NCBI RefSeq assembly: GCF_002941025.1 | Contig: NZ_PTJS01000001.1 | Location: forward strand, 806,001 to 870,000 | Length of the DNA: 64,000 nucleotides | Source: Streptomyces sp. QL37 | Lineage (GTDB): Bacteria; Actinomycetota; Actinomycetes; Streptomycetales; Streptomycetaceae | Reading direction: 5' to 3' | Part shown: piece by piece, positions 1 to 64,000 of the stretch | How positions within the stretch are numbered: the first letter of the stretch is position 1 | Layout: the number at the start of each line of letters is the position of its first letter | Made by a program: the position numbers and the translations under genes | Notes under the pieces: generated by a model | Database searches by the model: none | Seen by the model: the letters and a program-made list of their open reading frames with translations, nothing else | What the model was told of the DNA's origin: nothing

Positions 1-2
1 CC

Positions 3-1310
3 CCCGGCGACGCCCGGGTGATCCGCGACTTCTGCGCCGGGCTGCGGACCTTCCGCAAGGCACTGGCCCGCTACCCGTTCCTCACCCCGGTCGGGCTCAT
101 GGGCCGCCTGGAGCGCTGGCGGATGCTGGCGTCCCTGGTCCCCTACTTCAACGTGATCCGGCGCTCCATCGGCACGCTGATGCGGGACTACTCGCAGCGC
201 TTCCGGGACCCGCTGCTGCGCGAGGCGTTCAACTTCATCCTGTACGAGAAGCATCCCAACTTCCCCGTGCTGCCGTTCTACTTCCAGCTCGCGGCGCACG
301 CCGACGCCTCGGCCGGTGTCCCCGAGGGCGGCTCGCTGGGCCTGGCCCGCTCGGTCGAGGAGCGCTACCGGGGGCTCGGCGGCGAGGTCATGTACAACGC
401 CAGGGTCGTGGAGATCCTGGTGGAGAACGACCGGGCGGCCGGGGTCCGGCTGAGTGACGGCACGGAGCTGCGGGCGGACATCGTGGTCTCCGCCTGCGAC
501 GGGCGCACCACGCTCCTCGACCTGCTGAAGGGCCGCTACCTCACCGACACGTACCGGGAGCTGTACACCCGGACCATCACGGAACCCGACATGGTCTTCC
601 CCGGCTACCTCACGGTCTTCCTGGGGCTGCGCCGGCCCTTCCCGGACGGCGAGCCCTGCACCACGTACCTCCTGGAGGACGCGGTCGCGCAGCGGCTCAC
701 CGGCATCCGGCACCCCAGCGTCAACGTGCAGTTCCGCAGCCGCCACTACCCGGAGCTGTCGCCGCCGGGCACCTCCGTGGTGTACGCCACGTACTTCTGC
801 GACATCGCGCCGTGGCGGGAGCTGAGCACCGGTCCCGAGCAGTTCACCCGGATCCGCCGCGGCGAGGAGCTGCACACGCTGCCGGTCGGGCGCGGGCGCG
901 ACTACCAGCGGGCCAAACGGCAGGTGCGGGACACGATCGTGGACTTCCTCGACGAGCGGCACCCCGGGCTGCGGGACGCGATCGTGGTGCGGGACGTGTC
1001 CACCCCGCTCACCCAGGTCCGCTACACCGGCAACTACGACGGCACGGTACTCGGCTGGCAGCCGTTCGTGGACAGCGGCGAGACCGTGGAGCAGGAGGTC
1101 AAGCGTCACGGTCCGGGACTACCGGGGCTCGCGGACTTCTATCTGTCCGGCGTCTGGGCCACCACCGGCGGCCTGATCCGGGCCGCGGCCTCGGGACGGC
1201 ACGTCATGCACTTCGTCTGCCGCGACGACGGGCGGCCGTTCACCGCCTCCGTCGACGACAGCGCCCCTCTCCCCGTACAACTCATCGAACCCGCAGGAGC
1301 GACCCCGTGA
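3..1310 (+). CDS. Phytoene desaturase/carotenoid isomerase-like FAD oxidoreductase (5' truncated)
   Basis: The open frame runs in from the window edge, so the N-terminal Rossmann FAD-binding motif is outside the sequence; an internal ATG at 18 is not a believable start. What is visible is the middle and C-terminal part of a phytoene-desaturase-type amine oxidoreductase. It has a substrate-domain helix region, a second dinucleotide-binding strand (VVSACDGRTTLLDLL) and a C-terminal FAD-contacting segment (SGVWATTGGLIRAAASGR), the position where the family carries its conserved GG motif. The family uses FAD to desaturate, isomerise or saturate polyenes. The stop overlaps the GTG start of the next gene by 4 bp, so it is translationally coupled to the MDR oxidoreductase and Rieske gene downstream. 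The substrate is unknown: no phytoene synthase or lycopene cyclase is in view. Confidence 0.85.
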   Translation, partial: PGDARVIRDFCAGLRTFRKALARYPFLTPVGLMGRLERWRMLASLVPYFNVIRRSIGTLMRDYSQRFRDPLLREAFNFILYEKHPNFPVLPFYFQLAAHADASAGVPEGGSLGLARSVEERYRGLGGEVMYNARVVEILVENDRAAGVRLSDGTELRADIVVSACDGRTTLLDLLKGRYLTDTYRELYTRTITEPDMVFPGYLTVFLGLRRPFPDGEPCTTYLLEDAVAQRLTGIRHPSVNVQFRSRHYPELSPPGTSVVYATYFCDIAPWRELSTGPEQFTRIRRGEELHTLPVGRGRDYQRAKRQVRDTIVDFLDERHPGLRDAIVVRDVSTPLTQVRYTGNYDGTVLGWQPFVDSGETVEQEVKRHGPGLPGLADFYLSGVWATTGGLIRAAASGRHVMHFVCRDDGRPFTASVDDSAPLPVQLIEPAGATP

Positions 1311-2362
1311 AGACCGAGAAGTGGATCGTCAGCGAGCACAACGACGGCGTGCCGGACGTGGACCGGATGTACGTGAAGGTGGTGGAGGAGCTCGACACCG
1401 ACCTGGCCGAGGACGAGATGCTGCTGCGCACGCGGTACGTCTCCGTCGACCCGTACCTCCACGGGATCGCCCTGGACACCCCGGTGGGCGACCACATGGG
1501 CGCCGACTCGATCATGGAGGTGCTGGCGGCCGGACCGCGGGCGATGTTCGGCGTCGGGGACCTCGTGCAGGGCTTCGGCGGCTGGCGCACCCACCTGGTC
1601 AGTAACGGCGCGGGGGCGCTGTGGCAGACCGGCACGTTCCCGATGGTCTTCCCCGCGTACCGGAAGCTGGACCCGGCCCACTACGACCAGGCGCTGCCGC
1701 TGAGCACCGCGCTCGGCATCCTCGGCGGCGCCGGGATGACCGCGTGGGGCGCCCTCACCACCTTCCTGGCCGTACGGCCCGGCGACACGGTCCTGATCAG
1801 CGGCGCGTCCGGCGCGATCGGCACGCTGGTCGGGCAGCTGGCGAAGCGGGCGGGCGCGCGGGTGGTGGGCACGACCGGTTCGCCGGAGAAGGCGGCGCGG
1901 CTGACGGCGCTCGGCTTCGACGCCGTCGTCGTCTTCCGGCACGGCGGGGACCCGGCGCAGCTCCGCGAGGACCTGGCGAAGGCGGCTCCCGGCGGCGTCG
2001 ACCGGTACTTCGACAACCTCGGCGGGGTCATGACCGACACCGTCTTCACGATGCTCACCGTGGACAGCCGGGTCGCGGTGTGCTGGCAGTGGGCGAGCCA
2101 GGTCGGCGGCGAGTGGACCGGGCCCCGGCTGCTGCCGTACATCATGTTCCCGCGCACGACGATCCGCGGGATCTTCGCGCTGGAGTGGTTCACCGAGGAG
2201 AACTGGGCGGCGCTGCACGCCGAGCTGGGGCCGCTGGTGCGCGCCGGCGAGATCCGCTACCAGCAGACCGTGCACCACGGCTTCGACGCCATTCCCGCCG
2301 CCTACCGCAGTCTGTACACCGACCGCGCGGCGTCCTTCGGCAAGGTGCTGGTCGAGCTGTGA
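1307..2362 (+). CDS. MDR-family NADP-dependent oxidoreductase (prostaglandin reductase/CurA-like)
   Basis: This 351-residue protein starts at GTG 1307 inside the stop of the upstream FAD enzyme (GTGA overlap). The N-terminal GroES-like half contains RYVSVDPYLHGI. The C-terminal Rossmann half has the nucleotide loop SGASGAIGTLVGQ followed by DNLGGVMTDTV and a C-terminal FGKVLVEL strand. There are no zinc-ligand cysteines, as expected for the leukotriene B4 12-hydroxydehydrogenase / 2-alkenal reductase branch, which reduces alpha,beta-unsaturated carbonyls with NADPH. It lies between an FAD desaturase-like enzyme and a Rieske oxygenase, all coupled, which suggests three redox steps on one hydrophobic substrate; that is inference. 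Confidence 0.85.
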   Translation: MKTEKWIVSEHNDGVPDVDRMYVKVVEELDTDLAEDEMLLRTRYVSVDPYLHGIALDTPVGDHMGADSIMEVLAAGPRAMFGVGDLVQGFGGWRTHLVSNGAGALWQTGTFPMVFPAYRKLDPAHYDQALPLSTALGILGGAGMTAWGALTTFLAVRPGDTVLISGASGAIGTLVGQLAKRAGARVVGTTGSPEKAARLTALGFDAVVVFRHGGDPAQLREDLAKAAPGGVDRYFDNLGGVMTDTVFTMLTVDSRVAVCWQWASQVGGEWTGPRLLPYIMFPRTTIRGIFALEWFTEENWAALHAELGPLVRAGEIRYQQTVHHGFDAIPAAYRSLYTDRAASFGKVLVEL

Positions 2363-3453
2363 GGCGCGGCCACACCCGGGCGCTCACGGAGGGCCCCAGC
2401 CCGGCCGACGCGCACGAGCCGGTCCTGCCGTACCCCGACGGCTGGTTCTCGGTGGCGTTCTCCTCGGAGGTGGTGCGGGGGGCGCTGCTGACCCGGCCGC
2501 TCCAGGGCGAGGACGTGGTGCTCTACCGGCTCCGCGACGGCGAGGTGCGGGCGGTCCGCCCGTACTGCCCGCACCTGGGGGCGCACCTCGGGCTCGGCGC
2601 GCTGGAGGGCGACGAACTGCTGTGTCCCTTCCACCGCTTCGCCTTCGGCCCGGACGGCGCCTGCACGCGGACGGGGTACGGCACGCCCCCGCCGCCGTCC
2701 TCGGACCTGACCCTGCTGCCGGTGCGCGAGGTCGACGGCGCCGTCTTCGTGTGGCGGCACCACGACGGGCGGGAGCCGGACTGGGAGCTCACGCCCTGGC
2801 ACACGCTCGGGACGCGGGCGCCGCGGTTGGCCGCGTGGGAGATGGCGGGGCACAGCCAGGACGTGGTCGAGAACACGGTGGACATCGGGCACTTCACGCC
2901 GCTGCACGGCTGGGGCGCGTCGGAGGTGGCCGAGCCGGCGGTCTTCGAGGGGCGGTCCTTCCGGATCTCGGTGCGCTCCGAGGAGCGGGTGCCGCTGCTG
3001 GGCGCGAGTCCGCTGGAGGTGACGCTGGAGGGCAACGGGATCAGCCGGGTGCACGTGTGCACGGCGCTCCCTCGGTTCGGGGTGCGCACCTGTGCCGTAT
3101 ACACGACCACGATGATCGCGCCCGCGGCTTTCCAGCTGCGCCAGACGAGCCGCTTCGAGGTGGCCGAGCCGGCCGCCCTCCCGGCCCCGCTGGCCCGCTG
3201 GGTGAGCGGCTCGGTGCACCGGCTGCTGGCGGGTGTGATGTTCCGGGGCAACTGCGCTTTCGTGTCCCAGGACTTCCCGGTCTGGGCGACGAAGCGGTAC
3301 GTGTCTCCGCCCCGGCTGGCCCGCGGCGACGGCCCGATCGGCCCGTTCCGCCACTGGGCCCGGCAGTTCTACCCGCCGGACCGGCTGCGGGCGCGGGTGC
3401 CGTCGTCGGTGACGCGGGGAACGGCGGGGGAAGCGGAGAGCAGGGTCACGTAG
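2359..3453 (+). CDS. Rieske non-heme iron oxygenase, KshA-like
   Basis: This 364-residue protein starts at GTG 2359, overlapping the upstream stop by 4 bp. The Rieske [2Fe-2S] ligands are Cys70-x-His72 and Cys89-x2-His92. A mononuclear iron facial triad is recognisable as Asp175, His178 and His183 in the segment ENTVDIGHFTPLH. The C-terminal half is the hydrophobic alpha/beta catalytic domain. The architecture matches the oxygenase component of three-component systems such as 3-ketosteroid 9-alpha-hydroxylase. No ferredoxin reductase is encoded next to it, so electrons must come from elsewhere. It is the last gene of the coupled operon; a weak 6-bp stem follows at 3468-3483. Substrate unknown. 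Confidence 0.85.
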   Translation: MRRGHTRALTEGPSPADAHEPVLPYPDGWFSVAFSSEVVRGALLTRPLQGEDVVLYRLRDGEVRAVRPYCPHLGAHLGLGALEGDELLCPFHRFAFGPDGACTRTGYGTPPPPSSDLTLLPVREVDGAVFVWRHHDGREPDWELTPWHTLGTRAPRLAAWEMAGHSQDVVENTVDIGHFTPLHGWGASEVAEPAVFEGRSFRISVRSEERVPLLGASPLEVTLEGNGISRVHVCTALPRFGVRTCAVYTTTMIAPAAFQLRQTSRFEVAEPAALPAPLARWVSGSVHRLLAGVMFRGNCAFVSQDFPVWATKRYVSPPRLARGDGPIGPFRHWARQFYPPDRLRARVPSSVTRGTAGEAESRVT

Positions 3454-3467
3454 CCCGGCCGCTCCGA

Positions 3468-3483
3468 GAAGCCGGGGGGCTTC
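3468..3483 (+). terminator. Weak stem-loop after Rieske gene
   Basis: A 6-bp perfect stem (GAAGCC / GGCTTC) with a GGGG loop lies 15 bp after the Rieske stop codon. It is short and has no T-run, so it may be a minor terminator or chance. Confidence 0.3.
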
Positions 3484-3586
3484 GCCGGACGGGAGGACGG
3501 GGCGGTTCGGATGACGGCGGGGCGTCAGGCGCTCCGCCGCGCCGGGTGCTCCACCTGGCCCCCGACTGGTCCCCAAAATGATCAAA

Positions 3587-3616
3587 GGCCGGTTTCGGAT
3601 TTCTCCGAAACCGGCC
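3587..3616 (-). terminator. Rho-independent terminator of tRNA-Pro
   Basis: A perfect 13-bp inverted repeat (GGCCGGTTTCGGA with its complement) and 4-nt loop lies just downstream of the 3' end of the tRNA. Read on the minus strand it is followed by a T-rich stretch (TTTGATCATTTT), giving a classical intrinsic terminator. Confidence 0.8.
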
Positions 3617-3637
3617 CTGAACTGCGACTGTCTCCAG

Positions 3638-3711
<74 letters not shown>

Positions 3712-3936
3712 ATGCCCGCCTGACCTGGGGTTTCCCCTGGCCGAACGCGCATGAGAACAATACCGCACTTGGACCGGTGCTCACGAACCCGTTTCGGTGC
3801 AGGAGCCTCGACCGTGCTTGATGCCACCTTGCGCACGCCGGGTCACGGGCCGAGCACGACGCCTCAGCCGTCGCCGGGCGGCAGGCCGAGCCCTGGATGT
3901 GCGGCGGCGGAGCCCACGCGGGGCGGCCCTGCCCCC

Positions 3937-4012
3937 AGGCGAGCTTCTCCGCCGTTTCGGGCAGCGACAGCGCGACGGTGCGGACGCCGCCGGCGGTGAG
4001 GGCCGTCCACGG
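3937..4012 (-). pseudogene. Fragment of a YjbR/MmcQ-type protein (N-terminal remnant)
   Basis: The minus strand encodes VRTVALSLPETAEKLAWGQ, which matches the start of the YjbR/MmcQ family (pattern VR.LALSLPET.EK.AWG). After this segment all three frames lose similarity to the family, and no intact continuation is present before the tRNA. This is most likely a decayed gene or broken end. The rest of 3717-4095 shows no convincing coding signal. Confidence 0.5.
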
Positions 4013-4095
4013 CCTCCGGTCCGAAGGCTGCGTCCGGTGCGACCCCAGCGCTCGCACCACGCCCCGTGAGGGTTCGCGGCGGACCCGTCGGCCCA

Positions 4096-4124
4096 TTGAC
4101 CCGGCATTGCCGTGAACCTACGCT
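4096..4124 (+). promoter_or_regulatory. Candidate sigma-70-type promoter for the ThuA/sugar dehydrogenase gene
   Basis: TTGACC at 4096-4101 and TACGCT at 4119-4124 are separated by 17 bp, close to the vegetative consensus. The predicted start site near 4131 lies just before the palindrome at 4139-4152, an arrangement expected of a repressed promoter. Confidence 0.55.
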
Positions 4125-4138
4125 GAACCACGCACATC

Positions 4139-4152
4139 AGAAAGCGCTTTCT
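4139..4152 (+). promoter_or_regulatory. LacI-family-type operator palindrome
   Basis: A perfect 14-bp palindrome AGAAAGCGCTTTCT with the central CG step typical of LacI/GalR operators. It lies between the candidate promoter and the ATG at 4191, so binding there would block transcription. This suggests sugar-responsive control. The repressor gene is not in this window. Confidence 0.7.
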
Positions 4153-4190
4153 ACCCCCATGCCCGGCCCCACCGCACCGGGAGCGCCCTC

Positions 4191-7100
4191 ATGAGCACCC
4201 GCCCGTTACGCAGGAGTCCCGCGCCCCACGCTTCTCCCCCGGCGTCGATCGCCCTCTTGGCCCTCCTCGCGCTTCTCGCGCTGATCATCGGCTCGGTCGC
4301 GGCCGCCTCCTTCCCCAGGACTCCGGCCGAGCCGTTCCGCGTGCTGGTCTACTCCGGGGGGACGCACGCCTCCCAGGACTCGGTCCGCGCCGGTGTCGAC
4401 GCCGTGAGGAGGCTCGGGGCCGACAACGGCTTCGGGGTAGAGGCGACGGACGATCCGGATGTGTTCGACGACGCCGCGCTCGCCCGGTTCCACGCGGTCG
4501 TCTTCAACAACGCCGCACCCGCGTCCAGCAGGAGCGGGGGCCTCGACGACGGCAATCGCGCCGCCCTCCGGAAGTACATCCGGGCGGGGGGTGGCTGGGT
4601 CGGCCTGCATGATGCCGCCACCGGCACCGACTGGGACTGGTACGAAGGTCTGGTCGGCGCGACCTTCGACCGCGGCACGCCGGTGCGGACCGGGAGGGTC
4701 GAGGTCCTCGATCACGCGCATCCCTCGACGGTGGCTCTTCCCGACCTCTGGGAACGTACGGAGGAATGGCACAACTGGGGCACCGATCCGGCCGGCACCG
4801 TGCACACCCTCGCCCGGATCAGGGTGCGTGACGGCGTCACAGGCCTGGACGAGGGCACGGACCACCCCTGGTCGTGGTGCCGGAACTACGACGGCGGGCG
4901 TTCATGGTTCACCGCGGGGGGCCACGCGCCCTCGGCCTTCCAGGAGGACGCCTTTCTCGCCCACCTGCTGGGCGGCATCGAGTGGGCCGCGGGCGCGAGG
5001 CCGGGCGACTGCACGGCGACCCGTGCCGGGGCCTTCCAGCGGACCCCGCTCGTGACCGGCGGGCTCACCGATCCGGTCGACATGGCGGTCGCCCCCGACC
5101 GCCGGGTGTTCGTCGCCCGGCGCACCGGCGAGGTCGAGGTCGTCGACCAGCGGACCATGAAGGTCTCCACGGCACTCGACCTGGCGTACCACCCGGAAAC
5201 GGCCGCCCGTTCGGACGGGCTGATCGGTCTCGCCCTGGATCCGGACTTCGCGGAGAACAACTGGCTCTACCTGCTGGGTTCCGACCCCACGGGAAAGCGG
5301 TTGGCTCTCTCCCGCTTCACGGCCGACGGCGACACGGTCGATCCCGCCTCGCAGAAGCGCCTGCTCACCCTTCCGGGCCGGCGGTCCACGGACAGCGGGG
5401 CTCCCGCGTCATCCGGTTCGCTCGCGTTCGACCGGGAAGGCCGGCTGTACCTGGCGACCGGGGACGTCGGCCTGCCGCCGGCCTCGGGGGCGCCGGATGA
5501 TCTGCGGGGCGCGATCCTGCGGATCACCCCGCAGGACGACGGCAGCTACACCGTGCCCCAGGGCAATCTCTTCGAACCGGGCACGGCCGGCACCCGCCCG
5601 GAGATCTACGCGACGGGCATGCGGAATCCCTACAGCTTCACCGTCGACCCCGTCGGCGGCGATCTGCTGGCCGCCGAGGCAGGCGCCGACGGCACTGTGA
5701 GCCACCTCCGGATCGCCGGAGCGGGGCAGGTGGGCCGGCCGTACTGCTCCGGGGGCACCGCCCGCGGAGCGGCGGACTGCGCCCCGCGGGCCGACGGCAC
5801 ACCGCCGGACACCGTCCCGGGCAGCGCTGGCGTGATGAGCGGCGCCGTCTACGCCTATGAGCCGGCGAGCCTCTACCGCACGAAGTTCCCCGAATACTTC
5901 GCGGGGAAGTTGCTGACGTACGACCCGGCCGGCCGGCGCTTCACCACGCACTCGTTCCAACGCGGGAACCAGACGTTCTCCGACCCACGCTTCGGCCCGG
6001 TCGAGGCCGGTGAACTCCAGTCCGTCAACGGCGTGTTCGACGACATGGAATGGAACCGGCCGTCGGCCGCCGCCTTCGGTCCGGACGGCGCGCTGTACGT
6101 CATCGACTCGGGGCCCGGTAGCGGTGCGGGCGGCGACGAGGGCGCCGGGGTCTTCCGGATCGACCATGTCGGCGACGGCCGGCCGCCCGGTGCGGCCGTC
6201 ACCGCCGACCGGAACAACGGCCCCGCCCCGTTGACCGTGGCCTTCACCGGCGCGGGCTCGGGGCTCCCCGGAGGGGTGCCGGTCAGCTACGCCTGGGACT
6301 TCGACGGTGACGGCGGCACCGACTCCACGGAGGCGGACCCCTCCTACACCTACCGTGCGGAGGGGCAGTTCACGGCGCGCCTCACGGTGACCGGTCCCGA
6401 AGGTACGACGGCCATGGCCGGTCAGGAGATCACCGTCGGCAACACCCGGCCCCGGATCTCGGTCCACCAGCCGGCGGACGGCGGCCTTTTCCGGCCCGGC
6501 GACACGATTCCCCTCAGGGTGGACGTGAGGGACGACGAGGACGGGAGCCCGGTCGACTGCTCGCGGATTCTCGTACGCTCACAGGTCGGCCGCGCAGGCG
6601 CGCTGCGCCCCCTCACCGGCTCCCGGGGAGGTGAACCGGGGTGTGGGGGCTCCATCGTCATGGCGGCCGGGGGCGTGTCCCGGTCCGGCTCGCACAGCGT
6701 CACGGTGCGGTACACGGACAAGGGCACACCGAACGCCCCGGAGCTCACGGGCTCGGCCTCGCTCACCCTGCGTACGGCCTTTCAGGAGGCCGAGCGGTTC
6801 ACGTCGACCGGAGGCACCCACGGCGGAGCCGTGGCCGGCAGTCGCACGGAGGCCTCGGGCGGCAGAGCGCTGACGGAGATCGAGGACGGGGACTGGATCG
6901 CCTTCGATCCGGTGAGCCTGCGGAACATCCGGTCCGTGACGGTCGGTGCGACGGCGTCCGGGACCGGCGGAGCGGTCGAATTCCGGGCCGGTTCGCCTGA
7001 CGGCCCGCTGCTCGGCTCGCTGACCGTCCCCGGCGCGGAGGACGGGGCGTCAGGAGACGGGACGGCCGGGGAGGGGGCCGTGTCACCGACGGCCGCACTG

Positions 7101-7235
7101 AAGAGCCCGGGCGGCGGGGTGGCGCTGTACGTGGTGTTCACCGACCCGTCGTGGAACAGCGAGAGGCCGGACCTGTTCACCGTGGACTGGCTGCGCTTCG
7201 ACGGGCCGGACCCGGGGACGGCCCGGGTCCGGTGA
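4191..7235 (+). CDS. Secreted ThuA / sugar dehydrogenase / PKD / CBM6 multidomain protein
   Basis: This 1014-residue exported protein has a long signal peptide (residues about 1-42, with an LLALLALLALIIGSVAAA core). A ThuA-like trehalose-utilisation domain follows at about 50-275 (FRVLVYSGG, WVGLHDAA). Next is a glucose/sorbosone dehydrogenase-type beta-propeller at about 285-665 (GLTDPVDMAVAPD, RNPYSFTVDP), a family that uses PQQ. A PKD domain spans about 672-755 (YAWDFDGDGGTD, FTARLTV), then an Ig-like segment and a C-terminal CBM6-like carbohydrate-binding module at about 865-1010 (EDGDWIAFDPVSL). The likely role is oxidising or processing polysaccharide-derived sugars at the cell surface. 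A LacI-type operator lies 38 bp upstream of the ATG, consistent with carbohydrate control. It is a single-gene unit convergent with the aldo-keto reductase. Confidence 0.88.
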   Translation: MSTRPLRRSPAPHASPPASIALLALLALLALIIGSVAAASFPRTPAEPFRVLVYSGGTHASQDSVRAGVDAVRRLGADNGFGVEATDDPDVFDDAALARFHAVVFNNAAPASSRSGGLDDGNRAALRKYIRAGGGWVGLHDAATGTDWDWYEGLVGATFDRGTPVRTGRVEVLDHAHPSTVALPDLWERTEEWHNWGTDPAGTVHTLARIRVRDGVTGLDEGTDHPWSWCRNYDGGRSWFTAGGHAPSAFQEDAFLAHLLGGIEWAAGARPGDCTATRAGAFQRTPLVTGGLTDPVDMAVAPDRRVFVARRTGEVEVVDQRTMKVSTALDLAYHPETAARSDGLIGLALDPDFAENNWLYLLGSDPTGKRLALSRFTADGDTVDPASQKRLLTLPGRRSTDSGAPASSGSLAFDREGRLYLATGDVGLPPASGAPDDLRGAILRITPQDDGSYTVPQGNLFEPGTAGTRPEIYATGMRNPYSFTVDPVGGDLLAAEAGADGTVSHLRIAGAGQVGRPYCSGGTARGAADCAPRADGTPPDTVPGSAGVMSGAVYAYEPASLYRTKFPEYFAGKLLTYDPAGRRFTTHSFQRGNQTFSDPRFGPVEAGELQSVNGVFDDMEWNRPSAAAFGPDGALYVIDSGPGSGAGGDEGAGVFRIDHVGDGRPPGAAVTADRNNGPAPLTVAFTGAGSGLPGGVPVSYAWDFDGDGGTDSTEADPSYTYRAEGQFTARLTVTGPEGTTAMAGQEITVGNTRPRISVHQPADGGLFRPGDTIPLRVDVRDDEDGSPVDCSRILVRSQVGRAGALRPLTGSRGGEPGCGGSIVMAAGGVSRSGSHSVTVRYTDKGTPNAPELTGSASLTLRTAFQEAERFTSTGGTHGGAVAGSRTEASGGRALTEIEDGDWIAFDPVSLRNIRSVTVGATASGTGGAVEFRAGSPDGPLLGSLTVPGAEDGASGDGTAGEGAVSPTAALKSPGGGVALYVVFTDPSWNSERPDLFTVDWLRFDGPDPGTARVR

Positions 7236-7290
7236 CGGCGGCCCACGCGCCAGAGGCATGGCAACGCCGCCCGGCAGGCCCCGCCCGCCC

Positions 7291-8337
7291 TCACTCCGGC
7301 CCGCGGCGACGGCGCTTCGGATCGGCCAGGACCGCGGCGCCGTAGCCCGCGTCGTCCGGGTTGAGGTCGGTGCCCGGTGCCACCACGCGGTCGATGCGGT
7401 CCAGCACGGCGGGCTCCAGGACGATGTCCGCGGCGCTCAGCTGACCGCGCAGATGGTCGGCGGTGCGCGGGCCGATGATCGCCGCGGAGACCGCGGGGTG
7501 CGTGGTGACGAAGGCCAGTGCCAGCTGGACCAGCGTCAGGCCCGCTTCGTCGGCGATGGCGGCGAGTTCGGTGGCGGCGTCGAGCTTGGCCTGGTTGCCC
7601 GGGACCTCCAGGTCGTAATGGGCGGTGGTGGTACGGAAGGGCATCGTCCGCGTGCGGTGACTGGACAGACCGTCCGCACCCCGGCGCCAGCGGCCGGAAA
7701 GCCAGCCTCCGGCGAGCGGACTCCAGGCGAGCACCCCCATCCGGTACTCCTCGCAGGTGGGCAGCACGTCGGCCTCGACACCCCGGACCAGGAGGGAGTA
7801 GGGCGGCTGTTCGCAGACGAAGCGCTCCCGCCGCCGACGCTCGGCGGTCCACTGCGCCCGCACGATCGACGAGGGGGAGAACGTGGAGGATCCCGCGTAA
7901 CGGATCTTGCCGGCATGGACGAGGTCGGAGAGCGCACCCAGGGTCTCGTCGAGATCGGTGGCGGGATCGGGCCGGTGCACCTGGTAGAGGTCGATGTGAT
8001 CCGTACCGAGGCGGCGCAGGCTCTCCTCGCACGCCCGGACGATCCAGCGCCGCGAGCCGCCGCGCTCGTTGATTCCGGGGCCCATCGGGCTCGACACCTT
8101 CGTCGCAAGGACGACGTCGTCGCGCCGCCCGGCGATCGCCTTGCCGACGACGACCTCCGACTCGCCGCCCGAATACACGTCGGCCGTGTCGATGATGTTG
8201 ACGCCCGCGTCCAGCGCCATGCGGATGATGCCGATCGATTCGTCGTGGTCGGGGTTTCCCCACTCCCCGAACATCATCGCGCCCAGGCACAGCGAGCTGA
8301 CCTGGACTCCGGTGCCACCCAGCGTGCGGTACCGCAT
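7291..8337 (-). CDS. Aldo/keto reductase
   Basis: This 348-residue single-domain (beta/alpha)8 protein starts at MRYRTLGGTGVQVSSLCLGAM. The family signatures GVNIIDTADVYSGGESE (catalytic Asp and Tyr) and the lysine strand VVLATKVSSPMG are intact, as is the catalytic-His region DLYQVHRPDP. A C-terminal NADPH-binding segment (AIIGPRTADHLRGQL) is present. Members reduce aldehydes or ketones with NADPH. The gene is divergent from a TetR regulator across a 144-bp region with two operator-like palindromes, so its expression is probably controlled by that regulator. Confidence 0.9.
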   Translation of the reverse strand: MRYRTLGGTGVQVSSLCLGAMMFGEWGNPDHDESIGIIRMALDAGVNIIDTADVYSGGESEVVVGKAIAGRRDDVVLATKVSSPMGPGINERGGSRRWIVRACEESLRRLGTDHIDLYQVHRPDPATDLDETLGALSDLVHAGKIRYAGSSTFSPSSIVRAQWTAERRRRERFVCEQPPYSLLVRGVEADVLPTCEEYRMGVLAWSPLAGGWLSGRWRRGADGLSSHRTRTMPFRTTTAHYDLEVPGNQAKLDAATELAAIADEAGLTLVQLALAFVTTHPAVSAAIIGPRTADHLRGQLSAADIVLEPAVLDRIDRVVAPGTDLNPDDAGYGAAVLADPKRRRRGPE

Positions 8338-8403
8338 GAGCAGGGCCTCCTTCGATCGAGACGGTGCGGCGGACGGACGGCGGCGACCTGCTACCGTCCG
8401 GGT

Positions 8404-8454
8404 AAGCGGAGTCGACTCCGCTTGTTGGCCGCCAAGCTAAACGGAGCCGACTCC
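8404..8454. promoter_or_regulatory. Paired TetR operators between aldo-keto reductase and TetR gene
   Basis: Site 1 (8404-8423) is a perfect 20-bp palindrome AAGCGGAGTCGACTCCGCTT. Site 2 (8443-8454) repeats its core as GGAGCCGACTCC with one changed base. Their centres are 35 bp apart. Both lie in the divergent intergenic region, so the TetR protein encoded at 8482 is the likely ligand and would repress both directions. Confidence 0.8.
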
Positions 8455-8481
8455 ACATAGCAAGTCGAGAGGAAGAAACGC

Positions 8482-9081
8482 ATGCCTGATCCGTCCGGCC
8501 GCCCCGTCCGGGCCGACGCCCGGGCCAACGAGGACAAGCTGCTCGCCGCGGCCGCCCAGGCCTTCACACGGGACGGCGACGGCGCGACCCTGAAGCAGAT
8601 CGCGAAGGACGCGGGTGTCGGGATCGCCACGCTGTACCGGCGTTTCCCGACCCGCGAGCAGCTCGTCGACGCCACCTACCGCTACGAGACGGCCCGCCTC
8701 TCCGCCCGGACTCCGGACCTCCTCGGCGAGCTGCCCGCCGACCGGGCCCTGCGCACGTGGATGTCCGAGGTGCTGGACCACATCGCCACCAAGCACGGCA
8801 TGGCCGACACGCTCAAGACCCTCCTGCGGGACGACGAGCAGCTCAGCTCACGGACGCGTGAGCAGCTGACCGGCGCGATCGAGGAGTTCCGTCTCGCCGG
8901 GATCGCCCAGGGGGTGCTCCGGGGGGACGTGCCCTCGACCGACATCCTCATGAACCTCGCGGGGGTCACCCTCGTGGCCGGGGCCGCCCACCAGCGCGCA
9001 CAGGCCGAGCGGCTGCTCGACCTCCTGATGGACGGCATCACCCGCCCGGCGGGGTGGCGCGAACCTTGTCAGGCCGAGTGA
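8482..9081 (+). CDS. TetR/AcrR-family transcriptional regulator
   Basis: This 199-residue protein has an N-terminal TetR helix-turn-helix (residues about 15-65: KLLAAAAQAFTRDG, TLKQIAKDAGVGIATLYRRFPTREQLVDA). A C-terminal effector domain with DDEQLSSRTREQLTGAIEEFRLAGIAQGVLRGDV is typical of the branch that controls adjacent oxidoreductases. The start ATG follows AGAGGAAGAAACGC. It probably autoregulates and represses the aldo-keto reductase through the two palindromes in the shared upstream region. Confidence 0.92.
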   Translation: MPDPSGRPVRADARANEDKLLAAAAQAFTRDGDGATLKQIAKDAGVGIATLYRRFPTREQLVDATYRYETARLSARTPDLLGELPADRALRTWMSEVLDHIATKHGMADTLKTLLRDDEQLSSRTREQLTGAIEEFRLAGIAQGVLRGDVPSTDILMNLAGVTLVAGAAHQRAQAERLLDLLMDGITRPAGWREPCQAE

Positions 9082-9109
9082 CGAAAGATCAGGCACACGG
9101 CGCTTCGGC

Positions 9110-9460
9110 AGCTGGCCTGTCAGGAGCCGGGGCGCCGGCCCGCATCGCCAGAGCCGGCGGCCTCGCGCTGACCCGCATCGCCAGGGAGACGGGGCCCCTC
9201 CGGCCCGGCGCTCCGCCGGTCCTTCGCCGGCCGCGACGATCTGCTGAGTGCCCTGATCAGGGACGCCTACGACGACGCGGCCACGGCGGTCGCCGAAGCG
9301 GACAGGGCGGAGCCCACGTGACCGGCTGGACGCACCGGGCGGCGCCCACCGTGCCCGGGCGGCGGCGGGAGCCGCACGCTACCTGCTGATCCAGGGCGCC
9401 CCTGTGCCGGGCCATGTCGCCCCCGACGACACCCGGGACCGCCCCCGAGCCGTGCTCGGC
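9110..9460 (+). pseudogene. Decayed TetR regulator with WHG-type C-terminal domain
   Basis: Pieces of a TetR protein lie on one strand but in changing frames. First comes ARIARAGGLALTRIARETG (helix-turn-helix start). After a frameshift near 9200 comes LRRSFAGRDDLLSALIRDAYDD, ending at a TGA near 9321. Beyond that stop is ARYLLIQGAPVPGHVAPDD, which matches the conserved YRLLFGTPVPGY-like block of WHG-domain TetR proteins. The order of the blocks is correct for one ancestral gene. No intact reading frame remains. Confidence 0.65.
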
Positions 9461-9461
9461 G

Positions 9462-10040
9462 TCAGGGGTTCACTGCCTCCCGGCGTTCGATCTGTACGAC
9501 GAATTCCCGGGCCAGCAGCTTGATGGTGTCGAGCCCGGCCCGGCCCCAGGCACGCGGCACGGTGTCCACGGCGCAGACGGTGCCGAGCGCGACACCCGTA
9601 CGGTCGATGAGCGGGGCGCCGAGGTAGGAGCGGATGCCCATGTCGTCGACCACCGGGTTGCCCGCGAACCGCGGGTAGTCGCAGACGTCCTCCAGCACCA
9701 GGGCCTTACGCCGCACGAGCACGTGCGGGCAGTAACCGTGATCCCTGGCCAGATGCCGGCCGCCGCTCCCGGCCGCGGCAACCGCACCCAGGTCCGCTCC
9801 GTCCCGGCTGCCCGCCGGGGTGTGCAGCCCCGCGAAGAACTGCCGGTTCCCGTCGATGAAGTTGACTATCGAGAACGGCGTCGCGGTGACCTCCGCCACC
9901 CTGTCGGCGAAGGCGTCGAAGCTGTCGAACGAGGCGTCGGCACGCTCCCCCAGGCCGAGCGTCCGCAGCCGTGCGCTCCTGCGCGACCCGTCCAGGTCGA
10001 CAGGGGTGAGCAGCGGCCGGCCCGTCCCGTACGGGATCAC
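9462..10040 (-). CDS. GAF-domain protein, fifth gene of the conservon
   Basis: This 192-residue protein starts at GTG 10040 within the stop codon of cvnD (GTGA overlap), so it is coupled to the conservon. It is a stand-alone GAF domain (FSIVNFIDGNRQFFAG, DHGYCPHVLVRRKALVLEDVCDYPRFAGNP, YLGAPLIDRTGVALGTVCAVD) with no output domain. Such GAF modules bind small ligands or cofactors and could act as an accessory sensor for the CvnA-D complex. Some conservons end with a cytochrome P450; here this position is taken by a GAF protein. Confidence 0.85.
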   Translation of the reverse strand: MIPYGTGRPLLTPVDLDGSRRSARLRTLGLGERADASFDSFDAFADRVAEVTATPFSIVNFIDGNRQFFAGLHTPAGSRDGADLGAVAAAGSGGRHLARDHGYCPHVLVRRKALVLEDVCDYPRFAGNPVVDDMGIRSYLGAPLIDRTGVALGTVCAVDTVPRAWGRAGLDTIKLLAREFVVQIERREAVNP

Positions 10041-10657
10041 GGGTGGGCTCCGAAACCCGAGAGTGGCGCCGGCGCCGTGGCGTTGATGAGGTGCTGGACG
10101 AGGGTGACCAGTGCCCCGGTGCCCGAGCTGGCGATCCTGGCGTCGCAGAGGACGACCGGCACCGCCGGCCCGAGATCGAGAGCCGCCCGCACCTCTTCCG
10201 GTTCGTAACGGTACGCACCGTCGAACTCGTTGACCGCGACGATGAAGCCGATCCCGCGCCGCTCGAAGAAGTCGACGGCCGCGAAGCATTCGGCCAGCCG
10301 GCGCGTGTCGGCGAGCACGACCGCCCCGAGGGCACCCTTGGACAACTCGTCCCACATGAACCAGAAGCGCTCCTGCCCGGGGGTTCCGAAGAGGTAGAGC
10401 ACGTGCTGCTCGGACAGCGTGATCCGGCCGAAGTCCATGGCCACGGTGGTCGCCGACTTGGATTCGATGCCTTCGAGGCTGTCGGTCGCCGCGCTGACCT
10501 GCGTCAGGAGCTCTTCGGTACTCAGCGGTGCGATCTCACTGACGGCACCCACGAACGTCGTTTTGCCGACGCCGAAACCGCCCGCGACCAGGATCTTGAG
10601 GGCCACGGGAAAGTATTCGGAGCTTCCGGAGCTGTCAGAGCTGTCGTCGTAGACCAT
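10037..10657 (-). CDS. cvnD: Conservon Ras-like ATP/GTP-binding protein CvnD
   Basis: This protein of about 206 residues has the small-GTPase motifs G1 (GGFGVGKTT), G3 (GTPGQERF) and a G4-like NEFD. The start ATG at 10657 (MVYDDSSDSSG) is preceded by GGAGGCAG; it lies inside the end of cvnC, an overlap of 23 bp. A longer in-frame start exists 42 bp upstream. In Streptomyces conservons CvnD works with CvnA, CvnB and CvnC in a membrane-associated complex resembling a eukaryotic G-protein-coupled system and affecting development and secondary metabolism. Confidence 0.9.
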   Translation of the reverse strand: MVYDDSSDSSGSSEYFPVALKILVAGGFGVGKTTFVGAVSEIAPLSTEELLTQVSAATDSLEGIESKSATTVAMDFGRITLSEQHVLYLFGTPGQERFWFMWDELSKGALGAVVLADTRRLAECFAAVDFFERRGIGFIVAVNEFDGAYRYEPEEVRAALDLGPAVPVVLCDARIASSGTGALVTLVQHLINATAPAPLSGFGAHP

Positions 10658-11012
10658 CGAGCACTGCCTCCAGCAGGGATCGGTCGGTTGGCATGTCATG
10701 GAACGCGGGGGCGTGCGCGGTGACCGCTCCGCAGTCGACCAGGTCGGAGAGGAGGACCTTGGTGATGACGGCGGGCAGCCGCAGGTGGGCGGCGATCTCC
10801 GCCACGGACGTGGGTCCGCCGCAGAGCTCCAGGGCCACGGTGTGCTCAGGGCCGAGGTGGGCCTGGGGCACGCTCCCCGTGGCCATCACCAGGGAGAGCA
10901 GGTCGAGCACGGTGGTCGGCCTGGTCCGGCCGTTGCTCACGGTGTACGGGCGGATGAGCCGGCCTGCCGCATCGTCGAGCAACGGCCCGTCCTGCGGGGC
11001 CGGCATCCTCAC
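10635..11012 (-). CDS. cvnC: Conservon DUF742 protein CvnC
   Basis: This 125-residue protein has a compact DUF742 winged-helix-like fold, recognised from LIRPYTVSNGRTRPTTVLDLLSLV and the helix region EIAAHLRLPAVITKVLLSDLVDCGAV. It starts at GTG 11012 in a 4-bp overlap with the cvnB stop. It is the third member of the cvnABCD cassette. Its biochemical role is not well defined beyond membership of the complex. Confidence 0.92.
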   Translation of the reverse strand: MRMPAPQDGPLLDDAAGRLIRPYTVSNGRTRPTTVLDLLSLVMATGSVPQAHLGPEHTVALELCGGPTSVAEIAAHLRLPAVITKVLLSDLVDCGAVTAHAPAFHDMPTDRSLLEAVLDGLRRQL

Positions 11013-11443
11013 AGCCCCGGGGTGAACGGCGCTCCGGCCGGCTGCCGGAGCGGCGTCATCAGGTAGGGGCGCACGCTCTTGACCAGCATGGCCATCTCGT
11101 ATCCCAGTACGGCGGCATCCGCCTCGCGGCCGGCGAGGACGGCGAGACAGGTGCCGGCGCCGGCGGTGGAGACGAACAGGAGCGTCGAGTCGAGCTCGAC
11201 CACTACCTGCCGCACGTCGCCGTTGTCACCGAATCTGGCACCGGCGCTTCGGCCCAGTGAGTACAGGCCGGCGGCCAGGGCGGCCATGTGATCGGCACTG
11301 TCGGCGTCCATGCCGTGTACGGATTTCACCAGGCCGTCCGCCGAGAGGAGGACGGCGCTGCGCGTGTAGGGCACGCGTTGGACCAGGCCGCTCAACAGCC
11401 AGTCGAGGTCCGAGACCTGACCGGACGGCATTTCGCTCGTCAT
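11009..11443 (-). CDS. cvnB: Conservon roadblock/LC7 protein CvnB
   Basis: This 144-residue roadblock/LC7 domain protein starts at ATG 11443 (MTSEMPSGQVSDLDWLL), chosen because AAGGAG lies just upstream at the end of cvnA. Conserved features include VPYTRSAVLLSADGLVKSVHG and the C-terminal YEMAMLVKSVRPYL. Roadblock proteins dimerise and regulate small GTPases, consistent with a role acting on CvnD. The stop overlaps cvnC. Confidence 0.93.
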   Translation of the reverse strand: MTSEMPSGQVSDLDWLLSGLVQRVPYTRSAVLLSADGLVKSVHGMDADSADHMAALAAGLYSLGRSAGARFGDNGDVRQVVVELDSTLLFVSTAGAGTCLAVLAGREADAAVLGYEMAMLVKSVRPYLMTPLRQPAGAPFTPGL

Positions 11444-11450
11444 GGTGCAT

Positions 11451-13496
11451 CTACTCCTTGAACATGTTCTCGGTTCGTGGATCCGGTTCGGGCGTCCGCG
11501 GTGCCCGGTGCCCCGGGTCCACCCGCTCGGTACCGGCTGTCGCTGTGGTCGCGGGGGCACGGAACGGCAGCGGGGCGAGGCCGTGGGACCGCTGGGCCCC
11601 GACGATCACGCTCGGGCCGGGGGCAGCGGGCCCGGCGCCCGGTGCGCCGTATGCGTCCGACGGTTCCGACTCCTCGGCGGTCTGGGCCTCCGCGAGGTCG
11701 ACCCCACGCCGGAAGGCAGCCATCAGCCCGGGGTCGTGCAGGGCGTTCGCGTCCTCGGCGCGCGGCACCGGGGCCTCCCTGAGCTGCGGAACCAGATGCT
11801 CCTGGTTGCTGCGCCTGGGGAGCTGGGGGCGGTCCGGGGCAGCCGCGGCCGCCGGTGACGCCTCGGCGGGGGCGCCGGTGTCCGTGGCCGACCGGACGAA
11901 CGCGAGGGACCCGACGGACGGGGTCGGCACGCCCGAGGGGGCCGCTCCTGCCGACGACGCGGGCACGGCCGCGGGAGCCGGCCTTGCCGAGGGCGCGGCC
12001 TCGGCTGTCGGGGTGGACGGAGTGGGGTCGGCGGACGGGGTGGGCTCGGTGCTCTCGACGGACCGCACACCCGGCGGGGACGCCGCGAGGTTCGGGCGGT
12101 CGACCCGCTCGGCACGCAGCGGCAGCGGTGGCCCCTCCCCCGGGGCCCGGTCCAGGCGCGGTGGGGACTCGACCTCCGCCTGCGGTGGGGTCCCGGGCGA
12201 TGAGTCGTGGGTTCCGGACGGCGGGGGCGTCGACGCTCCGGCCGGCGCCGTGGCATCGATGTCGATGCCCAGGAGGATCTCCGGCAGCACGAGCACCGCC
12301 TGCGTGCCCCCGTAGATGTTGCTCTGCAACCGCACGGCGATGCCGTGCCTCCGGGCCAGGGAGGCGACGACGAACAGCCCGATGCGCCCGTCCTGCAGGA
12401 GATGGGCGACGTTGACCTGGTCGGGGTCGGCGAGCAGGGTGTTCATCCGCTTCTGCTCCGGACCGGGCATGCCGAGCCCCCGGTCCTCCACCTCCAGGGC
12501 CAGCCCGGCGGTGACACGCTGGGCGCGCAGCAGTACCTGGGTGTGCGGGGCGGAGAACACCGTGGCGTTCTCGACGAGTTCGGCGAGGAGGTGGATCACG
12601 TCGGCCACCGCGTGTCCGCGCAGGGTGCCGTCGATCGGCGGGACCAGCTTGACCCGTGGGTACTGCTCGACCTCGGCGATCGCCGAGCGCAGCACCTCGG
12701 TCATGGTCACGGGATTGCTCCACTGCCGCCGTGAGACGGCGCCGCCGAGCACGGCGAGGTTCTCGGCGTGCCTGCGGATGCGGGTGGCGAGGTGGTCCAC
12801 GTGGAAGAGGCCCTTGAGCAGGTCGGGGTCCTCGACCTCGTTCTCCAGCTCGTCGAGGATCTGGATCTCCCGGTGCACGAGGGACTGCAACCGCCGGGCG
12901 AGGTTGACGAAGACCTCGACCTTCTGTTCGTTCCCGTTGCCGCGGAACAGCTGCGCGGCCTTGACGACGGCCGCCACCGCCTCGTCCTGCGAGTGGCCCA
13001 TCTCCTGGGCGAGCAGGTCGAAGGCGTCCGCGTCGTCGGCCGCGGCCGGCGTCGGCCGGCGAGCGGGCAGGGGTTCACCGTCGCGCAGCTGTTCCACGAC
13101 GCGCTGGAGCTCGGCCTGGTGCTGGGCGCCTGTGCGCCGAAGTGCCAGAACACGGTCGAGCACCCCGGTGGCGACACGGCCGGAGCCGATGAAGGCCGCG
13201 GCCACGGCCGCCACGGCGAGTGCCCCGGATCCCCCGAGCGCCGCCAGGAGGCTGCCGGAGGGGCGCACCCCGGAAGCCCGGATGGTGAAGATGACGGCCG
13301 CCGCTCCACCGAGCACGGCGGCGACGGTCGGCAGGAGGGCGGTGCGCAGCAGCTGTGGTCGCAGCCGGCTGTCGGGAACGGGCTGCGCGGCTCGCGGCCG
13401 GCTCGCGGCCGAGTGCGAACGGCCACCCGGACGGCCGTGCCGTCCGCCTTCGCGGCGTTCCGGTCGCGCGTTGGGTGCGCGAAGTTGAGACATCAT
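11451..13496 (-). CDS. cvnA: Conservon sensor histidine-kinase-like protein CvnA
   Basis: About 681 residues from the ATGATG at 13496/13493 (GAGG just upstream). Two N-terminal membrane segments (LLPTVAAVLGGAAAVIFTI and ALAVAAVAAAFIGSG) are followed by a helical region with HVDHLATRIRRHAENLAVLGG and a GHKL ATPase domain (LLAELVENATVFS N-box, EDRGLGMP G1 box, GLFVVASLARRHGIAV). A long Pro/Ala/Ser-rich C-terminal tail from about residue 415 is probably disordered. CvnA is the membrane sensor of the conservon and scaffolds CvnB, C and D. No response regulator is encoded nearby. Confidence 0.92.
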   Translation of the reverse strand: MMSQLRAPNARPERREGGRHGRPGGRSHSAASRPRAAQPVPDSRLRPQLLRTALLPTVAAVLGGAAAVIFTIRASGVRPSGSLLAALGGSGALAVAAVAAAFIGSGRVATGVLDRVLALRRTGAQHQAELQRVVEQLRDGEPLPARRPTPAAADDADAFDLLAQEMGHSQDEAVAAVVKAAQLFRGNGNEQKVEVFVNLARRLQSLVHREIQILDELENEVEDPDLLKGLFHVDHLATRIRRHAENLAVLGGAVSRRQWSNPVTMTEVLRSAIAEVEQYPRVKLVPPIDGTLRGHAVADVIHLLAELVENATVFSAPHTQVLLRAQRVTAGLALEVEDRGLGMPGPEQKRMNTLLADPDQVNVAHLLQDGRIGLFVVASLARRHGIAVRLQSNIYGGTQAVLVLPEILLGIDIDATAPAGASTPPPSGTHDSSPGTPPQAEVESPPRLDRAPGEGPPLPLRAERVDRPNLAASPPGVRSVESTEPTPSADPTPSTPTAEAAPSARPAPAAVPASSAGAAPSGVPTPSVGSLAFVRSATDTGAPAEASPAAAAAPDRPQLPRRSNQEHLVPQLREAPVPRAEDANALHDPGLMAAFRRGVDLAEAQTAEESEPSDAYGAPGAGPAAPGPSVIVGAQRSHGLAPLPFRAPATTATAGTERVDPGHRAPRTPEPDPRTENMFKE

Positions 13497-13810
13497 CGTC
13501 CTCGGTACGTGGGGCACCAGGAATCGGCATTCGTGTGGTGACACCTACGGTGGTCGGTCAGGCCCGGGTCAACGGCTGGGGCAGGCTCGACCGATATGAG
13601 CCCACCGTTGATCACCGGCAACACACGGTAGTCGTCAATGGCCCGTGCTCGACGTGCAGTTGTCGAAGTTGCCCGCCAGGCGTCCCGCTCTGGTATGAGG
13701 CCTCGCACGGGCAGCCGAATCCGTCCACCGTCAACTCCGCACGGGTGGCCGGGCATCGGCCTCCCGTACGAATCCACGCGGGACAGCCCGCGCCGAAGGC
13801 CCCGTAAGCG
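13497..13810. other. Upstream region of the conservon
   Basis: About 310 bp without a credible gene. It must contain the cvnA promoter reading leftwards, but I could not define -35/-10 boxes with confidence. Short open frames here have no recognisable protein content. Confidence 0.4.
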
Positions 13811-13857
13811 CGAAGGAGCGGTGAGCCCCGGACATCCCGGGGTTCACCGCTCCTTCG
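13811..13857 (-). terminator. Long stem-loop terminator downstream of the ArsR/VOC operon
   Basis: A 21-bp stem with one G-T mismatch and a 5-nt loop (arms begin CGAAGGAGCGG and end CCGCTCCTTCG) lies 54 bp past the stop of the VOC gene. It is the expected terminator for the minus-strand ArsR/VOC pair and lacks a strong U-tract. Confidence 0.75.
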
Positions 13858-13911
13858 TTCGCGTTCCGGCGGAGGAGCCGGGCGGATGACCCGCCCGCGC
13901 CCGCCGCCGGT

Positions 13912-14301
13912 TCACTGCTCGCTGTGCACGATCTGGATCAGGTTGCCGCAGGTGTCGTCCAGAACCGCCGTGGTGACCGGGCCCATCTCCAGCGGGTCCT
14001 GGGTGAAGCGCACGCCGAGCCCACGCAGCCGGTCGAACTCCGCGTGCACGTCGTCCACGGCGAAGGAGGTGGCCGGGATCCCGTCCTGGACCAAGGCGTC
14101 CTTGTACGGCTTGGCCGCCGGGTGACCGTCGGGCTCCAGCAGCAGTTCGGTCCCGTCGGGGTCCTCCGGCGAGACGACGGTCAGCCATCGGTCCGCCCCG
14201 AGCGGGACGTCGGCCTTCTTCACGAAGCCCAGCGCATCCGTGTAGAAGCGCAGGGCCTTCTCCTGGTCATCGACGAAGACACTGGACAGGTGGATCTTCA
14301 T
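13912..14301 (-). CDS. VOC (glyoxalase/bleomycin resistance) superfamily protein
   Basis: This 129-residue protein has two beta-alpha-beta-beta-beta modules: MKIHLSSVFVDDQEKALRFYTDALGF and TSFAVDDVHAEFDRLRGLGVRFTQDP, ending DDTCGNLIQIVH. Members bind a divalent metal and act as lyases, dioxygenases or drug-binding proteins; this subgroup is commonly annotated as a lactoylglutathione-lyase-like protein. The start ATG 14301 overlaps the ArsR stop by 4 bp, so it is coupled to the regulator and probably induced with it. Confidence 0.9.
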   Translation of the reverse strand: MKIHLSSVFVDDQEKALRFYTDALGFVKKADVPLGADRWLTVVSPEDPDGTELLLEPDGHPAAKPYKDALVQDGIPATSFAVDDVHAEFDRLRGLGVRFTQDPLEMGPVTTAVLDDTCGNLIQIVHSEQ

Positions 14302-14591
14302 GCGGTGCTCTCCGGCGTTTCGGGCCTGAGCCACCGGGTCACGATGTGCTCAAGGGGTTCGGTGTTCAGGTCGTGGAACTTGTAACGGCCCTGGCGCCGC
14401 ACAAGGACCAGGCCGGCGGATTCCAGCACGGACAGATGCTGGCTGACCGCCTGGCGGGACAGCCCGAGACCGTACTTGGTCACCAGCCGCGCGCAGATCT
14501 CGAACAGGGTCTGGCCGTCGCGTTCCACCAGCTCGTCGAGAATGCGCCGGCGGGTGGGGTCGGCCAGGGCCTTGAAGACATCTTCCGCCAT
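14298..14591 (-). CDS. ArsR-family transcriptional regulator
   Basis: This 97-residue protein has a winged helix-turn-helix: MAEDVFKALADPTRRRILDELVERDGQTL, then LGLSRQAVSQHLSVLESAGLVLVRRQGRYKFH. No cysteine metal-binding motif of the ArsR/SmtB type is present, so it probably belongs to the non-metal branch often paired with SRPBCC or VOC genes. An in-frame ATG 12 bp upstream (14603) is also possible and would overlap the operator. A perfect inverted repeat directly upstream implies autoregulation. Confidence 0.92.
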   Translation of the reverse strand: MAEDVFKALADPTRRRILDELVERDGQTLFEICARLVTKYGLGLSRQAVSQHLSVLESAGLVLVRRQGRYKFHDLNTEPLEHIVTRWLRPETPESTA

Positions 14592-14601
14592 GACCACCAC
14601 C

Positions 14602-14625
14602 ATAGGCAAGCATCGACTTGCCTAT
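14602..14625. promoter_or_regulatory. ArsR operator: perfect 9-bp inverted repeat
   Basis: ATAGGCAAG-N6-CTTGCCTAT is a perfect inverted repeat ending 10 bp upstream of the preferred ArsR start codon, in a position to block transcription or translation initiation. It is AT-rich compared with its surroundings, as real promoter/operator regions in Streptomyces are. Confidence 0.8.
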
Positions 14626-14664
14626 CAAGCCGGGTTTCCCGGAGCGAGGTCATGACGTGGCACA

Positions 14665-16461
14665 TCACCTCGGACGGGCGGGCTGGAGCCCCGCGTACAC
14701 ACCGTCCGCGCTCAGCAGCTCCTCGTGCGTCCCCACCTCGGCGATCCTGCCGCCCTCCATGGCCACGATGCGGTCGGCACCCTGGATGGTGGAGAGCCGG
14801 TGGGCGACGACGAAGACGGTCCTGCCGTGCACGAGCCTGGCGAGCGCCTCCTGCACGAGGGCTTCGGAACGGTTGTCGAGCGCCGAAGTCGCCTCGTCGA
14901 GCACCAGCACCCTCGGATCACGGATCAGCGCCCTGGCGATGGCGAGCCGCTGCTTCTGCCCGCCGGACAGCTGCGCGCCGCGCTCCCCGATGACCGTGTC
15001 GAGGCCGCGCGGCAGGCCGTTCACGAATTCCAGCGCGTTGGCGTCCCGGAGAGCGCGCATCAGCATCTCCTCGTCCGTGTCCCCCATGCCGTACGTGACG
15101 TTGTCGCGGATGCTGCCCTCGAAGAGGATCGACTCCTGGGGCACCACCGAGAGGAACCGCCGATAGGTCCGGAGATCGAGTCCGGCCATGTCGGCCCCGT
15201 CCAGCAGGATGCGGCCCGAGGTGGGCCTGATGAACCCGATGAGCAGGTTGAGCACCGTGGACTTGCCCGCGCCCGAGGCCCCGACGAGCGCGATGGTCTC
15301 GCCCGGCCGTGCGGAGAGGGTGAACCCGTCGACCGCCGGCTCCCCGTCCTCGTAGGCGAACCCGACGTCCTCGAAGTCGATGCGGCCGACGACGCTCTCG
15401 ACCCGCGCCTTGCCGGCGTTGTTCTCCAGGTCGGGCGCCTGCAGCACCTCACCCGCCGAACGCACCGACTCCAGGCCCTTGGTGAGGACCGGAGCCAGAC
15501 CCAGCAGGGTCGTCACGGAGCCGGTCAGCACGGTGAAGAAGGCGCTGAGCATCACCACGTCACCGGCGGTGATGGGCATCCAGCCGTGGTAGGCGACCAG
15601 GGCCGAGCCCGAAAGGCACAGGACGCCGAGCGTGTTGAGGATGACCCAGGCCAGCGACCCGAACCGGCCGTTGATCATGTCCAGACGCAGCCCGGCCGCG
15701 AACACCTGGCGCAGCGATCCGTCGACCCGGCCGAGCGCGGTCCGCTCCAGTCCGTGGGCGCGGGTGATGGGGATCAGCGTGGTCATCTCCCCGACACGGG
15801 AGGAGAGGTGTTCGACCTCGCGGCGGAAGGACTCGTTGTGGCTGCGCAGCCGGCTGCGCAGCTTCATCACGAGGAAGCCGGCCGCGGGGACCACGACGAG
15901 GAAGAGGGGCAGGAACTCGGGCACCCGCACGCCGATGACGACGAGTCCGCCGATCAGCGTGACGACGGCGCCGAGGCCCATGTCGGAACTCTGCTGGACC
16001 ATCTGCTCCACGGCCTCGACGTCGCGGACGACCTTGGCCTGGAGGACGCTCGAACTGACCCGCGCGTGATAGCCGACGGAGAGCTGCTGCATACGGCGGC
16101 AGAGCGCCGAACGCAGCGTCGTGCCCATGCGGCGGATGCTGCCCCCGAGCAGCCGCACGTACCACTGGTGGAGCGGGTAGTTGATCACGAGGATGAACAG
16201 CAGGACTCCGGTGGACTTCCAGATCCCCGATTCGGGACCGTGCTGGACGACCACGTCGAGCACGGTCGCGGTGATCAGTGGCAGCAGCCAGATGGGGCTG
16301 TGCTTCACGACGAAGATGGCGACGGCGAGGACCAGCTTGCCGCGGTCGGGGCGGAAGAGATGGCCGAGGGTGCGGACCGGGTTCTCGCCGCGGTAGCGGT
16401 GATCCAGGTGGTCGAAGGACGCCAGGGGTTCGGCGGAGAGCGATGAAAGCGCTTTCTTCAT
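14665..16461 (-). CDS. ABC exporter (fused transmembrane and ATPase domains)
   Basis: This 598-residue half-transporter has an N-terminal six-helix membrane domain (e.g. LAVAIFVVKHSPIWLLPLITATVL, VVTLIGGLVVIGV, LAWVILNTLGVLCLSGSALVAY). The C-terminal nucleotide-binding domain has Walker A (GASGAGKST), Q-loop (SVVPQES), signature (LSGGQKQR), Walker B (VLVLDEATSALD) and H-loop (VAHRLST). It probably works as a homodimer exporting drugs or lipids. The start ATG 16461 was chosen because no better start follows; AAGGAG is 18 nt upstream. A GAAAGCGCTTTC palindrome overlaps the first codons. Confidence 0.92.
   Translation of the reverse strand: MKKALSSLSAEPLASFDHLDHRYRGENPVRTLGHLFRPDRGKLVLAVAIFVVKHSPIWLLPLITATVLDVVVQHGPESGIWKSTGVLLFILVINYPLHQWYVRLLGGSIRRMGTTLRSALCRRMQQLSVGYHARVSSSVLQAKVVRDVEAVEQMVQQSSDMGLGAVVTLIGGLVVIGVRVPEFLPLFLVVVPAAGFLVMKLRSRLRSHNESFRREVEHLSSRVGEMTTLIPITRAHGLERTALGRVDGSLRQVFAAGLRLDMINGRFGSLAWVILNTLGVLCLSGSALVAYHGWMPITAGDVVMLSAFFTVLTGSVTTLLGLAPVLTKGLESVRSAGEVLQAPDLENNAGKARVESVVGRIDFEDVGFAYEDGEPAVDGFTLSARPGETIALVGASGAGKSTVLNLLIGFIRPTSGRILLDGADMAGLDLRTYRRFLSVVPQESILFEGSIRDNVTYGMGDTDEEMLMRALRDANALEFVNGLPRGLDTVIGERGAQLSGGQKQRLAIARALIRDPRVLVLDEATSALDNRSEALVQEALARLVHGRTVFVVAHRLSTIQGADRIVAMEGGRIAEVGTHEELLSADGVYAGLQPARPR
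16445..16456. promoter_or_regulatory. Possible LacI-type palindrome within the ABC exporter start region
   Basis: GAAAGCGCTTTC, a perfect 12-bp palindrome identical to the core of the operator at 4139-4152, covers codons 2-6 of the ABC exporter. It encodes sensible residues (KKALS), so it may be coincidence; the identity with the upstream operator is the reason to record it. Confidence 0.3.
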
Positions 16462-16595
16462 GCGATCATCCCACCCGCTCCTTCCCCTGCCGACAACCCC
16501 CTTTCCACGGGAAGAGACGGAGGACCGTGGAGGGACCACGGGAATCTTTCGGGGGCACCCCGCGTACCCGCCCGTCGACCGGGTACCGGGCGGAG

Positions 16596-16928
16596 ATGTT
16601 CAGATACAGGCGTGTACGAGTCCTGACCGTGCTGCTCAGCGGCTGGTTGGTGCTGACCGGCGTGGAGCGATGGGCGGAGGGGGCGGCGTGGCCGAGCGCC
16701 GTGCTGAGCGGCCTCATGTGGGCGTGCGTGGTGGCCGGCGTCTGGTGGTTCGCCGAGTGGACCCAGTCCCCGCTGCGCACGGCACGCCAGGCGGCTGAGG
16801 CGCGCGAGCGGGCTGCGGGGCCCGGCCCGACGGACGAGGCCCCGCACGGACCGGGCGCGGACACCGGTGCCGACGGTGAACAGGCGGCGGCCGGCCGGCC
16901 GGATTCCTCTACTCCGTCGCGACGCTGA
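16596..16928 (+). CDS. Small membrane protein
   Basis: A 110-residue hypothetical protein. Two hydrophobic helices (VLTVLLSGWLVLTGVERW and AVLSGLMWACVVAGVWWFAEW) are followed by a charged, Gly/Ala-rich hydrophilic tail from about residue 60. I do not recognise a named family. The gene is divergent from the ABC exporter (135 bp apart) and ends before a strong shared terminator. The start ATG 16596 is preceded by a GGGCGGAG stretch. Confidence 0.75.
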   Translation: MFRYRRVRVLTVLLSGWLVLTGVERWAEGAAWPSAVLSGLMWACVVAGVWWFAEWTQSPLRTARQAAEARERAAGPGPTDEAPHGPGADTGADGEQAAAGRPDSSTPSRR

Positions 16929-16956
16929 CCCCCTGTCGGGCCCGCGACAGCGACAG

Positions 16957-17005
16957 ACGGGAACGGCCGGTGCGCACCATGGAGGTGCGCACCGGCCGTT
17001 CCCGT
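16957..17005. terminator. Bidirectional terminator, perfect 22-bp stem
   Basis: Perfect 22-bp arms with a 5-nt loop (ATGGA) sit between the convergent small membrane gene and the SRPBCC gene. The symmetry and position fit a terminator serving both genes. Confidence 0.85.
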
Positions 17006-17029
17006 CCGCAGGGGCCGTTCGGGGCGTCG

Positions 17030-17473
17030 TCACACCCCCCGGGGGCGGTCACCCGCTGCCGTGGTCTCGGCCAGCTTCTGGAACTCGCCCAGGTCGTAGT
17101 TGGCCAGGGCCGAGTCCAGGTTGGTCAGTGCGCCCAAGCGCTCGACGAACCCGCTGGGGTCGTACTCGATCTGCAGGGCGACCCGGCTGGAGGTCTCGTC
17201 GAGCCGGTGGAAGGTGACCACGCCCGCGTGGTGCACGCCCTCGATCGTCTTCCAGGCGATCCGGTCCTGCGGAACCACCTCGGTGAGCTCCGCGACGAAG
17301 CCCTTGTCGGCGCCCGGCAGGGACAGCTGCCAGGAGAACCGGCGCTCGTCCATCGGATCCACGCGTCGCACGTGGCTCAGGAACTTCGGCCACTGCGTCA
17401 CATCACTCCACAGAGCCCAGGTGACGCTGACCGGAGCCTTGATGTCGACGGTTTCCACGAGGGAGGAGGACAT
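17030..17473 (-). CDS. SRPBCC-family (polyketide cyclase/START-like) protein
   Basis: This 147-residue protein has the helix-grip fold features of the SRPBCC superfamily: an N-terminal strand VETVDIKAPVSVTWALWSDVTQWPKF, a central strand set (RFSWQLSLPG, DRIAWKTIEG) and a long C-terminal helix. Members bind hydrophobic ligands; this subgroup is commonly called cyclase/dehydrase-like. No catalytic assignment is possible. It is a single gene convergent with the small membrane protein. Confidence 0.85.
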   Translation of the reverse strand: MSSSLVETVDIKAPVSVTWALWSDVTQWPKFLSHVRRVDPMDERRFSWQLSLPGADKGFVAELTEVVPQDRIAWKTIEGVHHAGVVTFHRLDETSSRVALQIEYDPSGFVERLGALTNLDSALANYDLGEFQKLAETTAAGDRPRGV

Positions 17474-17579
17474 GGAACAACAACTCCTTCTTCAGCTCGG
17501 CTGTTCCGTGTACTGCCGGCCACCGGATGGCCGGCTGTACACGCATGCACCTCCGCCTTCCCGGTCGTACCGCCCGTAC

Positions 17580-18089
17580 TCACCCGACCTTCAGCGCGTC
17601 CTGCCAGGCGGCGCTTTCCACGTAGTGGTTGTCGAAGCGCTCGGCCGACTCGGTGATCTCCTGCGGGTCCGCCTCCCCCCGCATGACCCTGCCGAGCAGA
17701 CGCAGGTACGCGAAACGGTCCATGCGCCGGTCGAACACGAACAGGACGTCCGCGGTGAAGCCGGGGGCGGCCGCGAAAGCGTGCGGGGTGTGGGGCGGTA
17801 CGGCCAGGAAGTCACCTTCCCCGAGGACGGTCACCTCGTCGCCGACGAGTACGCGCAGGGCCCCGCCGAGATGGAGAACATGGGCCGATCCCCCGCAGCC
17901 GTGATCAGCTGCGGTCGGTCCTGCCGGCCGCCCGGCGCCTCCTGCCGGGGCCACGCTCCCGCGCACTCCGCTCGCCTCGCGGCGTCCGCCGCGGGAGCGC
18001 CGCTCCCGCGCTCCTTCTTCCTCGGTGGTGTCGGCGAGGTCGCCGTCCACCCGAGGGAAGTGTCCGGAGAACGTCTCGCGGAACACCAT
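17580..18089 (-). CDS. Cupin-domain protein with an unusual N-terminal part
   Basis: The C-terminal half (from about residue 70) is a clear cupin barrel: LHLGGALRVLVGDEVTVLGEGDFLAVPPHTPHAFAAAPGFTADVLFV, with PPHTPHAF as cupin motif 2. The N-terminal half is Arg/Gly/Ala-rich without the usual strands and lacks the His-x-His motif 1 expected before GSAHVLHL. A frameshift or truncation in the N-terminal coding sequence is therefore likely, and the start at 18089 is uncertain. The gene is divergent from the SDR gene at 18212. Confidence 0.6.
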   Translation of the reverse strand: MVFRETFSGHFPRVDGDLADTTEEEGARERRSRGGRREASGVRGSVAPAGGAGRPAGPTAADHGCGGSAHVLHLGGALRVLVGDEVTVLGEGDFLAVPPHTPHAFAAAPGFTADVLFVFDRRMDRFAYLRLLGRVMRGEADPQEITESAERFDNHYVESAAWQDALKVG

Positions 18090-18211
18090 GCGGCCATGAC
18101 GGCCGGCTGACCACCGGCGGGGCGAGCGCGTGCGGCCCACAGGCGGGCGTGTTTCAGTGGACCGGTGAATCGCAGCAGGTGCGAGAACGTCTCCCGGCAG
18201 AAGGGCCCGTT

Positions 18212-18949
18212 ATGAGGATCGCGGTGATCGGCGGTACGGGGCTGATCGGTTCGAAGGTCGTCAGGAAGCTCGCCGCCGACGGGCACGAGGCGGTGCCGCA
18301 CTCCAAGTCCACGGGCGTGGACGTCGTCACCGGCGAGGGCCTGGAGAGGGCGTCGGCCGGAGCCGACGTCGTCGTCAACCTGACCAACTCCCCGACCTTC
18401 GACGAAGCCGCACCGGCCTTCTTCCGGCAGTCGATGGAAAACCTCCTGACCGCCGGGCAGAAGGCCGGGGTGCGTCACTTCGTCGTGCTGTCCATCGTCG
18501 GCGTGGACCAGGTGCCCGAACTGGACTACTACCGTGCGAAGGCTCTCCAGGAGGAGATTCTGGCAGCGGGGCCGATCCCGTACACCATCGTCCGCGCCAC
18601 CCAGTTCATGGAGTTCATCGACTCCGTGATGAGCTGGACGGCCGACGGCGACACCGTCCGGCTGCCCGCCACCCCGATCCAGCCGATCGCCGCCCAGGAC
18701 GTCGCCGACGCGGTCGCCGAGGCCGCCGTGGGCGCTCCTCTGCAGGGGATCCACAACATCGCGGGCCCCGAGGTCTTCCCTCTCGACGAGCTCGGCAGGA
18801 TCACTCTCGCGGCCGGAGCGGACAGCCGTACGGTCATCACGGACGACACCGCCGGCATGTTCGCCGTGGTCCACGGAGACGTCCTCACCGGCAAGGACGA
18901 CGCCTCGCTCGCCCCCACCCGCTACGCGGACTGGCTTGCGGCACGCTGA
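18212..18949 (+). CDS. NAD(P)-binding atypical SDR (NmrA/NAD(P)H-binding family)
   Basis: This 245-residue protein starts at ATG 18212 (after AGAAGG) with a textbook nucleotide loop: MRIAVIGGTGLIGSKVVRKL. It lacks the classical YxxxK of short-chain dehydrogenases in its usual context but has YYRAKALQEEIL and a C-terminal substrate region, typical of NmrA-like/atypical SDRs that act as redox sensors or quinone reductases. It is 92 bp ahead of the AhpD-like gene on the same strand, probably co-transcribed. Confidence 0.85.
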   Translation: MRIAVIGGTGLIGSKVVRKLAADGHEAVPHSKSTGVDVVTGEGLERASAGADVVVNLTNSPTFDEAAPAFFRQSMENLLTAGQKAGVRHFVVLSIVGVDQVPELDYYRAKALQEEILAAGPIPYTIVRATQFMEFIDSVMSWTADGDTVRLPATPIQPIAAQDVADAVAEAAVGAPLQGIHNIAGPEVFPLDELGRITLAAGADSRTVITDDTAGMFAVVHGDVLTGKDDASLAPTRYADWLAAR

Positions 18950-19040
18950 GGAGAGACGCACGTCACATCCCGCGCCCTGTCACACCTCAGGGGTCTCCCC
19001 GGTCAGCAGTGTGTATCCGCAACACGGCTAGGAGACCATC

Positions 19041-19514
19041 GTGGAATCACGTCTCAACTACTTCGGCCACCCCCTCGCGGGCAAGGTGCTGAAGCACATC
19101 AACTCGGCCAACAAGGCGGTGGCGGACTCGACGCTTTCCCCCACGGTCCAGGAACTGGTGAAGATTCGCGCCAGTCAGATCAACGGCTGCGGCTTCTGCA
19201 CCGACATGCACACCAAGGACGCCGCGCACGCCGGAGAGACCGTGCAGCGCCTCAACCTGGTCGCCGCCTGGCGGGAGGCCAAGGTGTTCACCGAGGCCGA
19301 GCGCGCGGCCCTGGAACTCGCGGAGCAGGGCACCCGCATCGCCGACGCGGCAGGGGGCGTCACCGACGAGGCCTGGGCGGACGCCGCCAAGCACTTCGAC
19401 GAGGACCAGTTGATCGCCTTGATCTCCCTCATCGCCGTCATCAACGCCTACAACCGCATCAACGTCATCAATCAGCAGCCCGCCGGCGACTACCAGCCCG
19501 GCCAGTTCGGCTGA
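19041..19514 (+). CDS. Carboxymuconolactone decarboxylase/AhpD-family peroxidase
   Basis: This 157-residue all-helical protein starts at GTG 19041 with TAGGAGA upstream. The redox motif Cys50-Gly-Phe-Cys53 followed by His57 (NGCGFCTDMH) marks the AhpD-like branch, which reduces peroxides through a CxxC pair, rather than true decarboxylases. It probably shares a transcript with the SDR gene upstream, suggesting an oxidative-stress function. A stem-loop follows. Confidence 0.92.
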   Translation: MESRLNYFGHPLAGKVLKHINSANKAVADSTLSPTVQELVKIRASQINGCGFCTDMHTKDAAHAGETVQRLNLVAAWREAKVFTEAERAALELAEQGTRIADAAGGVTDEAWADAAKHFDEDQLIALISLIAVINAYNRINVINQQPAGDYQPGQFG

Positions 19515-19537
19515 CCTGCCCCGGTGCACCCGGTCCC

Positions 19538-19568
19538 GTCCCCCGCCGGCCCCACCGCGGCGGGGGAC
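19538..19568 (+). terminator. Stem-loop terminator after AhpD-like gene
   Basis: An 11-bp perfect stem (GTCCCCCGCCG / CGGCGGGGGAC) with a 9-nt loop lies 24 bp after the stop codon. Nothing else is recognisable up to the TetR gene. Confidence 0.7.
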
Positions 19569-19715
19569 ATCCGCCTTCATGGCCGGAGCAGGGGGATCGG
19601 CTTCGGCCTGGTGCGCGACCTGTTGAGGGCCACCGCGAAGGCGTCCCCCTACGTGCATTCCCTGGGCAGCTGAGCCGCGTACTCGGAACGGCCTGGCGGG
19701 GATCGTTCGCCACGG

Positions 19716-20345
19716 TCAGGCGCTGGGCTGGGCTTCGGATGCCAGTCGCGCCGCCGGCGGCAGCGGTGCGTGCCGAGGACAGGCCTCGAACGCCTGGATC
19801 GCCAGCGCCGCGAAGCGTCGGGAGGCCATGACCTGGGTGGCCGCCGATCTGGTGTTGATCCCCTTGTTGGCCATGAGGACGAGAATGAGGTCGTCCAGGA
19901 CGAAGTCGGACCGCAGACGCCCGGCTTCCTGGGCTCGCCGGGCCAGTCCGGCGAGTGCCCTCACGGTGTACTCGCGGCCCGCGACATCCGGCGCCCCGGG
20001 GAGCGTCGACAGGAAGGCTTCGGTGAAGCCCCGGTCCCGGGCGTGCAGCTCACAGATCTTCTCGATCACCAGGCAGAGGCCACGCCACGGATCAGGATCG
20101 GCGCACCCCTCGTCGACGATGGTGCGGCATGCGCGCAACTGGTCCGCGAAGGCTTCAGCGACCAGCGCCTGCTTGGTGGGGAAGCGACGGTAGAGAGTGG
20201 CGGGTCCGACCTCCGCACGGCGCGCGATCTCCCGCATCGGCACGTCCAGACCCTCGGCGGAGAACAGCACCCGGGCCGCTTCGAGGATGCGCTCGCGGTT
20301 GTCCAGCGCGTCGGAGCGCAGTGTGTGAGGCAAACCGTCGTCCAC
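19716..20345 (-). CDS. TetR/AcrR-family regulator
   Basis: This 209-residue protein has an N-terminal helix-turn-helix (NRERILEAARVLFSAEGLDVPMREIARRAEVGPATLYRRFPTKQALV) and a C-terminal ligand domain of the kind with REYTVRALAGLARRAQEAGRLRSDFVLDDLILVLMANKGI. It is divergent from a quinone-oxidoreductase-like gene, the typical arrangement for local repression. Its start (ATG 20345) faces a TAGGTA-like -10 element on the minus strand. Confidence 0.92.
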   Translation of the reverse strand: MDDGLPHTLRSDALDNRERILEAARVLFSAEGLDVPMREIARRAEVGPATLYRRFPTKQALVAEAFADQLRACRTIVDEGCADPDPWRGLCLVIEKICELHARDRGFTEAFLSTLPGAPDVAGREYTVRALAGLARRAQEAGRLRSDFVLDDLILVLMANKGINTRSAATQVMASRRFAALAIQAFEACPRHAPLPPAARLASEAQPSA

Positions 20346-20364
20346 GCTCTCACTTTACCTAAAC

Positions 20365-20378
20365 GGACGGGGGCGTCC
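20365..20378. promoter_or_regulatory. Short inverted repeat in the TetR/quinone reductase divergent region
   Basis: GGACG-GGGG-CGTCC lies 20 bp upstream of the TetR start, next to a TAGGTA hexamer on the minus strand. Arms of only 5 bp in GC-rich DNA make this a weak operator candidate. Confidence 0.3.
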
Positions 20379-20526
20379 ACTACCGTCCGGAACGAAGCGG
20401 CGCACCGGGGTCATCGGGGCGCGTACCACCGGGGCCGGGCACGCGCCGTGAGGCCCTCCCCCGTCGGCGGCGGGCGGCGGCCGAGCACGACCGCGTGTGG
20501 ACGGTCCGAGAACATGGGAGACGACG

Positions 20527-21489
20527 TTGAAGGCAATCACGATCCAGACGTACGGAGGCCCCGAAGGACTGGCGGTGGTCCACATGCCGGCGCCCACGCC
20601 CGCCGCCGGACAGGTCCTGATCGACACCGAGGCGGTGGGCGTCGGTGGAGTCGACACCGTGATCCGGAGCGGCGCCCTGGCCGCCTACGGCTTCGAGAAG
20701 GGCTTCATCCCGGGCAGCGAGGTGGCGGGCACCGTGACCGCGGTCGGCGGCGGGGTCGACGCCTCCTGGGTCGGCCGACGGGTGTGGGCGTTCACCGGAA
20801 CCGGCGGAGGCTACGTCGAACGGGCCGTCGCGCCGGTCGACGAGACCATCCCCCTGCCCGCGGGGCTCTCCACCGTCGACGCGGTGACGCTGGGGAGCTC
20901 CGGCGTGGTGGCGCACTTCGGGCTCCGGCACGCCCGTTTCACTCCCGGGGAGACGGTCCTGGTGCGTGGGGCGGCCGGCAGCATCGGGATCATGGCCGTA
21001 CAACTCGCCGCTCGCGGCGGTGCCGCCGCGGTGGCGGTCACCACCTCTTCCGCCGAGCGCGGCGAGCGGCTGCGGCGTCTCGGCGCGAGCCATGTGCTGG
21101 ACCGCTCCGGAGAGGGAGGGGATCAGGCCCCCTCGTACTACGACGTCATCATCGACGTGGTGGCGGGTGGGGACATGCCGTCGTTCTTCGACCGGCTCAA
21201 CCCGAACGGCCGCCTGGTGGCCGTGGGAGCTGTCGGAGGTCAGCCGCCGGCGGACTTCGGCACGAAGATCATGGCGGCGTTCCGGAAGTCGTTGTCGTTC
21301 GCCGCTTTCAGCGCGGCCACGGTCAGCGGAGCCGAGCGGCGTGCCGTACGGAGCGAGCAGTTCGCGGCTGCGAGCCGCGGCGAGATCGAAACAGTGGTGC
21401 ACGAGACGCTCCCCCTGGACGCAGCCGTGCTGGCGCACCGGAAGATGGACGCGGGCGAGGTCTTCGGCAGGATCGTGCTGACCCCGTAG
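20527..21489 (+). CDS. Quinone oxidoreductase-like MDR dehydrogenase
   Basis: A protein of about 320 residues. I prefer TTG 20527 (MKAITIQTYGGPEGL) because GGGAG lies 8 nt upstream and the family begins this way; an ATG at 20497 would add ten residues. The GroES-like half has PGSEVAGTVTAVGGGVDASWVGRRV. The Rossmann half has VLVRGAAGSIGIMAVQLAARG, and the C-terminus is GEVFGRIVLTP. There are no zinc ligands. It is probably an NADPH:quinone or enone reductase controlled by the divergent TetR protein. Confidence 0.88.
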   Translation: MKAITIQTYGGPEGLAVVHMPAPTPAAGQVLIDTEAVGVGGVDTVIRSGALAAYGFEKGFIPGSEVAGTVTAVGGGVDASWVGRRVWAFTGTGGGYVERAVAPVDETIPLPAGLSTVDAVTLGSSGVVAHFGLRHARFTPGETVLVRGAAGSIGIMAVQLAARGGAAAVAVTTSSAERGERLRRLGASHVLDRSGEGGDQAPSYYDVIIDVVAGGDMPSFFDRLNPNGRLVAVGAVGGQPPADFGTKIMAAFRKSLSFAAFSAATVSGAERRAVRSEQFAAASRGEIETVVHETLPLDAAVLAHRKMDAGEVFGRIVLTP

Positions 21490-21956
21490 TCGACGGTGCG
21501 GGCGGTGGAGTGCGCCGCGGGCCCGAGCTCACGCTCCCCAGCCGCCGCCTGCCGCCCCGCTCGGCAGATACGAGTCGCGCGGCGCCTTGCGCAGGCCGGG
21601 CACGACGCCGTCGACCCCGTACATCTGGCGCTCCACCTGGTCGCACGCCATCAGCCACGCCCTACGCAGCGCCGGCTCGGTGTCGGCGAGTCTTCATCGC
21701 GAGCATCTCGTCGGCCAGGTCGACGGGCGGCGTCCCGTGACGGAGCCCGCCCGGTTCGGCGGCCAGGTGGTCCTCACGCGAGCTCCTCCGGGGCCAGTTG
21801 CGCGCACGGTCATCGAGGTGACGAAGCCCTGCACGACGACCGGTTCGGCACAGCTCTCCTCGCTGCGGAAGTGCCACCAAGCGGCAACCGGGCACGTCGC
21901 TGCTCGCTCATCCCCCCTGGTGACAATCCGCAAGGAGGGAGGAGGGGGCTCGTCGG
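21490..21956 (-). pseudogene. Possible gene remnant downstream of the ammonia-lyase homologue
   Basis: No intact gene is present. On the minus strand consecutive frames carry protein-like blocks: WWHFRSEESCAEPVVVQGFVTSM, then HLAAEPGGLRHGTPPVDLADEMLAMK, then after a shift LADTEPALRRAWLMACDQVERQMYGVDGVVPGLRKAPRDSYLPSG. The last block ends at a stop codon shortly before the MDR gene. Collinear blocks separated by frameshifts look like a decayed gene. I cannot name the family. Confidence 0.35.
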
Positions 21957-23543
21957 CTACGGATCGACGACGGCCGCCGCTCGGACCATCCCCTTCACCA
22001 CACCCTGACCGTCGAAAGCCGCTCCGCCCCCTGACCCGAGCCCCAGCCACAGGTCGGTGAACCGGTCGAGCAGCCCGGCCGCCCGGGTCACATCGTCCGT
22101 CAGCGGCCGGTCGGCCAGCTCCGCATCGAGGACCGAGTCCGCCAGCTCGAAGGCGCGGCCGACGGGCAGCCCTGGATCGAGCCGCATGTCGCGCTGCCGC
22201 AACGCCCTCACGGCCGCGACGAGTTCGCAGCCCACGACGAGCCGGTAGGCCTCGCACGCCCGCAGCGTCTGGCGCGCCGCCAGCGAGGCGAAGCTGGCCT
22301 GCTCCTCGACCCCTCGCGAGAGCACCGCGTGACCGAGCGACGCGGGCGCCGAGAAGGCCCGCAGGTCCCCGAGCGCCGCCCCGGCCGCGTATTCGAGGAT
22401 CATCACGCCGGACGACGCCGGCTCTCCGTCCGCGAGGAACGGCCGCAGACGCGTGAATCCCGGTTCGTTGAGCGTCGAGAGACGCGAGGTCGACAGGCGC
22501 GCCACCTGCGACACCGCCAGCCTGAAGTGGTCCAGCGAAAGGGCTAGTTGCGCGAGGTAGAAGCCGCCGTGGTGATACGCCGCCATGTCGTCCGCCGAGA
22601 TCAGCGGGTTCTCCGCCGCCGCGTTGATCTCGACCGCGAGGACTTCTTCGAGCGCGTCCGCCGCGTCATGCGCGGGCCCGTGGATCTGGGGCACACAACG
22701 GAAGCCGTACGGGTCCTGGATGCGGCCGAGCGGCGGCGTGGGACGGTCGGGCGCACCGAGCAGCAGACGCATGCGTTGCGCGACTGCGTACGAGCCGGCA
22801 TGCCGGCGCGCCTCGTGCACGGGCAGCGCGTACGCCTCGTACGAACCGTCGATCGCCATCAGGGAGAGCGCAGCCACCACCTGCGTGGCCGCGATCAGAC
22901 CGCGCAGCTCGTGCACCGCGAGCGCCGACTGGCCGAGGGTGAGGGCGTTGCTGCTGATCAGGGCGAGGGCGTCGTTGTTGTCGAGGGGCTGCGGGCCGGG
23001 GGCCGTCCCCGTCCCCTCCCACGGGTGTTCACCCGCCAGCGCGAGTCCCATCTGCGCGAGCGCGGCGATGTCGCCGGTGCCGACCGAGCCGAATTCGTTG
23101 ACCTTCGGGTAGGCGCCCGTCTCCAGCGCCTCGCACAGGGCCGTGACGACGGTGGGGCGCAGGCCGGCGCCACCCGCGAGCAGCTGGTTGGCGCGGACCG
23201 CCAGCATGGCGCGGACCTGCCGCGCCGGCAGCTCCTCGCCGATCGCCCCGGCATGGCTGCGCAGCAGCCGCAGGCCGTGGTCGGCTGCGGCGTCCGTCGG
23301 CACGGACTCATTCCGGTTAGCACCCACACCGGTGGAACGACCGTAGACGCGACCCCACGACGCGATCTCCCGTGCGGCGACCCAGGAGGCCTCGACGCGC
23401 TTCATCCCGTCCGCCGCCGGGACGGGCTTCGCTGCGGATTCGGCCATGCGTACGACATCTGCGACCATCAGTCCGCGGCCGTCGAGGACGACGATCGCAC
23501 CGTCGTCCTCGACCGCCGTGTTCACCATACGAGACGACATCAC
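21957..23543 (-). CDS. Histidine/phenylalanine ammonia-lyase homologue with altered MIO motif
   Basis: This 528-residue protein starts at GTG 23543 (GAGGAGG 8 nt upstream) and aligns by eye over its whole length with the HAL/PAL/TAL superfamily. Tyr67 lies in YGRSTGVGANRN, followed by LLRSHAGAIGEEL, DALALISSNALTLG, Gln276-Asp-Pro-Tyr279 with Arg282, and Glu311-Asn-Pro. The segment that should contain the Ala-Ser-Gly triad reads GSVGTGDIAALAQ (residues 152-164). The triad is replaced by Thr156-Gly157, one residue shorter and without the Ser needed to form methylidene-imidazolone. Either chemistry differs from deamination or catalysis is lost. The gene is divergent from a quaternary-amine ABC transporter, with which it shares a regulatory region. 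Confidence 0.88.
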   Translation of the reverse strand: MMSSRMVNTAVEDDGAIVVLDGRGLMVADVVRMAESAAKPVPAADGMKRVEASWVAAREIASWGRVYGRSTGVGANRNESVPTDAAADHGLRLLRSHAGAIGEELPARQVRAMLAVRANQLLAGGAGLRPTVVTALCEALETGAYPKVNEFGSVGTGDIAALAQMGLALAGEHPWEGTGTAPGPQPLDNNDALALISSNALTLGQSALAVHELRGLIAATQVVAALSLMAIDGSYEAYALPVHEARRHAGSYAVAQRMRLLLGAPDRPTPPLGRIQDPYGFRCVPQIHGPAHDAADALEEVLAVEINAAAENPLISADDMAAYHHGGFYLAQLALSLDHFRLAVSQVARLSTSRLSTLNEPGFTRLRPFLADGEPASSGVMILEYAAGAALGDLRAFSAPASLGHAVLSRGVEEQASFASLAARQTLRACEAYRLVVGCELVAAVRALRQRDMRLDPGLPVGRAFELADSVLDAELADRPLTDDVTRAAGLLDRFTDLWLGLGSGGGAAFDGQGVVKGMVRAAAVVDP

Positions 23544-23595
23544 TCGTAATTCCTCCTCAATCAGGCGCCTCGTCTTGCCTTACGGCCACTCGTAA
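23528..23595. promoter_or_regulatory. Repeated CACTCGTAA element in the lyase/ABC divergent region
   Basis: CACTCGTAA occurs twice (23541-23549 and 23587-23595). Each copy is the right half of an imperfect inverted repeat: TACGAG-N9-CTCGTA at 23528-23548 and TTACG-N6-CGTAA at 23580-23595. The first copy overlaps the start of the lyase homologue. A TTGACA hexamer at 23628-23633 could be the -35 box for the transporter, but no good -10 box lies 16-18 bp away. Confidence 0.45.
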
Positions 23596-23691
23596 CCAGG
23601 GATTTACGCCTGAGCGGCGACCAGCTATTGACAACCTATTCAGTCACCGAGAACTCTGCATGATGATATGCAGCCGGGCAAGGGACTCCTC

Positions 23692-24735
23692 ATGATCCAA
23701 TTCGACAAGGCCCACAAGCGCTTCCCGAACGGCACAACGGCGGTGCACGACCTCACTCTTGAGATGCCGGAAGGGGGTGTGACCGTCCTCGTCGGATCTT
23801 CCGGTTGCGGCAAGACGACGACCCTCCGCATGATCAACCGGATGGTCGATCCGACCTCCGGGACGGTCAGGGTCAACGGCAAGGACGTCCTGGAACAGGA
23901 CGCCGCCGAACTGCGCCGTTCCATCGGTTACGTCATCCAGCAGTCCGGGCTCTTCCCCCACCGCACCGTCCTGGACAACATCGCGACCGTGCCGCTACTG
24001 CTCGGCTGGGGCCGCAGGAAGGCGCGGACGCGGGCCGCCGAACTCCTGGAGACGGTCGGCCTCTCCGCCGACACGGGGAAGCGCTACCCGCACCAGCTCT
24101 CCGGTGGCCAGCAGCAGCGGGTCGGCGTGGCGCGCGCTCTCGCCGCGGACCCTCCGGTGCTCCTGATGGACGAGCCGTTCGGCGCTGTCGACCCCGTGGT
24201 CCGCACCCAGCTCCAGGATGAACTTCTGCGTCTGCAGAAGGAGTTGAACAAGACCATCGTCTTCGTCACGCATGACATCGACGAGGCCGTACGGCTCGGC
24301 GACCGCATAGCCGTGTTCCGGACCGGCGGCCACCTCGTCCAGTGCGCGAGCCCCGCCGAGCTCCTGGCCCGGCCCTCGGACGCGTTCGTCGCGGACTTCC
24401 TGGGCGCGGAGCGAGGCCTGAAGCTGCTGTCCCTCTCGACTCTCGCGGAGCTGCCGCAGGGGCCCGCCCCCGTGGGCACCCGCTGGCAGCTGACCCTCGA
24501 CCCGGCCCGGAAGCCGCTGGCCTGGCGCGACAGCGAGACCCGTGCGGAGACCCCGGTACGCCCCCTGCGGGACACGGACTCGCTGCTCTCCGCTCTCAAC
24601 GAGTCGATCGCCGCGCCGAGCGGCCTGGTGGCCCGGGTCGACGCGGAGGGCGTCCTCACCGGCGTGACGTCACGCGAGGACATCCACGACCACGCGGGTC
24701 ACGTGCACAGCGAGGCAAGCACGGTGCTCGCATGA
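23692..24735 (+). CDS. Quaternary-amine ABC transporter ATP-binding protein (OpuC/ProV-like)
   Basis: A protein of about 347 residues starting at ATG 23692 (MIQFDKAHKRF, with AAGGG upstream). The ATPase core has Walker A (GSSGCGKTT), signature (LSGGQQQRVGVARAL), Walker B (VLLMDEPFGAVDP) and H-loop (VTHDIDEA). The linker GYVIQQSGLFPHRTVLDNIATVPLLLGW is diagnostic of glycine betaine/carnitine/choline transporters. The C-terminal 90 residues hold a partial CBS-like segment. It is the first gene of a four-gene operon and overlaps the next by 4 bp. Confidence 0.93.
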   Translation: MIQFDKAHKRFPNGTTAVHDLTLEMPEGGVTVLVGSSGCGKTTTLRMINRMVDPTSGTVRVNGKDVLEQDAAELRRSIGYVIQQSGLFPHRTVLDNIATVPLLLGWGRRKARTRAAELLETVGLSADTGKRYPHQLSGGQQQRVGVARALAADPPVLLMDEPFGAVDPVVRTQLQDELLRLQKELNKTIVFVTHDIDEAVRLGDRIAVFRTGGHLVQCASPAELLARPSDAFVADFLGAERGLKLLSLSTLAELPQGPAPVGTRWQLTLDPARKPLAWRDSETRAETPVRPLRDTDSLLSALNESIAAPSGLVARVDAEGVLTGVTSREDIHDHAGHVHSEASTVLA

Positions 24736-25382
24736 CCGTCGACGGGTCGTGGATATCCGACCACACCGGTGACCTCACCGCCCTGGCCCTCTCCCACCTC
24801 CAGGCGGCACTCACCGCCGTGCTCCTCGGTCTGATCGTCTCGCTCCCCCTGGCTGTTGTCGCGCACCGGGTACGGAGGCTGCGCGGGCTCCTCCTCGGCC
24901 TGTCCAACGTCCTGTTCACCATCCCGTCCATCGCCGTCTTCGTGCTCCTCCTGCCGGTCAGCGGTCTCACCCGCACCACCACCGTCATCGGCCTGACGAT
25001 CTACACGCTCGTCGTGCTCCTGCGGAACACGGTCGAAGGCCTGGACTCCGTCCCCGTCCGGACGAAGGAGGCCGCGAAGGCCATGGGCTCCCGGCCGCTG
25101 CACACCCTGCTCACCGTCGAACTGCCCCTCGCCCTCCCGGTGATCATGGCGGGCGTGCGGATCGCGACGGTGATGGCCATCTCCCTCGTCTCCGTGGCCA
25201 CGTACATCGGCGACGGCGGACTCGGACAGCTCTTCACTGACGGGTTCCAGCGCAACTTCCCGACCCCCGTGATCGTCGGCGTCGTACTGACCCTGCTCCT
25301 CGCGCTCGTCGCGGACGCTCTTCTCGTCGCCCTTCAGTACGTCCTTACCCCCTGGACCCGCCGGCAGAAGCAGAGGGCCTGA
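24732..25382 (+). CDS. Quaternary-amine ABC transporter permease 1 (OpuCB-like)
   Basis: This 216-residue inner-membrane protein starts at ATG 24732 in an ATGA overlap. It has about five to six helices and the ABC permease EAA loop (TKEAAKAMGSRPLHTLLTVELPLALPVIMAGVRIA). VLFTIPSIAVFVLLLPVSGL and YIGDGGLGQLFTDGF are hallmarks of the OpuB/OpuC permeases. It forms the translocation channel with the second permease. Confidence 0.93.
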   Translation: MTVDGSWISDHTGDLTALALSHLQAALTAVLLGLIVSLPLAVVAHRVRRLRGLLLGLSNVLFTIPSIAVFVLLLPVSGLTRTTTVIGLTIYTLVVLLRNTVEGLDSVPVRTKEAAKAMGSRPLHTLLTVELPLALPVIMAGVRIATVMAISLVSVATYIGDGGLGQLFTDGFQRNFPTPVIVGVVLTLLLALVADALLVALQYVLTPWTRRQKQRA

Positions 25383-25385
25383 CCC

Positions 25386-26072
25386 GTGTACGAACTCTTC
25401 AAGAACCTCGGCGCCTGGCTCGTCGGCGGCGAACAGTGGGCCGGGGCGGACGGCATCGGCCACCGCCTCGCCGAGCATCTCCAGTACTCACTGCTGGCCA
25501 CGCTCGTCGCCGCCGCCGTCGCACTGCCGATCGGCCTGCTCATAGGTCACACCGGGCGCGGCGCGTTCGTCGCCATCAACCTCTCCAGCTTCGGCCGGGC
25601 GCTGCCCACCGTCGGCCTCGTCGTGCTGGTCTTCCTCGCCAGCGGTCTGTCGATGTGGCCCGTCTACATCGCCCTTGTGGCGCTCGCCGTACCCTCCATC
25701 GTCACCAACACGTACGCGGGCATGACCGCCGTCGACCCGGAGGTGCGGGACGCTGCGCGCGGGCAGGGCATGCGCGGGCACCAGGTCCTCCTCCAGGTCG
25801 AACTCCCGCTCGCGCTCCCGCTGATCATGACCGGGCTGCGGCTCGCGCTCATCCAGGTCGTCGCGACGGCCACCATCGCCGCGTACGTCTCCTTCGGCGG
25901 GCTCGGCCGGTACGTCTTCGACGGGCTCGCCCAGCGCGACCTCGTACAGGTGCTCGGGGGCGCCGTGCTCGTGGCGGTCGTCGCCGTCGTACTCGATCTC
26001 ACGCTCTCCGCGCTCCAGCGCGCCCTTTTCCGTCATCGCCCCGCCAAGCCGGCCCAGGAGCAAGCACGATGA
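25386..26072 (+). CDS. Quaternary-amine ABC transporter permease 2 (OpuCD-like)
   Basis: This 228-residue protein starts at GTG 25386, 3 bp after the first permease. It has the permease EAA-type loop (DAARGQGMRGHQVLLQVELPLALPLIMTGLRLALIQ), FGRALPTVGLVVLVFLASG and YVSFGGLGRYVFDGL. It is homologous to permease 1 and presumably pairs with it as a heterodimer. Its stop overlaps the binding-protein start by 4 bp. Confidence 0.93.
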   Translation: MYELFKNLGAWLVGGEQWAGADGIGHRLAEHLQYSLLATLVAAAVALPIGLLIGHTGRGAFVAINLSSFGRALPTVGLVVLVFLASGLSMWPVYIALVALAVPSIVTNTYAGMTAVDPEVRDAARGQGMRGHQVLLQVELPLALPLIMTGLRLALIQVVATATIAAYVSFGGLGRYVFDGLAQRDLVQVLGGAVLVAVVAVVLDLTLSALQRALFRHRPAKPAQEQAR

Positions 26073-27004
26073 ACCGCAGAACTCTTCTCGGCGGGCTCTT
26101 CGCCGCCGCCTCCGTCCCCGCGCTCGCTGCCTGCGGCGGCGGGATCACCTCCCTCGACGGGCAGGGATCCGGCGGTGCAGGCGGAGGCTCCAGCAAGGGC
26201 GGTGTCACCATCGGCACCGCCAACTTCACCGAGAACCAGGTGCTCGGACACCTCTACGCGGCGGCGCTCGAAGCGGAGGGCGTGAAGACCACCGTCCGCC
26301 CCAACCTCGGCACCCGCGAGATCCTCATACCCGCCCTCGAGGGCGGCGACATCGACCTTCTGCCCGAGTACCAGGGGGCCCTGCTGCACTACCTCGACGC
26401 GGAGGCGAAGGCCACCGAGGAGGGCGAGATGCAGAACGCCCTCGCCATGTCCCTGCCGCGCGGCCTCCAGATCCTGCCCTACGGCATGGCGGAGGACTCC
26501 GACGCCTTCGTCGTCACCCGGGAGACCGCCGAGAAGTACGGCCTGAAGTCCCTCGCCGACCTCGCCGAGCACAACGGGAAGCTCGTCATCGGCGCGGCGC
26601 CGGAGGTCAAGAAGCGCACGGTGGGCGCGGTGGGACTCAAGGACGTGTACGGCGTGGAGTTCAAGGAGTTCAAGTCCCTCGACTCCTCGGGTCCGCTGGT
26701 CAAGGGCGCCCTGCGGAAGGGCGACGTCGACGTGGCGAACCTCTTCACCACGGACACCGACATAGCCGCCGAGCACTGGGTCGTCCTCACCGACCCGAAG
26801 AACCTCGTCCCCGGCCAGCACGTCGTCCCGCTGATCGCAGACCGCAAGGCCGACTCGACGGTCCGCAAGGCGCTCGCCCGGCTCGGCGGCACGCTGACGA
26901 CCGAGGACCTCACCGAGCTCAACCGCCTGGTGGACAAGGACAGGAAGGACCCCGAGGACGTCGCGAAGGACTGGGCGGCGAAGCACGGGATCAGGAAGAA
27001 GTAG
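26069..27004 (+). CDS. Quaternary-amine ABC transporter substrate-binding lipoprotein (OpuCC/ProX-like)
   Basis: This 311-residue lipoprotein begins MNRRTLLGGLFAAASVPALAAC, with a twin-arginine start and lipobox Cys22. A Gly/Ser linker follows, then the OpuAC-type domain: VTIGTANFTENQVLGHLYAAALEAEG, LLPEYQGALLHYL and AEDSDAFVVTRETAEKYGLKSLADLAEH. The family binds trimethylammonium compounds in an aromatic cage, and the same fold includes binding proteins for ergothioneine (EgtU). The actual ligand cannot be read from the sequence. It is the last gene of the coupled ABC operon. Confidence 0.92.
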   Translation: MNRRTLLGGLFAAASVPALAACGGGITSLDGQGSGGAGGGSSKGGVTIGTANFTENQVLGHLYAAALEAEGVKTTVRPNLGTREILIPALEGGDIDLLPEYQGALLHYLDAEAKATEEGEMQNALAMSLPRGLQILPYGMAEDSDAFVVTRETAEKYGLKSLADLAEHNGKLVIGAAPEVKKRTVGAVGLKDVYGVEFKEFKSLDSSGPLVKGALRKGDVDVANLFTTDTDIAAEHWVVLTDPKNLVPGQHVVPLIADRKADSTVRKALARLGGTLTTEDLTELNRLVDKDRKDPEDVAKDWAAKHGIRKK

Positions 27005-27058
27005 CCGCCGCCGGACCGAGCGGCAGGACACACCACCGAGAGGCCAGGTAGACGAGTC

Positions 27059-28468
27059 ATGGCAGCTGAAGACCTGGTGGAGCGGCGCTCCATCGACGTC
27101 GTCCCGGACGACGAACGGCACGGGACCGCGTTCAGTCAGTTCACCCTCTGGCTGGGCGCCAACCTCCAGATCACCGCGGTCGTCACGGGCGCACTCGCCG
27201 TCGTCTTCGGCGGCGACGTGGTGTGGTCGGCCGTCGGCCTGCTGCTCGGCAACCTCCTGGGCGGCGCCGTCATGGCCCTGCACTCCGCGCAGGGGCCGAA
27301 GCTCGGCCTGCCCCAGATGATCCAGTCGCGCGCCCAGTTCGGGGTGCGCGGCGCGGTCGTCCCCCTCCTCCTGGTCATCCTCATGTACGTGGGCTTCTTC
27401 GCGAGCGGCAGTGTCCTCGCCGGACAGGCGACCGCCGAGCTCACGCACACCGACGACACCACCGGCATCGTCGTCTTCGCCCTCGTGACGGCCGTGACGG
27501 CGGCGGTCGGCTACCGGGTGATCCACGTCCTGGGGCGGGTGGCCAGCGTGGTCTGCGCGCTCGCGTTCATCTACCTGGGCATCCGCCTGCTGGATCGTGC
27601 GGACCTGTCGGCGCTGCTCGGTGACGCGCGTTTCGACCTGCCGATGTTCCTGCTCGCGGTGTCGCTCTCGGCGTCCTGGCAACTCGCCTTCGGGCCGTAC
27701 GTCGCGGACTACTCGCGCTATCTGCCGCGTACGACGTCGGGGCGGGTGACGTTCTGGTGGACCCTTTCGGGATCTGCCGTCGGCTCGCAGTGGTCGATGA
27801 CCTTCGGCGTTCTCGTGGCGGCGAGCGCGGGTGAGGCGTTCCTGGTCAACCAGGTCGGTTACGTGGTCGGTCTGGGCGGCACGGGTCTGGTCGCGTCGTT
27901 CCTGTACTTCGTGATCGCGCTCGGCAAGCTGACCATCAACGTGCTGAACACCTACGGCGGCTTCATGTCGATGGTGACCAGCGTCAGCGGGTTCCGCGGC
28001 CAGAAGACGCTCTCGCAGCGCGGCAGGACCGCGTACATCGCGCTGATCATGGTGGCGGGGACGGTGGTGGCGCTCCTGGGCAAGGACAGCTTCCTGACGT
28101 CCTTCAAGGACTTCCTGCTGTTCCTGCTGACGTTCTTCACGCCGTGGTCGGCGATCAACCTGGTCGACTACTACCTGATCTCACGGGAGCGGTACGACAT
28201 ACCGGCGCTGTCCGACCCCGAGGGCCGCTACGGCGCCTGGCGCTGGGACGCTCTCGGGGTCTACGCGGTGGGAATCCTCGCCCAGCTGCCCTTCCTCGTC
28301 ACGCACTTCTATACGGGACCGCTGGCGGATCCGCTGGGCGGTGCGGACATCTCCTGGATCGTGGGCCTGGCGGTCCCGGCGGCGCTGTACTGGCTGCTGG
28401 CACGCCGGAACACGGCCCACGTCCCGGAGGAGACGCTGTACACCCTGGTCCCTCCGCAGAAGCCCTGA
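27059..28468 (+). CDS. NCS1-family purine/cytosine-type permease
   Basis: This 469-residue integral membrane protein has about 12 helices. It begins with the soluble stretch VERRSIDVVPDDERHGTAFSQFTLWLGANLQITAVVTG, typical of NCS1 permeases (cytosine, purine, allantoin, hydantoin symporters). Other matches are PQMIQSRAQFGVRGA, YVADYSRYLPRTTS and FFTPWSAINLVDYYL. It follows the ABC operon by 54 bp and is probably co-transcribed. The combination of a betaine-type ABC importer with a nucleobase-type symporter suggests two N-containing substrates or a substrate/product pair. Confidence 0.92.
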   Translation: MAAEDLVERRSIDVVPDDERHGTAFSQFTLWLGANLQITAVVTGALAVVFGGDVVWSAVGLLLGNLLGGAVMALHSAQGPKLGLPQMIQSRAQFGVRGAVVPLLLVILMYVGFFASGSVLAGQATAELTHTDDTTGIVVFALVTAVTAAVGYRVIHVLGRVASVVCALAFIYLGIRLLDRADLSALLGDARFDLPMFLLAVSLSASWQLAFGPYVADYSRYLPRTTSGRVTFWWTLSGSAVGSQWSMTFGVLVAASAGEAFLVNQVGYVVGLGGTGLVASFLYFVIALGKLTINVLNTYGGFMSMVTSVSGFRGQKTLSQRGRTAYIALIMVAGTVVALLGKDSFLTSFKDFLLFLLTFFTPWSAINLVDYYLISRERYDIPALSDPEGRYGAWRWDALGVYAVGILAQLPFLVTHFYTGPLADPLGGADISWIVGLAVPAALYWLLARRNTAHVPEETLYTLVPPQKP

Positions 28469-28495
28469 GCCCGGAAGCCACCGGCCGCCGGTCCC

Positions 28496-29086
28496 TCAGC
28501 CAAGGGCGGTCCCGCGCTCCTTCTCGGCACCGCCGCTCCCCTCGCCCGCGAGGACCGCGCTCGCGACAACCCCGAAAAGGCGATCCGCGCGCGGCGCGAG
28601 CGAGGGCTGATCGCCGAGCCAGGCGAGCGCCGCCACCAGCGCGAACAGGTCGGCGCCGTCGATGTCGGTCCGCGCCACGCCCGCGGCCTGGGCGCGGGTG
28701 AGGAGCCGCGCTCCGGCCGCGCGCAGGGTGACGCACGAAGCATGGAGTGCGGACTCGGCGTCCTCGATGGCGGCCGCCATCAGCACGGTCACGCCCCGGT
28801 ACTCGGTCGTCCACGCGACGCAGCCGCGCAGCCACGAGACGAGAGCGTCCGCCGGGGAGCTCGACGTCTCCAGCCCGGCCGCCCGCGCCGTCAGCTCGTC
28901 GAAGCTCGTGCGGAGCAGGGCCTCGAGCAGTGCCTCTCGCGTCGGGAAGTGACGCAGCAGTGTGGCGAGCCCGACATCCGCCCTGCGTGCGATGTCGCGC
29001 AGGGACACGTCGACGCCTTGTTCGGCGATGGCGTCACCCGCGACTGCGAGCAAGTGGTCGCGGTTCTTCCTGGCGTCGGCCCGCAT
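28496..29086 (-). CDS. TetR/AcrR-family regulator
   Basis: This 196-residue protein starts at ATG 29086, with AAGGGGAAACAG upstream; an extended in-frame start would run through the operators and is rejected. The helix-turn-helix is NRDHLLAVAGDAIAEQGVDVSLRDIARRADVGLATLLRHFPTREALLEAL. It is divergent from an MDR oxidoreductase, with three evenly spaced palindromes between them, so it is very likely the repressor of both genes. Convergent with the NCS1 permease. Confidence 0.92.
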   Translation of the reverse strand: MRADARKNRDHLLAVAGDAIAEQGVDVSLRDIARRADVGLATLLRHFPTREALLEALLRTSFDELTARAAGLETSSSPADALVSWLRGCVAWTTEYRGVTVLMAAAIEDAESALHASCVTLRAAGARLLTRAQAAGVARTDIDGADLFALVAALAWLGDQPSLAPRADRLFGVVASAVLAGEGSGGAEKERGTALG

Positions 29087-29106
29087 CTGTTTCCCCTTGA
29101 CTGTCC

Positions 29107-29161
29107 GGATCAGCGATCCATATATTCGGACCAGTGATCCGTTTATTCGGATCGCTGGTCC
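29107..29161. promoter_or_regulatory. Three tandem 13-bp TetR operators at 21-bp spacing
   Basis: Imperfect palindromes GGATCAGCGATCC (29107-29119), GGACCAGTGATCC (29128-29140) and GGATCGCTGGTCC (29149-29161) are separated by AT-rich linkers, giving an exact 21-bp period (two helical turns). They occupy the promoter region between the TetR gene and the MDR gene and would place three repressor dimers on the same face of the helix. Confidence 0.85.
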
Positions 29162-29198
29162 GGATAAGCCTATCCCGCAGCGCGGGCAGGAGAATACG

Positions 29199-30209
29199 AT
29201 GCCGACACACACGATGAGGGCGGTCCGGCTCCATGAGCACGGCGGCCCCGAGGTCCTTCGCTACGACGAGGTGCCGGTTCCCGAACCGGGGCCGGGTGAG
29301 GTGCTCGTCCGCGTGCACGCGGTCGGCGTCAATCCGCCGGACTGGTACCTGCGCGACGGGATGTCCAACCTGCCTCCGGAGACGAGGCCGACGTTCGGCC
29401 TTCCCGTGATCCCGGGGACGGACCTGTCGGGCGTCGTCGCGGCCGTCGCCGCGGACGTGGACGGCTTCTCCGTGGGCGACGAGGTCTTCGGCCTCCTCCG
29501 CTTCCCCGGCTTCGGCGGCAGCACGTACGCCGAGTACGTGGCCGCTCCCGTGTCGGACCTCGCCCGCAAGCCGGCCGGTATCGATCACGTGCACGCCGCA
29601 GGAGCTCCGATGGCCGGGCTCACCGCATGGCAGTTCCTGATCGAGCTCGGACACGATCACCCCTCGCCCTTCCAGGCGGCGCGGCATCGTCCGGTGCCAC
29701 TCGGCGACGGCGTCACGGTGCTGGTCAACGGTGCGGCGGGCGGCGTGGGGCACTTGGCACTGCAACTCGCCAAGTGGCAGGGCGCGCGCGTCATCGCCGT
29801 GGCATCGGGCGCGCACGAATCGTTCCTGCGCGAGCTCGGCGCCGACGAGTTCATCGACTACACCAGGGACCGCCCCGAGGATCTCGTACGCGACGTCGAC
29901 CTCGTCCTGGACACCGTGGGCGGCCCTCACAGCAACCGTTTCCTGCGCACGCTCAAGCGCGGCGGGTCCCAGTTCCCGGTGTTCTTCGGCGAGTTCGACG
30001 ACGAGGAGACCGCGAAGCTGGGCGTCACGGTCACGGGGACCCAGGTCCGCTCCGACGGAGCGCAGCTCGCCGAGTTGGGGCGTCTGCTCGACACGGGCAC
30101 GGTCCGCGTCGCGATCGACAGCACGTTTCCGCTGGCGGAGGCCCGGGCCGCACACGAACGCGCCGCCAGGGGACATATCCAGGGCAAGATCGTGCTCACG
30201 GTCGGCTGA
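29199..30209 (+). CDS. Zinc-independent MDR oxidoreductase (quinone reductase-like)
   Basis: This 336-residue protein starts at ATG 29199 after CAGGAGAA. The N-terminal half has MRAVRLHEHGGPEVLRYDEVPVPEPGPGEVLVRVHAVGVNPPDWYLRDG and the Rossmann half VLVNGAAGGVGHLALQLAKWQGARVIAVASG, ending HIQGKIVLTV. The zinc cysteines are absent. The family reduces quinones or enones with NADPH. Expression is probably released from the divergent TetR repressor by an inducer related to the substrate. Confidence 0.9.
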   Translation: MPTHTMRAVRLHEHGGPEVLRYDEVPVPEPGPGEVLVRVHAVGVNPPDWYLRDGMSNLPPETRPTFGLPVIPGTDLSGVVAAVAADVDGFSVGDEVFGLLRFPGFGGSTYAEYVAAPVSDLARKPAGIDHVHAAGAPMAGLTAWQFLIELGHDHPSPFQAARHRPVPLGDGVTVLVNGAAGGVGHLALQLAKWQGARVIAVASGAHESFLRELGADEFIDYTRDRPEDLVRDVDLVLDTVGGPHSNRFLRTLKRGGSQFPVFFGEFDDEETAKLGVTVTGTQVRSDGAQLAELGRLLDTGTVRVAIDSTFPLAEARAAHERAARGHIQGKIVLTVG

Positions 30210-30319
30210 CCCTCGCGCCAGGACCCTTCTCGAATCCGTCCACCGGTCCCGGCAACCTATTCCGTGCCTGCTGCCACTGGATGTCGACGATTCCTCGACG
30301 AACCCACGGAGAAGGCCGG

Positions 30320-31168
30320 ATGAACCGTACAGCCACGGTCAGCAGCACCAGCCGCAGACATCTGCTCCTCGGCGCCGCGGGCGCGCTCGGCGCCGGCGTC
30401 GTGGGCGCGCTGGGCGTTCCCGGCACCGCAGCCGCCGTCGCCTCGTCCACGCCCGGCGGAAGACGCGCGGCGGCGACCGGCACCGTGTACATCGCGAGCG
30501 ACTCCACCGCGCAGACGTACAACTCGGGCTACTACCCGCAGGCCGGGTGGGGCCAGAAGCTCTCCTCGTACTTCACTTCGAACATCACCGTCGTCAACCG
30601 CGCGATCGGCGGCCGCAGTTCGCGGTCGTTCATCGAGCAGGGGCGGCTGGCCGCGATCCACGACGTGATCGGACCCGGCGACCACCTCTTCGTGCAGTTC
30701 GGGCACAACGACGCGACCGTCGGCAATGCCGAGCGCTACACGCCGCCCGCCGACTACAAGGAGTACCTGCGCAACGACTACATCCGCGCGACCCGGGCCC
30801 TGGGCGCCACACCGGTCGTGGTGACGCCGGTGTCACGGCGCTCCTACAACGCCTCCACCGGGAAGTTCAACGTCTCGTTCCCCGCCTACGTGGACGCCGC
30901 GAAGGCGGTGGCACGGGAGGAGGGGGCCCCGCTGGTCGACCTCTCGGCGGCCAGCCGTACCTACCTCGACGGGATCGGGGTGGAGGCGTCCAAGGGGATC
31001 TTCCTGTGGCTGAACGCCGGGCAGTACGCGAACTTCCCCGACGGTGTCCAGGACGACACACACTTCCAGGAGCGAGGAGCCGTCGAGATGGCCCGTCTCG
31101 TGTCGAGGGCCGTGGCGGGGCTGGGACTGCCCCTCTCGGGAGAGGTGGTACCCGTGCCCACGCGCTGA
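30320..31168 (+). CDS. Secreted SGNH hydrolase, rhamnogalacturonan acetylesterase-like
   Basis: This 282-residue protein has a Tat-type signal (SRRHLLLGAAGALGAGVVGALGVPGTAAA). The SGNH blocks are visible: block I IASDSTAQTY, block II AIGGRSSRSF, block III QFGHNDA, block V DDTHF supplying the catalytic Asp and His. Spacing and sequence match rhamnogalacturonan acetylesterases, which deacetylate pectin side chains outside the cell. The start ATG 30320 follows GGAGAAGG. It is a single-gene unit. Confidence 0.9.
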   Translation: MNRTATVSSTSRRHLLLGAAGALGAGVVGALGVPGTAAAVASSTPGGRRAAATGTVYIASDSTAQTYNSGYYPQAGWGQKLSSYFTSNITVVNRAIGGRSSRSFIEQGRLAAIHDVIGPGDHLFVQFGHNDATVGNAERYTPPADYKEYLRNDYIRATRALGATPVVVTPVSRRSYNASTGKFNVSFPAYVDAAKAVAREEGAPLVDLSAASRTYLDGIGVEASKGIFLWLNAGQYANFPDGVQDDTHFQERGAVEMARLVSRAVAGLGLPLSGEVVPVPTR

Positions 31169-31281
31169 GGCAGGGCCGCCCTGGCATCCTCCGCGGACCG
31201 CCGGCGCGCCGGGCGGGCGTCGTCGGCACGCTTGGGACCAGGAGCACGGCAACGGGTGGGCGGCAGCGCGTTCGCGTGTTG

Positions 31282-31743
31282 TCAGCCCCGGCGCTCCGTT
31301 GCCGCCTGCGGTGGCCGGTGGGCAGCCGCCAGAGCGTTGCGGACAGCGAGACGGCCGGCCTGCAGGAACGCGCGCGGGTGGGAATCGACCGGGTGGAAGC
31401 GCATGCGCCGCAGGACGACCGCTGCCGCCGGAGACAACTCCGCCCCTGGCCGAGTGAGTTCGTCGCGGATTCCCGCCTCGACAGCGGCCCGGCACTCGGC
31501 CTGCCACTCCGGATCGTCGTCGCCGTCGACGGCCAGATCAGCGGCGGTTTCGAACACGACGCCCGCCTCCCACGGCTCGAAGTCCACAGTGACCTCCGCG
31601 AAGTCGGAAGGACAGCTTGCCTGCCGCGCGTGCACGGCCCGGACACCCCGGATCGGGTGCGGCGGGAATGTTCCGGTGTCGGATTCCACGGGGCCACGAC
31701 AGCCGGGGGGTCGGGGCGGAAGCCGCGCCGGCGCAGTTCGCAC
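31282..31743 (-). CDS. Stand-alone EF-G domain IV-like protein
   Basis: This 153-residue protein starts at GTG 31743, overlapping the macro-domain stop by 1 nt. From about residue 38 it resembles translation factor EF-G domain IV. HARQAS..AEVTVDFEPWEAGVVFE corresponds to the EF-G strand region HAKQSGG..V.I.. EP..GY.F. ECRAAVEAGIRDEL corresponds to PAV..GI.E.L. FHPVDSHPRAFLQAGRLAVRNALAAA corresponds to YH.VDSSE.AFK.AA..AF. No GTPase domain is present. In EF-G this domain enters the ribosomal A site; the role of an isolated copy is unknown. The first 35 residues are Pro/Arg-rich and the true start may be later. Confidence 0.7.
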   Translation of the reverse strand: MRTAPARLPPRPPGCRGPVESDTGTFPPHPIRGVRAVHARQASCPSDFAEVTVDFEPWEAGVVFETAADLAVDGDDDPEWQAECRAAVEAGIRDELTRPGAELSPAAAVVLRRMRFHPVDSHPRAFLQAGRLAVRNALAAAHRPPQAATERRG

Positions 31744-32267
31744 TATTCCTCGAGCGCCTGGTCGAAACGGGCGTACGCCTCCTCGTCGAAGAGCACGAAC
31801 CGGACCTCCGCGATCGGTGGGAGAGCTGCCTCACGGACCGTACGCACGGCGATCCGGGCCCCGTCGTCGAGCGGCCAGCCGTAGATGCCCGTCGAGATCG
31901 CCGGAAAGGCGACCGTCCGGGCGCGCAGCTCCGACGCCACCCGCAGGGACTCCCGGTAGCAGGAGGCCAGCAGCGCGGACCGGTCCTCGGTGCTCGACCA
32001 GACCGGACCCACCGTGTGGACGACATGCCCCGCATGCAGCCGGCCGGCCGTCGTCGCCACCGCCTGCCCGGTGGGCAGTCCCTTGCCGTAGTGCGAGGCC
32101 CGCAGGTCACGGCAGGCGGCGAGGATCTCGGGCCCGCCCCGCCGGTGGATCGCGCCGTCCACCCCGCCCCCGCCGAGAAGTGAGGAGTTGGCGGCGTTGA
32201 CCAGGACGTCGGCGTGCTGCTCTGTGATGTCCCCGCGTACGAGGGTGATCGTCGGTCGTGTCGTCAT
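31743..32267 (-). CDS. Macro-domain protein (O-acetyl-ADP-ribose deacetylase-like)
   Basis: This 174-residue single macro domain has ITLVRGDITEQHADVLVNAANSSLLGGGGVDGAIHRRGG (ADP-ribose pocket and catalytic loop) and FPAISTGIYGWPLDDGARIAV (phosphate loop). It matches the MacroD/YmdB class that hydrolyses O-acetyl-ADP-ribose or removes ADP-ribose from acidic residues or nucleic acids. It is translationally coupled to the EF-G domain IV-like protein. Confidence 0.93.
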   Translation of the reverse strand: MTTRPTITLVRGDITEQHADVLVNAANSSLLGGGGVDGAIHRRGGPEILAACRDLRASHYGKGLPTGQAVATTAGRLHAGHVVHTVGPVWSSTEDRSALLASCYRESLRVASELRARTVAFPAISTGIYGWPLDDGARIAVRTVREAALPPIAEVRFVLFDEEAYARFDQALEE

Positions 32268-32371
32268 GCGGCCATACTGCCGCCTCTCAGGGAGGGTTGC
32301 GGGCCACGGCCGTCGCAGCCATCACCGGTGCACGGCTCCGTTCGCGGCACTCGGCGAGGCAGGTCACCCGG

Positions 32372-33619
32372 TCACCCGGCCCACTCGTGGCGGTCGCCCG
32401 TCACCTCGGTGCGCCGGGGCCGGGATGCGGTGGTGGGCGAGAGCGCCGCGGCGACGAGCGTGAGCAGCAGGACCGGGACCATCGCGGCGCGCAGACCGTG
32501 GTGCTCGCCGAGGAAGCCGAGCGAAGGCGGTCCGGCCAGCAGAGCGACGTAGCCGATCCGGGAGGTCAGGGCGACTCGGCCGGTGGTGTCCGGGCCGGAC
32601 TCGCCGGCTGCGGAGAGGGCCAGCGGGAAGCCGAGGGAGGTGCCGAGCCCCCAGAGCAGCACGGCACAGCCGGCTGCTGCCGGGGAGTCCACGAAGGACA
32701 CCAGCGCGATGCCGGCGGCGGTCAGCAGTGCGCCGCCGCCGAGCACCGCGGGACGGCCGACCCGGGCCACGACGGGACCGCCGGCGAAGCGGCCCGCCGC
32801 CATGGTGGCGGCGAAACCCGCGTACACCAACGAACCGAGGCCGGAGGGCATGTTGTGGCCGTCGACCATCAGCAGCGGCAGCCAGTCGGTCGCGGCGCCC
32901 TCGGCCAGTGTCATACCGAGCACCACACCGCCGATCATCAGCAGGCGTGGATCGAGGTACAGCCGGCGTTCCCGGGCCTCCGCGGTGGTGTCGGGGGTGT
33001 CGGTCGCCACCCCGGTGTCCGCGGTCCCGGGGCGACCGATGCCGGGACGCAGCCCTGGCACCGCGCAGGCGAACATCCCGACCACGAGGAGCAGCACGGC
33101 CGCCAGGTGCCAGGGAACCGGGAAGCCGGCCGCGGCGCCGGCCACCCCGAGGCCTGCCCCCACCAAGGTGCCGAGGCTGTAGCAACCGTGCAGGGCGGGC
33201 AACACGGGCCGGGCGAGCTCCCGCTCCACGACGGCACCGTCGACGTTGCTGGCGACCTCCGAGAGGCCGACACCGGCACCGATGAGCAGCAGGCCGAAGG
33301 CCACCGACGGCGCCGAGGACACCATCGCGCCCAGGGCCATCACTCCCACACCGGCCAGCACGAGACACATGCCGGTGACGATGACGGGGCGGGTCGAGAA
33401 CCGCGCGACCAGGGCGCCTGCGACCAGGATGCCGATCATCGAGCCGATCGACATGCCGAAGAGCACCAGACCCATCTCGGCGGTGGAGGCACCGAGCCGG
33501 TCCCGGACGTCGGGGGTCCGGGTCACCCAGGTGGCGAGCGACAGGCCGGGTATCGCGAAGCAGAGTTGCAGGGCCCTGCGGTGGCGACGGATCAGCTGGT
33601 CCGGAGGGGTGGGCTCCAT
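32372..33619 (-). CDS. MFS transporter, YbjJ-like
   Basis: This 415-residue protein has 12 predicted helices. The loop after helix 2 is GALVARFSTRPVIVTG. Helices such as SVAFGLLLIGAGVGLSEVASNVDGAVVE and LPALHGCYSLGTLVGAGLG resemble the YbjJ/fucose-permease-like branch of the major facilitator superfamily. A hydrophilic central loop with TADTGVATDTPDTTAEARER separates the two halves. Substrate unknown. It is a single minus-strand gene 104 bp beyond the macro-domain start. Confidence 0.88.
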   Translation of the reverse strand: MEPTPPDQLIRRHRRALQLCFAIPGLSLATWVTRTPDVRDRLGASTAEMGLVLFGMSIGSMIGILVAGALVARFSTRPVIVTGMCLVLAGVGVMALGAMVSSAPSVAFGLLLIGAGVGLSEVASNVDGAVVERELARPVLPALHGCYSLGTLVGAGLGVAGAAAGFPVPWHLAAVLLLVVGMFACAVPGLRPGIGRPGTADTGVATDTPDTTAEARERRLYLDPRLLMIGGVVLGMTLAEGAATDWLPLLMVDGHNMPSGLGSLVYAGFAATMAAGRFAGGPVVARVGRPAVLGGGALLTAAGIALVSFVDSPAAAGCAVLLWGLGTSLGFPLALSAAGESGPDTTGRVALTSRIGYVALLAGPPSLGFLGEHHGLRAAMVPVLLLTLVAAALSPTTASRPRRTEVTGDRHEWAG

Positions 33620-33923
33620 GAGGGCGGGACTCCGTGGCAGGACGGCAAGGGCAACCCCCGTACCCTAACCACGCCTCACCCGGTCTTGTGTTCGGGGCGG
33701 AAGCAGGCGTGACGGTCGGCTCGGAGGTCTTCGGCGCCCGGGCAGTGGCGCCGAAGTCCGCTCAGCACACGCTCGTCGGCGGCCCTGACGTGCCGGCACG
33801 AACTGTCCACTTCGGTCAGGACGACAACCGCCACGTGCCCGGCGTACCCACAGGCTGCCGCGTCGATCGGCCGGGGACCGGGGCCGTCGGCGACAGCAGC
33901 GGGCCTCTGCCCAGGGCGCCCGT
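33620..33923. other. Intergenic region with a possible small cysteine-containing ORF
   Basis: About 300 bp between the MFS and lipoprotein genes. On the minus strand, ending at 33676, is the protein-like stretch ACGYAGHVAVVVLTEVDSSC followed by CRHVRAADERVLSGLRRHC. It has no clear ribosome-binding site or start, overlaps the lipoprotein 3' end and matches no family I know. It could be a small gene or a remnant. Confidence 0.3.
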
Positions 33924-34658
33924 TCAATGCGGTGCCGGTGCCGGGTCCAGGGCGTTGCCGACGGTGCAGCCGCCCTCTCCGGGCATCCGCTGGATCCTGG
34001 GCGGCGTCCACACCTCGGTGGCTCCCGGGCCCACGCGGGCAAGCAGGCAGTCCTGCGGGTCGAAGCCGTTGCCCTTCACCGACAGGAGGACGCCGACCCG
34101 GCCGCCGTCGGCCTTCACCTCGGTACGTATCGCCGGATCCATGTCCAGGGCGGCCAGCACACGGCGTACCTCGGCCTCGTCCACGCGGCCGCGCTCAGGC
34201 ACCCTGGGGAGTCTCGCGCGGAGCTCCTCGTACGGCAGCCGGGGCGGTTCGGGCGGTGGGGCGAAGGTCAGCGGACGGCTGTCCGGGCAGTCCACGTCGC
34301 GGGGTTCCTCACGCCACTCCGACTCGGGCGACACCCGCACCTCGAAGCAGCGCCGCACGGTGACCTCCTCGACATCGAACCATCCGTTGTACGCCGACCC
34401 CGACGTGCGGACGACGACGTCGACGCCGTCCCCGTCGTGAGTCGAGGTACCCGTCACCCGCATTACCTCGACCCCGTCGATGCCGGAGGCTGCGCGTCCC
34501 GCCTCCTCCGCCGTACGCGGACGCTGGCCGTAGAGCCGCTCGCCCGCCCTCCCGGCCACCTCCCGTGCGGCATCCGTCGCCACACCCTCGGAGGACTGCA
34601 CCACCCCGCAGGCGACGGTGAACAGCAACAGCGGTGCGATCAGCAGCAGTCGGCGCAT
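33924..34658 (-). CDS. Secreted lipoprotein of unknown function
   Basis: A 244-residue protein starting at ATG 34658 with GGTGGAGG upstream. The signal is MRRLLLIAPLLLFTVACG with lipobox Cys17, so it is anchored outside the membrane. The mature part has a region VEVMRVTGTSTHDGDGVDVVVRTSGSAYNGWFDVEEVTVRRCFEV and a second half with EAEVRRVLAALDMDPAIRTEVKADGGRVGVLL. Two cysteines (CFEV, DCPDS) may pair. I recognise the general type of Streptomyces lipoprotein but no functional family. Confidence 0.8.
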   Translation of the reverse strand: MRRLLLIAPLLLFTVACGVVQSSEGVATDAAREVAGRAGERLYGQRPRTAEEAGRAASGIDGVEVMRVTGTSTHDGDGVDVVVRTSGSAYNGWFDVEEVTVRRCFEVRVSPESEWREEPRDVDCPDSRPLTFAPPPEPPRLPYEELRARLPRVPERGRVDEAEVRRVLAALDMDPAIRTEVKADGGRVGVLLSVKGNGFDPQDCLLARVGPGATEVWTPPRIQRMPGEGGCTVGNALDPAPAPH

Positions 34659-34845
34659 GCCTCCACCCTTTCGGCGCCGTGCGGCGGGCGACCGCTCGCG
34701 TACTCGCACCGGCGTACGTGATCGTACTCACCGCTCGAAGTCGTCGCGGAACGGGAGGAGATCACCGAGTCGGAGGTCCGGGGCCCGGATGCTCCGTACC
34801 CCCGGTCGCCACGATGAGAACACACGGGGTACCGGGCCTTGGACA

Positions 34846-35814
34846 ATGACCGGCATGACCTCCCTTCACTCGAACCCGCTCTTCACCCGGCTCGCGGACG
34901 CCGAACGGATCCTCGTCGCGGGCGCGGGAGGCGGCTTCGACATCTACTCCGGCCTGCCGTTGGCTCTCTCCCTCCTGCACCAAGGCAAGCAGGTGCATCT
35001 CGCGAACCTCTCCTTCAGCGCACTCGAAGGTCTCCCGACCGACGGCTGGGCCGCACCCGACCTGGCCGCCGTCACTCCCGACTCCGCTCCGCACCAGAGC
35101 TACTTCCCGGAGCGGACCCTCGCCCAGTGGCTGCACCAGCACGACTACCCGTCCACCGTGTACGCCTTCCCCCAGACCGGGGTGCGTCCGCTGCGCAGCG
35201 CCTACCAGGCACTGGTCGAGCTGCACCGCATCGACGCCGTGGTGCTGGTCGACGGCGGTACGGACATCCTGATGCGCGGTGACGAGGCCGGGCTCGGCAC
35301 TCCGGAGGAGGATCTGGCCAGCGTGGCGGCGCTGGCCGCGCTGGACGACATACGGACCCGGCTCGTCGTGTCGGTCGGGTTCGGTGTGGACGCGTACCAC
35401 GGCGTCAACCACTCGCACGTACTGGAGAACATCGCCGCGCTGGAGCGCGACGGCGCGTACCTCGGTGCGTTCTCGATACCGCGCGCCACCCGCGAGGGCG
35501 CGCTCTACCTCGACGCGGTGGAGCACGCGCAGCAACACACCCCGCAGCATCCGAGCATCGTGAACGGTTCGATCGCGGCAGCCGTGCGCGGCTCATTCGG
35601 GGATGTCCGATTCACTGATCGCACCCGCGGCAGCGAGTTGTTCGTGAACCCGCTGATGTCCCTGTACTTCTCCTTCGACCTCCCGGGCCTGGCTGCCCGC
35701 TGTCTGTACCTGGACCGGATCGAGGACACCTACCTGATGCGCCAAGTCCATTCGCGTATAGCCGAGTTCCGCGATTCCACGGTGACCCGGCCGCCCCGCC
35801 GCTTCCCGCACTGA
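34846..35814 (+). CDS. DUF1152 domain protein
   Basis: A protein of about 322 residues of the DUF1152 family: a Rossmann-like start (ADAERILVAGAGGGFDIYSGLPLALSLLHQGK), VVLVDGGTDILMRGDEAGLGTPEEDLAS and GFGVDAYHGVNHSHVLENIAAL. Its function is not established. Two in-frame ATGs (34846 and 34855) are possible. It is divergent from the lipoprotein gene. Confidence 0.88.
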   Translation: MTGMTSLHSNPLFTRLADAERILVAGAGGGFDIYSGLPLALSLLHQGKQVHLANLSFSALEGLPTDGWAAPDLAAVTPDSAPHQSYFPERTLAQWLHQHDYPSTVYAFPQTGVRPLRSAYQALVELHRIDAVVLVDGGTDILMRGDEAGLGTPEEDLASVAALAALDDIRTRLVVSVGFGVDAYHGVNHSHVLENIAALERDGAYLGAFSIPRATREGALYLDAVEHAQQHTPQHPSIVNGSIAAAVRGSFGDVRFTDRTRGSELFVNPLMSLYFSFDLPGLAARCLYLDRIEDTYLMRQVHSRIAEFRDSTVTRPPRRFPH

Positions 35815-35905
35815 GGCAGGATGTGCGGGCGCTCATGCCCTGACCGTCAAAGGCGGTGTCATGGGAGCCTTCCCAACCTCGTGCGTCCGTCGGATGATCG
35901 GTCCC

Positions 35906-36439
35906 ATGGCGTTCTTCTCCTCCTCCGTCCGGCTGTGGCTGATCCCCAGCGCCGTCCTTCTCATCGGGTCGGCGGCCTGGGGAGCGCTCCGCTACCCGCA
36001 CCTACCGGGCCGGATACCGAAGCACATCGGCGCCGACGGAGTGGACGCCTGGACGGACAGGTCGATCGGCAGCGCGTTCCTGCTGGTCTTTCTGTACGCG
36101 GGAACGACGCTTCTGATGGCCGGCTGCGCGGAACTGACACTACGAGTGACGCCGCGCGACGAACTGCCGGACCCCGGCGCTTCGCCGTTCGCCGCCGCGC
36201 AGGCGACATCGCCCCTGCTCAACAGGCCCGTCAGCCGGGAATCGGCACGCCGGGTCGCACGCGCTCTGCTGTTGTTCAACGCCTGCATCGGCGTCTCGTT
36301 CCTCGCGGGCTGCGGAATACTCTGGCGGTCCACACCGGACCCGAACGTGCCGGCGTGGTTCTTCGCGGCGATGACCCTGCCGCTCCTCGCCGGCACCGCC
36401 GTGACCATCGCAGCGGCCGTGAAAGGCCGTGGACGATAG
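35906..36439 (+). CDS. DUF1648-containing membrane protein
   Basis: A protein of about 177 residues with four hydrophobic helices: LWLIPSAVLLIGSAAWGAL, AFLLVFLYAGTTLLMAGCAEL, ALLLFNACIGVSFLAGCGIL and FFAAMTLPLLAGTAVTIAAAV. The first loop has the DUF1648 motif YPHLPGRIPKHIGADGVDAWTDRS. Such proteins resemble immunity and sporulation-delay membrane proteins, but no role is assigned here. Starts at 35894 and 35906 are both possible. Convergent with the eCIS-type protein gene. Confidence 0.78.
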   Translation: MAFFSSSVRLWLIPSAVLLIGSAAWGALRYPHLPGRIPKHIGADGVDAWTDRSIGSAFLLVFLYAGTTLLMAGCAELTLRVTPRDELPDPGASPFAAAQATSPLLNRPVSRESARRVARALLLFNACIGVSFLAGCGILWRSTPDPNVPAWFFAAMTLPLLAGTAVTIAAAVKGRGR

Positions 36440-36507
36440 GGACATCGGTGGTCCAGGACCTCGACCACGCGCCCGCAGCGCCTCTCGACAGCCGCAGAGC
36501 CTCCTGG

Positions 36508-38088
36508 TCACCCCGACGCCAGTTGCTCCGCTATCTCCTGAATCCAACCAGCTGTCTTTGCAGGGTCGTTGAGGGAATCGGCCCATGCTTCCGGCTCCAG
36601 TTCGTGCTTGGCCGGGCCGGACTTGAGTGCGACGAGCAGGGCCCTGGCGGACTCCCGCATCTCTGCCGTCGTTCTGCCACTCCCGGAGATGTCGGGACCT
36701 GCCGCCAAGGCGTAGATCTCGCGCGCCATGGCCTGGCGTTCGCCCTTCGACACCTTCTTCCAGAACCTCAGGGCATGTTGCAGCGACTCCTTGCGGGACG
36801 CGGCATCCGCCGGCGTCTCGGCCTCCGGCGACCAGCGCTCGGGATGGCGGACCTCCTCGTAGCGCTTCGTGGCGGCGCGGAGCGCCTTGTACATGGTGAC
36901 GCCGAGGACCAGGCCGGCCCCGGCCCCGGCCAGGCCCCATCCGACCGGGTTGCTCGCGAGCCCGGCGGTTCCCGCCGCGACCGCCGTCACGACGCCGGCC
37001 GCCGCCTTGGTCGATTCGCCCAACCCGCCGCCGACCGTCTCCTTGCCGATCTTGGTGAGCTGCTTCTTCTTCGCGTACCCCTGCAACGTACTCAGCTTTT
37101 CCACGTCTCTTTCGGCGCGCTGGAGGCTCTCGGCGGCGTCGCGGGCTTCACCCATCGCCTCCCAGGCGGCGTCGACGGCCTCGGAAACGAGCTCCAGCCG
37201 TCCCTGGCCCTCGTCGTCCTTCCAGTAGGCGTCCAGCGCGACGTAGGCTTCCGCAGCGGCCCAGTCGGCCTGCTCGCGCGACTCGTTCAGCCGGGCCAGT
37301 GACCCCGCGTGCACGAGGTGCGGGTCCCCCAGTTCCTTGATCTGCTTGTACTTGCGGGCCGCTCCCCCGGCCCGGAACACGGCCCGCATGCCCTTGACCG
37401 CACCGATGGACGCGCTGGCGATCCCGCTCGCCTCGGACGCCACCGCGGCGTCCGCCGCCTTCTGGAGCTTGGTCACCTCCTTGGCGATGGCGGCGCTGTA
37501 ACTCCCCGAACTGGCGGCGCCGACGACCGCGTCGGTCCCCTTGGTCCTGGCCTTCTTCTTCGCCGTGTGATGGCCGGCCCCGGTCTGGTGCTTCCGGGCG
37601 CCCTTCATGTTCTTGTACGCGTCCATGCCACTGACCACGGTGCCCGCGGCCTCCGTGAGGAGGTTCCCCGACGCCGCGGAGGTGCCCGAGGCGGCTGCGG
37701 AGTGCTTGAGGCCCTCGTTGGCCGCGGCGGCGGCCTGCTGGGTGAAGGCCGCGTTGGTGGGGGTCTGGATGCCCTTGATGAAGGTGTCGATGGGCTCGAG
37801 ATTCTTCTTGAACCTGTCGAGGAGCCCGGCGATCCGGTCGCGATAGTTCTTCTTCGCCGCGGCGGACGCGTCGGCCTTCTCCGCCGCCCTCCCACTCCCG
37901 GTGTCCCGGGCGCGCTGCACCACCGCGGTCGCGGCCCGGTTACCGGCGTGGGACTGCATCTGAAGGAGGGCGTGCTCCGTCGAACGTGCGGACGTACTCC
38001 CGGTCCGGTTCCCTTCCCGACCATGCCGGGCCGACGTCAGGGCGGCCGCGGACCGTCGTGTCGAGGTGCGGTGGATCGGGGTGCTCAT
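36508..38088 (-). CDS. Putative eCIS-associated cargo/effector protein
   Basis: A 526-residue protein starting at ATG 38088 with AGGAGAGG upstream. Residues 41-60 (LLQMQSHAGNRAATAVVQRA) match the N-terminal leader pattern LxxxQxxxGNxAxxxxxQR seen in proteins linked to extracellular contractile injection systems and DUF4157 proteins. The rest is Ala/Lys-rich and helical: coiled-coil-like segments, two glycine-rich hydrophobic stretches at about 360-402 (GVVTAVAAGTAGLAS and LAGAGAGLVLGVTMY), then a charged helical C-terminus of about 120 residues. There is no signal peptide, so delivery by another machine fits. I recognise no enzymatic motif; membrane disruption is a guess from the hydrophobic stretches. 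Confidence 0.72.
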   Translation of the reverse strand: MSTPIHRTSTRRSAAALTSARHGREGNRTGSTSARSTEHALLQMQSHAGNRAATAVVQRARDTGSGRAAEKADASAAAKKNYRDRIAGLLDRFKKNLEPIDTFIKGIQTPTNAAFTQQAAAAANEGLKHSAAASGTSAASGNLLTEAAGTVVSGMDAYKNMKGARKHQTGAGHHTAKKKARTKGTDAVVGAASSGSYSAAIAKEVTKLQKAADAAVASEASGIASASIGAVKGMRAVFRAGGAARKYKQIKELGDPHLVHAGSLARLNESREQADWAAAEAYVALDAYWKDDEGQGRLELVSEAVDAAWEAMGEARDAAESLQRAERDVEKLSTLQGYAKKKQLTKIGKETVGGGLGESTKAAAGVVTAVAAGTAGLASNPVGWGLAGAGAGLVLGVTMYKALRAATKRYEEVRHPERWSPEAETPADAASRKESLQHALRFWKKVSKGERQAMAREIYALAAGPDISGSGRTTAEMRESARALLVALKSGPAKHELEPEAWADSLNDPAKTAGWIQEIAEQLASG

Positions 38089-38807
38089 GGATGTACCTCT
38101 CCTGCTACCGGACCGGGGGAGGCGAAAAGTAGCCGGGCCCGGCCAACGGAAGGGGTGCAGCGGGAGAATTTCTCGCGGATGCCGCGGGATACGTTGTGGC
38201 GCGTTCAATCGGGCGTCGCGTGCTCGCGGTGCCGACGCTGCCGGATCCGGGGAGCCCGGACACGCCGCGTGGCCACCGGGTGGGCCTCGCGGGGATTCGC
38301 CGGCTCGACGAGCCGCTCGGTCCGCCCGGGCGGTGCCGAGCCGCGGAAGCCGGGAGTTGTGGCTCTTGTCGGCGAGTTCGTCCGCTCGTCCGCCCCGGTG
38401 TCGGTCAGTTGCCCCATCCCCTGTTCCGGCTCGACAGCCCGGAAGCTCGCTTCCCAGCCAGGTTTCACCTTCGGGCGCGACGACTTCGGACGGGCCTGAG
38501 GCTTGTGCGAGGTTCACCACCTCATTCGCTACCTGCTCGCGAAATGTCCGCTCACCGCACACGGAATGTCCGCGAATCGGCGACCGGTGAGTGCGCGGGC
38601 GCACCGTCTCACGCGCCTTCCACGTGTGACCAAGGCGATGTTTGAGGCGCCTCCCCTTTGCAAGATCAACGCCGCCACGGCCTGCGCATTTTCAGAGCCC
38701 TTCGCGCGGCCGGAACCGTGCTATTGCCGTCGGCTTGTCTCGCATACCGTCTTTCGATTGTGCGCTCTGCACAAACGATCGAATTTTCAAGAGGAAGGCA
38801 GCACCTC
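38089..38807. other. Non-coding region between eCIS-type gene and secreted nuclease gene
   Basis: About 720 bp without a credible gene. The right part (38640-38800) is markedly less GC-rich than its surroundings and probably holds the nuclease promoter. A direct repeat AATGTCCGC occurs at 38543-38551 and 38565-38573 (22-bp period) and could bind a regulator. Open frames that cross the region lack protein-like composition. Confidence 0.5.
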
Positions 38808-41800
38808 GTGTCTCCTGACACACAGCTCTCCCGGTCCAGACGGAGACGGGGCGGACGGACGTCCCGTACAGCCGCGGCAGCAGCCCTGCTGCTGCTCGCC
38901 GAGGCGGCTTTCGTCGCCGGCGGTACAGCCGTCGCGGCGACCCCCGAGCCGGAAGTGGCCACGACGACGGCCCGACAGCCCTCCGAGAGCGAGATCTTCG
39001 CCTCCGACATGGCGTGGGCGGCCGCCCACGCCGAGGGCTCCGCGGCCTGGGCGATCCTGGAGGCGAAGAAGACCGGCAAGAAGGTCGTCGTCACCGACGA
39101 GACCACCGAGACGAGCTACACCGTCGCCAACCCCCAGGGCACCCTGACCACTGAGCTCACCGCCGGCCCCGAACGCGTCTGGCGCGACGGGAGATGGCAG
39201 CAGGTCGACGTCACCCTCGACCGCGCGGCGGACGGCTCCGTGGGGGCGAAGAACCACCCCAAGGGCCTGCGCCTGGCCGGTCAGGGCGGCGCCCGAGCCA
39301 CCTCCTTACGCGCTGCCGAGGACGCCGCGCCCCGCGACCTGGTCACCCTCGGCCAAGGCGACGAGAGCGTGACGCTGCAGTGGAAGGGCGGTCTTCCGGA
39401 GCCCGAACTGGACGGCACCCGCGCCCGCTACCCGAACGTCGTGCCCGGCGCCGACGTCATCATCGATGCCACCCGCACCGGATTCGAGCAGTTCGTCGAG
39501 ATCGGTGAGCGACCGGCCGGATCCTACGCCTACACCCTGCCTGTCAAGGCCGAGGGCCTGAAGGCGCGGGCGAACAAGGACGGCTCGGTCACCTTCACCG
39601 ATGCCAGGACGGGCCAGGCCCGGGCCACCATGCCGGCCCCGGTGATGTGGGACGCGGCCGTCGACAAGGCTTCCGGCGAGCACACGAACCGGGCGCGCGT
39701 CGACATGGAGGTCGTCGACAGGGGCACAGGCCGGATCGACCTGGTGGTCACCCCCTCGGCGAAGTTCCTCGCCGACCCGGACACGAAGTTCCCGGTCACC
39801 GTCGACCCGTCCACCTCGGCCCTCGCGAACACCTTCGACACCTATGTGCAGCAGGGCGAGACCGTCGACTGGTCCAACGACACCGAACTCGACCTGGGCA
39901 ACCCCGGGACCACCAACGCCGACGGCACCCCCCGCACCGCACGCTCGTTCATCACGTGGAACACCACGCCGATCCAGGACGCGCTGATCGTCGACACCAA
40001 CCTGGCCCTGTGGAACTTCCACTCCGGCAACACGGACTGCACCGCCCAGTCCTGGACCGTCTGGGACACCAGCGCCCCCTCCACCTCCTCGCGGTGGACG
40101 TCGCAGCCCACGTGGAATCAGCAGTACCACTCCTCCACGCAGACCGCAGGCAACCCGGACTGCACCGCCACGCAGCCCGACGGCTGGATCAACGCCGACG
40201 TCGACACCCTCGTACAGTCCTGGGCGTCCGCCAAGGCCACTCGCGGCCACATGGGCCTGCGCGCCGCCACCGACGACGTCAAGGCTTGGAAGCGGGTCAA
40301 CTCCGCGAACAGCACGGCCAATCAGCCCAAGCTGTCCGTCACGTACAACTACCGCCCCTCCGACGGCACGAACCGGCAGGCCGGCGCACCGTTCAAGTCG
40401 TACGCGGGCGTGTGGGCGGTGAACACCACCTCTCCGGTCCTGCGGGATACGTTCACCGACCCGGACGGGGACAAGGTCAACGGAACCTTCCAGGTCTACG
40501 ACGCCGCCACGAACACCCCGATCACCACACCCTCCGGTGAGGGCCTGCTCGTGTCCGACTTCGTCGACTCCGGGAAGCCCGCCTCCGTCACCGTCCCGGC
40601 AGGACAGCTCAAGGACGGCAGGACCTACAAGTTCCGCACCAACGCCTACGACGGCACGCACTACAACCTCAGCTGGTCCGGCTGGACCCAGTTCGTCGTC
40701 GACACCACTGCCCCCGGTGAGCCGCAGACCATCACCTCCCAGACCTATCCGGAGGACTGGGGCGGAGCCTCCGGTGTGGCGGGCACCTTCGACGTCACCA
40801 CCGGTGCCCCGGACGCCGACAAGGTCCAGTTCCGCCTCGACCCGTACGAGGACGACGCGGCCGACTACGGCTGGCAGTCGGTAGCCACCACCACCGGTAC
40901 GGCGAAGGCCGCGGCTGTGGATGCCACGTACACCTTGACCCCGGCGGCGGACGGCAACCACACGGTGCAGACCCGTACGGTCGACCGGGCAGCCAATGTG
41001 GGGCCGATCAAGGACTACGGATTCACCTCCGGGACCCGGGACTACAACCGCAAGCAGAAGATCGACATCGCGATCCCGCAGCTGGATCCGAACGCCGCAC
41101 CGCCGGCCCAGACCGACACACCGCAGGCGCCGCCGAAGCCCGGCGCCGATGCTGTCGGCTGGAAGGGCTGGGAGCCCCGCACCTTCGCCGAGGGCGGCAC
41201 GAAGGTCACCGTCACACCCAAGATGGAACGGTCCCTCGACGGCACCCGTAAGGCTGCGCAGGCCATGCGCACCAGGGCACCGTCCTACCCGGACCCGATC
41301 ATCAAGGGCTCGTGGTGCCAGCCATCGCTGTTCGGTGAGGCACAGAAGTCGCTGATCACGCGTAACGAGGCGTGCCTCTTCTACGACATGGGCTACGAGG
41401 TGACGTACACCTACCAAGGGCTCCCGGTCGCCACGTACCGCGCTGACTTCGAGTTCGCCTTCCAGGTCAAGACCGACCCGAAGACGGCTGAGATCAAAAC
41501 CTGGATCGAGATCAACCCGGTCTACAACAACTTCCCGCCGGATGACCGGGCCGTGCTGCTCGGTGACGGCGGCGAGGACGCCTTCATCGACTCCATGTGC
41601 TACAGCGACGGTTGTGAAGGCGGATCGGGAGCGAAGAACTTCGACTTCTTCAACGACCTGAGCTGGAAGGGCGGCGGGGAGCACGACCCGACGGACGGGC
41701 ACATGGCCACCGGCACCGCCGACCACAAGTGGAACGGCAGCGTCGCCAACTCCTCGGGCGCGCGCGACATCGATCTGTCGAAGGAACTCCCGGTGTGGTT

Positions 41801-42626
41801 CGTGGGCCACTTCGTCACCGAGTCGGGCCCGCCGGACGGCAAGGGCGACAAGGACCAGGACACCGGACCGTGGCGATCCCCCGCCATCGACGTGCGGTGC
41901 GACAAGGTCGCGGCGAACGGTACGGATGCGGGCTGTGTACTGCCGCAGTACTTCCCCCAATACAAATTCAACACCGCCAAGTACCCGTCGGCCGCGGCGC
42001 ATGCCTGGCTGGTCCAGAACAAGTCGAAGGTCAAGGGGAGCGGAAAGACCCGCTCCGATGCCCTGCAGTACCTTCCGAGGAAGGAGCGCAACGAGTCGTC
42101 GTACGAGCGAAAGGCGAACCGGGACAAGGTGATGTGCCCCAAGTCGCGCTCCAAGCGGACCGACGGCTGGGTCCCGAACAAGCCTTTCCTCAAGCACCCG
42201 TGGACCGCTCTGCACCCGGAGATCACCGAGGGGGCCGCCGAGTCGGTGTCCTGTGACGAGTTCCCGTTCTCCTCCACCTACCAGTCTCCGGGAGTTCCGG
42301 CGGCGAACGGCGGACAGAACCCAGCCGGTGCCAACGGCGGCGGCGAGTGCATCCAGACCGTCGCGGCCACGACCGATGACGGCAGTGAACATCTTCTGGA
42401 CGACACCCGGTACGACGCGCCGACGTTCGACGAGAACTGCGGCCGGTCGTCCATGTCGCTGAAGGTCAACTCCGGTTCGATGAGCCTGGACAACTTCTAC
42501 GAGGCGTTCCTGAAGAAGTTCCGGATCATCGACAAGGACAGGTACACCCTCGACCCGGGCAATGCCTGGTTCAAGGGATGCGACACCACCAAGGCCGACC
42601 TCGTCTGCACGATGGCCAAGCCCTGA
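38808..42626 (+). CDS. Secreted DNRLRE-domain protein with C-terminal NucA/NucB-type nuclease
   Basis: A 1272-residue protein starting at GTG 38808 (AGAGGAAGG upstream). A basic signal peptide spans residues 1-44 (RRRRGGRTSRTAAAAALLLLAEAAFVAGGTAVAA). A long beta-rich N-terminal region with VWRDGRWQQVDVTL precedes a DNRLRE domain at about 336-515 (NTFDTYVQQGET through NQPKLSVTYNY) and Ig-like segments. The C-terminal 150 residues contain SCDEFPFSSTYQS, the catalytic motif of NucA/NucB DNases. DNRLRE-headed Streptomyces proteins usually continue into RHS repeats with a toxin tip; here RHS repeats are absent and the toxin follows more directly. A convergent SMI1/KNR4 gene follows, as expected for toxin-immunity pairs. 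Confidence 0.87.
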   Translation: MSPDTQLSRSRRRRGGRTSRTAAAAALLLLAEAAFVAGGTAVAATPEPEVATTTARQPSESEIFASDMAWAAAHAEGSAAWAILEAKKTGKKVVVTDETTETSYTVANPQGTLTTELTAGPERVWRDGRWQQVDVTLDRAADGSVGAKNHPKGLRLAGQGGARATSLRAAEDAAPRDLVTLGQGDESVTLQWKGGLPEPELDGTRARYPNVVPGADVIIDATRTGFEQFVEIGERPAGSYAYTLPVKAEGLKARANKDGSVTFTDARTGQARATMPAPVMWDAAVDKASGEHTNRARVDMEVVDRGTGRIDLVVTPSAKFLADPDTKFPVTVDPSTSALANTFDTYVQQGETVDWSNDTELDLGNPGTTNADGTPRTARSFITWNTTPIQDALIVDTNLALWNFHSGNTDCTAQSWTVWDTSAPSTSSRWTSQPTWNQQYHSSTQTAGNPDCTATQPDGWINADVDTLVQSWASAKATRGHMGLRAATDDVKAWKRVNSANSTANQPKLSVTYNYRPSDGTNRQAGAPFKSYAGVWAVNTTSPVLRDTFTDPDGDKVNGTFQVYDAATNTPITTPSGEGLLVSDFVDSGKPASVTVPAGQLKDGRTYKFRTNAYDGTHYNLSWSGWTQFVVDTTAPGEPQTITSQTYPEDWGGASGVAGTFDVTTGAPDADKVQFRLDPYEDDAADYGWQSVATTTGTAKAAAVDATYTLTPAADGNHTVQTRTVDRAANVGPIKDYGFTSGTRDYNRKQKIDIAIPQLDPNAAPPAQTDTPQAPPKPGADAVGWKGWEPRTFAEGGTKVTVTPKMERSLDGTRKAAQAMRTRAPSYPDPIIKGSWCQPSLFGEAQKSLITRNEACLFYDMGYEVTYTYQGLPVATYRADFEFAFQVKTDPKTAEIKTWIEINPVYNNFPPDDRAVLLGDGGEDAFIDSMCYSDGCEGGSGAKNFDFFNDLSWKGGGEHDPTDGHMATGTADHKWNGSVANSSGARDIDLSKELPVWFVGHFVTESGPPDGKGDKDQDTGPWRSPAIDVRCDKVAANGTDAGCVLPQYFPQYKFNTAKYPSAAAHAWLVQNKSKVKGSGKTRSDALQYLPRKERNESSYERKANRDKVMCPKSRSKRTDGWVPNKPFLKHPWTALHPEITEGAAESVSCDEFPFSSTYQSPGVPAANGGQNPAGANGGGECIQTVAATTDDGSEHLLDDTRYDAPTFDENCGRSSMSLKVNSGSMSLDNFYEAFLKKFRIIDKDRYTLDPGNAWFKGCDTTKADLVCTMAKP

Positions 42627-42632
42627 GCACCA

Positions 42633-42673
42633 GGCCGGCCGGCACCGGGCCCCTGGCCCGGTGCCGGCCGGCC
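42633..42673. terminator. Bidirectional terminator, 19-bp stem
   Basis: Perfect 19-bp GC-rich arms (GGCCGGCCGGCACCGGGCC and its complement) with a 3-nt loop lie between the stop codons of the convergent nuclease and SMI1/KNR4 genes. Confidence 0.85.
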
Positions 42674-42677
42674 GCGT

Positions 42678-43307
42678 TCAGTGCAGCGGCGCCCAGTCCT
42701 CGGCCGCATCCGTCAGCCACGGCCTCTGCGGGTCGTCCCAGATCAGGCAGCGGTAAACGATGCCCGGCACGCCGGACGAGCCCATCAGATCAGCGGGCCC
42801 CACCGTCAAGGTGCGGTGCACGGCGCCCAGGTAGGCGGCGATCGACGGATACCGCGGATCGTCGATCCCCTCGGGGAGCTCCCAGGACCCGACGCCGTCA
42901 GGGCCCGCGTAGTGGCCGGACTCAGGCCCGGCTTCGTCCCGTGTGAGCCAGGGAACGACCGGTGCGCCCCACCCGCTGCTGCCGCCGAGAAGCACCGCGG
43001 ACATGGCTTGCTCCGGAGTGAACATGATCCCGCCGGGCAGGAAGGCCCCCGAGCCGACCTCCTCCTGCTCGTCGCCTTCGATCTCCTGATGCTCCACCCC
43101 GCCGCAAAGCCGCCACAGCGCCTTCAACTCGGCAGGCAGCCCGTACCCGAGGTGGTGTCTCAGCTGATCATCCGCCGCGGTGATGTCCTCCTCCGGTGCC
43201 GGCGGGAGCAGGGAGGCATACGAGGTGGGAGCATGTTCCGCCAGCCAACGGGTGAGAGCCTCCCATGCCTCGGCAAGGGCTTCGTCCTCATGTCTTCGTA
43301 TCGCCAT
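42678..43307 (-). CDS. SMI1/KNR4-family protein, candidate immunity protein
   Basis: This 209-residue protein starts at ATG 43307 (MAIRRHEDEALAEAWEALTRWL). It shows the SMI1/KNR4 pattern: ITAADDQLRHHLGYGLPAELKALWRLCGGVEHQ at about 50-85, FLPGGIMFTPEQAMS, a WGAPVVPWL core and a C-terminal YPSIAAYLGAV helix. This superfamily is one of the commonest immunity families for secreted nuclease toxins. Its position tail-to-tail with the NucA/NucB protein, only about 50 bp away, supports but does not prove that pairing. Confidence 0.85.
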   Translation of the reverse strand: MAIRRHEDEALAEAWEALTRWLAEHAPTSYASLLPPAPEEDITAADDQLRHHLGYGLPAELKALWRLCGGVEHQEIEGDEQEEVGSGAFLPGGIMFTPEQAMSAVLLGGSSGWGAPVVPWLTRDEAGPESGHYAGPDGVGSWELPEGIDDPRYPSIAAYLGAVHRTLTVGPADLMGSSGVPGIVYRCLIWDDPQRPWLTDAAEDWAPLH

Positions 43308-43474
43308 TCGGTCACCGTAGCAACGGCTGCCCCCGAGGCCGGGCACTCCCGACCGGCCCCTGTGGACGAGGAGTTGCCCCCAGAAGACATGTGATCCAGG
43401 CAGATCGCCCTTCCTCGCCGGGCAGGTTCCCCGAGAAGTACGGGCGAGCTACTGAAGATCGCCCCTGCCTCCCG

Positions 43475-43640
43475 TCACCGCTCGCCCGCGAGGTCGGCTT
43501 CTTCCCAGGCGACCGGCTGCCCCGCCTCCGGCAACGTCCTTCATCCACTCCCCGGGCTCCGCCCACGGATGCGGGGCGAGGTTCGAAGTGCCCCAGTGGA
43601 TGGGCATGACCGAGGCGCAGTGGAGTGGGCGCGAAAGCCG
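43475..43640 (-). pseudogene. C-terminal remnant of an MBL-fold metallohydrolase
   Basis: The minus strand encodes MPIHWGTSNLAPHPWAEPGEWMKDV, the C-terminal signature of UlaG-like metallo-beta-lactamase-fold hydrolases. After a frameshift near 43530 comes EAGQPVAWEEADLAGER and a stop at 43475. Together these are the last 50 residues of such a protein. The upstream metal-binding HxHxDH portion is missing. The neighbouring 43308-43474 and 43641-43705 contain nothing recognisable. Confidence 0.7.
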
Positions 43641-43705
43641 GCTCGACTGACTGCGTGTGTCGCGGACCGCGTCGCCTACTGGAGCGCTTGCGTTCGTCGG
43701 GACAG

Positions 43706-45877
43706 TCACCCACCCCGGTGCGCGGGTCCTGAGCCATCGCCTTCAGCCCCCACGGCCTCCCGTACCCGCCGCTCCTCACGCACGGAGCCGACATCGCGCT
43801 CCAAGGGGGTGCGGCTCACGGCTGTCGCGAGATCATCCAGGGCGCGCTTCTGCAGGTCCGCCTCGCGCCGTAGCGCTGGGCTCCGGGCACCGGCGCCGTC
43901 CCACGCCTGGAGAGCTCTCTCCACGCGGCCCCAGTCCGGATCCCTGTGCTCGCGCATGTCGGCTGCAGCCTGCGCCGTGTCCGCTTCCAGGGCCTCGGCG
44001 AGCCGCTCCGCCTCGAGAGCGGAGAGGTCGTCGTCCTGCGGAACGTGGTTCTGCATGAGCGTCGCCGCCCTGTCGAACCCTTCGAGCGCCTCCTGTGCCT
44101 CCTGCGCCTCACGCGAAGTCAGGCCCCTGGGACGGACCGGTTCCTGCTTTGCCTGGTCGTACGCCTCCTGCCAAGCGGCACGCGCTTTCCTGCTCGCCAG
44201 TTGGGCGTTGCGCATGTCGGCACGGCGCTCCCTGGTCGGTTCGGCGTAGCTGCGGAGCACCGCGGCCGCGTAACGGCCGTCGGCGGCGAGCCAGTCCGCA
44301 AGCCGGCCCGGCAGCCGGGGCGTCTCCCATGACGGGAACAGCGCATAGGCCAGCACCGCCAGGGCCCCGCCCAGCAAGGTGAGTACCATCCGCTCCGGGA
44401 CCGTCTGTTCCCATGCCTGGCCGCCCATGCCGAGCAGGAAGACGACGTACGCGGCAGTGAAGCACTGGGAGTAGGCGTAGCCGGTACGGACCAGGGTGTA
44501 CGACAGGCCCGCCGAGACCACCGCCAGCGCACCGAACACATAGGCGTCCGGGCCCAGGGCCTGCACCACCCCGGTGGCGAGCGCGACCCCCACCAGGGTC
44601 CCGGCGAGACGGGCGACCGCACGCGCGTACGTCCGGTGGAAGTCTGGACGCATCACCATCACCGAGGCGAGGGGCGCCCAGTAGCCGTGACCCAGGGGTA
44701 GCCGGGCGGCGATCAGGTAGCCGAGCGTGGCTACCGCCGCCAGCCGAACGGCATGCCGGAAGACTGGCGAGTCGTGGCGGAGCTCACGACGGACGGCCCG
44801 CACGATGACCGGGATCAACCGGAACATGGTCGGGCGCACCAGGAACTGAACGCCCGCGGGGCCCCGCTGCGCGGGCGGGCTTCTGTGCGCGTTGCCGCAC
44901 TCAGCGATCTCCAGCGCCTCACCGAGCAGTCCCGCGAGCCTCTCGGCGGCCTGCCGCGCGGGTCCCTCGAGCACCTCGTGCTCCTCGTCTCCACGCAGGA
45001 GGTCCACAGCCCTGGGCGGTACATCGACGGGGGTGCCGCGGCGGATCGATCGGGCGGCCGCGTCCAGCACCTCGGCGGCCGCGTCGAGCACCTCCCGCGC
45101 GCGGTCCCGCCCGGGTCCCTCCGCCGGGGCGCCGATGTCCGGGTCGGCGAGCGCGGCGACGACCGGCAGAATGCGCTCGGCAAGTCCTCGCGGGCCGTGG
45201 AGGACGGTGGGGCGGGTGCGAGCCTGTGATGGTGTGACGGCGGCCGCGTCCCGCGCTGTCATCAATGGCTCAGGGTCGAACCGGGCGGTCGGGTCGTGCC
45301 GGAGCCGGCGGGCGTAGTCCGCCACGGCGGCCAGGGCGTCGGCGAGCGCGTCACGATGCGCCCCCCATCGGCGGATCGGGAACAGCAAGATCAGCAGGGC
45401 CTGCGCCACTCCGCCGAGCGCGATGATCCCGGCGTGCTCCAGGGCTCGTCCGACGCTCGTGGGCAGGGTGATGGTCACCAGCATGCTGCCGACCGTCGTC
45501 GCAGCGACGATCCCAGCGGTCGATCCGACGGCCCACGCCAGCCCCGCGACAAGAGTCCACAGGGCCAGCAGAGGAAGGAAGGTCACGAGTCGCCCCGCCG
45601 CCAGGTAGCCCACCAGGGTACTGAGCGCCAGCCCCGCGCCGGCGGCGAGCGCGATCACCTTGCGTGGGCGCCAGGTGCGCTGGAAGGTTGCCCCACCCGC
45701 GGAGAAGGCGCCGAGGGCGGCGGATGCGGCGTACGCAGGGGAGCCGAGCCATAGCGCCGGCCCGATGACGATCGCCACACCGACGGCCGTGCGCAGCGCG
45801 AGCAGGGGCTCCAACCGCGTCTCCTCGATTCTGAGCCCGGACCGAAGGACTTCCCTGAAGGCCAGCGGCCACGTCAC
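43706..45877 (-). CDS. FUSC-family membrane transporter
   Basis: A protein of about 723 residues from GTG 45877; a TTG at 45967 would add a 30-residue unstructured lead. It has two groups of membrane helices separated by a soluble domain. The first group has LRTAVGVAIVIGPALWLGSPAYAASAALGAF and LVGYLAAGRLVTFLPLLALWTLVAGLAWAVG. The second is the FUSC block VRLAAVATLGYLIAARLPLGHGYWAPLASVMVMRPDFHRTYARAVARLAGTLVGV. A long helical C-terminal cytoplasmic tail follows. FUSC proteins relate to aromatic-acid efflux pumps (AaeB). No membrane-fusion partner is adjacent, so the substrate is unknown. Confidence 0.87.
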   Translation of the reverse strand: MTWPLAFREVLRSGLRIEETRLEPLLALRTAVGVAIVIGPALWLGSPAYAASAALGAFSAGGATFQRTWRPRKVIALAAGAGLALSTLVGYLAAGRLVTFLPLLALWTLVAGLAWAVGSTAGIVAATTVGSMLVTITLPTSVGRALEHAGIIALGGVAQALLILLFPIRRWGAHRDALADALAAVADYARRLRHDPTARFDPEPLMTARDAAAVTPSQARTRPTVLHGPRGLAERILPVVAALADPDIGAPAEGPGRDRAREVLDAAAEVLDAAARSIRRGTPVDVPPRAVDLLRGDEEHEVLEGPARQAAERLAGLLGEALEIAECGNAHRSPPAQRGPAGVQFLVRPTMFRLIPVIVRAVRRELRHDSPVFRHAVRLAAVATLGYLIAARLPLGHGYWAPLASVMVMRPDFHRTYARAVARLAGTLVGVALATGVVQALGPDAYVFGALAVVSAGLSYTLVRTGYAYSQCFTAAYVVFLLGMGGQAWEQTVPERMVLTLLGGALAVLAYALFPSWETPRLPGRLADWLAADGRYAAAVLRSYAEPTRERRADMRNAQLASRKARAAWQEAYDQAKQEPVRPRGLTSREAQEAQEALEGFDRAATLMQNHVPQDDDLSALEAERLAEALEADTAQAAADMREHRDPDWGRVERALQAWDGAGARSPALRREADLQKRALDDLATAVSRTPLERDVGSVREERRVREAVGAEGDGSGPAHRGG

Positions 45878-46102
45878 GGGCGGGAGCCCAGCCGGAAGGT
45901 CATACCGGCTCGCGTCGGCCGGATTTTGGTTCGGCCGTCGTGCGAGAGAGCTTCCCGCACGGCCCAAGAACAGGGGGACGGCCGCTGGTGCCGGGACAGG
46001 ACGCCGCTACCGCGGAAACCGCCGGCCGAAGGTCCGGCGAACGCCGACGAGCCGATGTACTGCTGAACAACCGATCTGCCCTCCGCCGGCACCTTCGTAC
46101 AG

Positions 46103-47224
46103 CTAGCCATCGTGCTCGTCCTGGAGCATGTGGCGACGTTCCTGTTCCCGCTTGGAATAGGCGGCTGCTCGGATCGCCTCGTCGCTCTCCAGGCCTGATC
46201 CCAGCGCGCCGCCCACTGTGGCGGTCGAAGCCACGAACCACGACAACGTCCAGTAGTCCGTTGCGTTCAACGGGTCTCGTGTCATGGAGGCGAACACTTG
46301 GTCGTTGAGGATGAACAGCGCCCACACAAAGTTGATGACCATCAGGCCTACGTAGCAGACGAGTACCCCGATGCCCACGGTCACTACGGTCGAGGTGTTG
46401 TAAAGAGCCGCTCTCTGCCTCGCCTCCGGCGAGCCCTCCGTTGTTCGATGCCACAGGTTCGCGTCCACGATCAGCCAGCCGATCATGAGCCCGACAGAAC
46501 CGACCGTGGCGATGACGAGGCGTGGCGTGCTCAGGGAAGCAGCCAGGCTCCAGACGGTGGAGTTCACAGTGGCGACGGCTCCCGTGGCGAGTGCGGCCGC
46601 CAGGGCTTTCGAAAGGCCCGGCACCAGCCGCCACGGCCGGTTGGCGCGGACCATACCGACGAGCACTCTGAGGTAACCGCGCGGCCCGCTGGCGACGTAG
46701 CGCAGATCGGCGAACTCCTCCTCATCGACCGGTCCGGGATGGATAGGTGCGAGACGTCCGGCGAACGGTCCCGGCGGTGGCTGGCTTCGCGGAGCTCTCT
46801 CAGCCCCGGTGGCCCGCGGGCCTGTCAAGCTGAGCACGGCTTCTTCCACGGCCCGCCGGGCCTTTCTCTGCAGCCTCCAGCCCCCCAGTGACGGCAGGGA
46901 CAGCAACGCCGCCCCGTGTTCGTGACTCAGATCCACAACGAGCTTGCGTCTGTGTGAGTGCAGCGGAAGGTCGGTGAGAGCCACGACGATGTCCCAGTTC
47001 TCCGCACTTCCGCGGTCTACGATCCGGCGCATCAAGGTGGGCGGGTCCTCGGCCCCTGCGGTGAAAGGCTCGCTGACAACCTCGACATCGAACCGTTGCC
47101 CCTGGCCAGACTTGTCGGCGAGCCGATCGGGAAGAGTCCGGGCCATGCGCTTCGCGATCTCGGTCGGTGCGTCCGGATCCGCCAGGAGGACCACGACCGT
47201 AACGCCCTGCGACGACGCCTGCAT
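46103..47224 (-). CDS. Membrane protein of unknown function with N-terminal soluble domain
   Basis: A 373-residue protein starting at ATG 47224 (MQASSQGVTVVVLLADPDAPTEIAKRMA). The first 150 residues form a soluble alpha/beta domain with repeated strands (VTVVVLLADPD, WDIVVALTDLPLH, HGAALLSLPSLGG). About four membrane helices follow (ALATGAVATVNSTVWSLAASL, LVIATVGSVGLMIGWLIV, TVVTVGIGVLVCYVGLMVINFVWALFIL, YWTLSWFVASTATVGGALG). I recognise the general type of actinobacterial protein but cannot name a family. Separated from the FUSC gene by about 225 bp on the same strand. Confidence 0.8.
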   Translation of the reverse strand: MQASSQGVTVVVLLADPDAPTEIAKRMARTLPDRLADKSGQGQRFDVEVVSEPFTAGAEDPPTLMRRIVDRGSAENWDIVVALTDLPLHSHRRKLVVDLSHEHGAALLSLPSLGGWRLQRKARRAVEEAVLSLTGPRATGAERAPRSQPPPGPFAGRLAPIHPGPVDEEEFADLRYVASGPRGYLRVLVGMVRANRPWRLVPGLSKALAAALATGAVATVNSTVWSLAASLSTPRLVIATVGSVGLMIGWLIVDANLWHRTTEGSPEARQRAALYNTSTVVTVGIGVLVCYVGLMVINFVWALFILNDQVFASMTRDPLNATDYWTLSWFVASTATVGGALGSGLESDEAIRAAAYSKREQERRHMLQDEHDG

Positions 47225-47410
47225 GACTGAATCCTTCTCGTTGTCTGTCCCCGCGACCGCAAGTGCCCACAGAATGCCCCCGGGGTGGCGTCGGCGCTGC
47301 GGTGACACGCTGGCTCCCGTCGGCCGGTGCAGGGGGCGCGGCCGGATCTCCTCGTCCTCCCAGTACGGCGCCTGCTCCCTGTGACCGGTGCTCAGCCCCT
47401 CGCGCCGGCG

Positions 47411-49882
47411 TCAGGGGCCCGCGAGCCGGGCCGCGAGATAGGGCGCGGTGGCGCTGCGGCGGGCCCTCGCCACCTTGGCCGGCGGCCCCGCCGCTACCAC
47501 CCGCCCGCCGGCGTCGCCGCCGCCCGGCCCGAGGTCGATGACCCAGTCGGCGGTGACGATCGTGTCCAGGTCGTGCTCGACGAGGACGACCGTATTGCCC
47601 GCGTCGACGAGCCGGTGCAGCTGTCGCAACAGCAGTGCGACGTCCGAGGGGTGCAGCCCCGCCGTCGGCTCGTCGAGCAGGTAGAGCGCGTGGCCGCGGC
47701 GGGCTCGCTGCAGTTCGGTGGCCAGTTTGATGCGCTGCGCCTCACCACCGCTGAGCTCCGTCGCGGGCTGACCCAGCCGCAGGTACCCCAGTCCCACCTC
47801 GCGCAACGTCTCCAGACTGCGGGAGGCGGCCGGGACGGCGGACAGGAACTGGGCGGCGGCATCGACGGACAGCCCCAGCACGTCAGCGATGTTCTTGCCG
47901 CGGTAGGTGACTTCCAGCGTTTCGGCGTTGTACCGGGCGCCCTGGCAGGTCGGGCACGGCGCGTAGGTGCCAGGCAGGAAAAGCAGTTCCACCGCGACGA
48001 ATCCTTCGCCCTGGCAGGTCTCGCACCGCCCTTCGGCCACGTTGAAGGAGAACCGCCCGGCCGAGTAGCCGCGTGCCCTGGCCTCGTCCGTCGCCGCGTA
48101 CAGCTTGCGCACCGTGTCGAACATCCCCGTGTACGTGGCCAGGTTGGACCGGGGAGTTCGGCCGATGGGCCGTTGGTCGACCCGCACCAGCCGGTCGAAC
48201 GACTCGACCCCCGACGCGTCCTGGACATCGACCTCCAGCCGCGCCTCGTCGGGCTCCTCGGGTACGAGTCCGAGGTGGCCGCGGACGACCTCCGCGAGCA
48301 CCTGCGTCACCAGCGTCGACTTTCCGGAACCGGACACGCCCGTCACCGCCGTCAGCACGCGGAGCGGTACGTCGACGGACACGTCGCGCAGATTGTGACG
48401 GGAGACGCCGCTCAGGTGCAGCCAGCCGTGAGGTGTGCGTGGGCGGTGATCGAGCGGCTCGGCGCGCCCGAACAGGTACTGGCTCGTGGCCGACTCCCCC
48501 ACCCGCTCAAGACCGGCGACCGGGCCGCTGTACAGCACGCGCCCGCCGCCCTCGCCCGCGCCGGGGCCGATGTCGACCACCCAGTCCGCCCGCCGTACGA
48601 CGTCCATGTCGTGCTCCACGACGAACAGGGAGTTACCCGCCTCCTTGAGGCGGTCCAGCACGTCCAGCAGAGGTTCCGCGTCAGCCGGGTGCAGGCCCGC
48701 GGAGGGTTCGTCGAGGACGTAGACGACACCGAACAGCCCCGAGCGCAGCTGAGTGGCGATCCGCAGGCGCTGCGCCTCGCCGGGCGACAGGGTCGTCGAG
48801 CGGCGCCCGAGGCTGAGATATCCCAGGCCCAGGTCGAGCAGTACGTCGACCCGCGCGACCAGATCGCCGCAGATCCGGACCGCGACCTCGGTCGTCTCCC
48901 CGGATCGGGCGGTCGACGTGGTGGCGTCGGCCTCGGACCGCCCCGCGGCGGGGCGCAGCAGCGCCACGACCTGGATGAGCGGCATCGCGTTGATCTCGGC
49001 GATGGAATGCCCGGCGAAGGTCACGGCAAGCGCCTCGGGCCGCAGTCCGCTGCCGTGACACTCCGGGCAGGGCACACTCCTGACGAATCGGAGCGCCCGT
49101 TCGCGCATCTTCTCGCTCTTGGAGTCGGCGAGGACGTGCATGACGTGCTTACGGGCGCTCCAGAACTTGCCCTGGTAGCCGTAGTCGACGCGGTCCTCCT
49201 CCGGCTCGATGTACACGGAGGGCTGCTCGTCCGTGTACAGCAGCCAGTCCCGATCCTTCTTCCTGAGCCTGCGCCATGGCCGGTCGATGTCGATCCCCAG
49301 GCCGCTCACGACACTGCGCAAGTTGGCGCCCTGCCAGGCGCCCGGCCAGGCGGCGATCGCCCCCTCGCGGATGCTCAGCGAGGGGTCCGGGACCAGCAGG
49401 TCCTCGGCGACGTCGTGGACGACGCCCAATCCGTGGCACTCCGGGCAGGCGCCGGCCGCGGTGTTGGGCGAGAACGACTCGGCTTCCAGCCGTGCGGCCC
49501 GGGGCGGATAGGTGCCGGCGCGGGAGTAGAGCATGCGCAGCAGATTGGACAGTGTGGTGATGGTGCCGACCGTCGAGCGCGAACTGGGCGCCCCGCGTCG
49601 CTGCTGCAGGGCCACGGCCGGTGGCAGTCCGGTTATTTCCCGCACGTGCGGTGCGCCGACCTGTTGCAACAGCCTTCGGGCGTACGGTGCTACGGACTCG
49701 AAGTAGCGCCGCTGCGCCTCGGCGTAGAGCGTGCCGAACGCGAGCGAGGACTTGCCCGAACCGGAGACGCCGGTGAAGGCGACCATCATGTCCCGTGGAA
49801 CGTCGACATCGATGTTCCGCAGGTTGTTCTCACCGGCGCCATGGACATGCACAAAGGGATCGCTCGCGTCCTTGTTCACCAT
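47411..49882 (-). CDS. UvrA-like excinuclease ATPase paralogue (drug-resistance/class II UvrA type)
   Basis: This 823-residue protein has two ABC modules: Walker A GVSGSGKSS near residue 40 and GVSGSGKST in the second half, signatures LSPGEAQRLRIATQL and LSGGEAQRIKLATEL, and Walker B VLDEPSAGLHP and LLDEPTAGLHP. Zinc-finger cysteines are present (CPECHGLG, CPECHGSG, CETCQGEGF, CPTCQGARY). It is shorter than housekeeping UvrA (about 950-1000 residues), consistent with the paralogues that lack the full UvrB-binding insertion and are linked to resistance to DNA-binding antibiotics. No uvrB or antibiotic cluster is adjacent. Confidence 0.9.
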   Translation of the reverse strand: MVNKDASDPFVHVHGAGENNLRNIDVDVPRDMMVAFTGVSGSGKSSLAFGTLYAEAQRRYFESVAPYARRLLQQVGAPHVREITGLPPAVALQQRRGAPSSRSTVGTITTLSNLLRMLYSRAGTYPPRAARLEAESFSPNTAAGACPECHGLGVVHDVAEDLLVPDPSLSIREGAIAAWPGAWQGANLRSVVSGLGIDIDRPWRRLRKKDRDWLLYTDEQPSVYIEPEEDRVDYGYQGKFWSARKHVMHVLADSKSEKMRERALRFVRSVPCPECHGSGLRPEALAVTFAGHSIAEINAMPLIQVVALLRPAAGRSEADATTSTARSGETTEVAVRICGDLVARVDVLLDLGLGYLSLGRRSTTLSPGEAQRLRIATQLRSGLFGVVYVLDEPSAGLHPADAEPLLDVLDRLKEAGNSLFVVEHDMDVVRRADWVVDIGPGAGEGGGRVLYSGPVAGLERVGESATSQYLFGRAEPLDHRPRTPHGWLHLSGVSRHNLRDVSVDVPLRVLTAVTGVSGSGKSTLVTQVLAEVVRGHLGLVPEEPDEARLEVDVQDASGVESFDRLVRVDQRPIGRTPRSNLATYTGMFDTVRKLYAATDEARARGYSAGRFSFNVAEGRCETCQGEGFVAVELLFLPGTYAPCPTCQGARYNAETLEVTYRGKNIADVLGLSVDAAAQFLSAVPAASRSLETLREVGLGYLRLGQPATELSGGEAQRIKLATELQRARRGHALYLLDEPTAGLHPSDVALLLRQLHRLVDAGNTVVLVEHDLDTIVTADWVIDLGPGGGDAGGRVVAAGPPAKVARARRSATAPYLAARLAGP

Positions 49883-50224
49883 TCCTGGGTACCTGATTGC
49901 GCCGGGAACCGCGCGACAGGCGCCGTCACCGGGCCTCGCTCACACGAGCGTCCGGAGTGTCCCGCAACCATCCTCGGTACACACGGCGGCAGGGACGGAC
50001 GGGCCGGGAATCTCCATGGCCCCGTAGGACACCCGGCCGGGTGCTCGTCGCGCGTTCGCCACACCGTCCGGCCGGTGCCAAACTTGTCGGATGAGCCCGG
50101 CGCGGACCGGCGCCGACGAACGGCCGCGACGAGTGCCCTGGAGAAGTGAGCGGATCACCCGTGCCCTGCCGCCGGGGACGGCGACTCGGGGTTGTGGCCG
50201 AGTGATCGGGAAGCGTGGCTCGGC
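49883..50224. other. Divergent intergenic region between UvrA-like and formaldehyde dehydrogenase genes
   Basis: About 340 bp with no recognisable gene, no strong palindrome and no clear promoter hexamers. It must contain promoters for both flanking genes. Confidence 0.4.
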
Positions 50225-51388
50225 ATGAAGGCAGTGGTGTACAACGGCCCGCACGACGTCAGCGTCAGCGAGGTCCCCGACGCCAGGATCGAACATCCCA
50301 ACGACATCATCGTCCGGATCACCTCCACGAACATATGTGGCTCTGACCTGCACATGTACGAAGGGCGTACGTCCTTCGAGCAGGGGCGCAGCCTCGGACA
50401 CGAGAACATGGGCGAGGTGGTGGAGGTCGGCTCCGGGGTCAGCAAGGTGAAGGTGGGAGAGTACGTCGTCCTGCCCTTCAACATCGCCTGCGGATTCTGC
50501 AAGCAGTGCGAGCAGGGACTGACGAACTACTGCCTCACGATGCAGCCCGAGCCGGCCATGGCGGGAGCGGCGTACGGGTTCGCGGAGATGGGGCCGTACG
50601 CCGGTGGCCAGGCGGAGTACCTCCGCGTCCCCTTCGGTGACTTCAACGCGCTCCGGCTCGGCGAGGACGCCGCCGAGCGGCAGAAGGACTACGTGATGCT
50701 CGCGGACATCTTTCCGACGGGCTACCACGCCACGGAGATGGCCGGGGTGAAGCCGGGCGACCAGACGGTGGTCTTCGGGGCCGGGCCGGTCGGGCTGATG
50801 GCCGCGTACTCCGCCGTGCTCAAGGGGGCGGGGCGGGTGTGGGTCGCCGACCACCATCCGGACCGGCTCGCGCTGGCCGAGCACGTGGGCGCGATCGCCA
50901 TCGACACGAGCGAGGAGGACCCCGCCGAGGTGGTCAAGGAGGCCACTCTCGGGCTCGGCGCGGACAACGGCTGCGAGTGTGTCGGCTACCAGGCCCACGA
51001 TCCCCAGGGCCACGAGGACGCGTCCCTCACGCTCAACCAGCTCATCGACTCGGTCCGCTTCACCGGCCGGCTCGGTGTCGTCGGCGTGTTCCTGCCCGAG
51101 GACCCCGGCGGGAAGGAAGCGCAGAACGATCTGGAGGCCCAGGGCAAGATTCCTCTGGACTACGGGCTCATGTGGTTCAAGGGCCAGAGCATGGGCACCG
51201 GGCAGGCACCGGTCAAGCGGTACAACCGGGCGCTGCGTGATCTGATCGCCGGCGGCGAGGCCGAACCATCGTTCCTGGTCTCGCACGAGCTCCCGCTCGA
51301 CGAGGCGCCCGGCGCGTACGAGAACTTCGACACACGGCGGTCCGGGTGGACGAAGGTGGTCCTGCACCCCGGGTCCGTGCCCGCGTAG
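50225..51388 (+). CDS. fdhA: Zinc-dependent glutathione-independent formaldehyde dehydrogenase-like enzyme
   Basis: This 387-residue MDR protein starts at ATG 50225. Catalytic-zinc ligands Cys38 (ICGSDLHMYEGR) and His59-Glu60 (LGHENMGEVVEVGSG) and structural-zinc cysteines 89, 92, 95 and 103 (ACGFCKQCEQGLTNYC) are all present. The NAD loop is VVFGAGPVGLMAAYSAVLKGAGRV. The insertion with VGYQAHDPQGHEDA and TLNQLIDSVRFTGRLGVVGVF matches the Pseudomonas-type FdhA, which oxidises formaldehyde with tightly bound NAD and needs no glutathione. It is a single gene on the plus strand. Confidence 0.88.
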   Translation: MKAVVYNGPHDVSVSEVPDARIEHPNDIIVRITSTNICGSDLHMYEGRTSFEQGRSLGHENMGEVVEVGSGVSKVKVGEYVVLPFNIACGFCKQCEQGLTNYCLTMQPEPAMAGAAYGFAEMGPYAGGQAEYLRVPFGDFNALRLGEDAAERQKDYVMLADIFPTGYHATEMAGVKPGDQTVVFGAGPVGLMAAYSAVLKGAGRVWVADHHPDRLALAEHVGAIAIDTSEEDPAEVVKEATLGLGADNGCECVGYQAHDPQGHEDASLTLNQLIDSVRFTGRLGVVGVFLPEDPGGKEAQNDLEAQGKIPLDYGLMWFKGQSMGTGQAPVKRYNRALRDLIAGGEAEPSFLVSHELPLDEAPGAYENFDTRRSGWTKVVLHPGSVPA

Positions 51389-51852
51389 ACCTGAACTCCG
51401 CTACCGACGGCAGCGGCAGCGCCCGGCGAGGAAGCCCGCTGCCGAAGTGTGTGCCAGCCATCGGCGTCGGTATCGCCTTCGGCGGGCTGACCCTCTTCGA
51501 CTGCCCGACGGGGTCGGGCAGGGCCCACCTGTCCGGCCCCCGTGCCTCGCCGGCGTCAGGCGGCGCTCAATTCGTGCGCGGGGCCACCCACTCCACCCGA
51601 TGCGGCTCGTCCAGGCAGGGCGGCCTCCGGATCAGCGATGCCGGCACCTGCAAGAAATGCGACCAGGTCGTGATCACTGTGGGCAGGGGACGTGCCGAGG
51701 GACTCGCCGCCCGCCAGTCAGCCCAGGACCCCCGGACGGCACGTCACATCACAAGCGGGCAAGAACTCACCGCTGCGGCACTGAACCGGGTGGGGTCCGG
51801 CCGCCTGAGGGTCTGCCGATGAGAAGTCAGTGCCAGGGCACGGACCGGCCGG
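51389..51852. other. Convergent intergenic region with a short hairpin
   Basis: About 460 bp between convergent genes. A 9-bp stem CTGCCCGAC/GTCGGGCAG with a 3-nt loop at 51501-51521 could be the fdhA terminator. A plus-strand frame ending at 51822 carries cysteines (GTCKKCDQVV) but has no clear start, RBS or known family, so I do not call it. Confidence 0.4.
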
Positions 51853-53580
51853 TCACGGCCGAGGCCCCTCAGGGCCCGCGGTGCGGACCAGGTTGCCGGC
51901 GTTTTCCCGGTGCTCGTGTACGAGGCGGATCGCCATGGCACCTTCACCGGTGGCCGAGGCAACTCGTTTGACCGAGCCGCTCCTGACGTCTCCGGCTGCG
52001 TAGACCCCGGGAAGGCTGGTCTCCAGCAGCGCTGGACCACGGCCCAGCGAGTCCCACCGGGTCGCGTCGGCAGCAGCCTGGGCGTCCGCCCCGGTCAGGA
52101 CGAAGCCCTTCTCGTCCAGGGCGAGCACGCCCCTCAGCCATTCCGTGCGCGGGCGAGCCCCGATGAACACGAACAGCGCGGCGGCCCGCAGCGTGCGGCG
52201 CTCACCACTTGCGTTGTCCTCGACGCTCAGCGACTCCAGTCGCTCCTTCCCGGAGGCACCCCGGACTTCGGTGTGGAGCAGCACCTCGATCTTCGGGTGC
52301 CGTTCCACCTGGTCCACCAGGTAACGCGACATGTCCGCGTTGAGGTCGCTGCCCCGGACGAGGAGGTGGACTCCGGACGCGTGGTGGGCCAGGAACAGCG
52401 CCGCCTGTCCGGCGGAGTTGCCCCCGCCGACAACGGCGACCGGGTCCGCCTCGCATAGACTGGCCTCGTGCACGGTCGCCGCGTAGTAGACGCTGACGCC
52501 TTCCAGACGGTCGACGCCGGGCACTTCGAGCCTGCGGTACCGGACACCTGAGGCGAGCACCACGGTGTCCGCCCGGACTTGGGCCCCGTCCGCGAAGGTC
52601 ACCACGTACACGTCGTCCTCCGGGACGAGGCTGTTGGCCCGGGCCGGCACCATGAGGCGTGCACCGAATTTATGGGCCTGGAGCACCGCGCGTTCGATGA
52701 GTTCGCCTCCGGAGATGCCCGACGGGAAGCCGAGGTAGTTCTCGATGCGGGACGAGGTGCCTGCCTGGCCTCCGGTGGCCACGGCATCGACGGAAATCGT
52801 GGTGAGACCGTCGGAGGCGCCGTACACGGCGGCCGCGAGTCCCGCGGGGCCGGCGCCGACCACCATCACTTCGCACTGGGCGGCCTTCGGCGTGGGGGCG
52901 GGCAGCCCGATGAGCCTGGCGAGTTCGGCGTTGCTCGGATTGCGCAGCACCCGCTCGCCCTTCCAGAGGACCACCGGGGTTTCCTCGGGGCGGATGGAGA
53001 ACCGACGCAGCAGCGCCTCAGCCTCCTTGTCCCTTTCCAGATCCAGCCAGCGGTGGGGCAGCCGGTTGCGCGCAGCGAACTCACGCAGGCGCAGCGTGTC
53101 CCGCGAATAGCACGATCCCAGGATGCGGAATCCTGCGCCGAGGCCGATGAGCAGATACCGTCGGCCCAGATAGGCGCGGAGTATCACGTCGCCGAGTACG
53201 GGGTCGCGACCGACCAAGGTGCGTTGACGCTCCACCGGTATCGCCAGGATTTCTCCTGCCTCACGTACCACGGCCGTGTCGAACGCCGCCTGCCCCTCCA
53301 GCATGCCCAGTTCACCCAGGAACCTGCCCGGTCCGTGTGCCCCCACGGTGCGCTCTTCCGGCCCGCCGTGGTCCTGAAGTATCTCGACCGTCCCGCTGAG
53401 GATGGCGAGGAACTCCCGGAACGGCTCGCCCTCCTGATAGAGCACCTCACCTTCCGTGGTCCTGCGGCGCTCACCGTGCGCGGTCAGGTCCTGAAGCTGT
53501 TCCGGTGTCAGGCGCGGGAACGCCCCGTATCGGTCCGGCGTCTCGCGGACGGCACCATTGTCGTGCTGGGCAGTACTCAT
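51853..53580 (-). CDS. cNMP-binding domain fused to a thioredoxin-reductase-like flavoprotein
   Basis: A 575-residue protein starting at ATG 53580, overlapping the UBP-finger stop (TGATG). Residues 1-145 form a cyclic-nucleotide-binding-like barrel (EGEVLYQEGEPFREFLAILSGTVEIL, GRFLGELGMLEG). Residues about 155-245 resemble a thioredoxin-like fold (ILGSCYSRDTLRLREFAARNRLPHRWLDLE). Then come the FAD loop VMVVGAGPAGLAAAVYGAS and NADPH loop VAVVGGGNSAGQAALFLA. The redox-active CxxC of thioredoxin reductase is replaced by YYAATVHEA, so it cannot reduce thioredoxin in the usual way. It is the last gene of the chaperone/redox island. Confidence 0.9.
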   Translation of the reverse strand: MSTAQHDNGAVRETPDRYGAFPRLTPEQLQDLTAHGERRRTTEGEVLYQEGEPFREFLAILSGTVEILQDHGGPEERTVGAHGPGRFLGELGMLEGQAAFDTAVVREAGEILAIPVERQRTLVGRDPVLGDVILRAYLGRRYLLIGLGAGFRILGSCYSRDTLRLREFAARNRLPHRWLDLERDKEAEALLRRFSIRPEETPVVLWKGERVLRNPSNAELARLIGLPAPTPKAAQCEVMVVGAGPAGLAAAVYGASDGLTTISVDAVATGGQAGTSSRIENYLGFPSGISGGELIERAVLQAHKFGARLMVPARANSLVPEDDVYVVTFADGAQVRADTVVLASGVRYRRLEVPGVDRLEGVSVYYAATVHEASLCEADPVAVVGGGNSAGQAALFLAHHASGVHLLVRGSDLNADMSRYLVDQVERHPKIEVLLHTEVRGASGKERLESLSVEDNASGERRTLRAAALFVFIGARPRTEWLRGVLALDEKGFVLTGADAQAAADATRWDSLGRGPALLETSLPGVYAAGDVRSGSVKRVASATGEGAMAIRLVHEHRENAGNLVRTAGPEGPRP

Positions 53581-53843
53581 CAGACCAAAGCCTCGTGGAC
53601 GTAGCACCAGCGCCAGTCCTCTCCCGGTTGGAAGGACTGCACGATGGGGTGCTCGGCGCTGCCCGCGTGTCGGCGGGCGTGTTTGAGGGGTGAGGAGTCG
53701 CAGCAGCCGACGTGCCCGCAGGTGAGACAGAGCCGCAGGTGCACCCACGGGGAATGTTCCCTGAGGCATTCCTCGCAGCCCTGTGGGGTACGCGGCGTCA
53801 CTGGCCGCACCATTGCCAGGTGCGGATCCGGAATCGTGGCCAT
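53580..53843 (-). CDS. UBP-type zinc-finger protein
   Basis: An 87-residue protein starting at ATG 53843 (AAGAGGAGAAC upstream). It is one ZnF-UBP module: GCEECLREHSPWVHLRLCLTCGHVGCCDSSPLKHARRHAGSAEHPIVQSF, with the Cys/His zinc ligands in family order. In eukaryotes this fold binds ubiquitin C-termini; bacterial single-domain versions are widespread in actinobacteria next to flavoproteins like the one downstream. Its start/stop overlap with that gene indicates coupled translation. Confidence 0.9.
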   Translation of the reverse strand: MATIPDPHLAMVRPVTPRTPQGCEECLREHSPWVHLRLCLTCGHVGCCDSSPLKHARRHAGSAEHPIVQSFQPGEDWRWCYVHEALV

Positions 53844-53949
53844 GACGTTCTCCTCTTGTGGATGGTTACTCGGCTGCGGCCCCGCGATGGTTTCAGTCCG
53901 GTCGCGGGTGCTCACGCAAAAGCCCAAGCCGTGGCGATCAGTCCAACGG

Positions 53950-54378
53950 CTACGGCAGTACGGCTGCCAGCGAGTTGGGCAGGCCGGACTTGAGGTGATC
54001 CCACTCCCCTTCACTGACGTAGCGCTTCAGGGACTCCAGCACGGTGCGCACGACCGTTTCGATGCCGCCGTCGACCGCGTAGGGAAAGTCGTCCCTTACG
54101 CGCTGGAAGAATTCCTCGCCACTGAGTTTCACTGGTGTCTCCGACGGCTTCCATCCGTCGTAGTAGACGCCGCGGATCAGAGTCGGAAGCTGCGCCCCCA
54201 GGTGCGCGGCCCCGTCGACGGAGAGACGGTCCCGTAGCCGGTGCAGGACGGCGCGCAAAGCGGCGTACGACTGTTTCCGGCGTTCCTTGGGCCAGCCGTT
54301 GGCTTCCTCGATGTCCCTGAGGAGCCGATTGGCTTTGTCCACCATGGTATCGAAGGAGGAGAATGTCGTTTCACTCAT
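53950..54378 (-). CDS. DUF2267 protein
   Basis: A 142-residue protein starting at ATG 54378 (MSETTFSSFDTMVDKANRLL). DUF2267 features are NGWPKERRKQSYAALRAVLHRLRDRLSVDGAAHLGAQLPTLIRGVYYDGWKPSETP and LSGEEFFQRVRDDFPYAVDGGIETVVRTVLESLKRYVSEGEWDHLKSGLPNSLAAVLP. Function unknown; the family is often found among stress genes, and here it sits between thioredoxin and the UBP finger in one strand-uniform cluster. Confidence 0.9.
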   Translation of the reverse strand: MSETTFSSFDTMVDKANRLLRDIEEANGWPKERRKQSYAALRAVLHRLRDRLSVDGAAHLGAQLPTLIRGVYYDGWKPSETPVKLSGEEFFQRVRDDFPYAVDGGIETVVRTVLESLKRYVSEGEWDHLKSGLPNSLAAVLP

Positions 54379-54469
54379 TTCACGGCTCTTTTCGTTACCG
54401 GAGGTGGGCGGTGACGGGCCGTCATCCGCGCGGTTTCGGGGAGCCCTTGTGGTGGCCGGGTCAGGTGGC

Positions 54470-54928
54470 TCACCGCCCCGCAGCGGTCTGCCGGCCTTCC
54501 AGGGCCTGTTCGACCCACCGACGCAGGACGTGCGCGGGTGCCGCACCGGCCTGCCGGGCGACCGTCTCGCCTCGGTCCTGTACGAGCAGCGTGGGCACTG
54601 CTTGGACCTCGAACCGACGGCTGACTCCGGGGTTCTTGTCGATGTCGACCTTGACGAGCTTGATCCGTCCGGCGAGGTCCTGGGCGACCTGTTCGAGGGC
54701 GGGGCTGACCATGCGGCAGGGGCCGCACCAGGTGGCCCAGAGGTCGACGACGACGGGTTGGACGGCGTTGTCGGCGACTTCGGTGAAGTCGTCGTCACCC
54801 GCGTCGACGACCCACGGCAGCGGTTGCTTGCAGTGGCCGCATTTCGGGCGCCCCTCGGAGGCAACAGGAATGCGGTTGTCGCGCCCGCAGTGCGGGCAGG
54901 ACACCGTCGTTGTCCGGGTGGTGTTCAC
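54470..54928 (-). CDS. trxC: Thioredoxin with N-terminal zinc ribbon (Trx2/TrxC type)
   Basis: This 152-residue protein starts at GTG 54928, overlapping the clpB stop by 4 bp. N-terminal cysteines 11, 14, 30 and 33 (CPHC, CGHC) form the zinc-ribbon typical of Trx2, and the active site is WCGPC at Cys68/Cys71. Trx2-type proteins resist oxidative inactivation and, in E. coli, couple redox state to chaperone function. Coupling to clpB supports joint expression during proteotoxic and oxidative stress. Confidence 0.92.
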
Positions 54929-57564
54929 GCCGCCCTCGCCTCCCGGAAATCCTCCTGCTGGTCGTAGGTGACCACCAGCTCTCCGTGTTCGGCGTCGACG
55001 CGGACCGTAGCGCCGTCCTGGACGTCGCCGCGCAGAAGGGCACGCCCGACCAGCGTCTCGACCTCGTGGGAGATGTATCGCCGCAGCGGCCGGGCCCCGT
55101 ACACCGGGTCGTAGCCCTGGTGGGAGATCAGCTCCCGGGCCGCATCGGTGAGTTCTACGGTGATGCGGCGATCCGCCAGCCGCTGACGCAGTTCGTCGAA
55201 CTGCAGCTCCACGATTCGTTCGATCTGCCGCTCACCCAGCGGTTTGAACAGCACGATGTCATCGACGCGGTTGAGGAATTCCGGACGGAAGTGGCCGCGC
55301 AGCTCGCCCATCACCAGAGCGCGGGCGTCAGGCTTGATCTCACCCTCGGCGGTGGCGCCGTCGAGGAGGTGTTCGGAGCCGATGTTGGACGTCATGATGA
55401 TCACGGTGTTGCGGAAGTTGACTGTGCGGCCTTGAGCATCGGTGATGCGGCCGTCATCGAGGATCTGCAGCAGGGTGTTGAAGACGTCGCTGTGCGCCTT
55501 CTCGATCTCGTCGAACAGCACAACCGAGTACGGCTTGCGGCGTACGGCCTCGGTGAGCTGGCCGCCTTCCTCGTAGCCGACGTATCCGGGTGGTGCGCCC
55601 ATGAGCCTGCTGACGGTGTGCCGCTCCTGGTACTCACTCATGTCGAGGCGGACCATGTTCTCCTCGGAGTCGAACAGCGCCCGGGCGAGGGTCTTGGTCA
55701 GCTCGGTCTTCCCTACGCCGGTGGGGCCGAGGAAGATGAAGGAGCCGATGGGGCGGCGAGGGTCGCGGATGCCGGAGCGGGCACGGATGATCGCGTCGGC
55801 GACGAGCTGGACGGCCTCGTCCTGGCCGACGACGCGCTCGCGAAGGATCTCGTCGAGGCGCAGCAGCTTGTCGCGTTCACCCTCCTGCAGGCGGGAGACC
55901 GGGATGCCGGTCCAGGCGGCGACGATCTCGGCGATCTCCTCTTCGGTGACCACCTCGCGCAGCAACCGGTTCTGTCCCTGCCTGGTGGCCAGCTGCTCCT
56001 CCTCCGCTGCCAGTCGGCGCTCCAGGTCCTGGAGGCGGCCGTAACGGAGTTCGGCGGCGCGGTTGAGGTCGTAGGCGCGTTCGGCCTCCTCCGCCTCGTG
56101 GCGGACCTGCTCCAGTTCCTGGCGCAGTTCCTGCACCCGCCGGATCGCCTGCCGCTCGGCCTCCCACTGGGCGTGTTTGGAGTCGGCCTCACCGCGAAGG
56201 TCGGCCAACTCCTTCCGCAGTTCCTCCAGGCGGGTTCTGCTGGCGGGGTCGGTCTCCTTGGAGAGGGCGGCTTCCTCGATCTCCAGGCGGGTGACGCGGC
56301 GGGTGATCTCGTCGAGTTCGGCAGGCATGGAGTCGATCTCGGTGCGCAGCCGGGCGCATGCCTCGTCGACGAGGTCGATGGCCTTGTCGGGCAGGAATCG
56401 ATCGGTGATGTAGCGGTGGCTGAGCGTGGCGGCGGAGACCAGCGCGGTGTCCTGGATCTTGACGCCGTGGAAGACTTCCAGGCGTTCACGCAGTCCACGC
56501 AGGATGGAGATGGTGTCCTCGACGTTCGGCTCGTCGACCAGGACCTGTTGGAACCGTCGTTCGAGGGCTGCGTCCTTTTCGATGTGTTTGCGGTACTCGT
56601 CGAGGGTGGTGGCGCCGATCATGTGCAGTTCGCCGCGGGCGAGCATCGGCTTGAGCATGTTTCCCGCGTCCATGGCCCCTTCTGCGGCGCCCGCACCGAC
56701 GACGGTGTGCAGTTCGTCGACGAAGAGCAAGATGCCGCCTTGTGCGGCCTTGACCTCGCTGAGCACGGCCTTGAGGCGTTCCTCGAACTCGCCTCGGTAT
56801 TTGGCGCCGGCGACCAGGGAGCCCATGTCGAGGGCGAACACGATCTTGTCGCGGAGTCCTTCGGGGACATCGCCGCGTACGATGCGCTGGGCGAGGCCTT
56901 CGACGATGGCGGTCTTGCCGACACCGGGGTCTCCGATGAGGACCGGATTGTTCTTGGACTTGCGGCTCAGGATCTGGGTGACGCGGCGGATCTCGGCGTC
57001 CCGGCCGATGACCGGGTCGAGCCTGCCTTCCTTGGCCTCGGCGACGAGATCGCGGCCGTACTTCTCCAGAGCCTCGTAGGCCACTTCGGGGTTGGCGGAG
57101 GTGACGCGCTGGTTGCCGCGGACCTGGGTGAGCGCGCCCAGGAACGAGTCCCTCGTGATACCTGCCTGGTTGAGCAGACGTCCGGCGGCTGTCGATGCCC
57201 CCTCTTCGGCCAGGGCGAGCAGGAGGTGCTCCACGGACACGTACTCGTCCTTGAGGCGTTTGGCCTCCCGTTCAGCGGCGTCGAGCAGGCCGGCGAGGCG
57301 CTGAGTGACGAAGACCTGGCCGGGTGTCGCACCGGGGCCGGTGACCTTCGGGCGGCGGGAGAGTTCTTCGCGCACGGTCGCGCGCAGTTCCTTCGGCTCG
57401 GTTCCGGCCTGTTGCAGCAGCCGTGGGATCAGCCCGTCCTCCTGATCGAGGAGTGCGAGCAGCAGGTGTTCTCCGTCCACTTCGGTCTGCCCCATGCGGC
57501 CGGCCGCGCTCTGGGCCTCCTGGAGGGCTTCCTGGGATTTCTGTGTGAGACGGTTCATGTCCAT
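54925..57564 (-). CDS. clpB: ATP-dependent disaggregase ClpB
   Basis: This 879-residue protein has the full ClpB architecture. Two N-terminal Clp_N repeats come first ([28 protein letters not shown]), then NBD1 with Walker A GDPGVGKT (residues 211-218), and a coiled-coil middle domain at about 405-525 rich in [19 protein letters not shown] heptads. NBD2 has Walker A GPTGVGKT and the pore motif [15 protein letters not shown]-terminal D2-small domain ends in REARAA. It works with DnaK to dissolve aggregates. Start ATG 57564 (MDMNRL) or 57558; the latter would give an ATGA overlap with the MerR gene. This is probably a second, island-borne ClpB. Confidence 0.96.
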
Positions 57565-57965
57565 GGGGGTGTATCACTCCTCGTGCCGCGGCCGCGCAGG
57601 GCGGTTTCGAGCAGGCTGATGCGGTCGAGCAGGTCGAGCACCAGGCCGATGGATGCGTAGTTGAGGCAGAGTCCGGAACGCAGCCGCTGAATGCGGGCCA
57701 GTACCGCTGGGGCGTCGCGGTGGAAGACCAGGTGGCCGGCGGCGTCGCGTTCGGCGTCGACCAGCCCGAGGGCGACGAACCGGCGGACCAGATCAGGATG
57801 GAGACCCGATCGACGGGCCACGGCCTCCAGGGAAAGTCTCGGCGTGGGAACGAGCGCATACCGGGCAACCGTCGAAGCGGTGGCGACATAGGTGACCGGC
57901 TGTGCCGGACGGTCGCCTGCACCGGACCGGCCAGTGCCTGCCGCTCCCGTGGGTCGGTCGTTCAT
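57555..57965 (-). CDS. MerR-like chaperone modulator (CbpM/HspR-like)
   Basis: This 136-residue protein overlaps dnaJ (4 bp) and clpB. A single MerR-type helix-turn-helix ([39 protein letters not shown]) is followed by a helical dimerisation region with [25 protein letters not shown]. Position next to a CbpA-type DnaJ points to a CbpM-like inhibitor of the J-protein; similarity to HspR also allows a repressor role. No HAIR sites (CTTGAGT-N7-ACTCAAG) are visible near dnaK, which argues against a classical HspR. Confidence 0.8.
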
Positions 57966-58915
57966 CGCGTCCTCCTGGGGTCGAACGAGGAGATCGCGGC
58001 GAGCTCCTCGAACAGTTCACGCTCCCGTTCGCCAAGCGTGGGTGGCACCATGACGCGGAGTTCGGCGTACAGGTCGCCGTTCGCACCGCGCGGGTTCGGC
58101 ATGCCCTCTCCGCGCAGCCGCAGCCGACGGCCGCTGGACGAACCGGCGGGTACTGTGACCTTGGCTGTGCCACCGCCGGGGGTGGGCACCGGCACGGTCG
58201 CACCCAGGGCCGCCTCCCAGGGGGTGACCGGGATCTGCACGTGGACATCGCGGCCGTCCAGCCGGAACCGGGGGTGGGACTGAATCCTCACCCGCAGGTG
58301 CAGGTCGCCCGCGGGTGCGGCACCACTGCCCCGGCCTCCCTCTCCCGCCAGCCGGATGCGCTGCCCGTCGGTGACGCCCGGTGGGACGTCGACCTCGTAG
58401 CGCCGCGGCTGCCCGGTGGGTCCTGCGAGTGTGACGGCACGGCGGCCGCCCTTGTACGCCTCCTCGACGGTGAGCGGCAGTTCGGCCTCCTGGTCGGCTC
58501 CCGGTACGCCCGCGGAGCCGGCGCCTGCGCCGAAGAGCGAGCCGAGCAGATCCTCGATGTCGACATCCTCGGCTGAGAACCCATCGCCGAAGCCGGTGGT
58601 GTACCGGCCGCCGGGGCCGGCCGCGCCTGCGGTCCGCCGGGCACGGGGTCCGCCACCCGCTCCGGCCGCGACCCGGTCGTCGAAGTCTTCGGGGATCTTG
58701 CGGAAGTCTTCGCCGAAGCGGTCGTAGCGTGCCCGGGTCTTCGGGTCGGACAGGACGCTGTATGCCTCGTTGAGGTCCTTGAAGCGTTCCTCCGCCGCCG
58801 GATCCTTGTTGACGTCGGGATGGTGCTTGCGGGCGAGCTTGCGATACGCCTGCTGGATCTCGTCCTGGCTCGCGCTCCGCGACACTCCCAGCACTTCGTA
58901 GAAGTCCCGTGCCAT
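57962..58915 (-). CDS. DnaJ-family co-chaperone, CbpA type
   Basis: This 317-residue protein has a J-domain at 1-66 with His32-Pro33-Asp34, a Gly-rich linker, then two beta-sandwich client-binding domains ([55 protein letters not shown]). The cysteine-rich zinc finger (CxxCxGxG repeats) of canonical DnaJ is absent, so this is the type II/CbpA form. It stimulates DnaK ATPase. It sits between grpE and the modulator gene. Confidence 0.94.
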
Positions 58916-58921
58916 GACAGC

Positions 58922-59527
58922 TCACTCCCGCTTCGCGACAGTCACGGTGGCGGGCCTGAGCTGCCGATCGCCGTCGCCGTAGCCCGGGCGCAGTACCTGC
59001 ACGACGGTGCCTGGCTCGACGTCGGGGTCATCGACCACGCCGACCACCTCGTGCCGGGCCGGGTCGAAGGTGACGCCGGTCTCCGCGTGCCGCGGGTAGC
59101 CGAGCAGTTCGAGGACGTTCACCGCCTGGTCGCGGACTGCTCGGATGCCTTCCACGACCGCGCCTGAATCGGCGTCGGCGTGGGACAGGGCGAGTTCGAG
59201 GTTGTCCAGGACGGGCAGGAAGGCTGCGGCGGTACGGGAACGCTCGACCGTCCGCTCACGCTCCAGTTCCCTGGCGTGACGCTTGCGCAGGTTGTCGAGG
59301 TCGGCGAGCGCACGCCGCCAGCGGTCCTCCAGTTCCTGCATCGCGGCGATGTGCTCGTCCTGCGCGGGTGCAGGGCCGACGGCGTCGGATCCCGTTTCGT
59401 CGTTCGTCGTTTGCGGCCGGAGAGGCGTGGTGGGTTGACGCGAGTCCTCGCGGGGAGGGTGTACGGCGCCTTCCGGGGCCGGTTCGGCCGGCATGACCCG
59501 GTCGGGTTCGTCGGGGTGTCGGGGCAT
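58922..59527 (-). CDS. grpE: Nucleotide exchange factor GrpE
   Basis: This 201-residue protein starts at ATG 59527, 7 bp after the dnaK stop. An acidic, Pro-rich N-terminus of about 60 residues precedes the coiled coil ([36 protein letters not shown]) and the beta-wing domain ([39 protein letters not shown]). GrpE releases ADP from DnaK. Order and spacing indicate one transcript with dnaK and dnaJ. Confidence 0.93.
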
Positions 59528-59534
59528 GGCGGCC

Positions 59535-61433
59535 TCAACCCTTGTCGAATTCGGCGTCGATGACATCGTCGTCACCGTTGCCACCACTCGGGGAACCGCC
59601 GGCGGCGGCGTCCTGGCCCGGGCCTCCCGTGGCGGTGGCACCCTGCTGGGCAGCCAGACCGGCGAGGACCTGCTGGAGTTCGGAGGCCAGCGGCCGCACA
59701 CGCTCCACGCCCGCCTCTTCCTTGACCGCCGCCCGGGCATCGGAGACGAGCAGCTCGGCACGTGCCTTCTCGTGCGCGGGAACTGCGTCGCCCAGTTCCG
59801 CGAGGCTCTTCTCGACCTGGTACGCGACGGCATCGAGCTCGTTGCGGGCGTCGACGGCCTCGCGGAGCTCTCGGTCCTGGCCCTGGTTGCGTTCGGCCTC
59901 CTGGACCATGCGTTCTACCTCACCGCGGTCCAGGTTGGAGCTTTCGCTGATGGTGATGCCCTGTTCCTTGCCGGTGTCCCCGTCGCGCGCCTTGACATTG
60001 AGGATGCCGTTGGCGTCGATGTCGAAGGTGACCTCGATCTGCGGTTCGCCTCGCGGGGCCGGCCGGATGTCGGTGAGCTGGAACCGGCCGAGCACCCGGT
60101 TGTCGGCAGCCCGCTCGCGCTCACCCTGGAGGACCACTACATCGACGGCCGGCTGGTTGTCCTCGGCCGTGGAGAACGTCTCGGTACGCCGCACCGGGAT
60201 GGTGGTGTTCCGCTCGATGATCTTCGTCATGACTCCGCCGCGCGTCTCGACGCCCAGCGACAGCGGTGTGACATCGAGCAGCAGGACGTCCTTGACCTCG
60301 CCCTTGAGCACCCCGGCCTGGATCGCGGCGCCCAGGGCCACGACTTCGTCGGGGTTGACGCTCATGTTGGGGTCCTTGCCGCCGGTCAGCCGGCGCACCA
60401 GGGCCTGGACCGCTGGTATGCGTGTGGAGCCGCCTACGAGGATGACCTCGTCGATGTCGCTCTCACCGACCTTGGCGTCGGCCATTGCCTGTTTGACGGG
60501 CTCCAGGCACCGTTCCACGAGGTCGCCGGTGATCTGCTCGAACGTGGACCGCATGACGGAGTCGGTGAGGTGTTTGGGGCCCGCCGCGTCGGCGGTGATG
60601 AAAGGCAGGCTGACCTGCGTCTGCGTCACCGAACTGAGCTCGGTCTTGGCTTTCTCCGCCGCTTCGAACAGTCGTTGCAGCGCCTGCGGGTCATTACGCA
60701 GGTCGATGCCGTTCTCCTTCTGGAAGCCGTCTGCGAGATGGTCCACCAGACGCCGGTCGAAGTCGTCGCCGCCCAGGTGGCTGTCCCCGGCGGTGGAGCG
60801 CACCTCCACCACGCCGTCGCCGACGTCGAGGATGCTCACGTCGAAGGTGCCGCCGCCCAGGTCGAAGACGAGGACGGTCTCGTGCTCCTTCTTGTCCATG
60901 CCGTACGCAAGGGCGGCCGCCGTGGGCTCGTTGATGATCCGCAGCACCTCCAGACCCGCGATCCGGCCGGCATCCTTGGTGGCGGTGCGCTGGGCGTCGT
61001 TGAAGTAGGCGGGCACCGTGATGACCGCCTCCGTGACGCGCTCCCCCATCTGCTTGGAGGCGTCGTCGGCGAGTTTGCGCAGCACCTGTGCGCTGATCTC
61101 CTCAGGCGCGTACAGCTTGTCGCGCACCTTGAAGCGGGCCGCCCCGCCTTCACCCTCGACGACGTCGTACGCCACCGCTTTCGCCTCGTCGGAGATCTCG
61201 TCGAAGTGCCGGCCTATGAATCGCTTGGCCGAGTAGATGGTGCCCTTGGGGTTGAGGATCGCCTGGCGCCGGGCCATCTGGCCCACCAGGCGCTCCCCGG
61301 TGTCGGTGAAGGCAACCACGGACGGTGTCGTCCGGTTGCCCTCGGTGTTGGGCACGACGGACGGCTCGCCGCCCTCCCACACGGCGATCACCGAATTGGT
61401 GGTACCCAGGTCGATACCCACTGCCCTGGCCAT
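59535..61433 (-). CDS. dnaK: Chaperone DnaK (Hsp70)
   Basis: This 632-residue protein starts at ATG 61433 with GGGAGGAG upstream. The ATPase domain has [48 protein letters not shown] and [14 protein letters not shown]. The substrate-binding domain has [44 protein letters not shown]. The lid is followed by a Gly-rich tail ending [12 protein letters not shown]. It is the first gene of the island. The co-chaperones directly downstream are a matched set, so this is a self-contained second Hsp70 system, probably in addition to a housekeeping dnaK elsewhere. Confidence 0.95.
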
Positions 61434-61875
61434 GACGAACTCCTCCCGGTGCTGCGGCCTGCGCCGACTCTCCGGTTCACTTCGTTCAGGAACGGATAGG
61501 GCCTCCGCAGGTAGCCCGCGGCGCGTGAGCCACTGCGTCGCCTCGATCACCTCGTACCGGCTCGGCCGTTTCGAGCGGAGCGACGCTCAACCTCGGCAAC
61601 CGCACCAGCAGGGCGCGCAACGGCGAGGCGGGCGATCTGTCATTCAGCTCAGCTACCGCCCTGCCCCTCGTGCCGGTTTACACGCGGAGGGCTTCGAACG
61701 CACCCCAGCATGGGGGACCGCGTGTTTCCACGCCTGCGCCTGGCCGGTCAGAAGTACACGTGCCCGGTCACCCCACGAGCACTAGAGTGGAAATACGGAT
61801 ATGTCGCACGGGTGGAACGTGAGTGGGTAGCCGAAAGACCGCTGGTCCCGCCCTCCGAGGACCGGGAGTGATCCC
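61434..61875. other. Divergent control region of the chaperone island and PucR-type regulator
   Basis: About 440 bp without a gene. No CIRCE (TTAGCACTC-N9-GAGTGCTAA) or HAIR element is present. A short inverted repeat CGTTC-AG-GAACG at 61483-61494 lies about 50 bp upstream of dnaK. A less GC-rich stretch at 61781-61806 (ACTAGAGTGGAAATACGG) is the best place for the regulator promoter. No boxes can be assigned with confidence. Confidence 0.4.
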
Positions 61876-63639
61876 ATGGCCGGGAGCCGGCCGCACAACC
61901 TGCACCGCCGCTCCGACCGGGACATCCCCCGGCGGGCCCCCGAAGCCGCGCGCGAAGAGCCCCACCGGCCTGCTCAGCCCTCCGCCGACCATGCCCTCCA
62001 CACACTCACGCTCCTGTCCTCCACCCTGTTCGACACCCCGGACGAGAGCGAGATCCTGCGCCTGGCCATGAACCACATAGCCGGCATCGGGCCGTACACC
62101 GCCGAGGCCGGCTATCTCGAAGCGGACGGTGACCTGGTCCCCAGCCCGAGGAACCGGCAGGATCAGGCCTCGACCGTGGACCGGAGGGTGCGGGAGCTGG
62201 CCGGGCGGGACGGTTCTGTGGCCGTACCCGGAAGGCCCTGGGCCCAAGCCCTCGGCCTGCGCGGAATCGAGGGACTCCGCGGTTACCTCGTAGTCACGTC
62301 CCGCTCCAGGCCCACCGAAGCCGAGCAGTCCCTGCTCGCCACACTCGTCCGGCACACCGCTGCTGCGCTGTCCGTCGCCTTCGCCCGCCGCCGCCGGCGC
62401 GAGGAGACCCTGGAGCTTCACCGGCTCAGGGAGGAGCGCGCAACCCTCCAGCGGCAGCTGGTCGCTGTCATGGCTGAGCTGGCGTACCGGCACGCCGTTC
62501 ACGCGCTCATGGCCGACGTCGCTGCCGCGGGCGGTGGCGAGCAAGCCGTCACCCGCGGACTGCACGGGCTGACCGGACTCCCCGCACTGGTCGAGGACCG
62601 CTTCGGTCGGCTGAGGGCCTGGACAGGCCCCAGCCGACCCGACCCGTATCCGGAACCGGACCCCGTGCGCCAGGAAGAACTGCTGAACGCCGTCGCCCGG
62701 GAGGCCGGGCCGGCACGGGTCAAGGACCGACTGATCACTCTGATCCGCCAGCACGGCGAGATCCTGGGCCTGCTGGCTCTGGTCGATCCCCAGGGCGAGG
62801 CGGACAAGCACACCGTGCTCGCGCTGGACCAGGCCGCCACGTCGCTCGCCCCGGAACTGGCGCACCTGCGCAATCTGGCCGAGGTGGAGCTACGGCTGCA
62901 CCGCGAGCTGGCCGACGACCTACTGGCCGGAACGGACGAGACAAGCGCCTACGCCCGGTCCGAGGCAGTCGGACACGACCTGCACCGCAGCCACTACATC
63001 GTGGTGGTGCAGTGGTCGGACCGGACTGCGGACGATTCCTTCGCGCAGACCGTAGGCCGGGCGGCCTCTGCGGTGGGCATGCGCTCACTGCTGACCCGAA
63101 GTGCCGAGCACGTGGTCCTGATCGCTGACGAGAGACCGCACGCCCGAGCGCTGTACGAGGCGCTCACCGTGGAGACGGGGACACCGTCCGGGAGCATCGG
63201 CGTGAGTGCCTCGTGCGATTCCCCGAATGACATTCCGCAGCGCTATCGGGAGGCGAAGCGCGCCCGGGAGGTGCGCCTCCACTCCCACAAGCGATACGGC
63301 ATGACGTTCTTCGACGAACTCGGCCTCTACCGCATCCTGGGACCTGGCAACGATTACCGGGAACTGGAGGCATTCGTCCACGAGTGGCTCGGGCAACTCA
63401 TCGACTACGACGCCCGACACCACGCGGCCATGGTCGAGACCCTGGCCCGGTACTTCGACTGTGGCGGCAACTACGACGAGACCGCCGCGTCCCTCGCCAT
63501 CCACCGCAGCACGCTGCGCTACAGACTCCAGCGCATCCGCGACATCAGCGGCAACAACCTCGCGAACGTCGAGGACCGGCTCAACCTTCAGGTGGCGACC
63601 CGAGTGTGGAAGATCGTGCTGGGCGGATCCGGTTCGTAG
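61876..63639 (+). CDS. GAF/PucR (CdaR-like) transcriptional regulator
   Basis: This 587-residue protein starts at ATG 61876 after GGGAG. A GAF-like sensor region spans about 40-185 (LHTLTLLSSTLFDTPDESEILRLAMNHIAGIGPYTAEAGYLE, VRHTAAALSVAFARRR) and a second sensor-like segment about 205-325. A GGDEF-like CdaR module (about 340-480: HYIVVVQWSDRT, GSIGVSASCDSPNDIPQRYREAKRAREV) precedes the C-terminal PucR helix-turn-helix (FDCGGNYDETAASLAIHRSTLRYRLQRIRDISG). This family activates neighbouring operons in response to metabolites. It is divergent from dnaK and is the best local candidate for controlling the chaperone island. Confidence 0.9.
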   Translation: MAGSRPHNLHRRSDRDIPRRAPEAAREEPHRPAQPSADHALHTLTLLSSTLFDTPDESEILRLAMNHIAGIGPYTAEAGYLEADGDLVPSPRNRQDQASTVDRRVRELAGRDGSVAVPGRPWAQALGLRGIEGLRGYLVVTSRSRPTEAEQSLLATLVRHTAAALSVAFARRRRREETLELHRLREERATLQRQLVAVMAELAYRHAVHALMADVAAAGGGEQAVTRGLHGLTGLPALVEDRFGRLRAWTGPSRPDPYPEPDPVRQEELLNAVAREAGPARVKDRLITLIRQHGEILGLLALVDPQGEADKHTVLALDQAATSLAPELAHLRNLAEVELRLHRELADDLLAGTDETSAYARSEAVGHDLHRSHYIVVVQWSDRTADDSFAQTVGRAASAVGMRSLLTRSAEHVVLIADERPHARALYEALTVETGTPSGSIGVSASCDSPNDIPQRYREAKRAREVRLHSHKRYGMTFFDELGLYRILGPGNDYRELEAFVHEWLGQLIDYDARHHAAMVETLARYFDCGGNYDETAASLAIHRSTLRYRLQRIRDISGNNLANVEDRLNLQVATRVWKIVLGGSGS

Positions 63640-63798
63640 AACGCGTCCAGAAGAGCCGGTACATCGTGGCCGCCGTTCGACCTGCACTCTCGACATCGCC
63701 TGGCCCCCAGGTTTCGTGAAGGCATCGGACATCCCTCGCAGGCGTCAGGCCCTGTACGTGGACTCCGGTTGCCGACGTGGCGGTAGCGTCGGCCCTTC

Positions 63799-64000
63799 TC
63801 AGCGGTGAGCCAGGAGAGTCCGGGTCTCGATATCGATCTGCTGAGCCTCACCGGTGGGGACGACCACGACGGGAACTCGCGCGCCGGGCTCGCTGATGAT
63901 TTCGGGACGTTCGGCGACCAGTGGTCGCAGGCCGCCCGTGAGGCCGAACACAGACAGCCCGGCGCACACCTCTTCACGGACCTCAGGCTGGTCCTCGCCG
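63799..64000 (-). CDS. Unidentified protein, C-terminal part (cut by window end)
   Basis: The minus-strand frame enters from beyond the window and stops at 63799. The visible 66 residues include EDQPEVREEVCAGLSVFGLTGGLRPL, EIISEPGARVPVVVVPTGEAQQ and DIETRTLLAHR. Composition and codon use look like a real Streptomyces gene. I do not recognise the family, and the N-terminal part is missing. Between it and the PucR-type gene (63640-63798) I see nothing. Confidence 0.55.
   Translation of the reverse strand, partial: GEDQPEVREEVCAGLSVFGLTGGLRPLVAERPEIISEPGARVPVVVVPTGEAQQIDIETRTLLAHR

Follow-up and report, generated by a model that had tools for sequence, protein, structure and literature searches.

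In ammonia-lyases acting on aromatic amino acids, the methylidene-imidazolone (MIO) group serves to make ammonia a good leaving group, raising the question of which reaction, if any, is left to a family member without the residues that form it. Such a homologue is encoded in a 64,000-nucleotide stretch of the Streptomyces sp. QL37 genome (the whole of which is called the window here), next to divergently oriented importer genes (Table 1). An initial annotation had noted the missing residues and proposed an MIO-independent lyase, a binding protein or a sensor. With slightly better than an even chance, we consider it an MIO-free trimethylamine-lyase converting hercynine (histidine betaine) into urocanate and thereby feeding the histidine pathway.

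Table 1. Features of the lyase locus, with positions within the window and the basis of each assignment.
Feature	Position	Strand	Basis
MIO-less aromatic amino acid lyase homologue, 528 aa	21957..23543	-	PF00221 match, PDB phmmer, AF2/Foldseek
Shortened loop GSVGTGD, residues 152-158, without Ala-Ser-Gly	23070..23090	-	Sequence and alignments
Intergenic region between divergent lyase and ABC genes	23544..23667	.	AGGAGGAATT precedes the lyase start on the - strand (read directly)
ABC ATPase, betaine/ProV type, divergent from lyase	23668..24735	+	NCBIfam proV subfamily 306 bits, cut-off 327; conserved beside lyase
ABC permease 1, ProW/choline type	24741..25382	+	Below curated NCBIfam cut-offs; conserved beside lyase
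ABC permease 2, ProW/choline type	25386..26072	+	Below curated NCBIfam cut-offs; conserved beside lyase
Substrate-binding protein, OsmF/ProX/EgtUC type	26045..27004 (start probably near 26069)	+	NCBIfam OsmF 78 bits, cut-off 400
NCS1-family permease	27059..28468	+	NCBIfam ncs1 125 bits, cut-off 353; weak PDB match to Mhp1 hydantoin permease

The lyase reading frame is full length with zero internal stops. In a profile search of the genome it scored above the Pfam cut-off for the aromatic amino acid lyase superfamily, in agreement with its fold, and phmmer matches in the PDB comprised HutH and ergothionase, the T. denticola ergothionase being among the best. The AF2 model (pLDDT 85.2) has ergothionase 6s7j as its top Foldseek match, its input alignment having taken in five rows of the ergothionase clade. 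The absence of Ala-Ser-Gly from the loop, as originally noted, was borne out. By comparison, the HutH of the same genome (L081, C1:5218637) carries GSLGCSGD with a Cys-Ser-Gly triad, the 14 MIO-type rows of our tree read GSxG(A/C)(S/C)GD, and the Ala/Cys-Ser-Gly triad used as a criterion for HutH is lacking in the window lyase. Judged from its sequence, the enzyme should not build MIO by the known Ala-Ser-Gly route, and the initial annotation was right on this point. Correct, too, is its statement that Ser is missing from the loop, but the column of the MIO Ser of HutH is occupied by another residue with a hydroxyl group, Thr156.

The underlying alignment of 130 rows consists of the window lyase, 120 homologues listed of 1452 and nine loci, and is mostly of Arthrobacter type. 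The Thr156 column holds Thr in 127 rows and Ile in one, with two rows gapped. Conservation in 127 of 128 ungapped rows could indicate that cyclisation of Thr156 with its neighbours and dehydration yield ethylidene-imidazolone, a methyl-substituted MIO, in a classical ammonia-lyase, an option to which we give next to no credence. The loop is one residue shorter, one row has Ile instead of Thr, and the Gly following Thr156 is Ala in 94 of the 128 ungapped rows (Gly in 32, Pro and Ser in one each). Furthermore, HutH Asn195, present in 14/14 MIO-type rows, is Ser197 here (SSN vs NGT). Ergothionase, which is reported to lack MIO (PMC13405746), likewise couples a short loop with MIO absence.

Sequencing error and gene decay were both ruled out. 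GSVGTGD[IL] is present in 80/80 loci from other Streptomyces records, TG in 81/81 Streptomyces copies including the window, and a short loop in all 120 homologues among the matches listed (of 3342). Across the 81 aligned Streptomyces copies, 20 out of 20 key positions are invariant, with no inactivating changes scattered over the active site, and dN/dS ranges from 0.079 to 0.189 in eight orthologue pairs. On these grounds the loop is genuine, ancient and maintained by selection, the last as the initial annotation had assumed.

Beyond the loop, the window lyase resembles HutH (TIGR01225) in fold, length and pocket. Tyr67, the Ser96-His97 pair, Gln276, Tyr279, Arg282, Phe328 and Glu413 are kept, and equivalents of HutH Tyr53, His83, Gln277, Tyr280, Arg283, Phe329 and Glu414 are all present. 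Ser-His, in the place of HutH His83, is the histidine-type selectivity motif. Landmarks pointed out earlier (Tyr67, Gln276/Tyr279/Arg282 and Glu311, the latter being E310 in an alignment numbered from one residue later) proved to be conserved along with the full length. The broader claim that all other regions are conserved held for these pocket landmarks, but not for Asn195, replaced by Ser197, nor for the residue ahead of Tyr385, which is mostly Gln in MIO HALs and Glu384 in the window lyase (Glu384 in 128/128 and Tyr385 in 127/128 ungapped rows). Also unlike HutH, the protein reaches 280.3 bits against an NCBIfam hutH cut-off of 539, and the genome possesses an MIO-type HutH besides it.

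An MIO-less ammonia-lyase homologue as such is already known in ergothionase, which gives the idea of an MIO-independent lyase a precedent; the clade of the window lyase is a new branch. Scoring the loop on a family tree of homologues, as the initial annotation had suggested, assembled the TG-type rows in a clade of their own. In this 53-row tree, the window lyase groups with 14 MIO-less rows in total at a support of 100/100, separate from the ergothionase clade, a GSVGQAD clade and the MIO-type HALs. The clade signature is GxxGT[GA]D, SS[NS] and E-Y, with the loop Thr changed to I in L087, and members (>250 bits plus the loop) occur in 11 of 296 sampled actinobacterial genomes. In a second Streptomyces subclade (L119:9157-10935 and L120:8785-10755), the loop domain and SSN are separated by a long insertion rich in Pro, Ala and Gly. 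All MIO-less rows fall on one side of a branch supported at 100/99, except for L134, which joins the MIO HALs on a long branch and whose loop GSVGYLIATS hints at a second loss of MIO. As PAL, TAL and aminomutase rows were left out of the tree, a single origin of MIO loss was left unconcluded.

The precedent raises the possibility that the window lyase is itself a Streptomyces ergothionase, cleaving ergothioneine into thiourocanate and trimethylamine, which we regard as unlikely. The loop of the T. denticola enzyme (6s7j, P0121 clade), SSIGEGD, is similarly short and Ser-less, and the Foldseek result points in the same direction, subject to the composition of the model alignment. Sequence identity to ergothionase is 25-26%, with Thr in place of the loop Glu, and the two belong to separate clades. 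Where the window clade has Glu-Tyr, the ergothionase clade has Gln-Lys384, with K in 14 of 16 rows sampled and N in two; we presume a catalytic role of Lys384 in ergothionase, its place being taken by Tyr385 in the window lyase.

Gene neighbourhoods were a further means of distinguishing the two pathways, the neighbours of the window clade, where linked, being of the hut type instead of the thio type. All six urocanases tested beside MIO-less lyases (L029, L133, G041 and G118 of the window clade, G248 and G184 of the QAD clade) matched hutU best, as did the unlinked urocanase of the window genome. These seven scored 875-942 bits for hutU, compared with 626-690 for thiourocanate hydratase and 680-736 for S-methyl thiourocanate hydratase. 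That this scoring can tell the pathways apart follows from the reversed result for a control urocanase of Deinococcus (L130), reaching 767 bits for thiourocanate hydratase (cut-off 930) and 665 for hutU. The respective cluster, an ergothioneine-type catabolic one on a plasmid of Deinococcus sp. KNUC1210, resembles the window-clade loci in that its MIO-less lyase is accompanied by an M20-type amidase and a member of the urocanase family; it differs in its thiohydantoin desulfurase-like gene (395, cut-off 440) and ErtE gene (563, cut-off 520). Its lyase (within L130:3549-9368) has the loop TSLGESD, lacks the ergothionase Lys and carries Asp for a conserved Glu.

Thiourocanate pathway genes were not seen beside window-clade lyases in the loci examined, the window itself being devoid of a nearby urocanase. 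PF06032 had no match in 14 of 15 genomes searched. The lone match, at 260 bits (cut-off 440), is a DUF917 gene of the window genome itself (G000:C1:642655-643047; L153:1477-2541). Located about 185 kb from the lyase, its relatedness to thiohydantoin desulfurase speaks for the ergothionase alternative, its low score against it. In addition, a putative ergothioneine-degrading gene is reported from another actinobacterium, Mycolicibacterium neoaurum (PMC11993508); if it belonged to the window clade, the case for ergothioneine would gain. The window genome has one urocanase and a single PF10017 gene; this family, that of the EgtD methyltransferase, also gives a match in the E. coli control. Hercynine is the product of EgtD and the precursor of ergothioneine.

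Returning to the hercynine reading, the location of relatives of the window lyase in hut clusters, a further likeness to HutH, was quantified in Streptomyces. Among 70 named loci with at least 7.5 kb of sequence downstream of the lyase, 54 have a urocanase there and hutU is missing in 16. Linkage depends on the identity to the window lyase, with 50/56 loci below 86% and 4/14 at or above it. The lyase occurs in 60 of the 121 Streptomyces genomes sampled (E up to 1e-60); the urocanase lies within 25 kb in 35 of these, farther away on the same contig in ten, including the window genome, and on another contig in 15. Sorted by identity, copies at least 86% identical to the window lyase have the urocanase near in two, far in four and on another contig in one genome, those at 65-86% in 33, zero and six, and the 14 copies below 65% (50-60%) in zero, six and eight. 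All counts share ancestry and are not phylogenetically independent. In each of the 35 linked genomes, the urocanase is on the lyase strand and is the only urocanase match, a singularity that also holds for 14 of the 15 individually labelled genomes, Arthrobacter L133 being represented by its plasmid only. The hutU gene of the window genome is 2.7 Mb from the lyase, and three of its close relatives, G358, G346 and G359, are likewise unlinked; G129 (genome 95% complete) has the lyase and gave no urocanase match.

Gene positions in the loci of relatives were re-read by tblastn. Locus L029 has the order ABC genes, lyase, rpiR-type regulator, decarboxylase-like gene, hutU, M20 amidase and hutF, whereas the Arthrobacter plasmid L133 reads ABC-ABC-ABC-SBP-hutU-lyase. 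Of two distant actinobacteria, G041 (L116) shows rpiR, a gene that looks symporter-like, HutH, ABC genes, SBP, lyase, M20 amidase and hutU, and G118 (L117) has hutU and another lyase-family gene within 8 kb along with the lyase. As these orders differ, the clusters outside Streptomyces appear to be independent of the Streptomyces arrangement. The rpiR-type gene adjoining the lyase in related loci, together with the loss of MIO, might suggest a non-catalytic pseudoenzyme or a sensor of the hut regulon, an interpretation we hold to be very improbable. Those loci already have a dedicated regulator, and the 20 key positions are invariant in 81/81 copies. The binding protein or sensor originally proposed is less likely given that the Tyr base is kept, as are the carboxylate and imidazole positions of the HutH pocket, and that the gene is found with an importer and, in relatives, with a catabolic pathway. 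An MIO-independent lyase, also among the initial proposals, is the best reading.

The importer genes recur at the lyase loci. Of the 72 Streptomyces loci that extend 5 kb or more upstream of the lyase, tblastn located all four betaine-type ABC genes in 56 and at least one of them in 62, while the NCS1 gene is present in 21; three loci have NCS1 without ABC genes and seven have neither. The NCS1-family permease is a possible second importer of the same substrate. ABC genes were also located by tblastn at the lyase loci L115 (contig ending before the SBP), L116, L118-L121 and L133, and betaine-type ones were absent from L117 and L129. Histidine came into consideration as the ABC cargo on account of HutXWV, a histidine importer of the betaine type in Sinorhizobium. 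It is disfavoured, the importer tracking the MIO-less lyase while the HutH of the genome lies elsewhere.

The best PDB sequence relatives of the window binding protein are Lmo1422, EgtUC and ProX. The window protein is of the same class as SpEgtUC (PMC9732360) and keeps equivalents of E375 and R379; it differs from EgtU in that SBP and permeases are separate genes, and in its site. Positions K242/I243/G244 (placed via Lmo1422), the thione contacts of EgtUC, are A/N/F, which argues against ergothionase function despite the general relatedness to an ergothioneine binder. The cage residues Asn339/Tyr341/Tyr443 are D/D/Q, with aromatic residues at 293 and 419. The reported affinity of SpEgtUC is about 10,000 times weaker for hercynine than for ergothioneine (PMC9732360), and a site unlike that of EgtU therefore fits a cargo other than ergothioneine. 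With D/D/Q in the cage, it is not a textbook quaternary-amine site either, and this partial cage loss counts against a quaternary amine as cargo. Binding proteins of L029, L133 (Arthrobacter), L118, L119 and L121 resemble that of the window, and L120 keeps Asn339 only. All three cage residues are kept solely in L116 and L122-L124 among the SBP copies linked to the window and QAD clades.

The acidic residues at this site leave some room for another substrate with a good leaving group, be it N-alpha-dimethylhistidine, some other histidine methylated on nitrogen, or an aromatic betaine other than hercynine. Some MIO-less lyases moreover accompany CoA-dependent genes and not Hut genes, indicating that substrates vary among them. 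We rate a different substrate of the window lyase as quite unlikely in view of the retained HutH Ser-His selectivity pair and the HutU linkage in relatives.

For the preferred hercynine reaction, we infer substrate, leaving group, product and residue roles as follows. The divergent ABC importer, perhaps together with the NCS1 permease, would bring the betaine into the cell. The lyase would then remove the amine, most likely trimethylamine, in a single base-catalysed elimination with Tyr67 as the candidate base. MIO would be dispensable since trimethylammonium is already a good leaving group. Arg282 and Gln276 may hold the carboxylate, His97 and Glu413 the imidazole, and by analogy Thr156, Glu384 and Tyr385 would surround the amine. 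With urocanate as the product, the substrate would have to be a histidine bearing the leaving group at C-alpha, and HutU and the later Hut enzymes would convert urocanate to glutamate. The separate clade, the HutH-type pocket, the importer linkage and the canonical HutU linkage in relatives support this reading; the altered SBP cage and the copies without a nearby hutU, including that of the window, count against it. No paper on a hercynine lyase was found in the literature searched, a search whose reach excluded most subscription journals.

Altogether, four MIO-less groups were seen: the window clade, ergothionase with its AAD relatives, the QAD group and the L134 type. Where members carry a name among the matches listed, it is mostly that of a histidine or aromatic amino acid ammonia-lyase. 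The second MIO-less clade with the loop GSVGQAD (L122:7981-9564, L123:8199-10010, L124:9236-10834 and L125:54-1643) has hutU nearby in 4/4 loci, betaine-type ABC genes in L122-L124, rpiR in L123-L125 and an MIO-type HutH in L124 and L125. Lyases with the loop GSVGYLIATS and Gly for Phe329 are encoded on plasmids of Agrobacterium (L134:9004-10551) and Rhizobium lusitanum (L132:2395-3945). Both adjoin an ABC importer of the window type, and in L134 the importer-linked lyase is followed by genes for a CoA transferase, a 3-hydroxyacyl-CoA dehydrogenase and an enoyl-CoA hydratase; they perhaps represent an independent MIO loss with a CoA-linked pathway. A further set of MIO-less lyases has an AAD loop and the ergothionase-type Lys (L131:9833-11338, L132:11689-13335 and L136:7974-9593). 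Those in L131 and L136 are near putative sulfate exporter/YeiH genes, joined in L131 by genes for CoA transferase and MaoC, and perhaps serve the catabolism of sulfur-bearing betaines.

The value of this analysis lies in a specific and testable prediction, namely that many Streptomyces convert hercynine to urocanate. If true, about half of the Streptomyces species (60/121 sampled) would carry an enzyme for using hercynine as food via the histidine pathway, with release of trimethylamine. Such a finding would likewise support a simple rule by which enzymes of the ammonia-lyase fold dispense with MIO where a quaternary amine is expelled, with the four MIO-less groups providing the scope for testing it.
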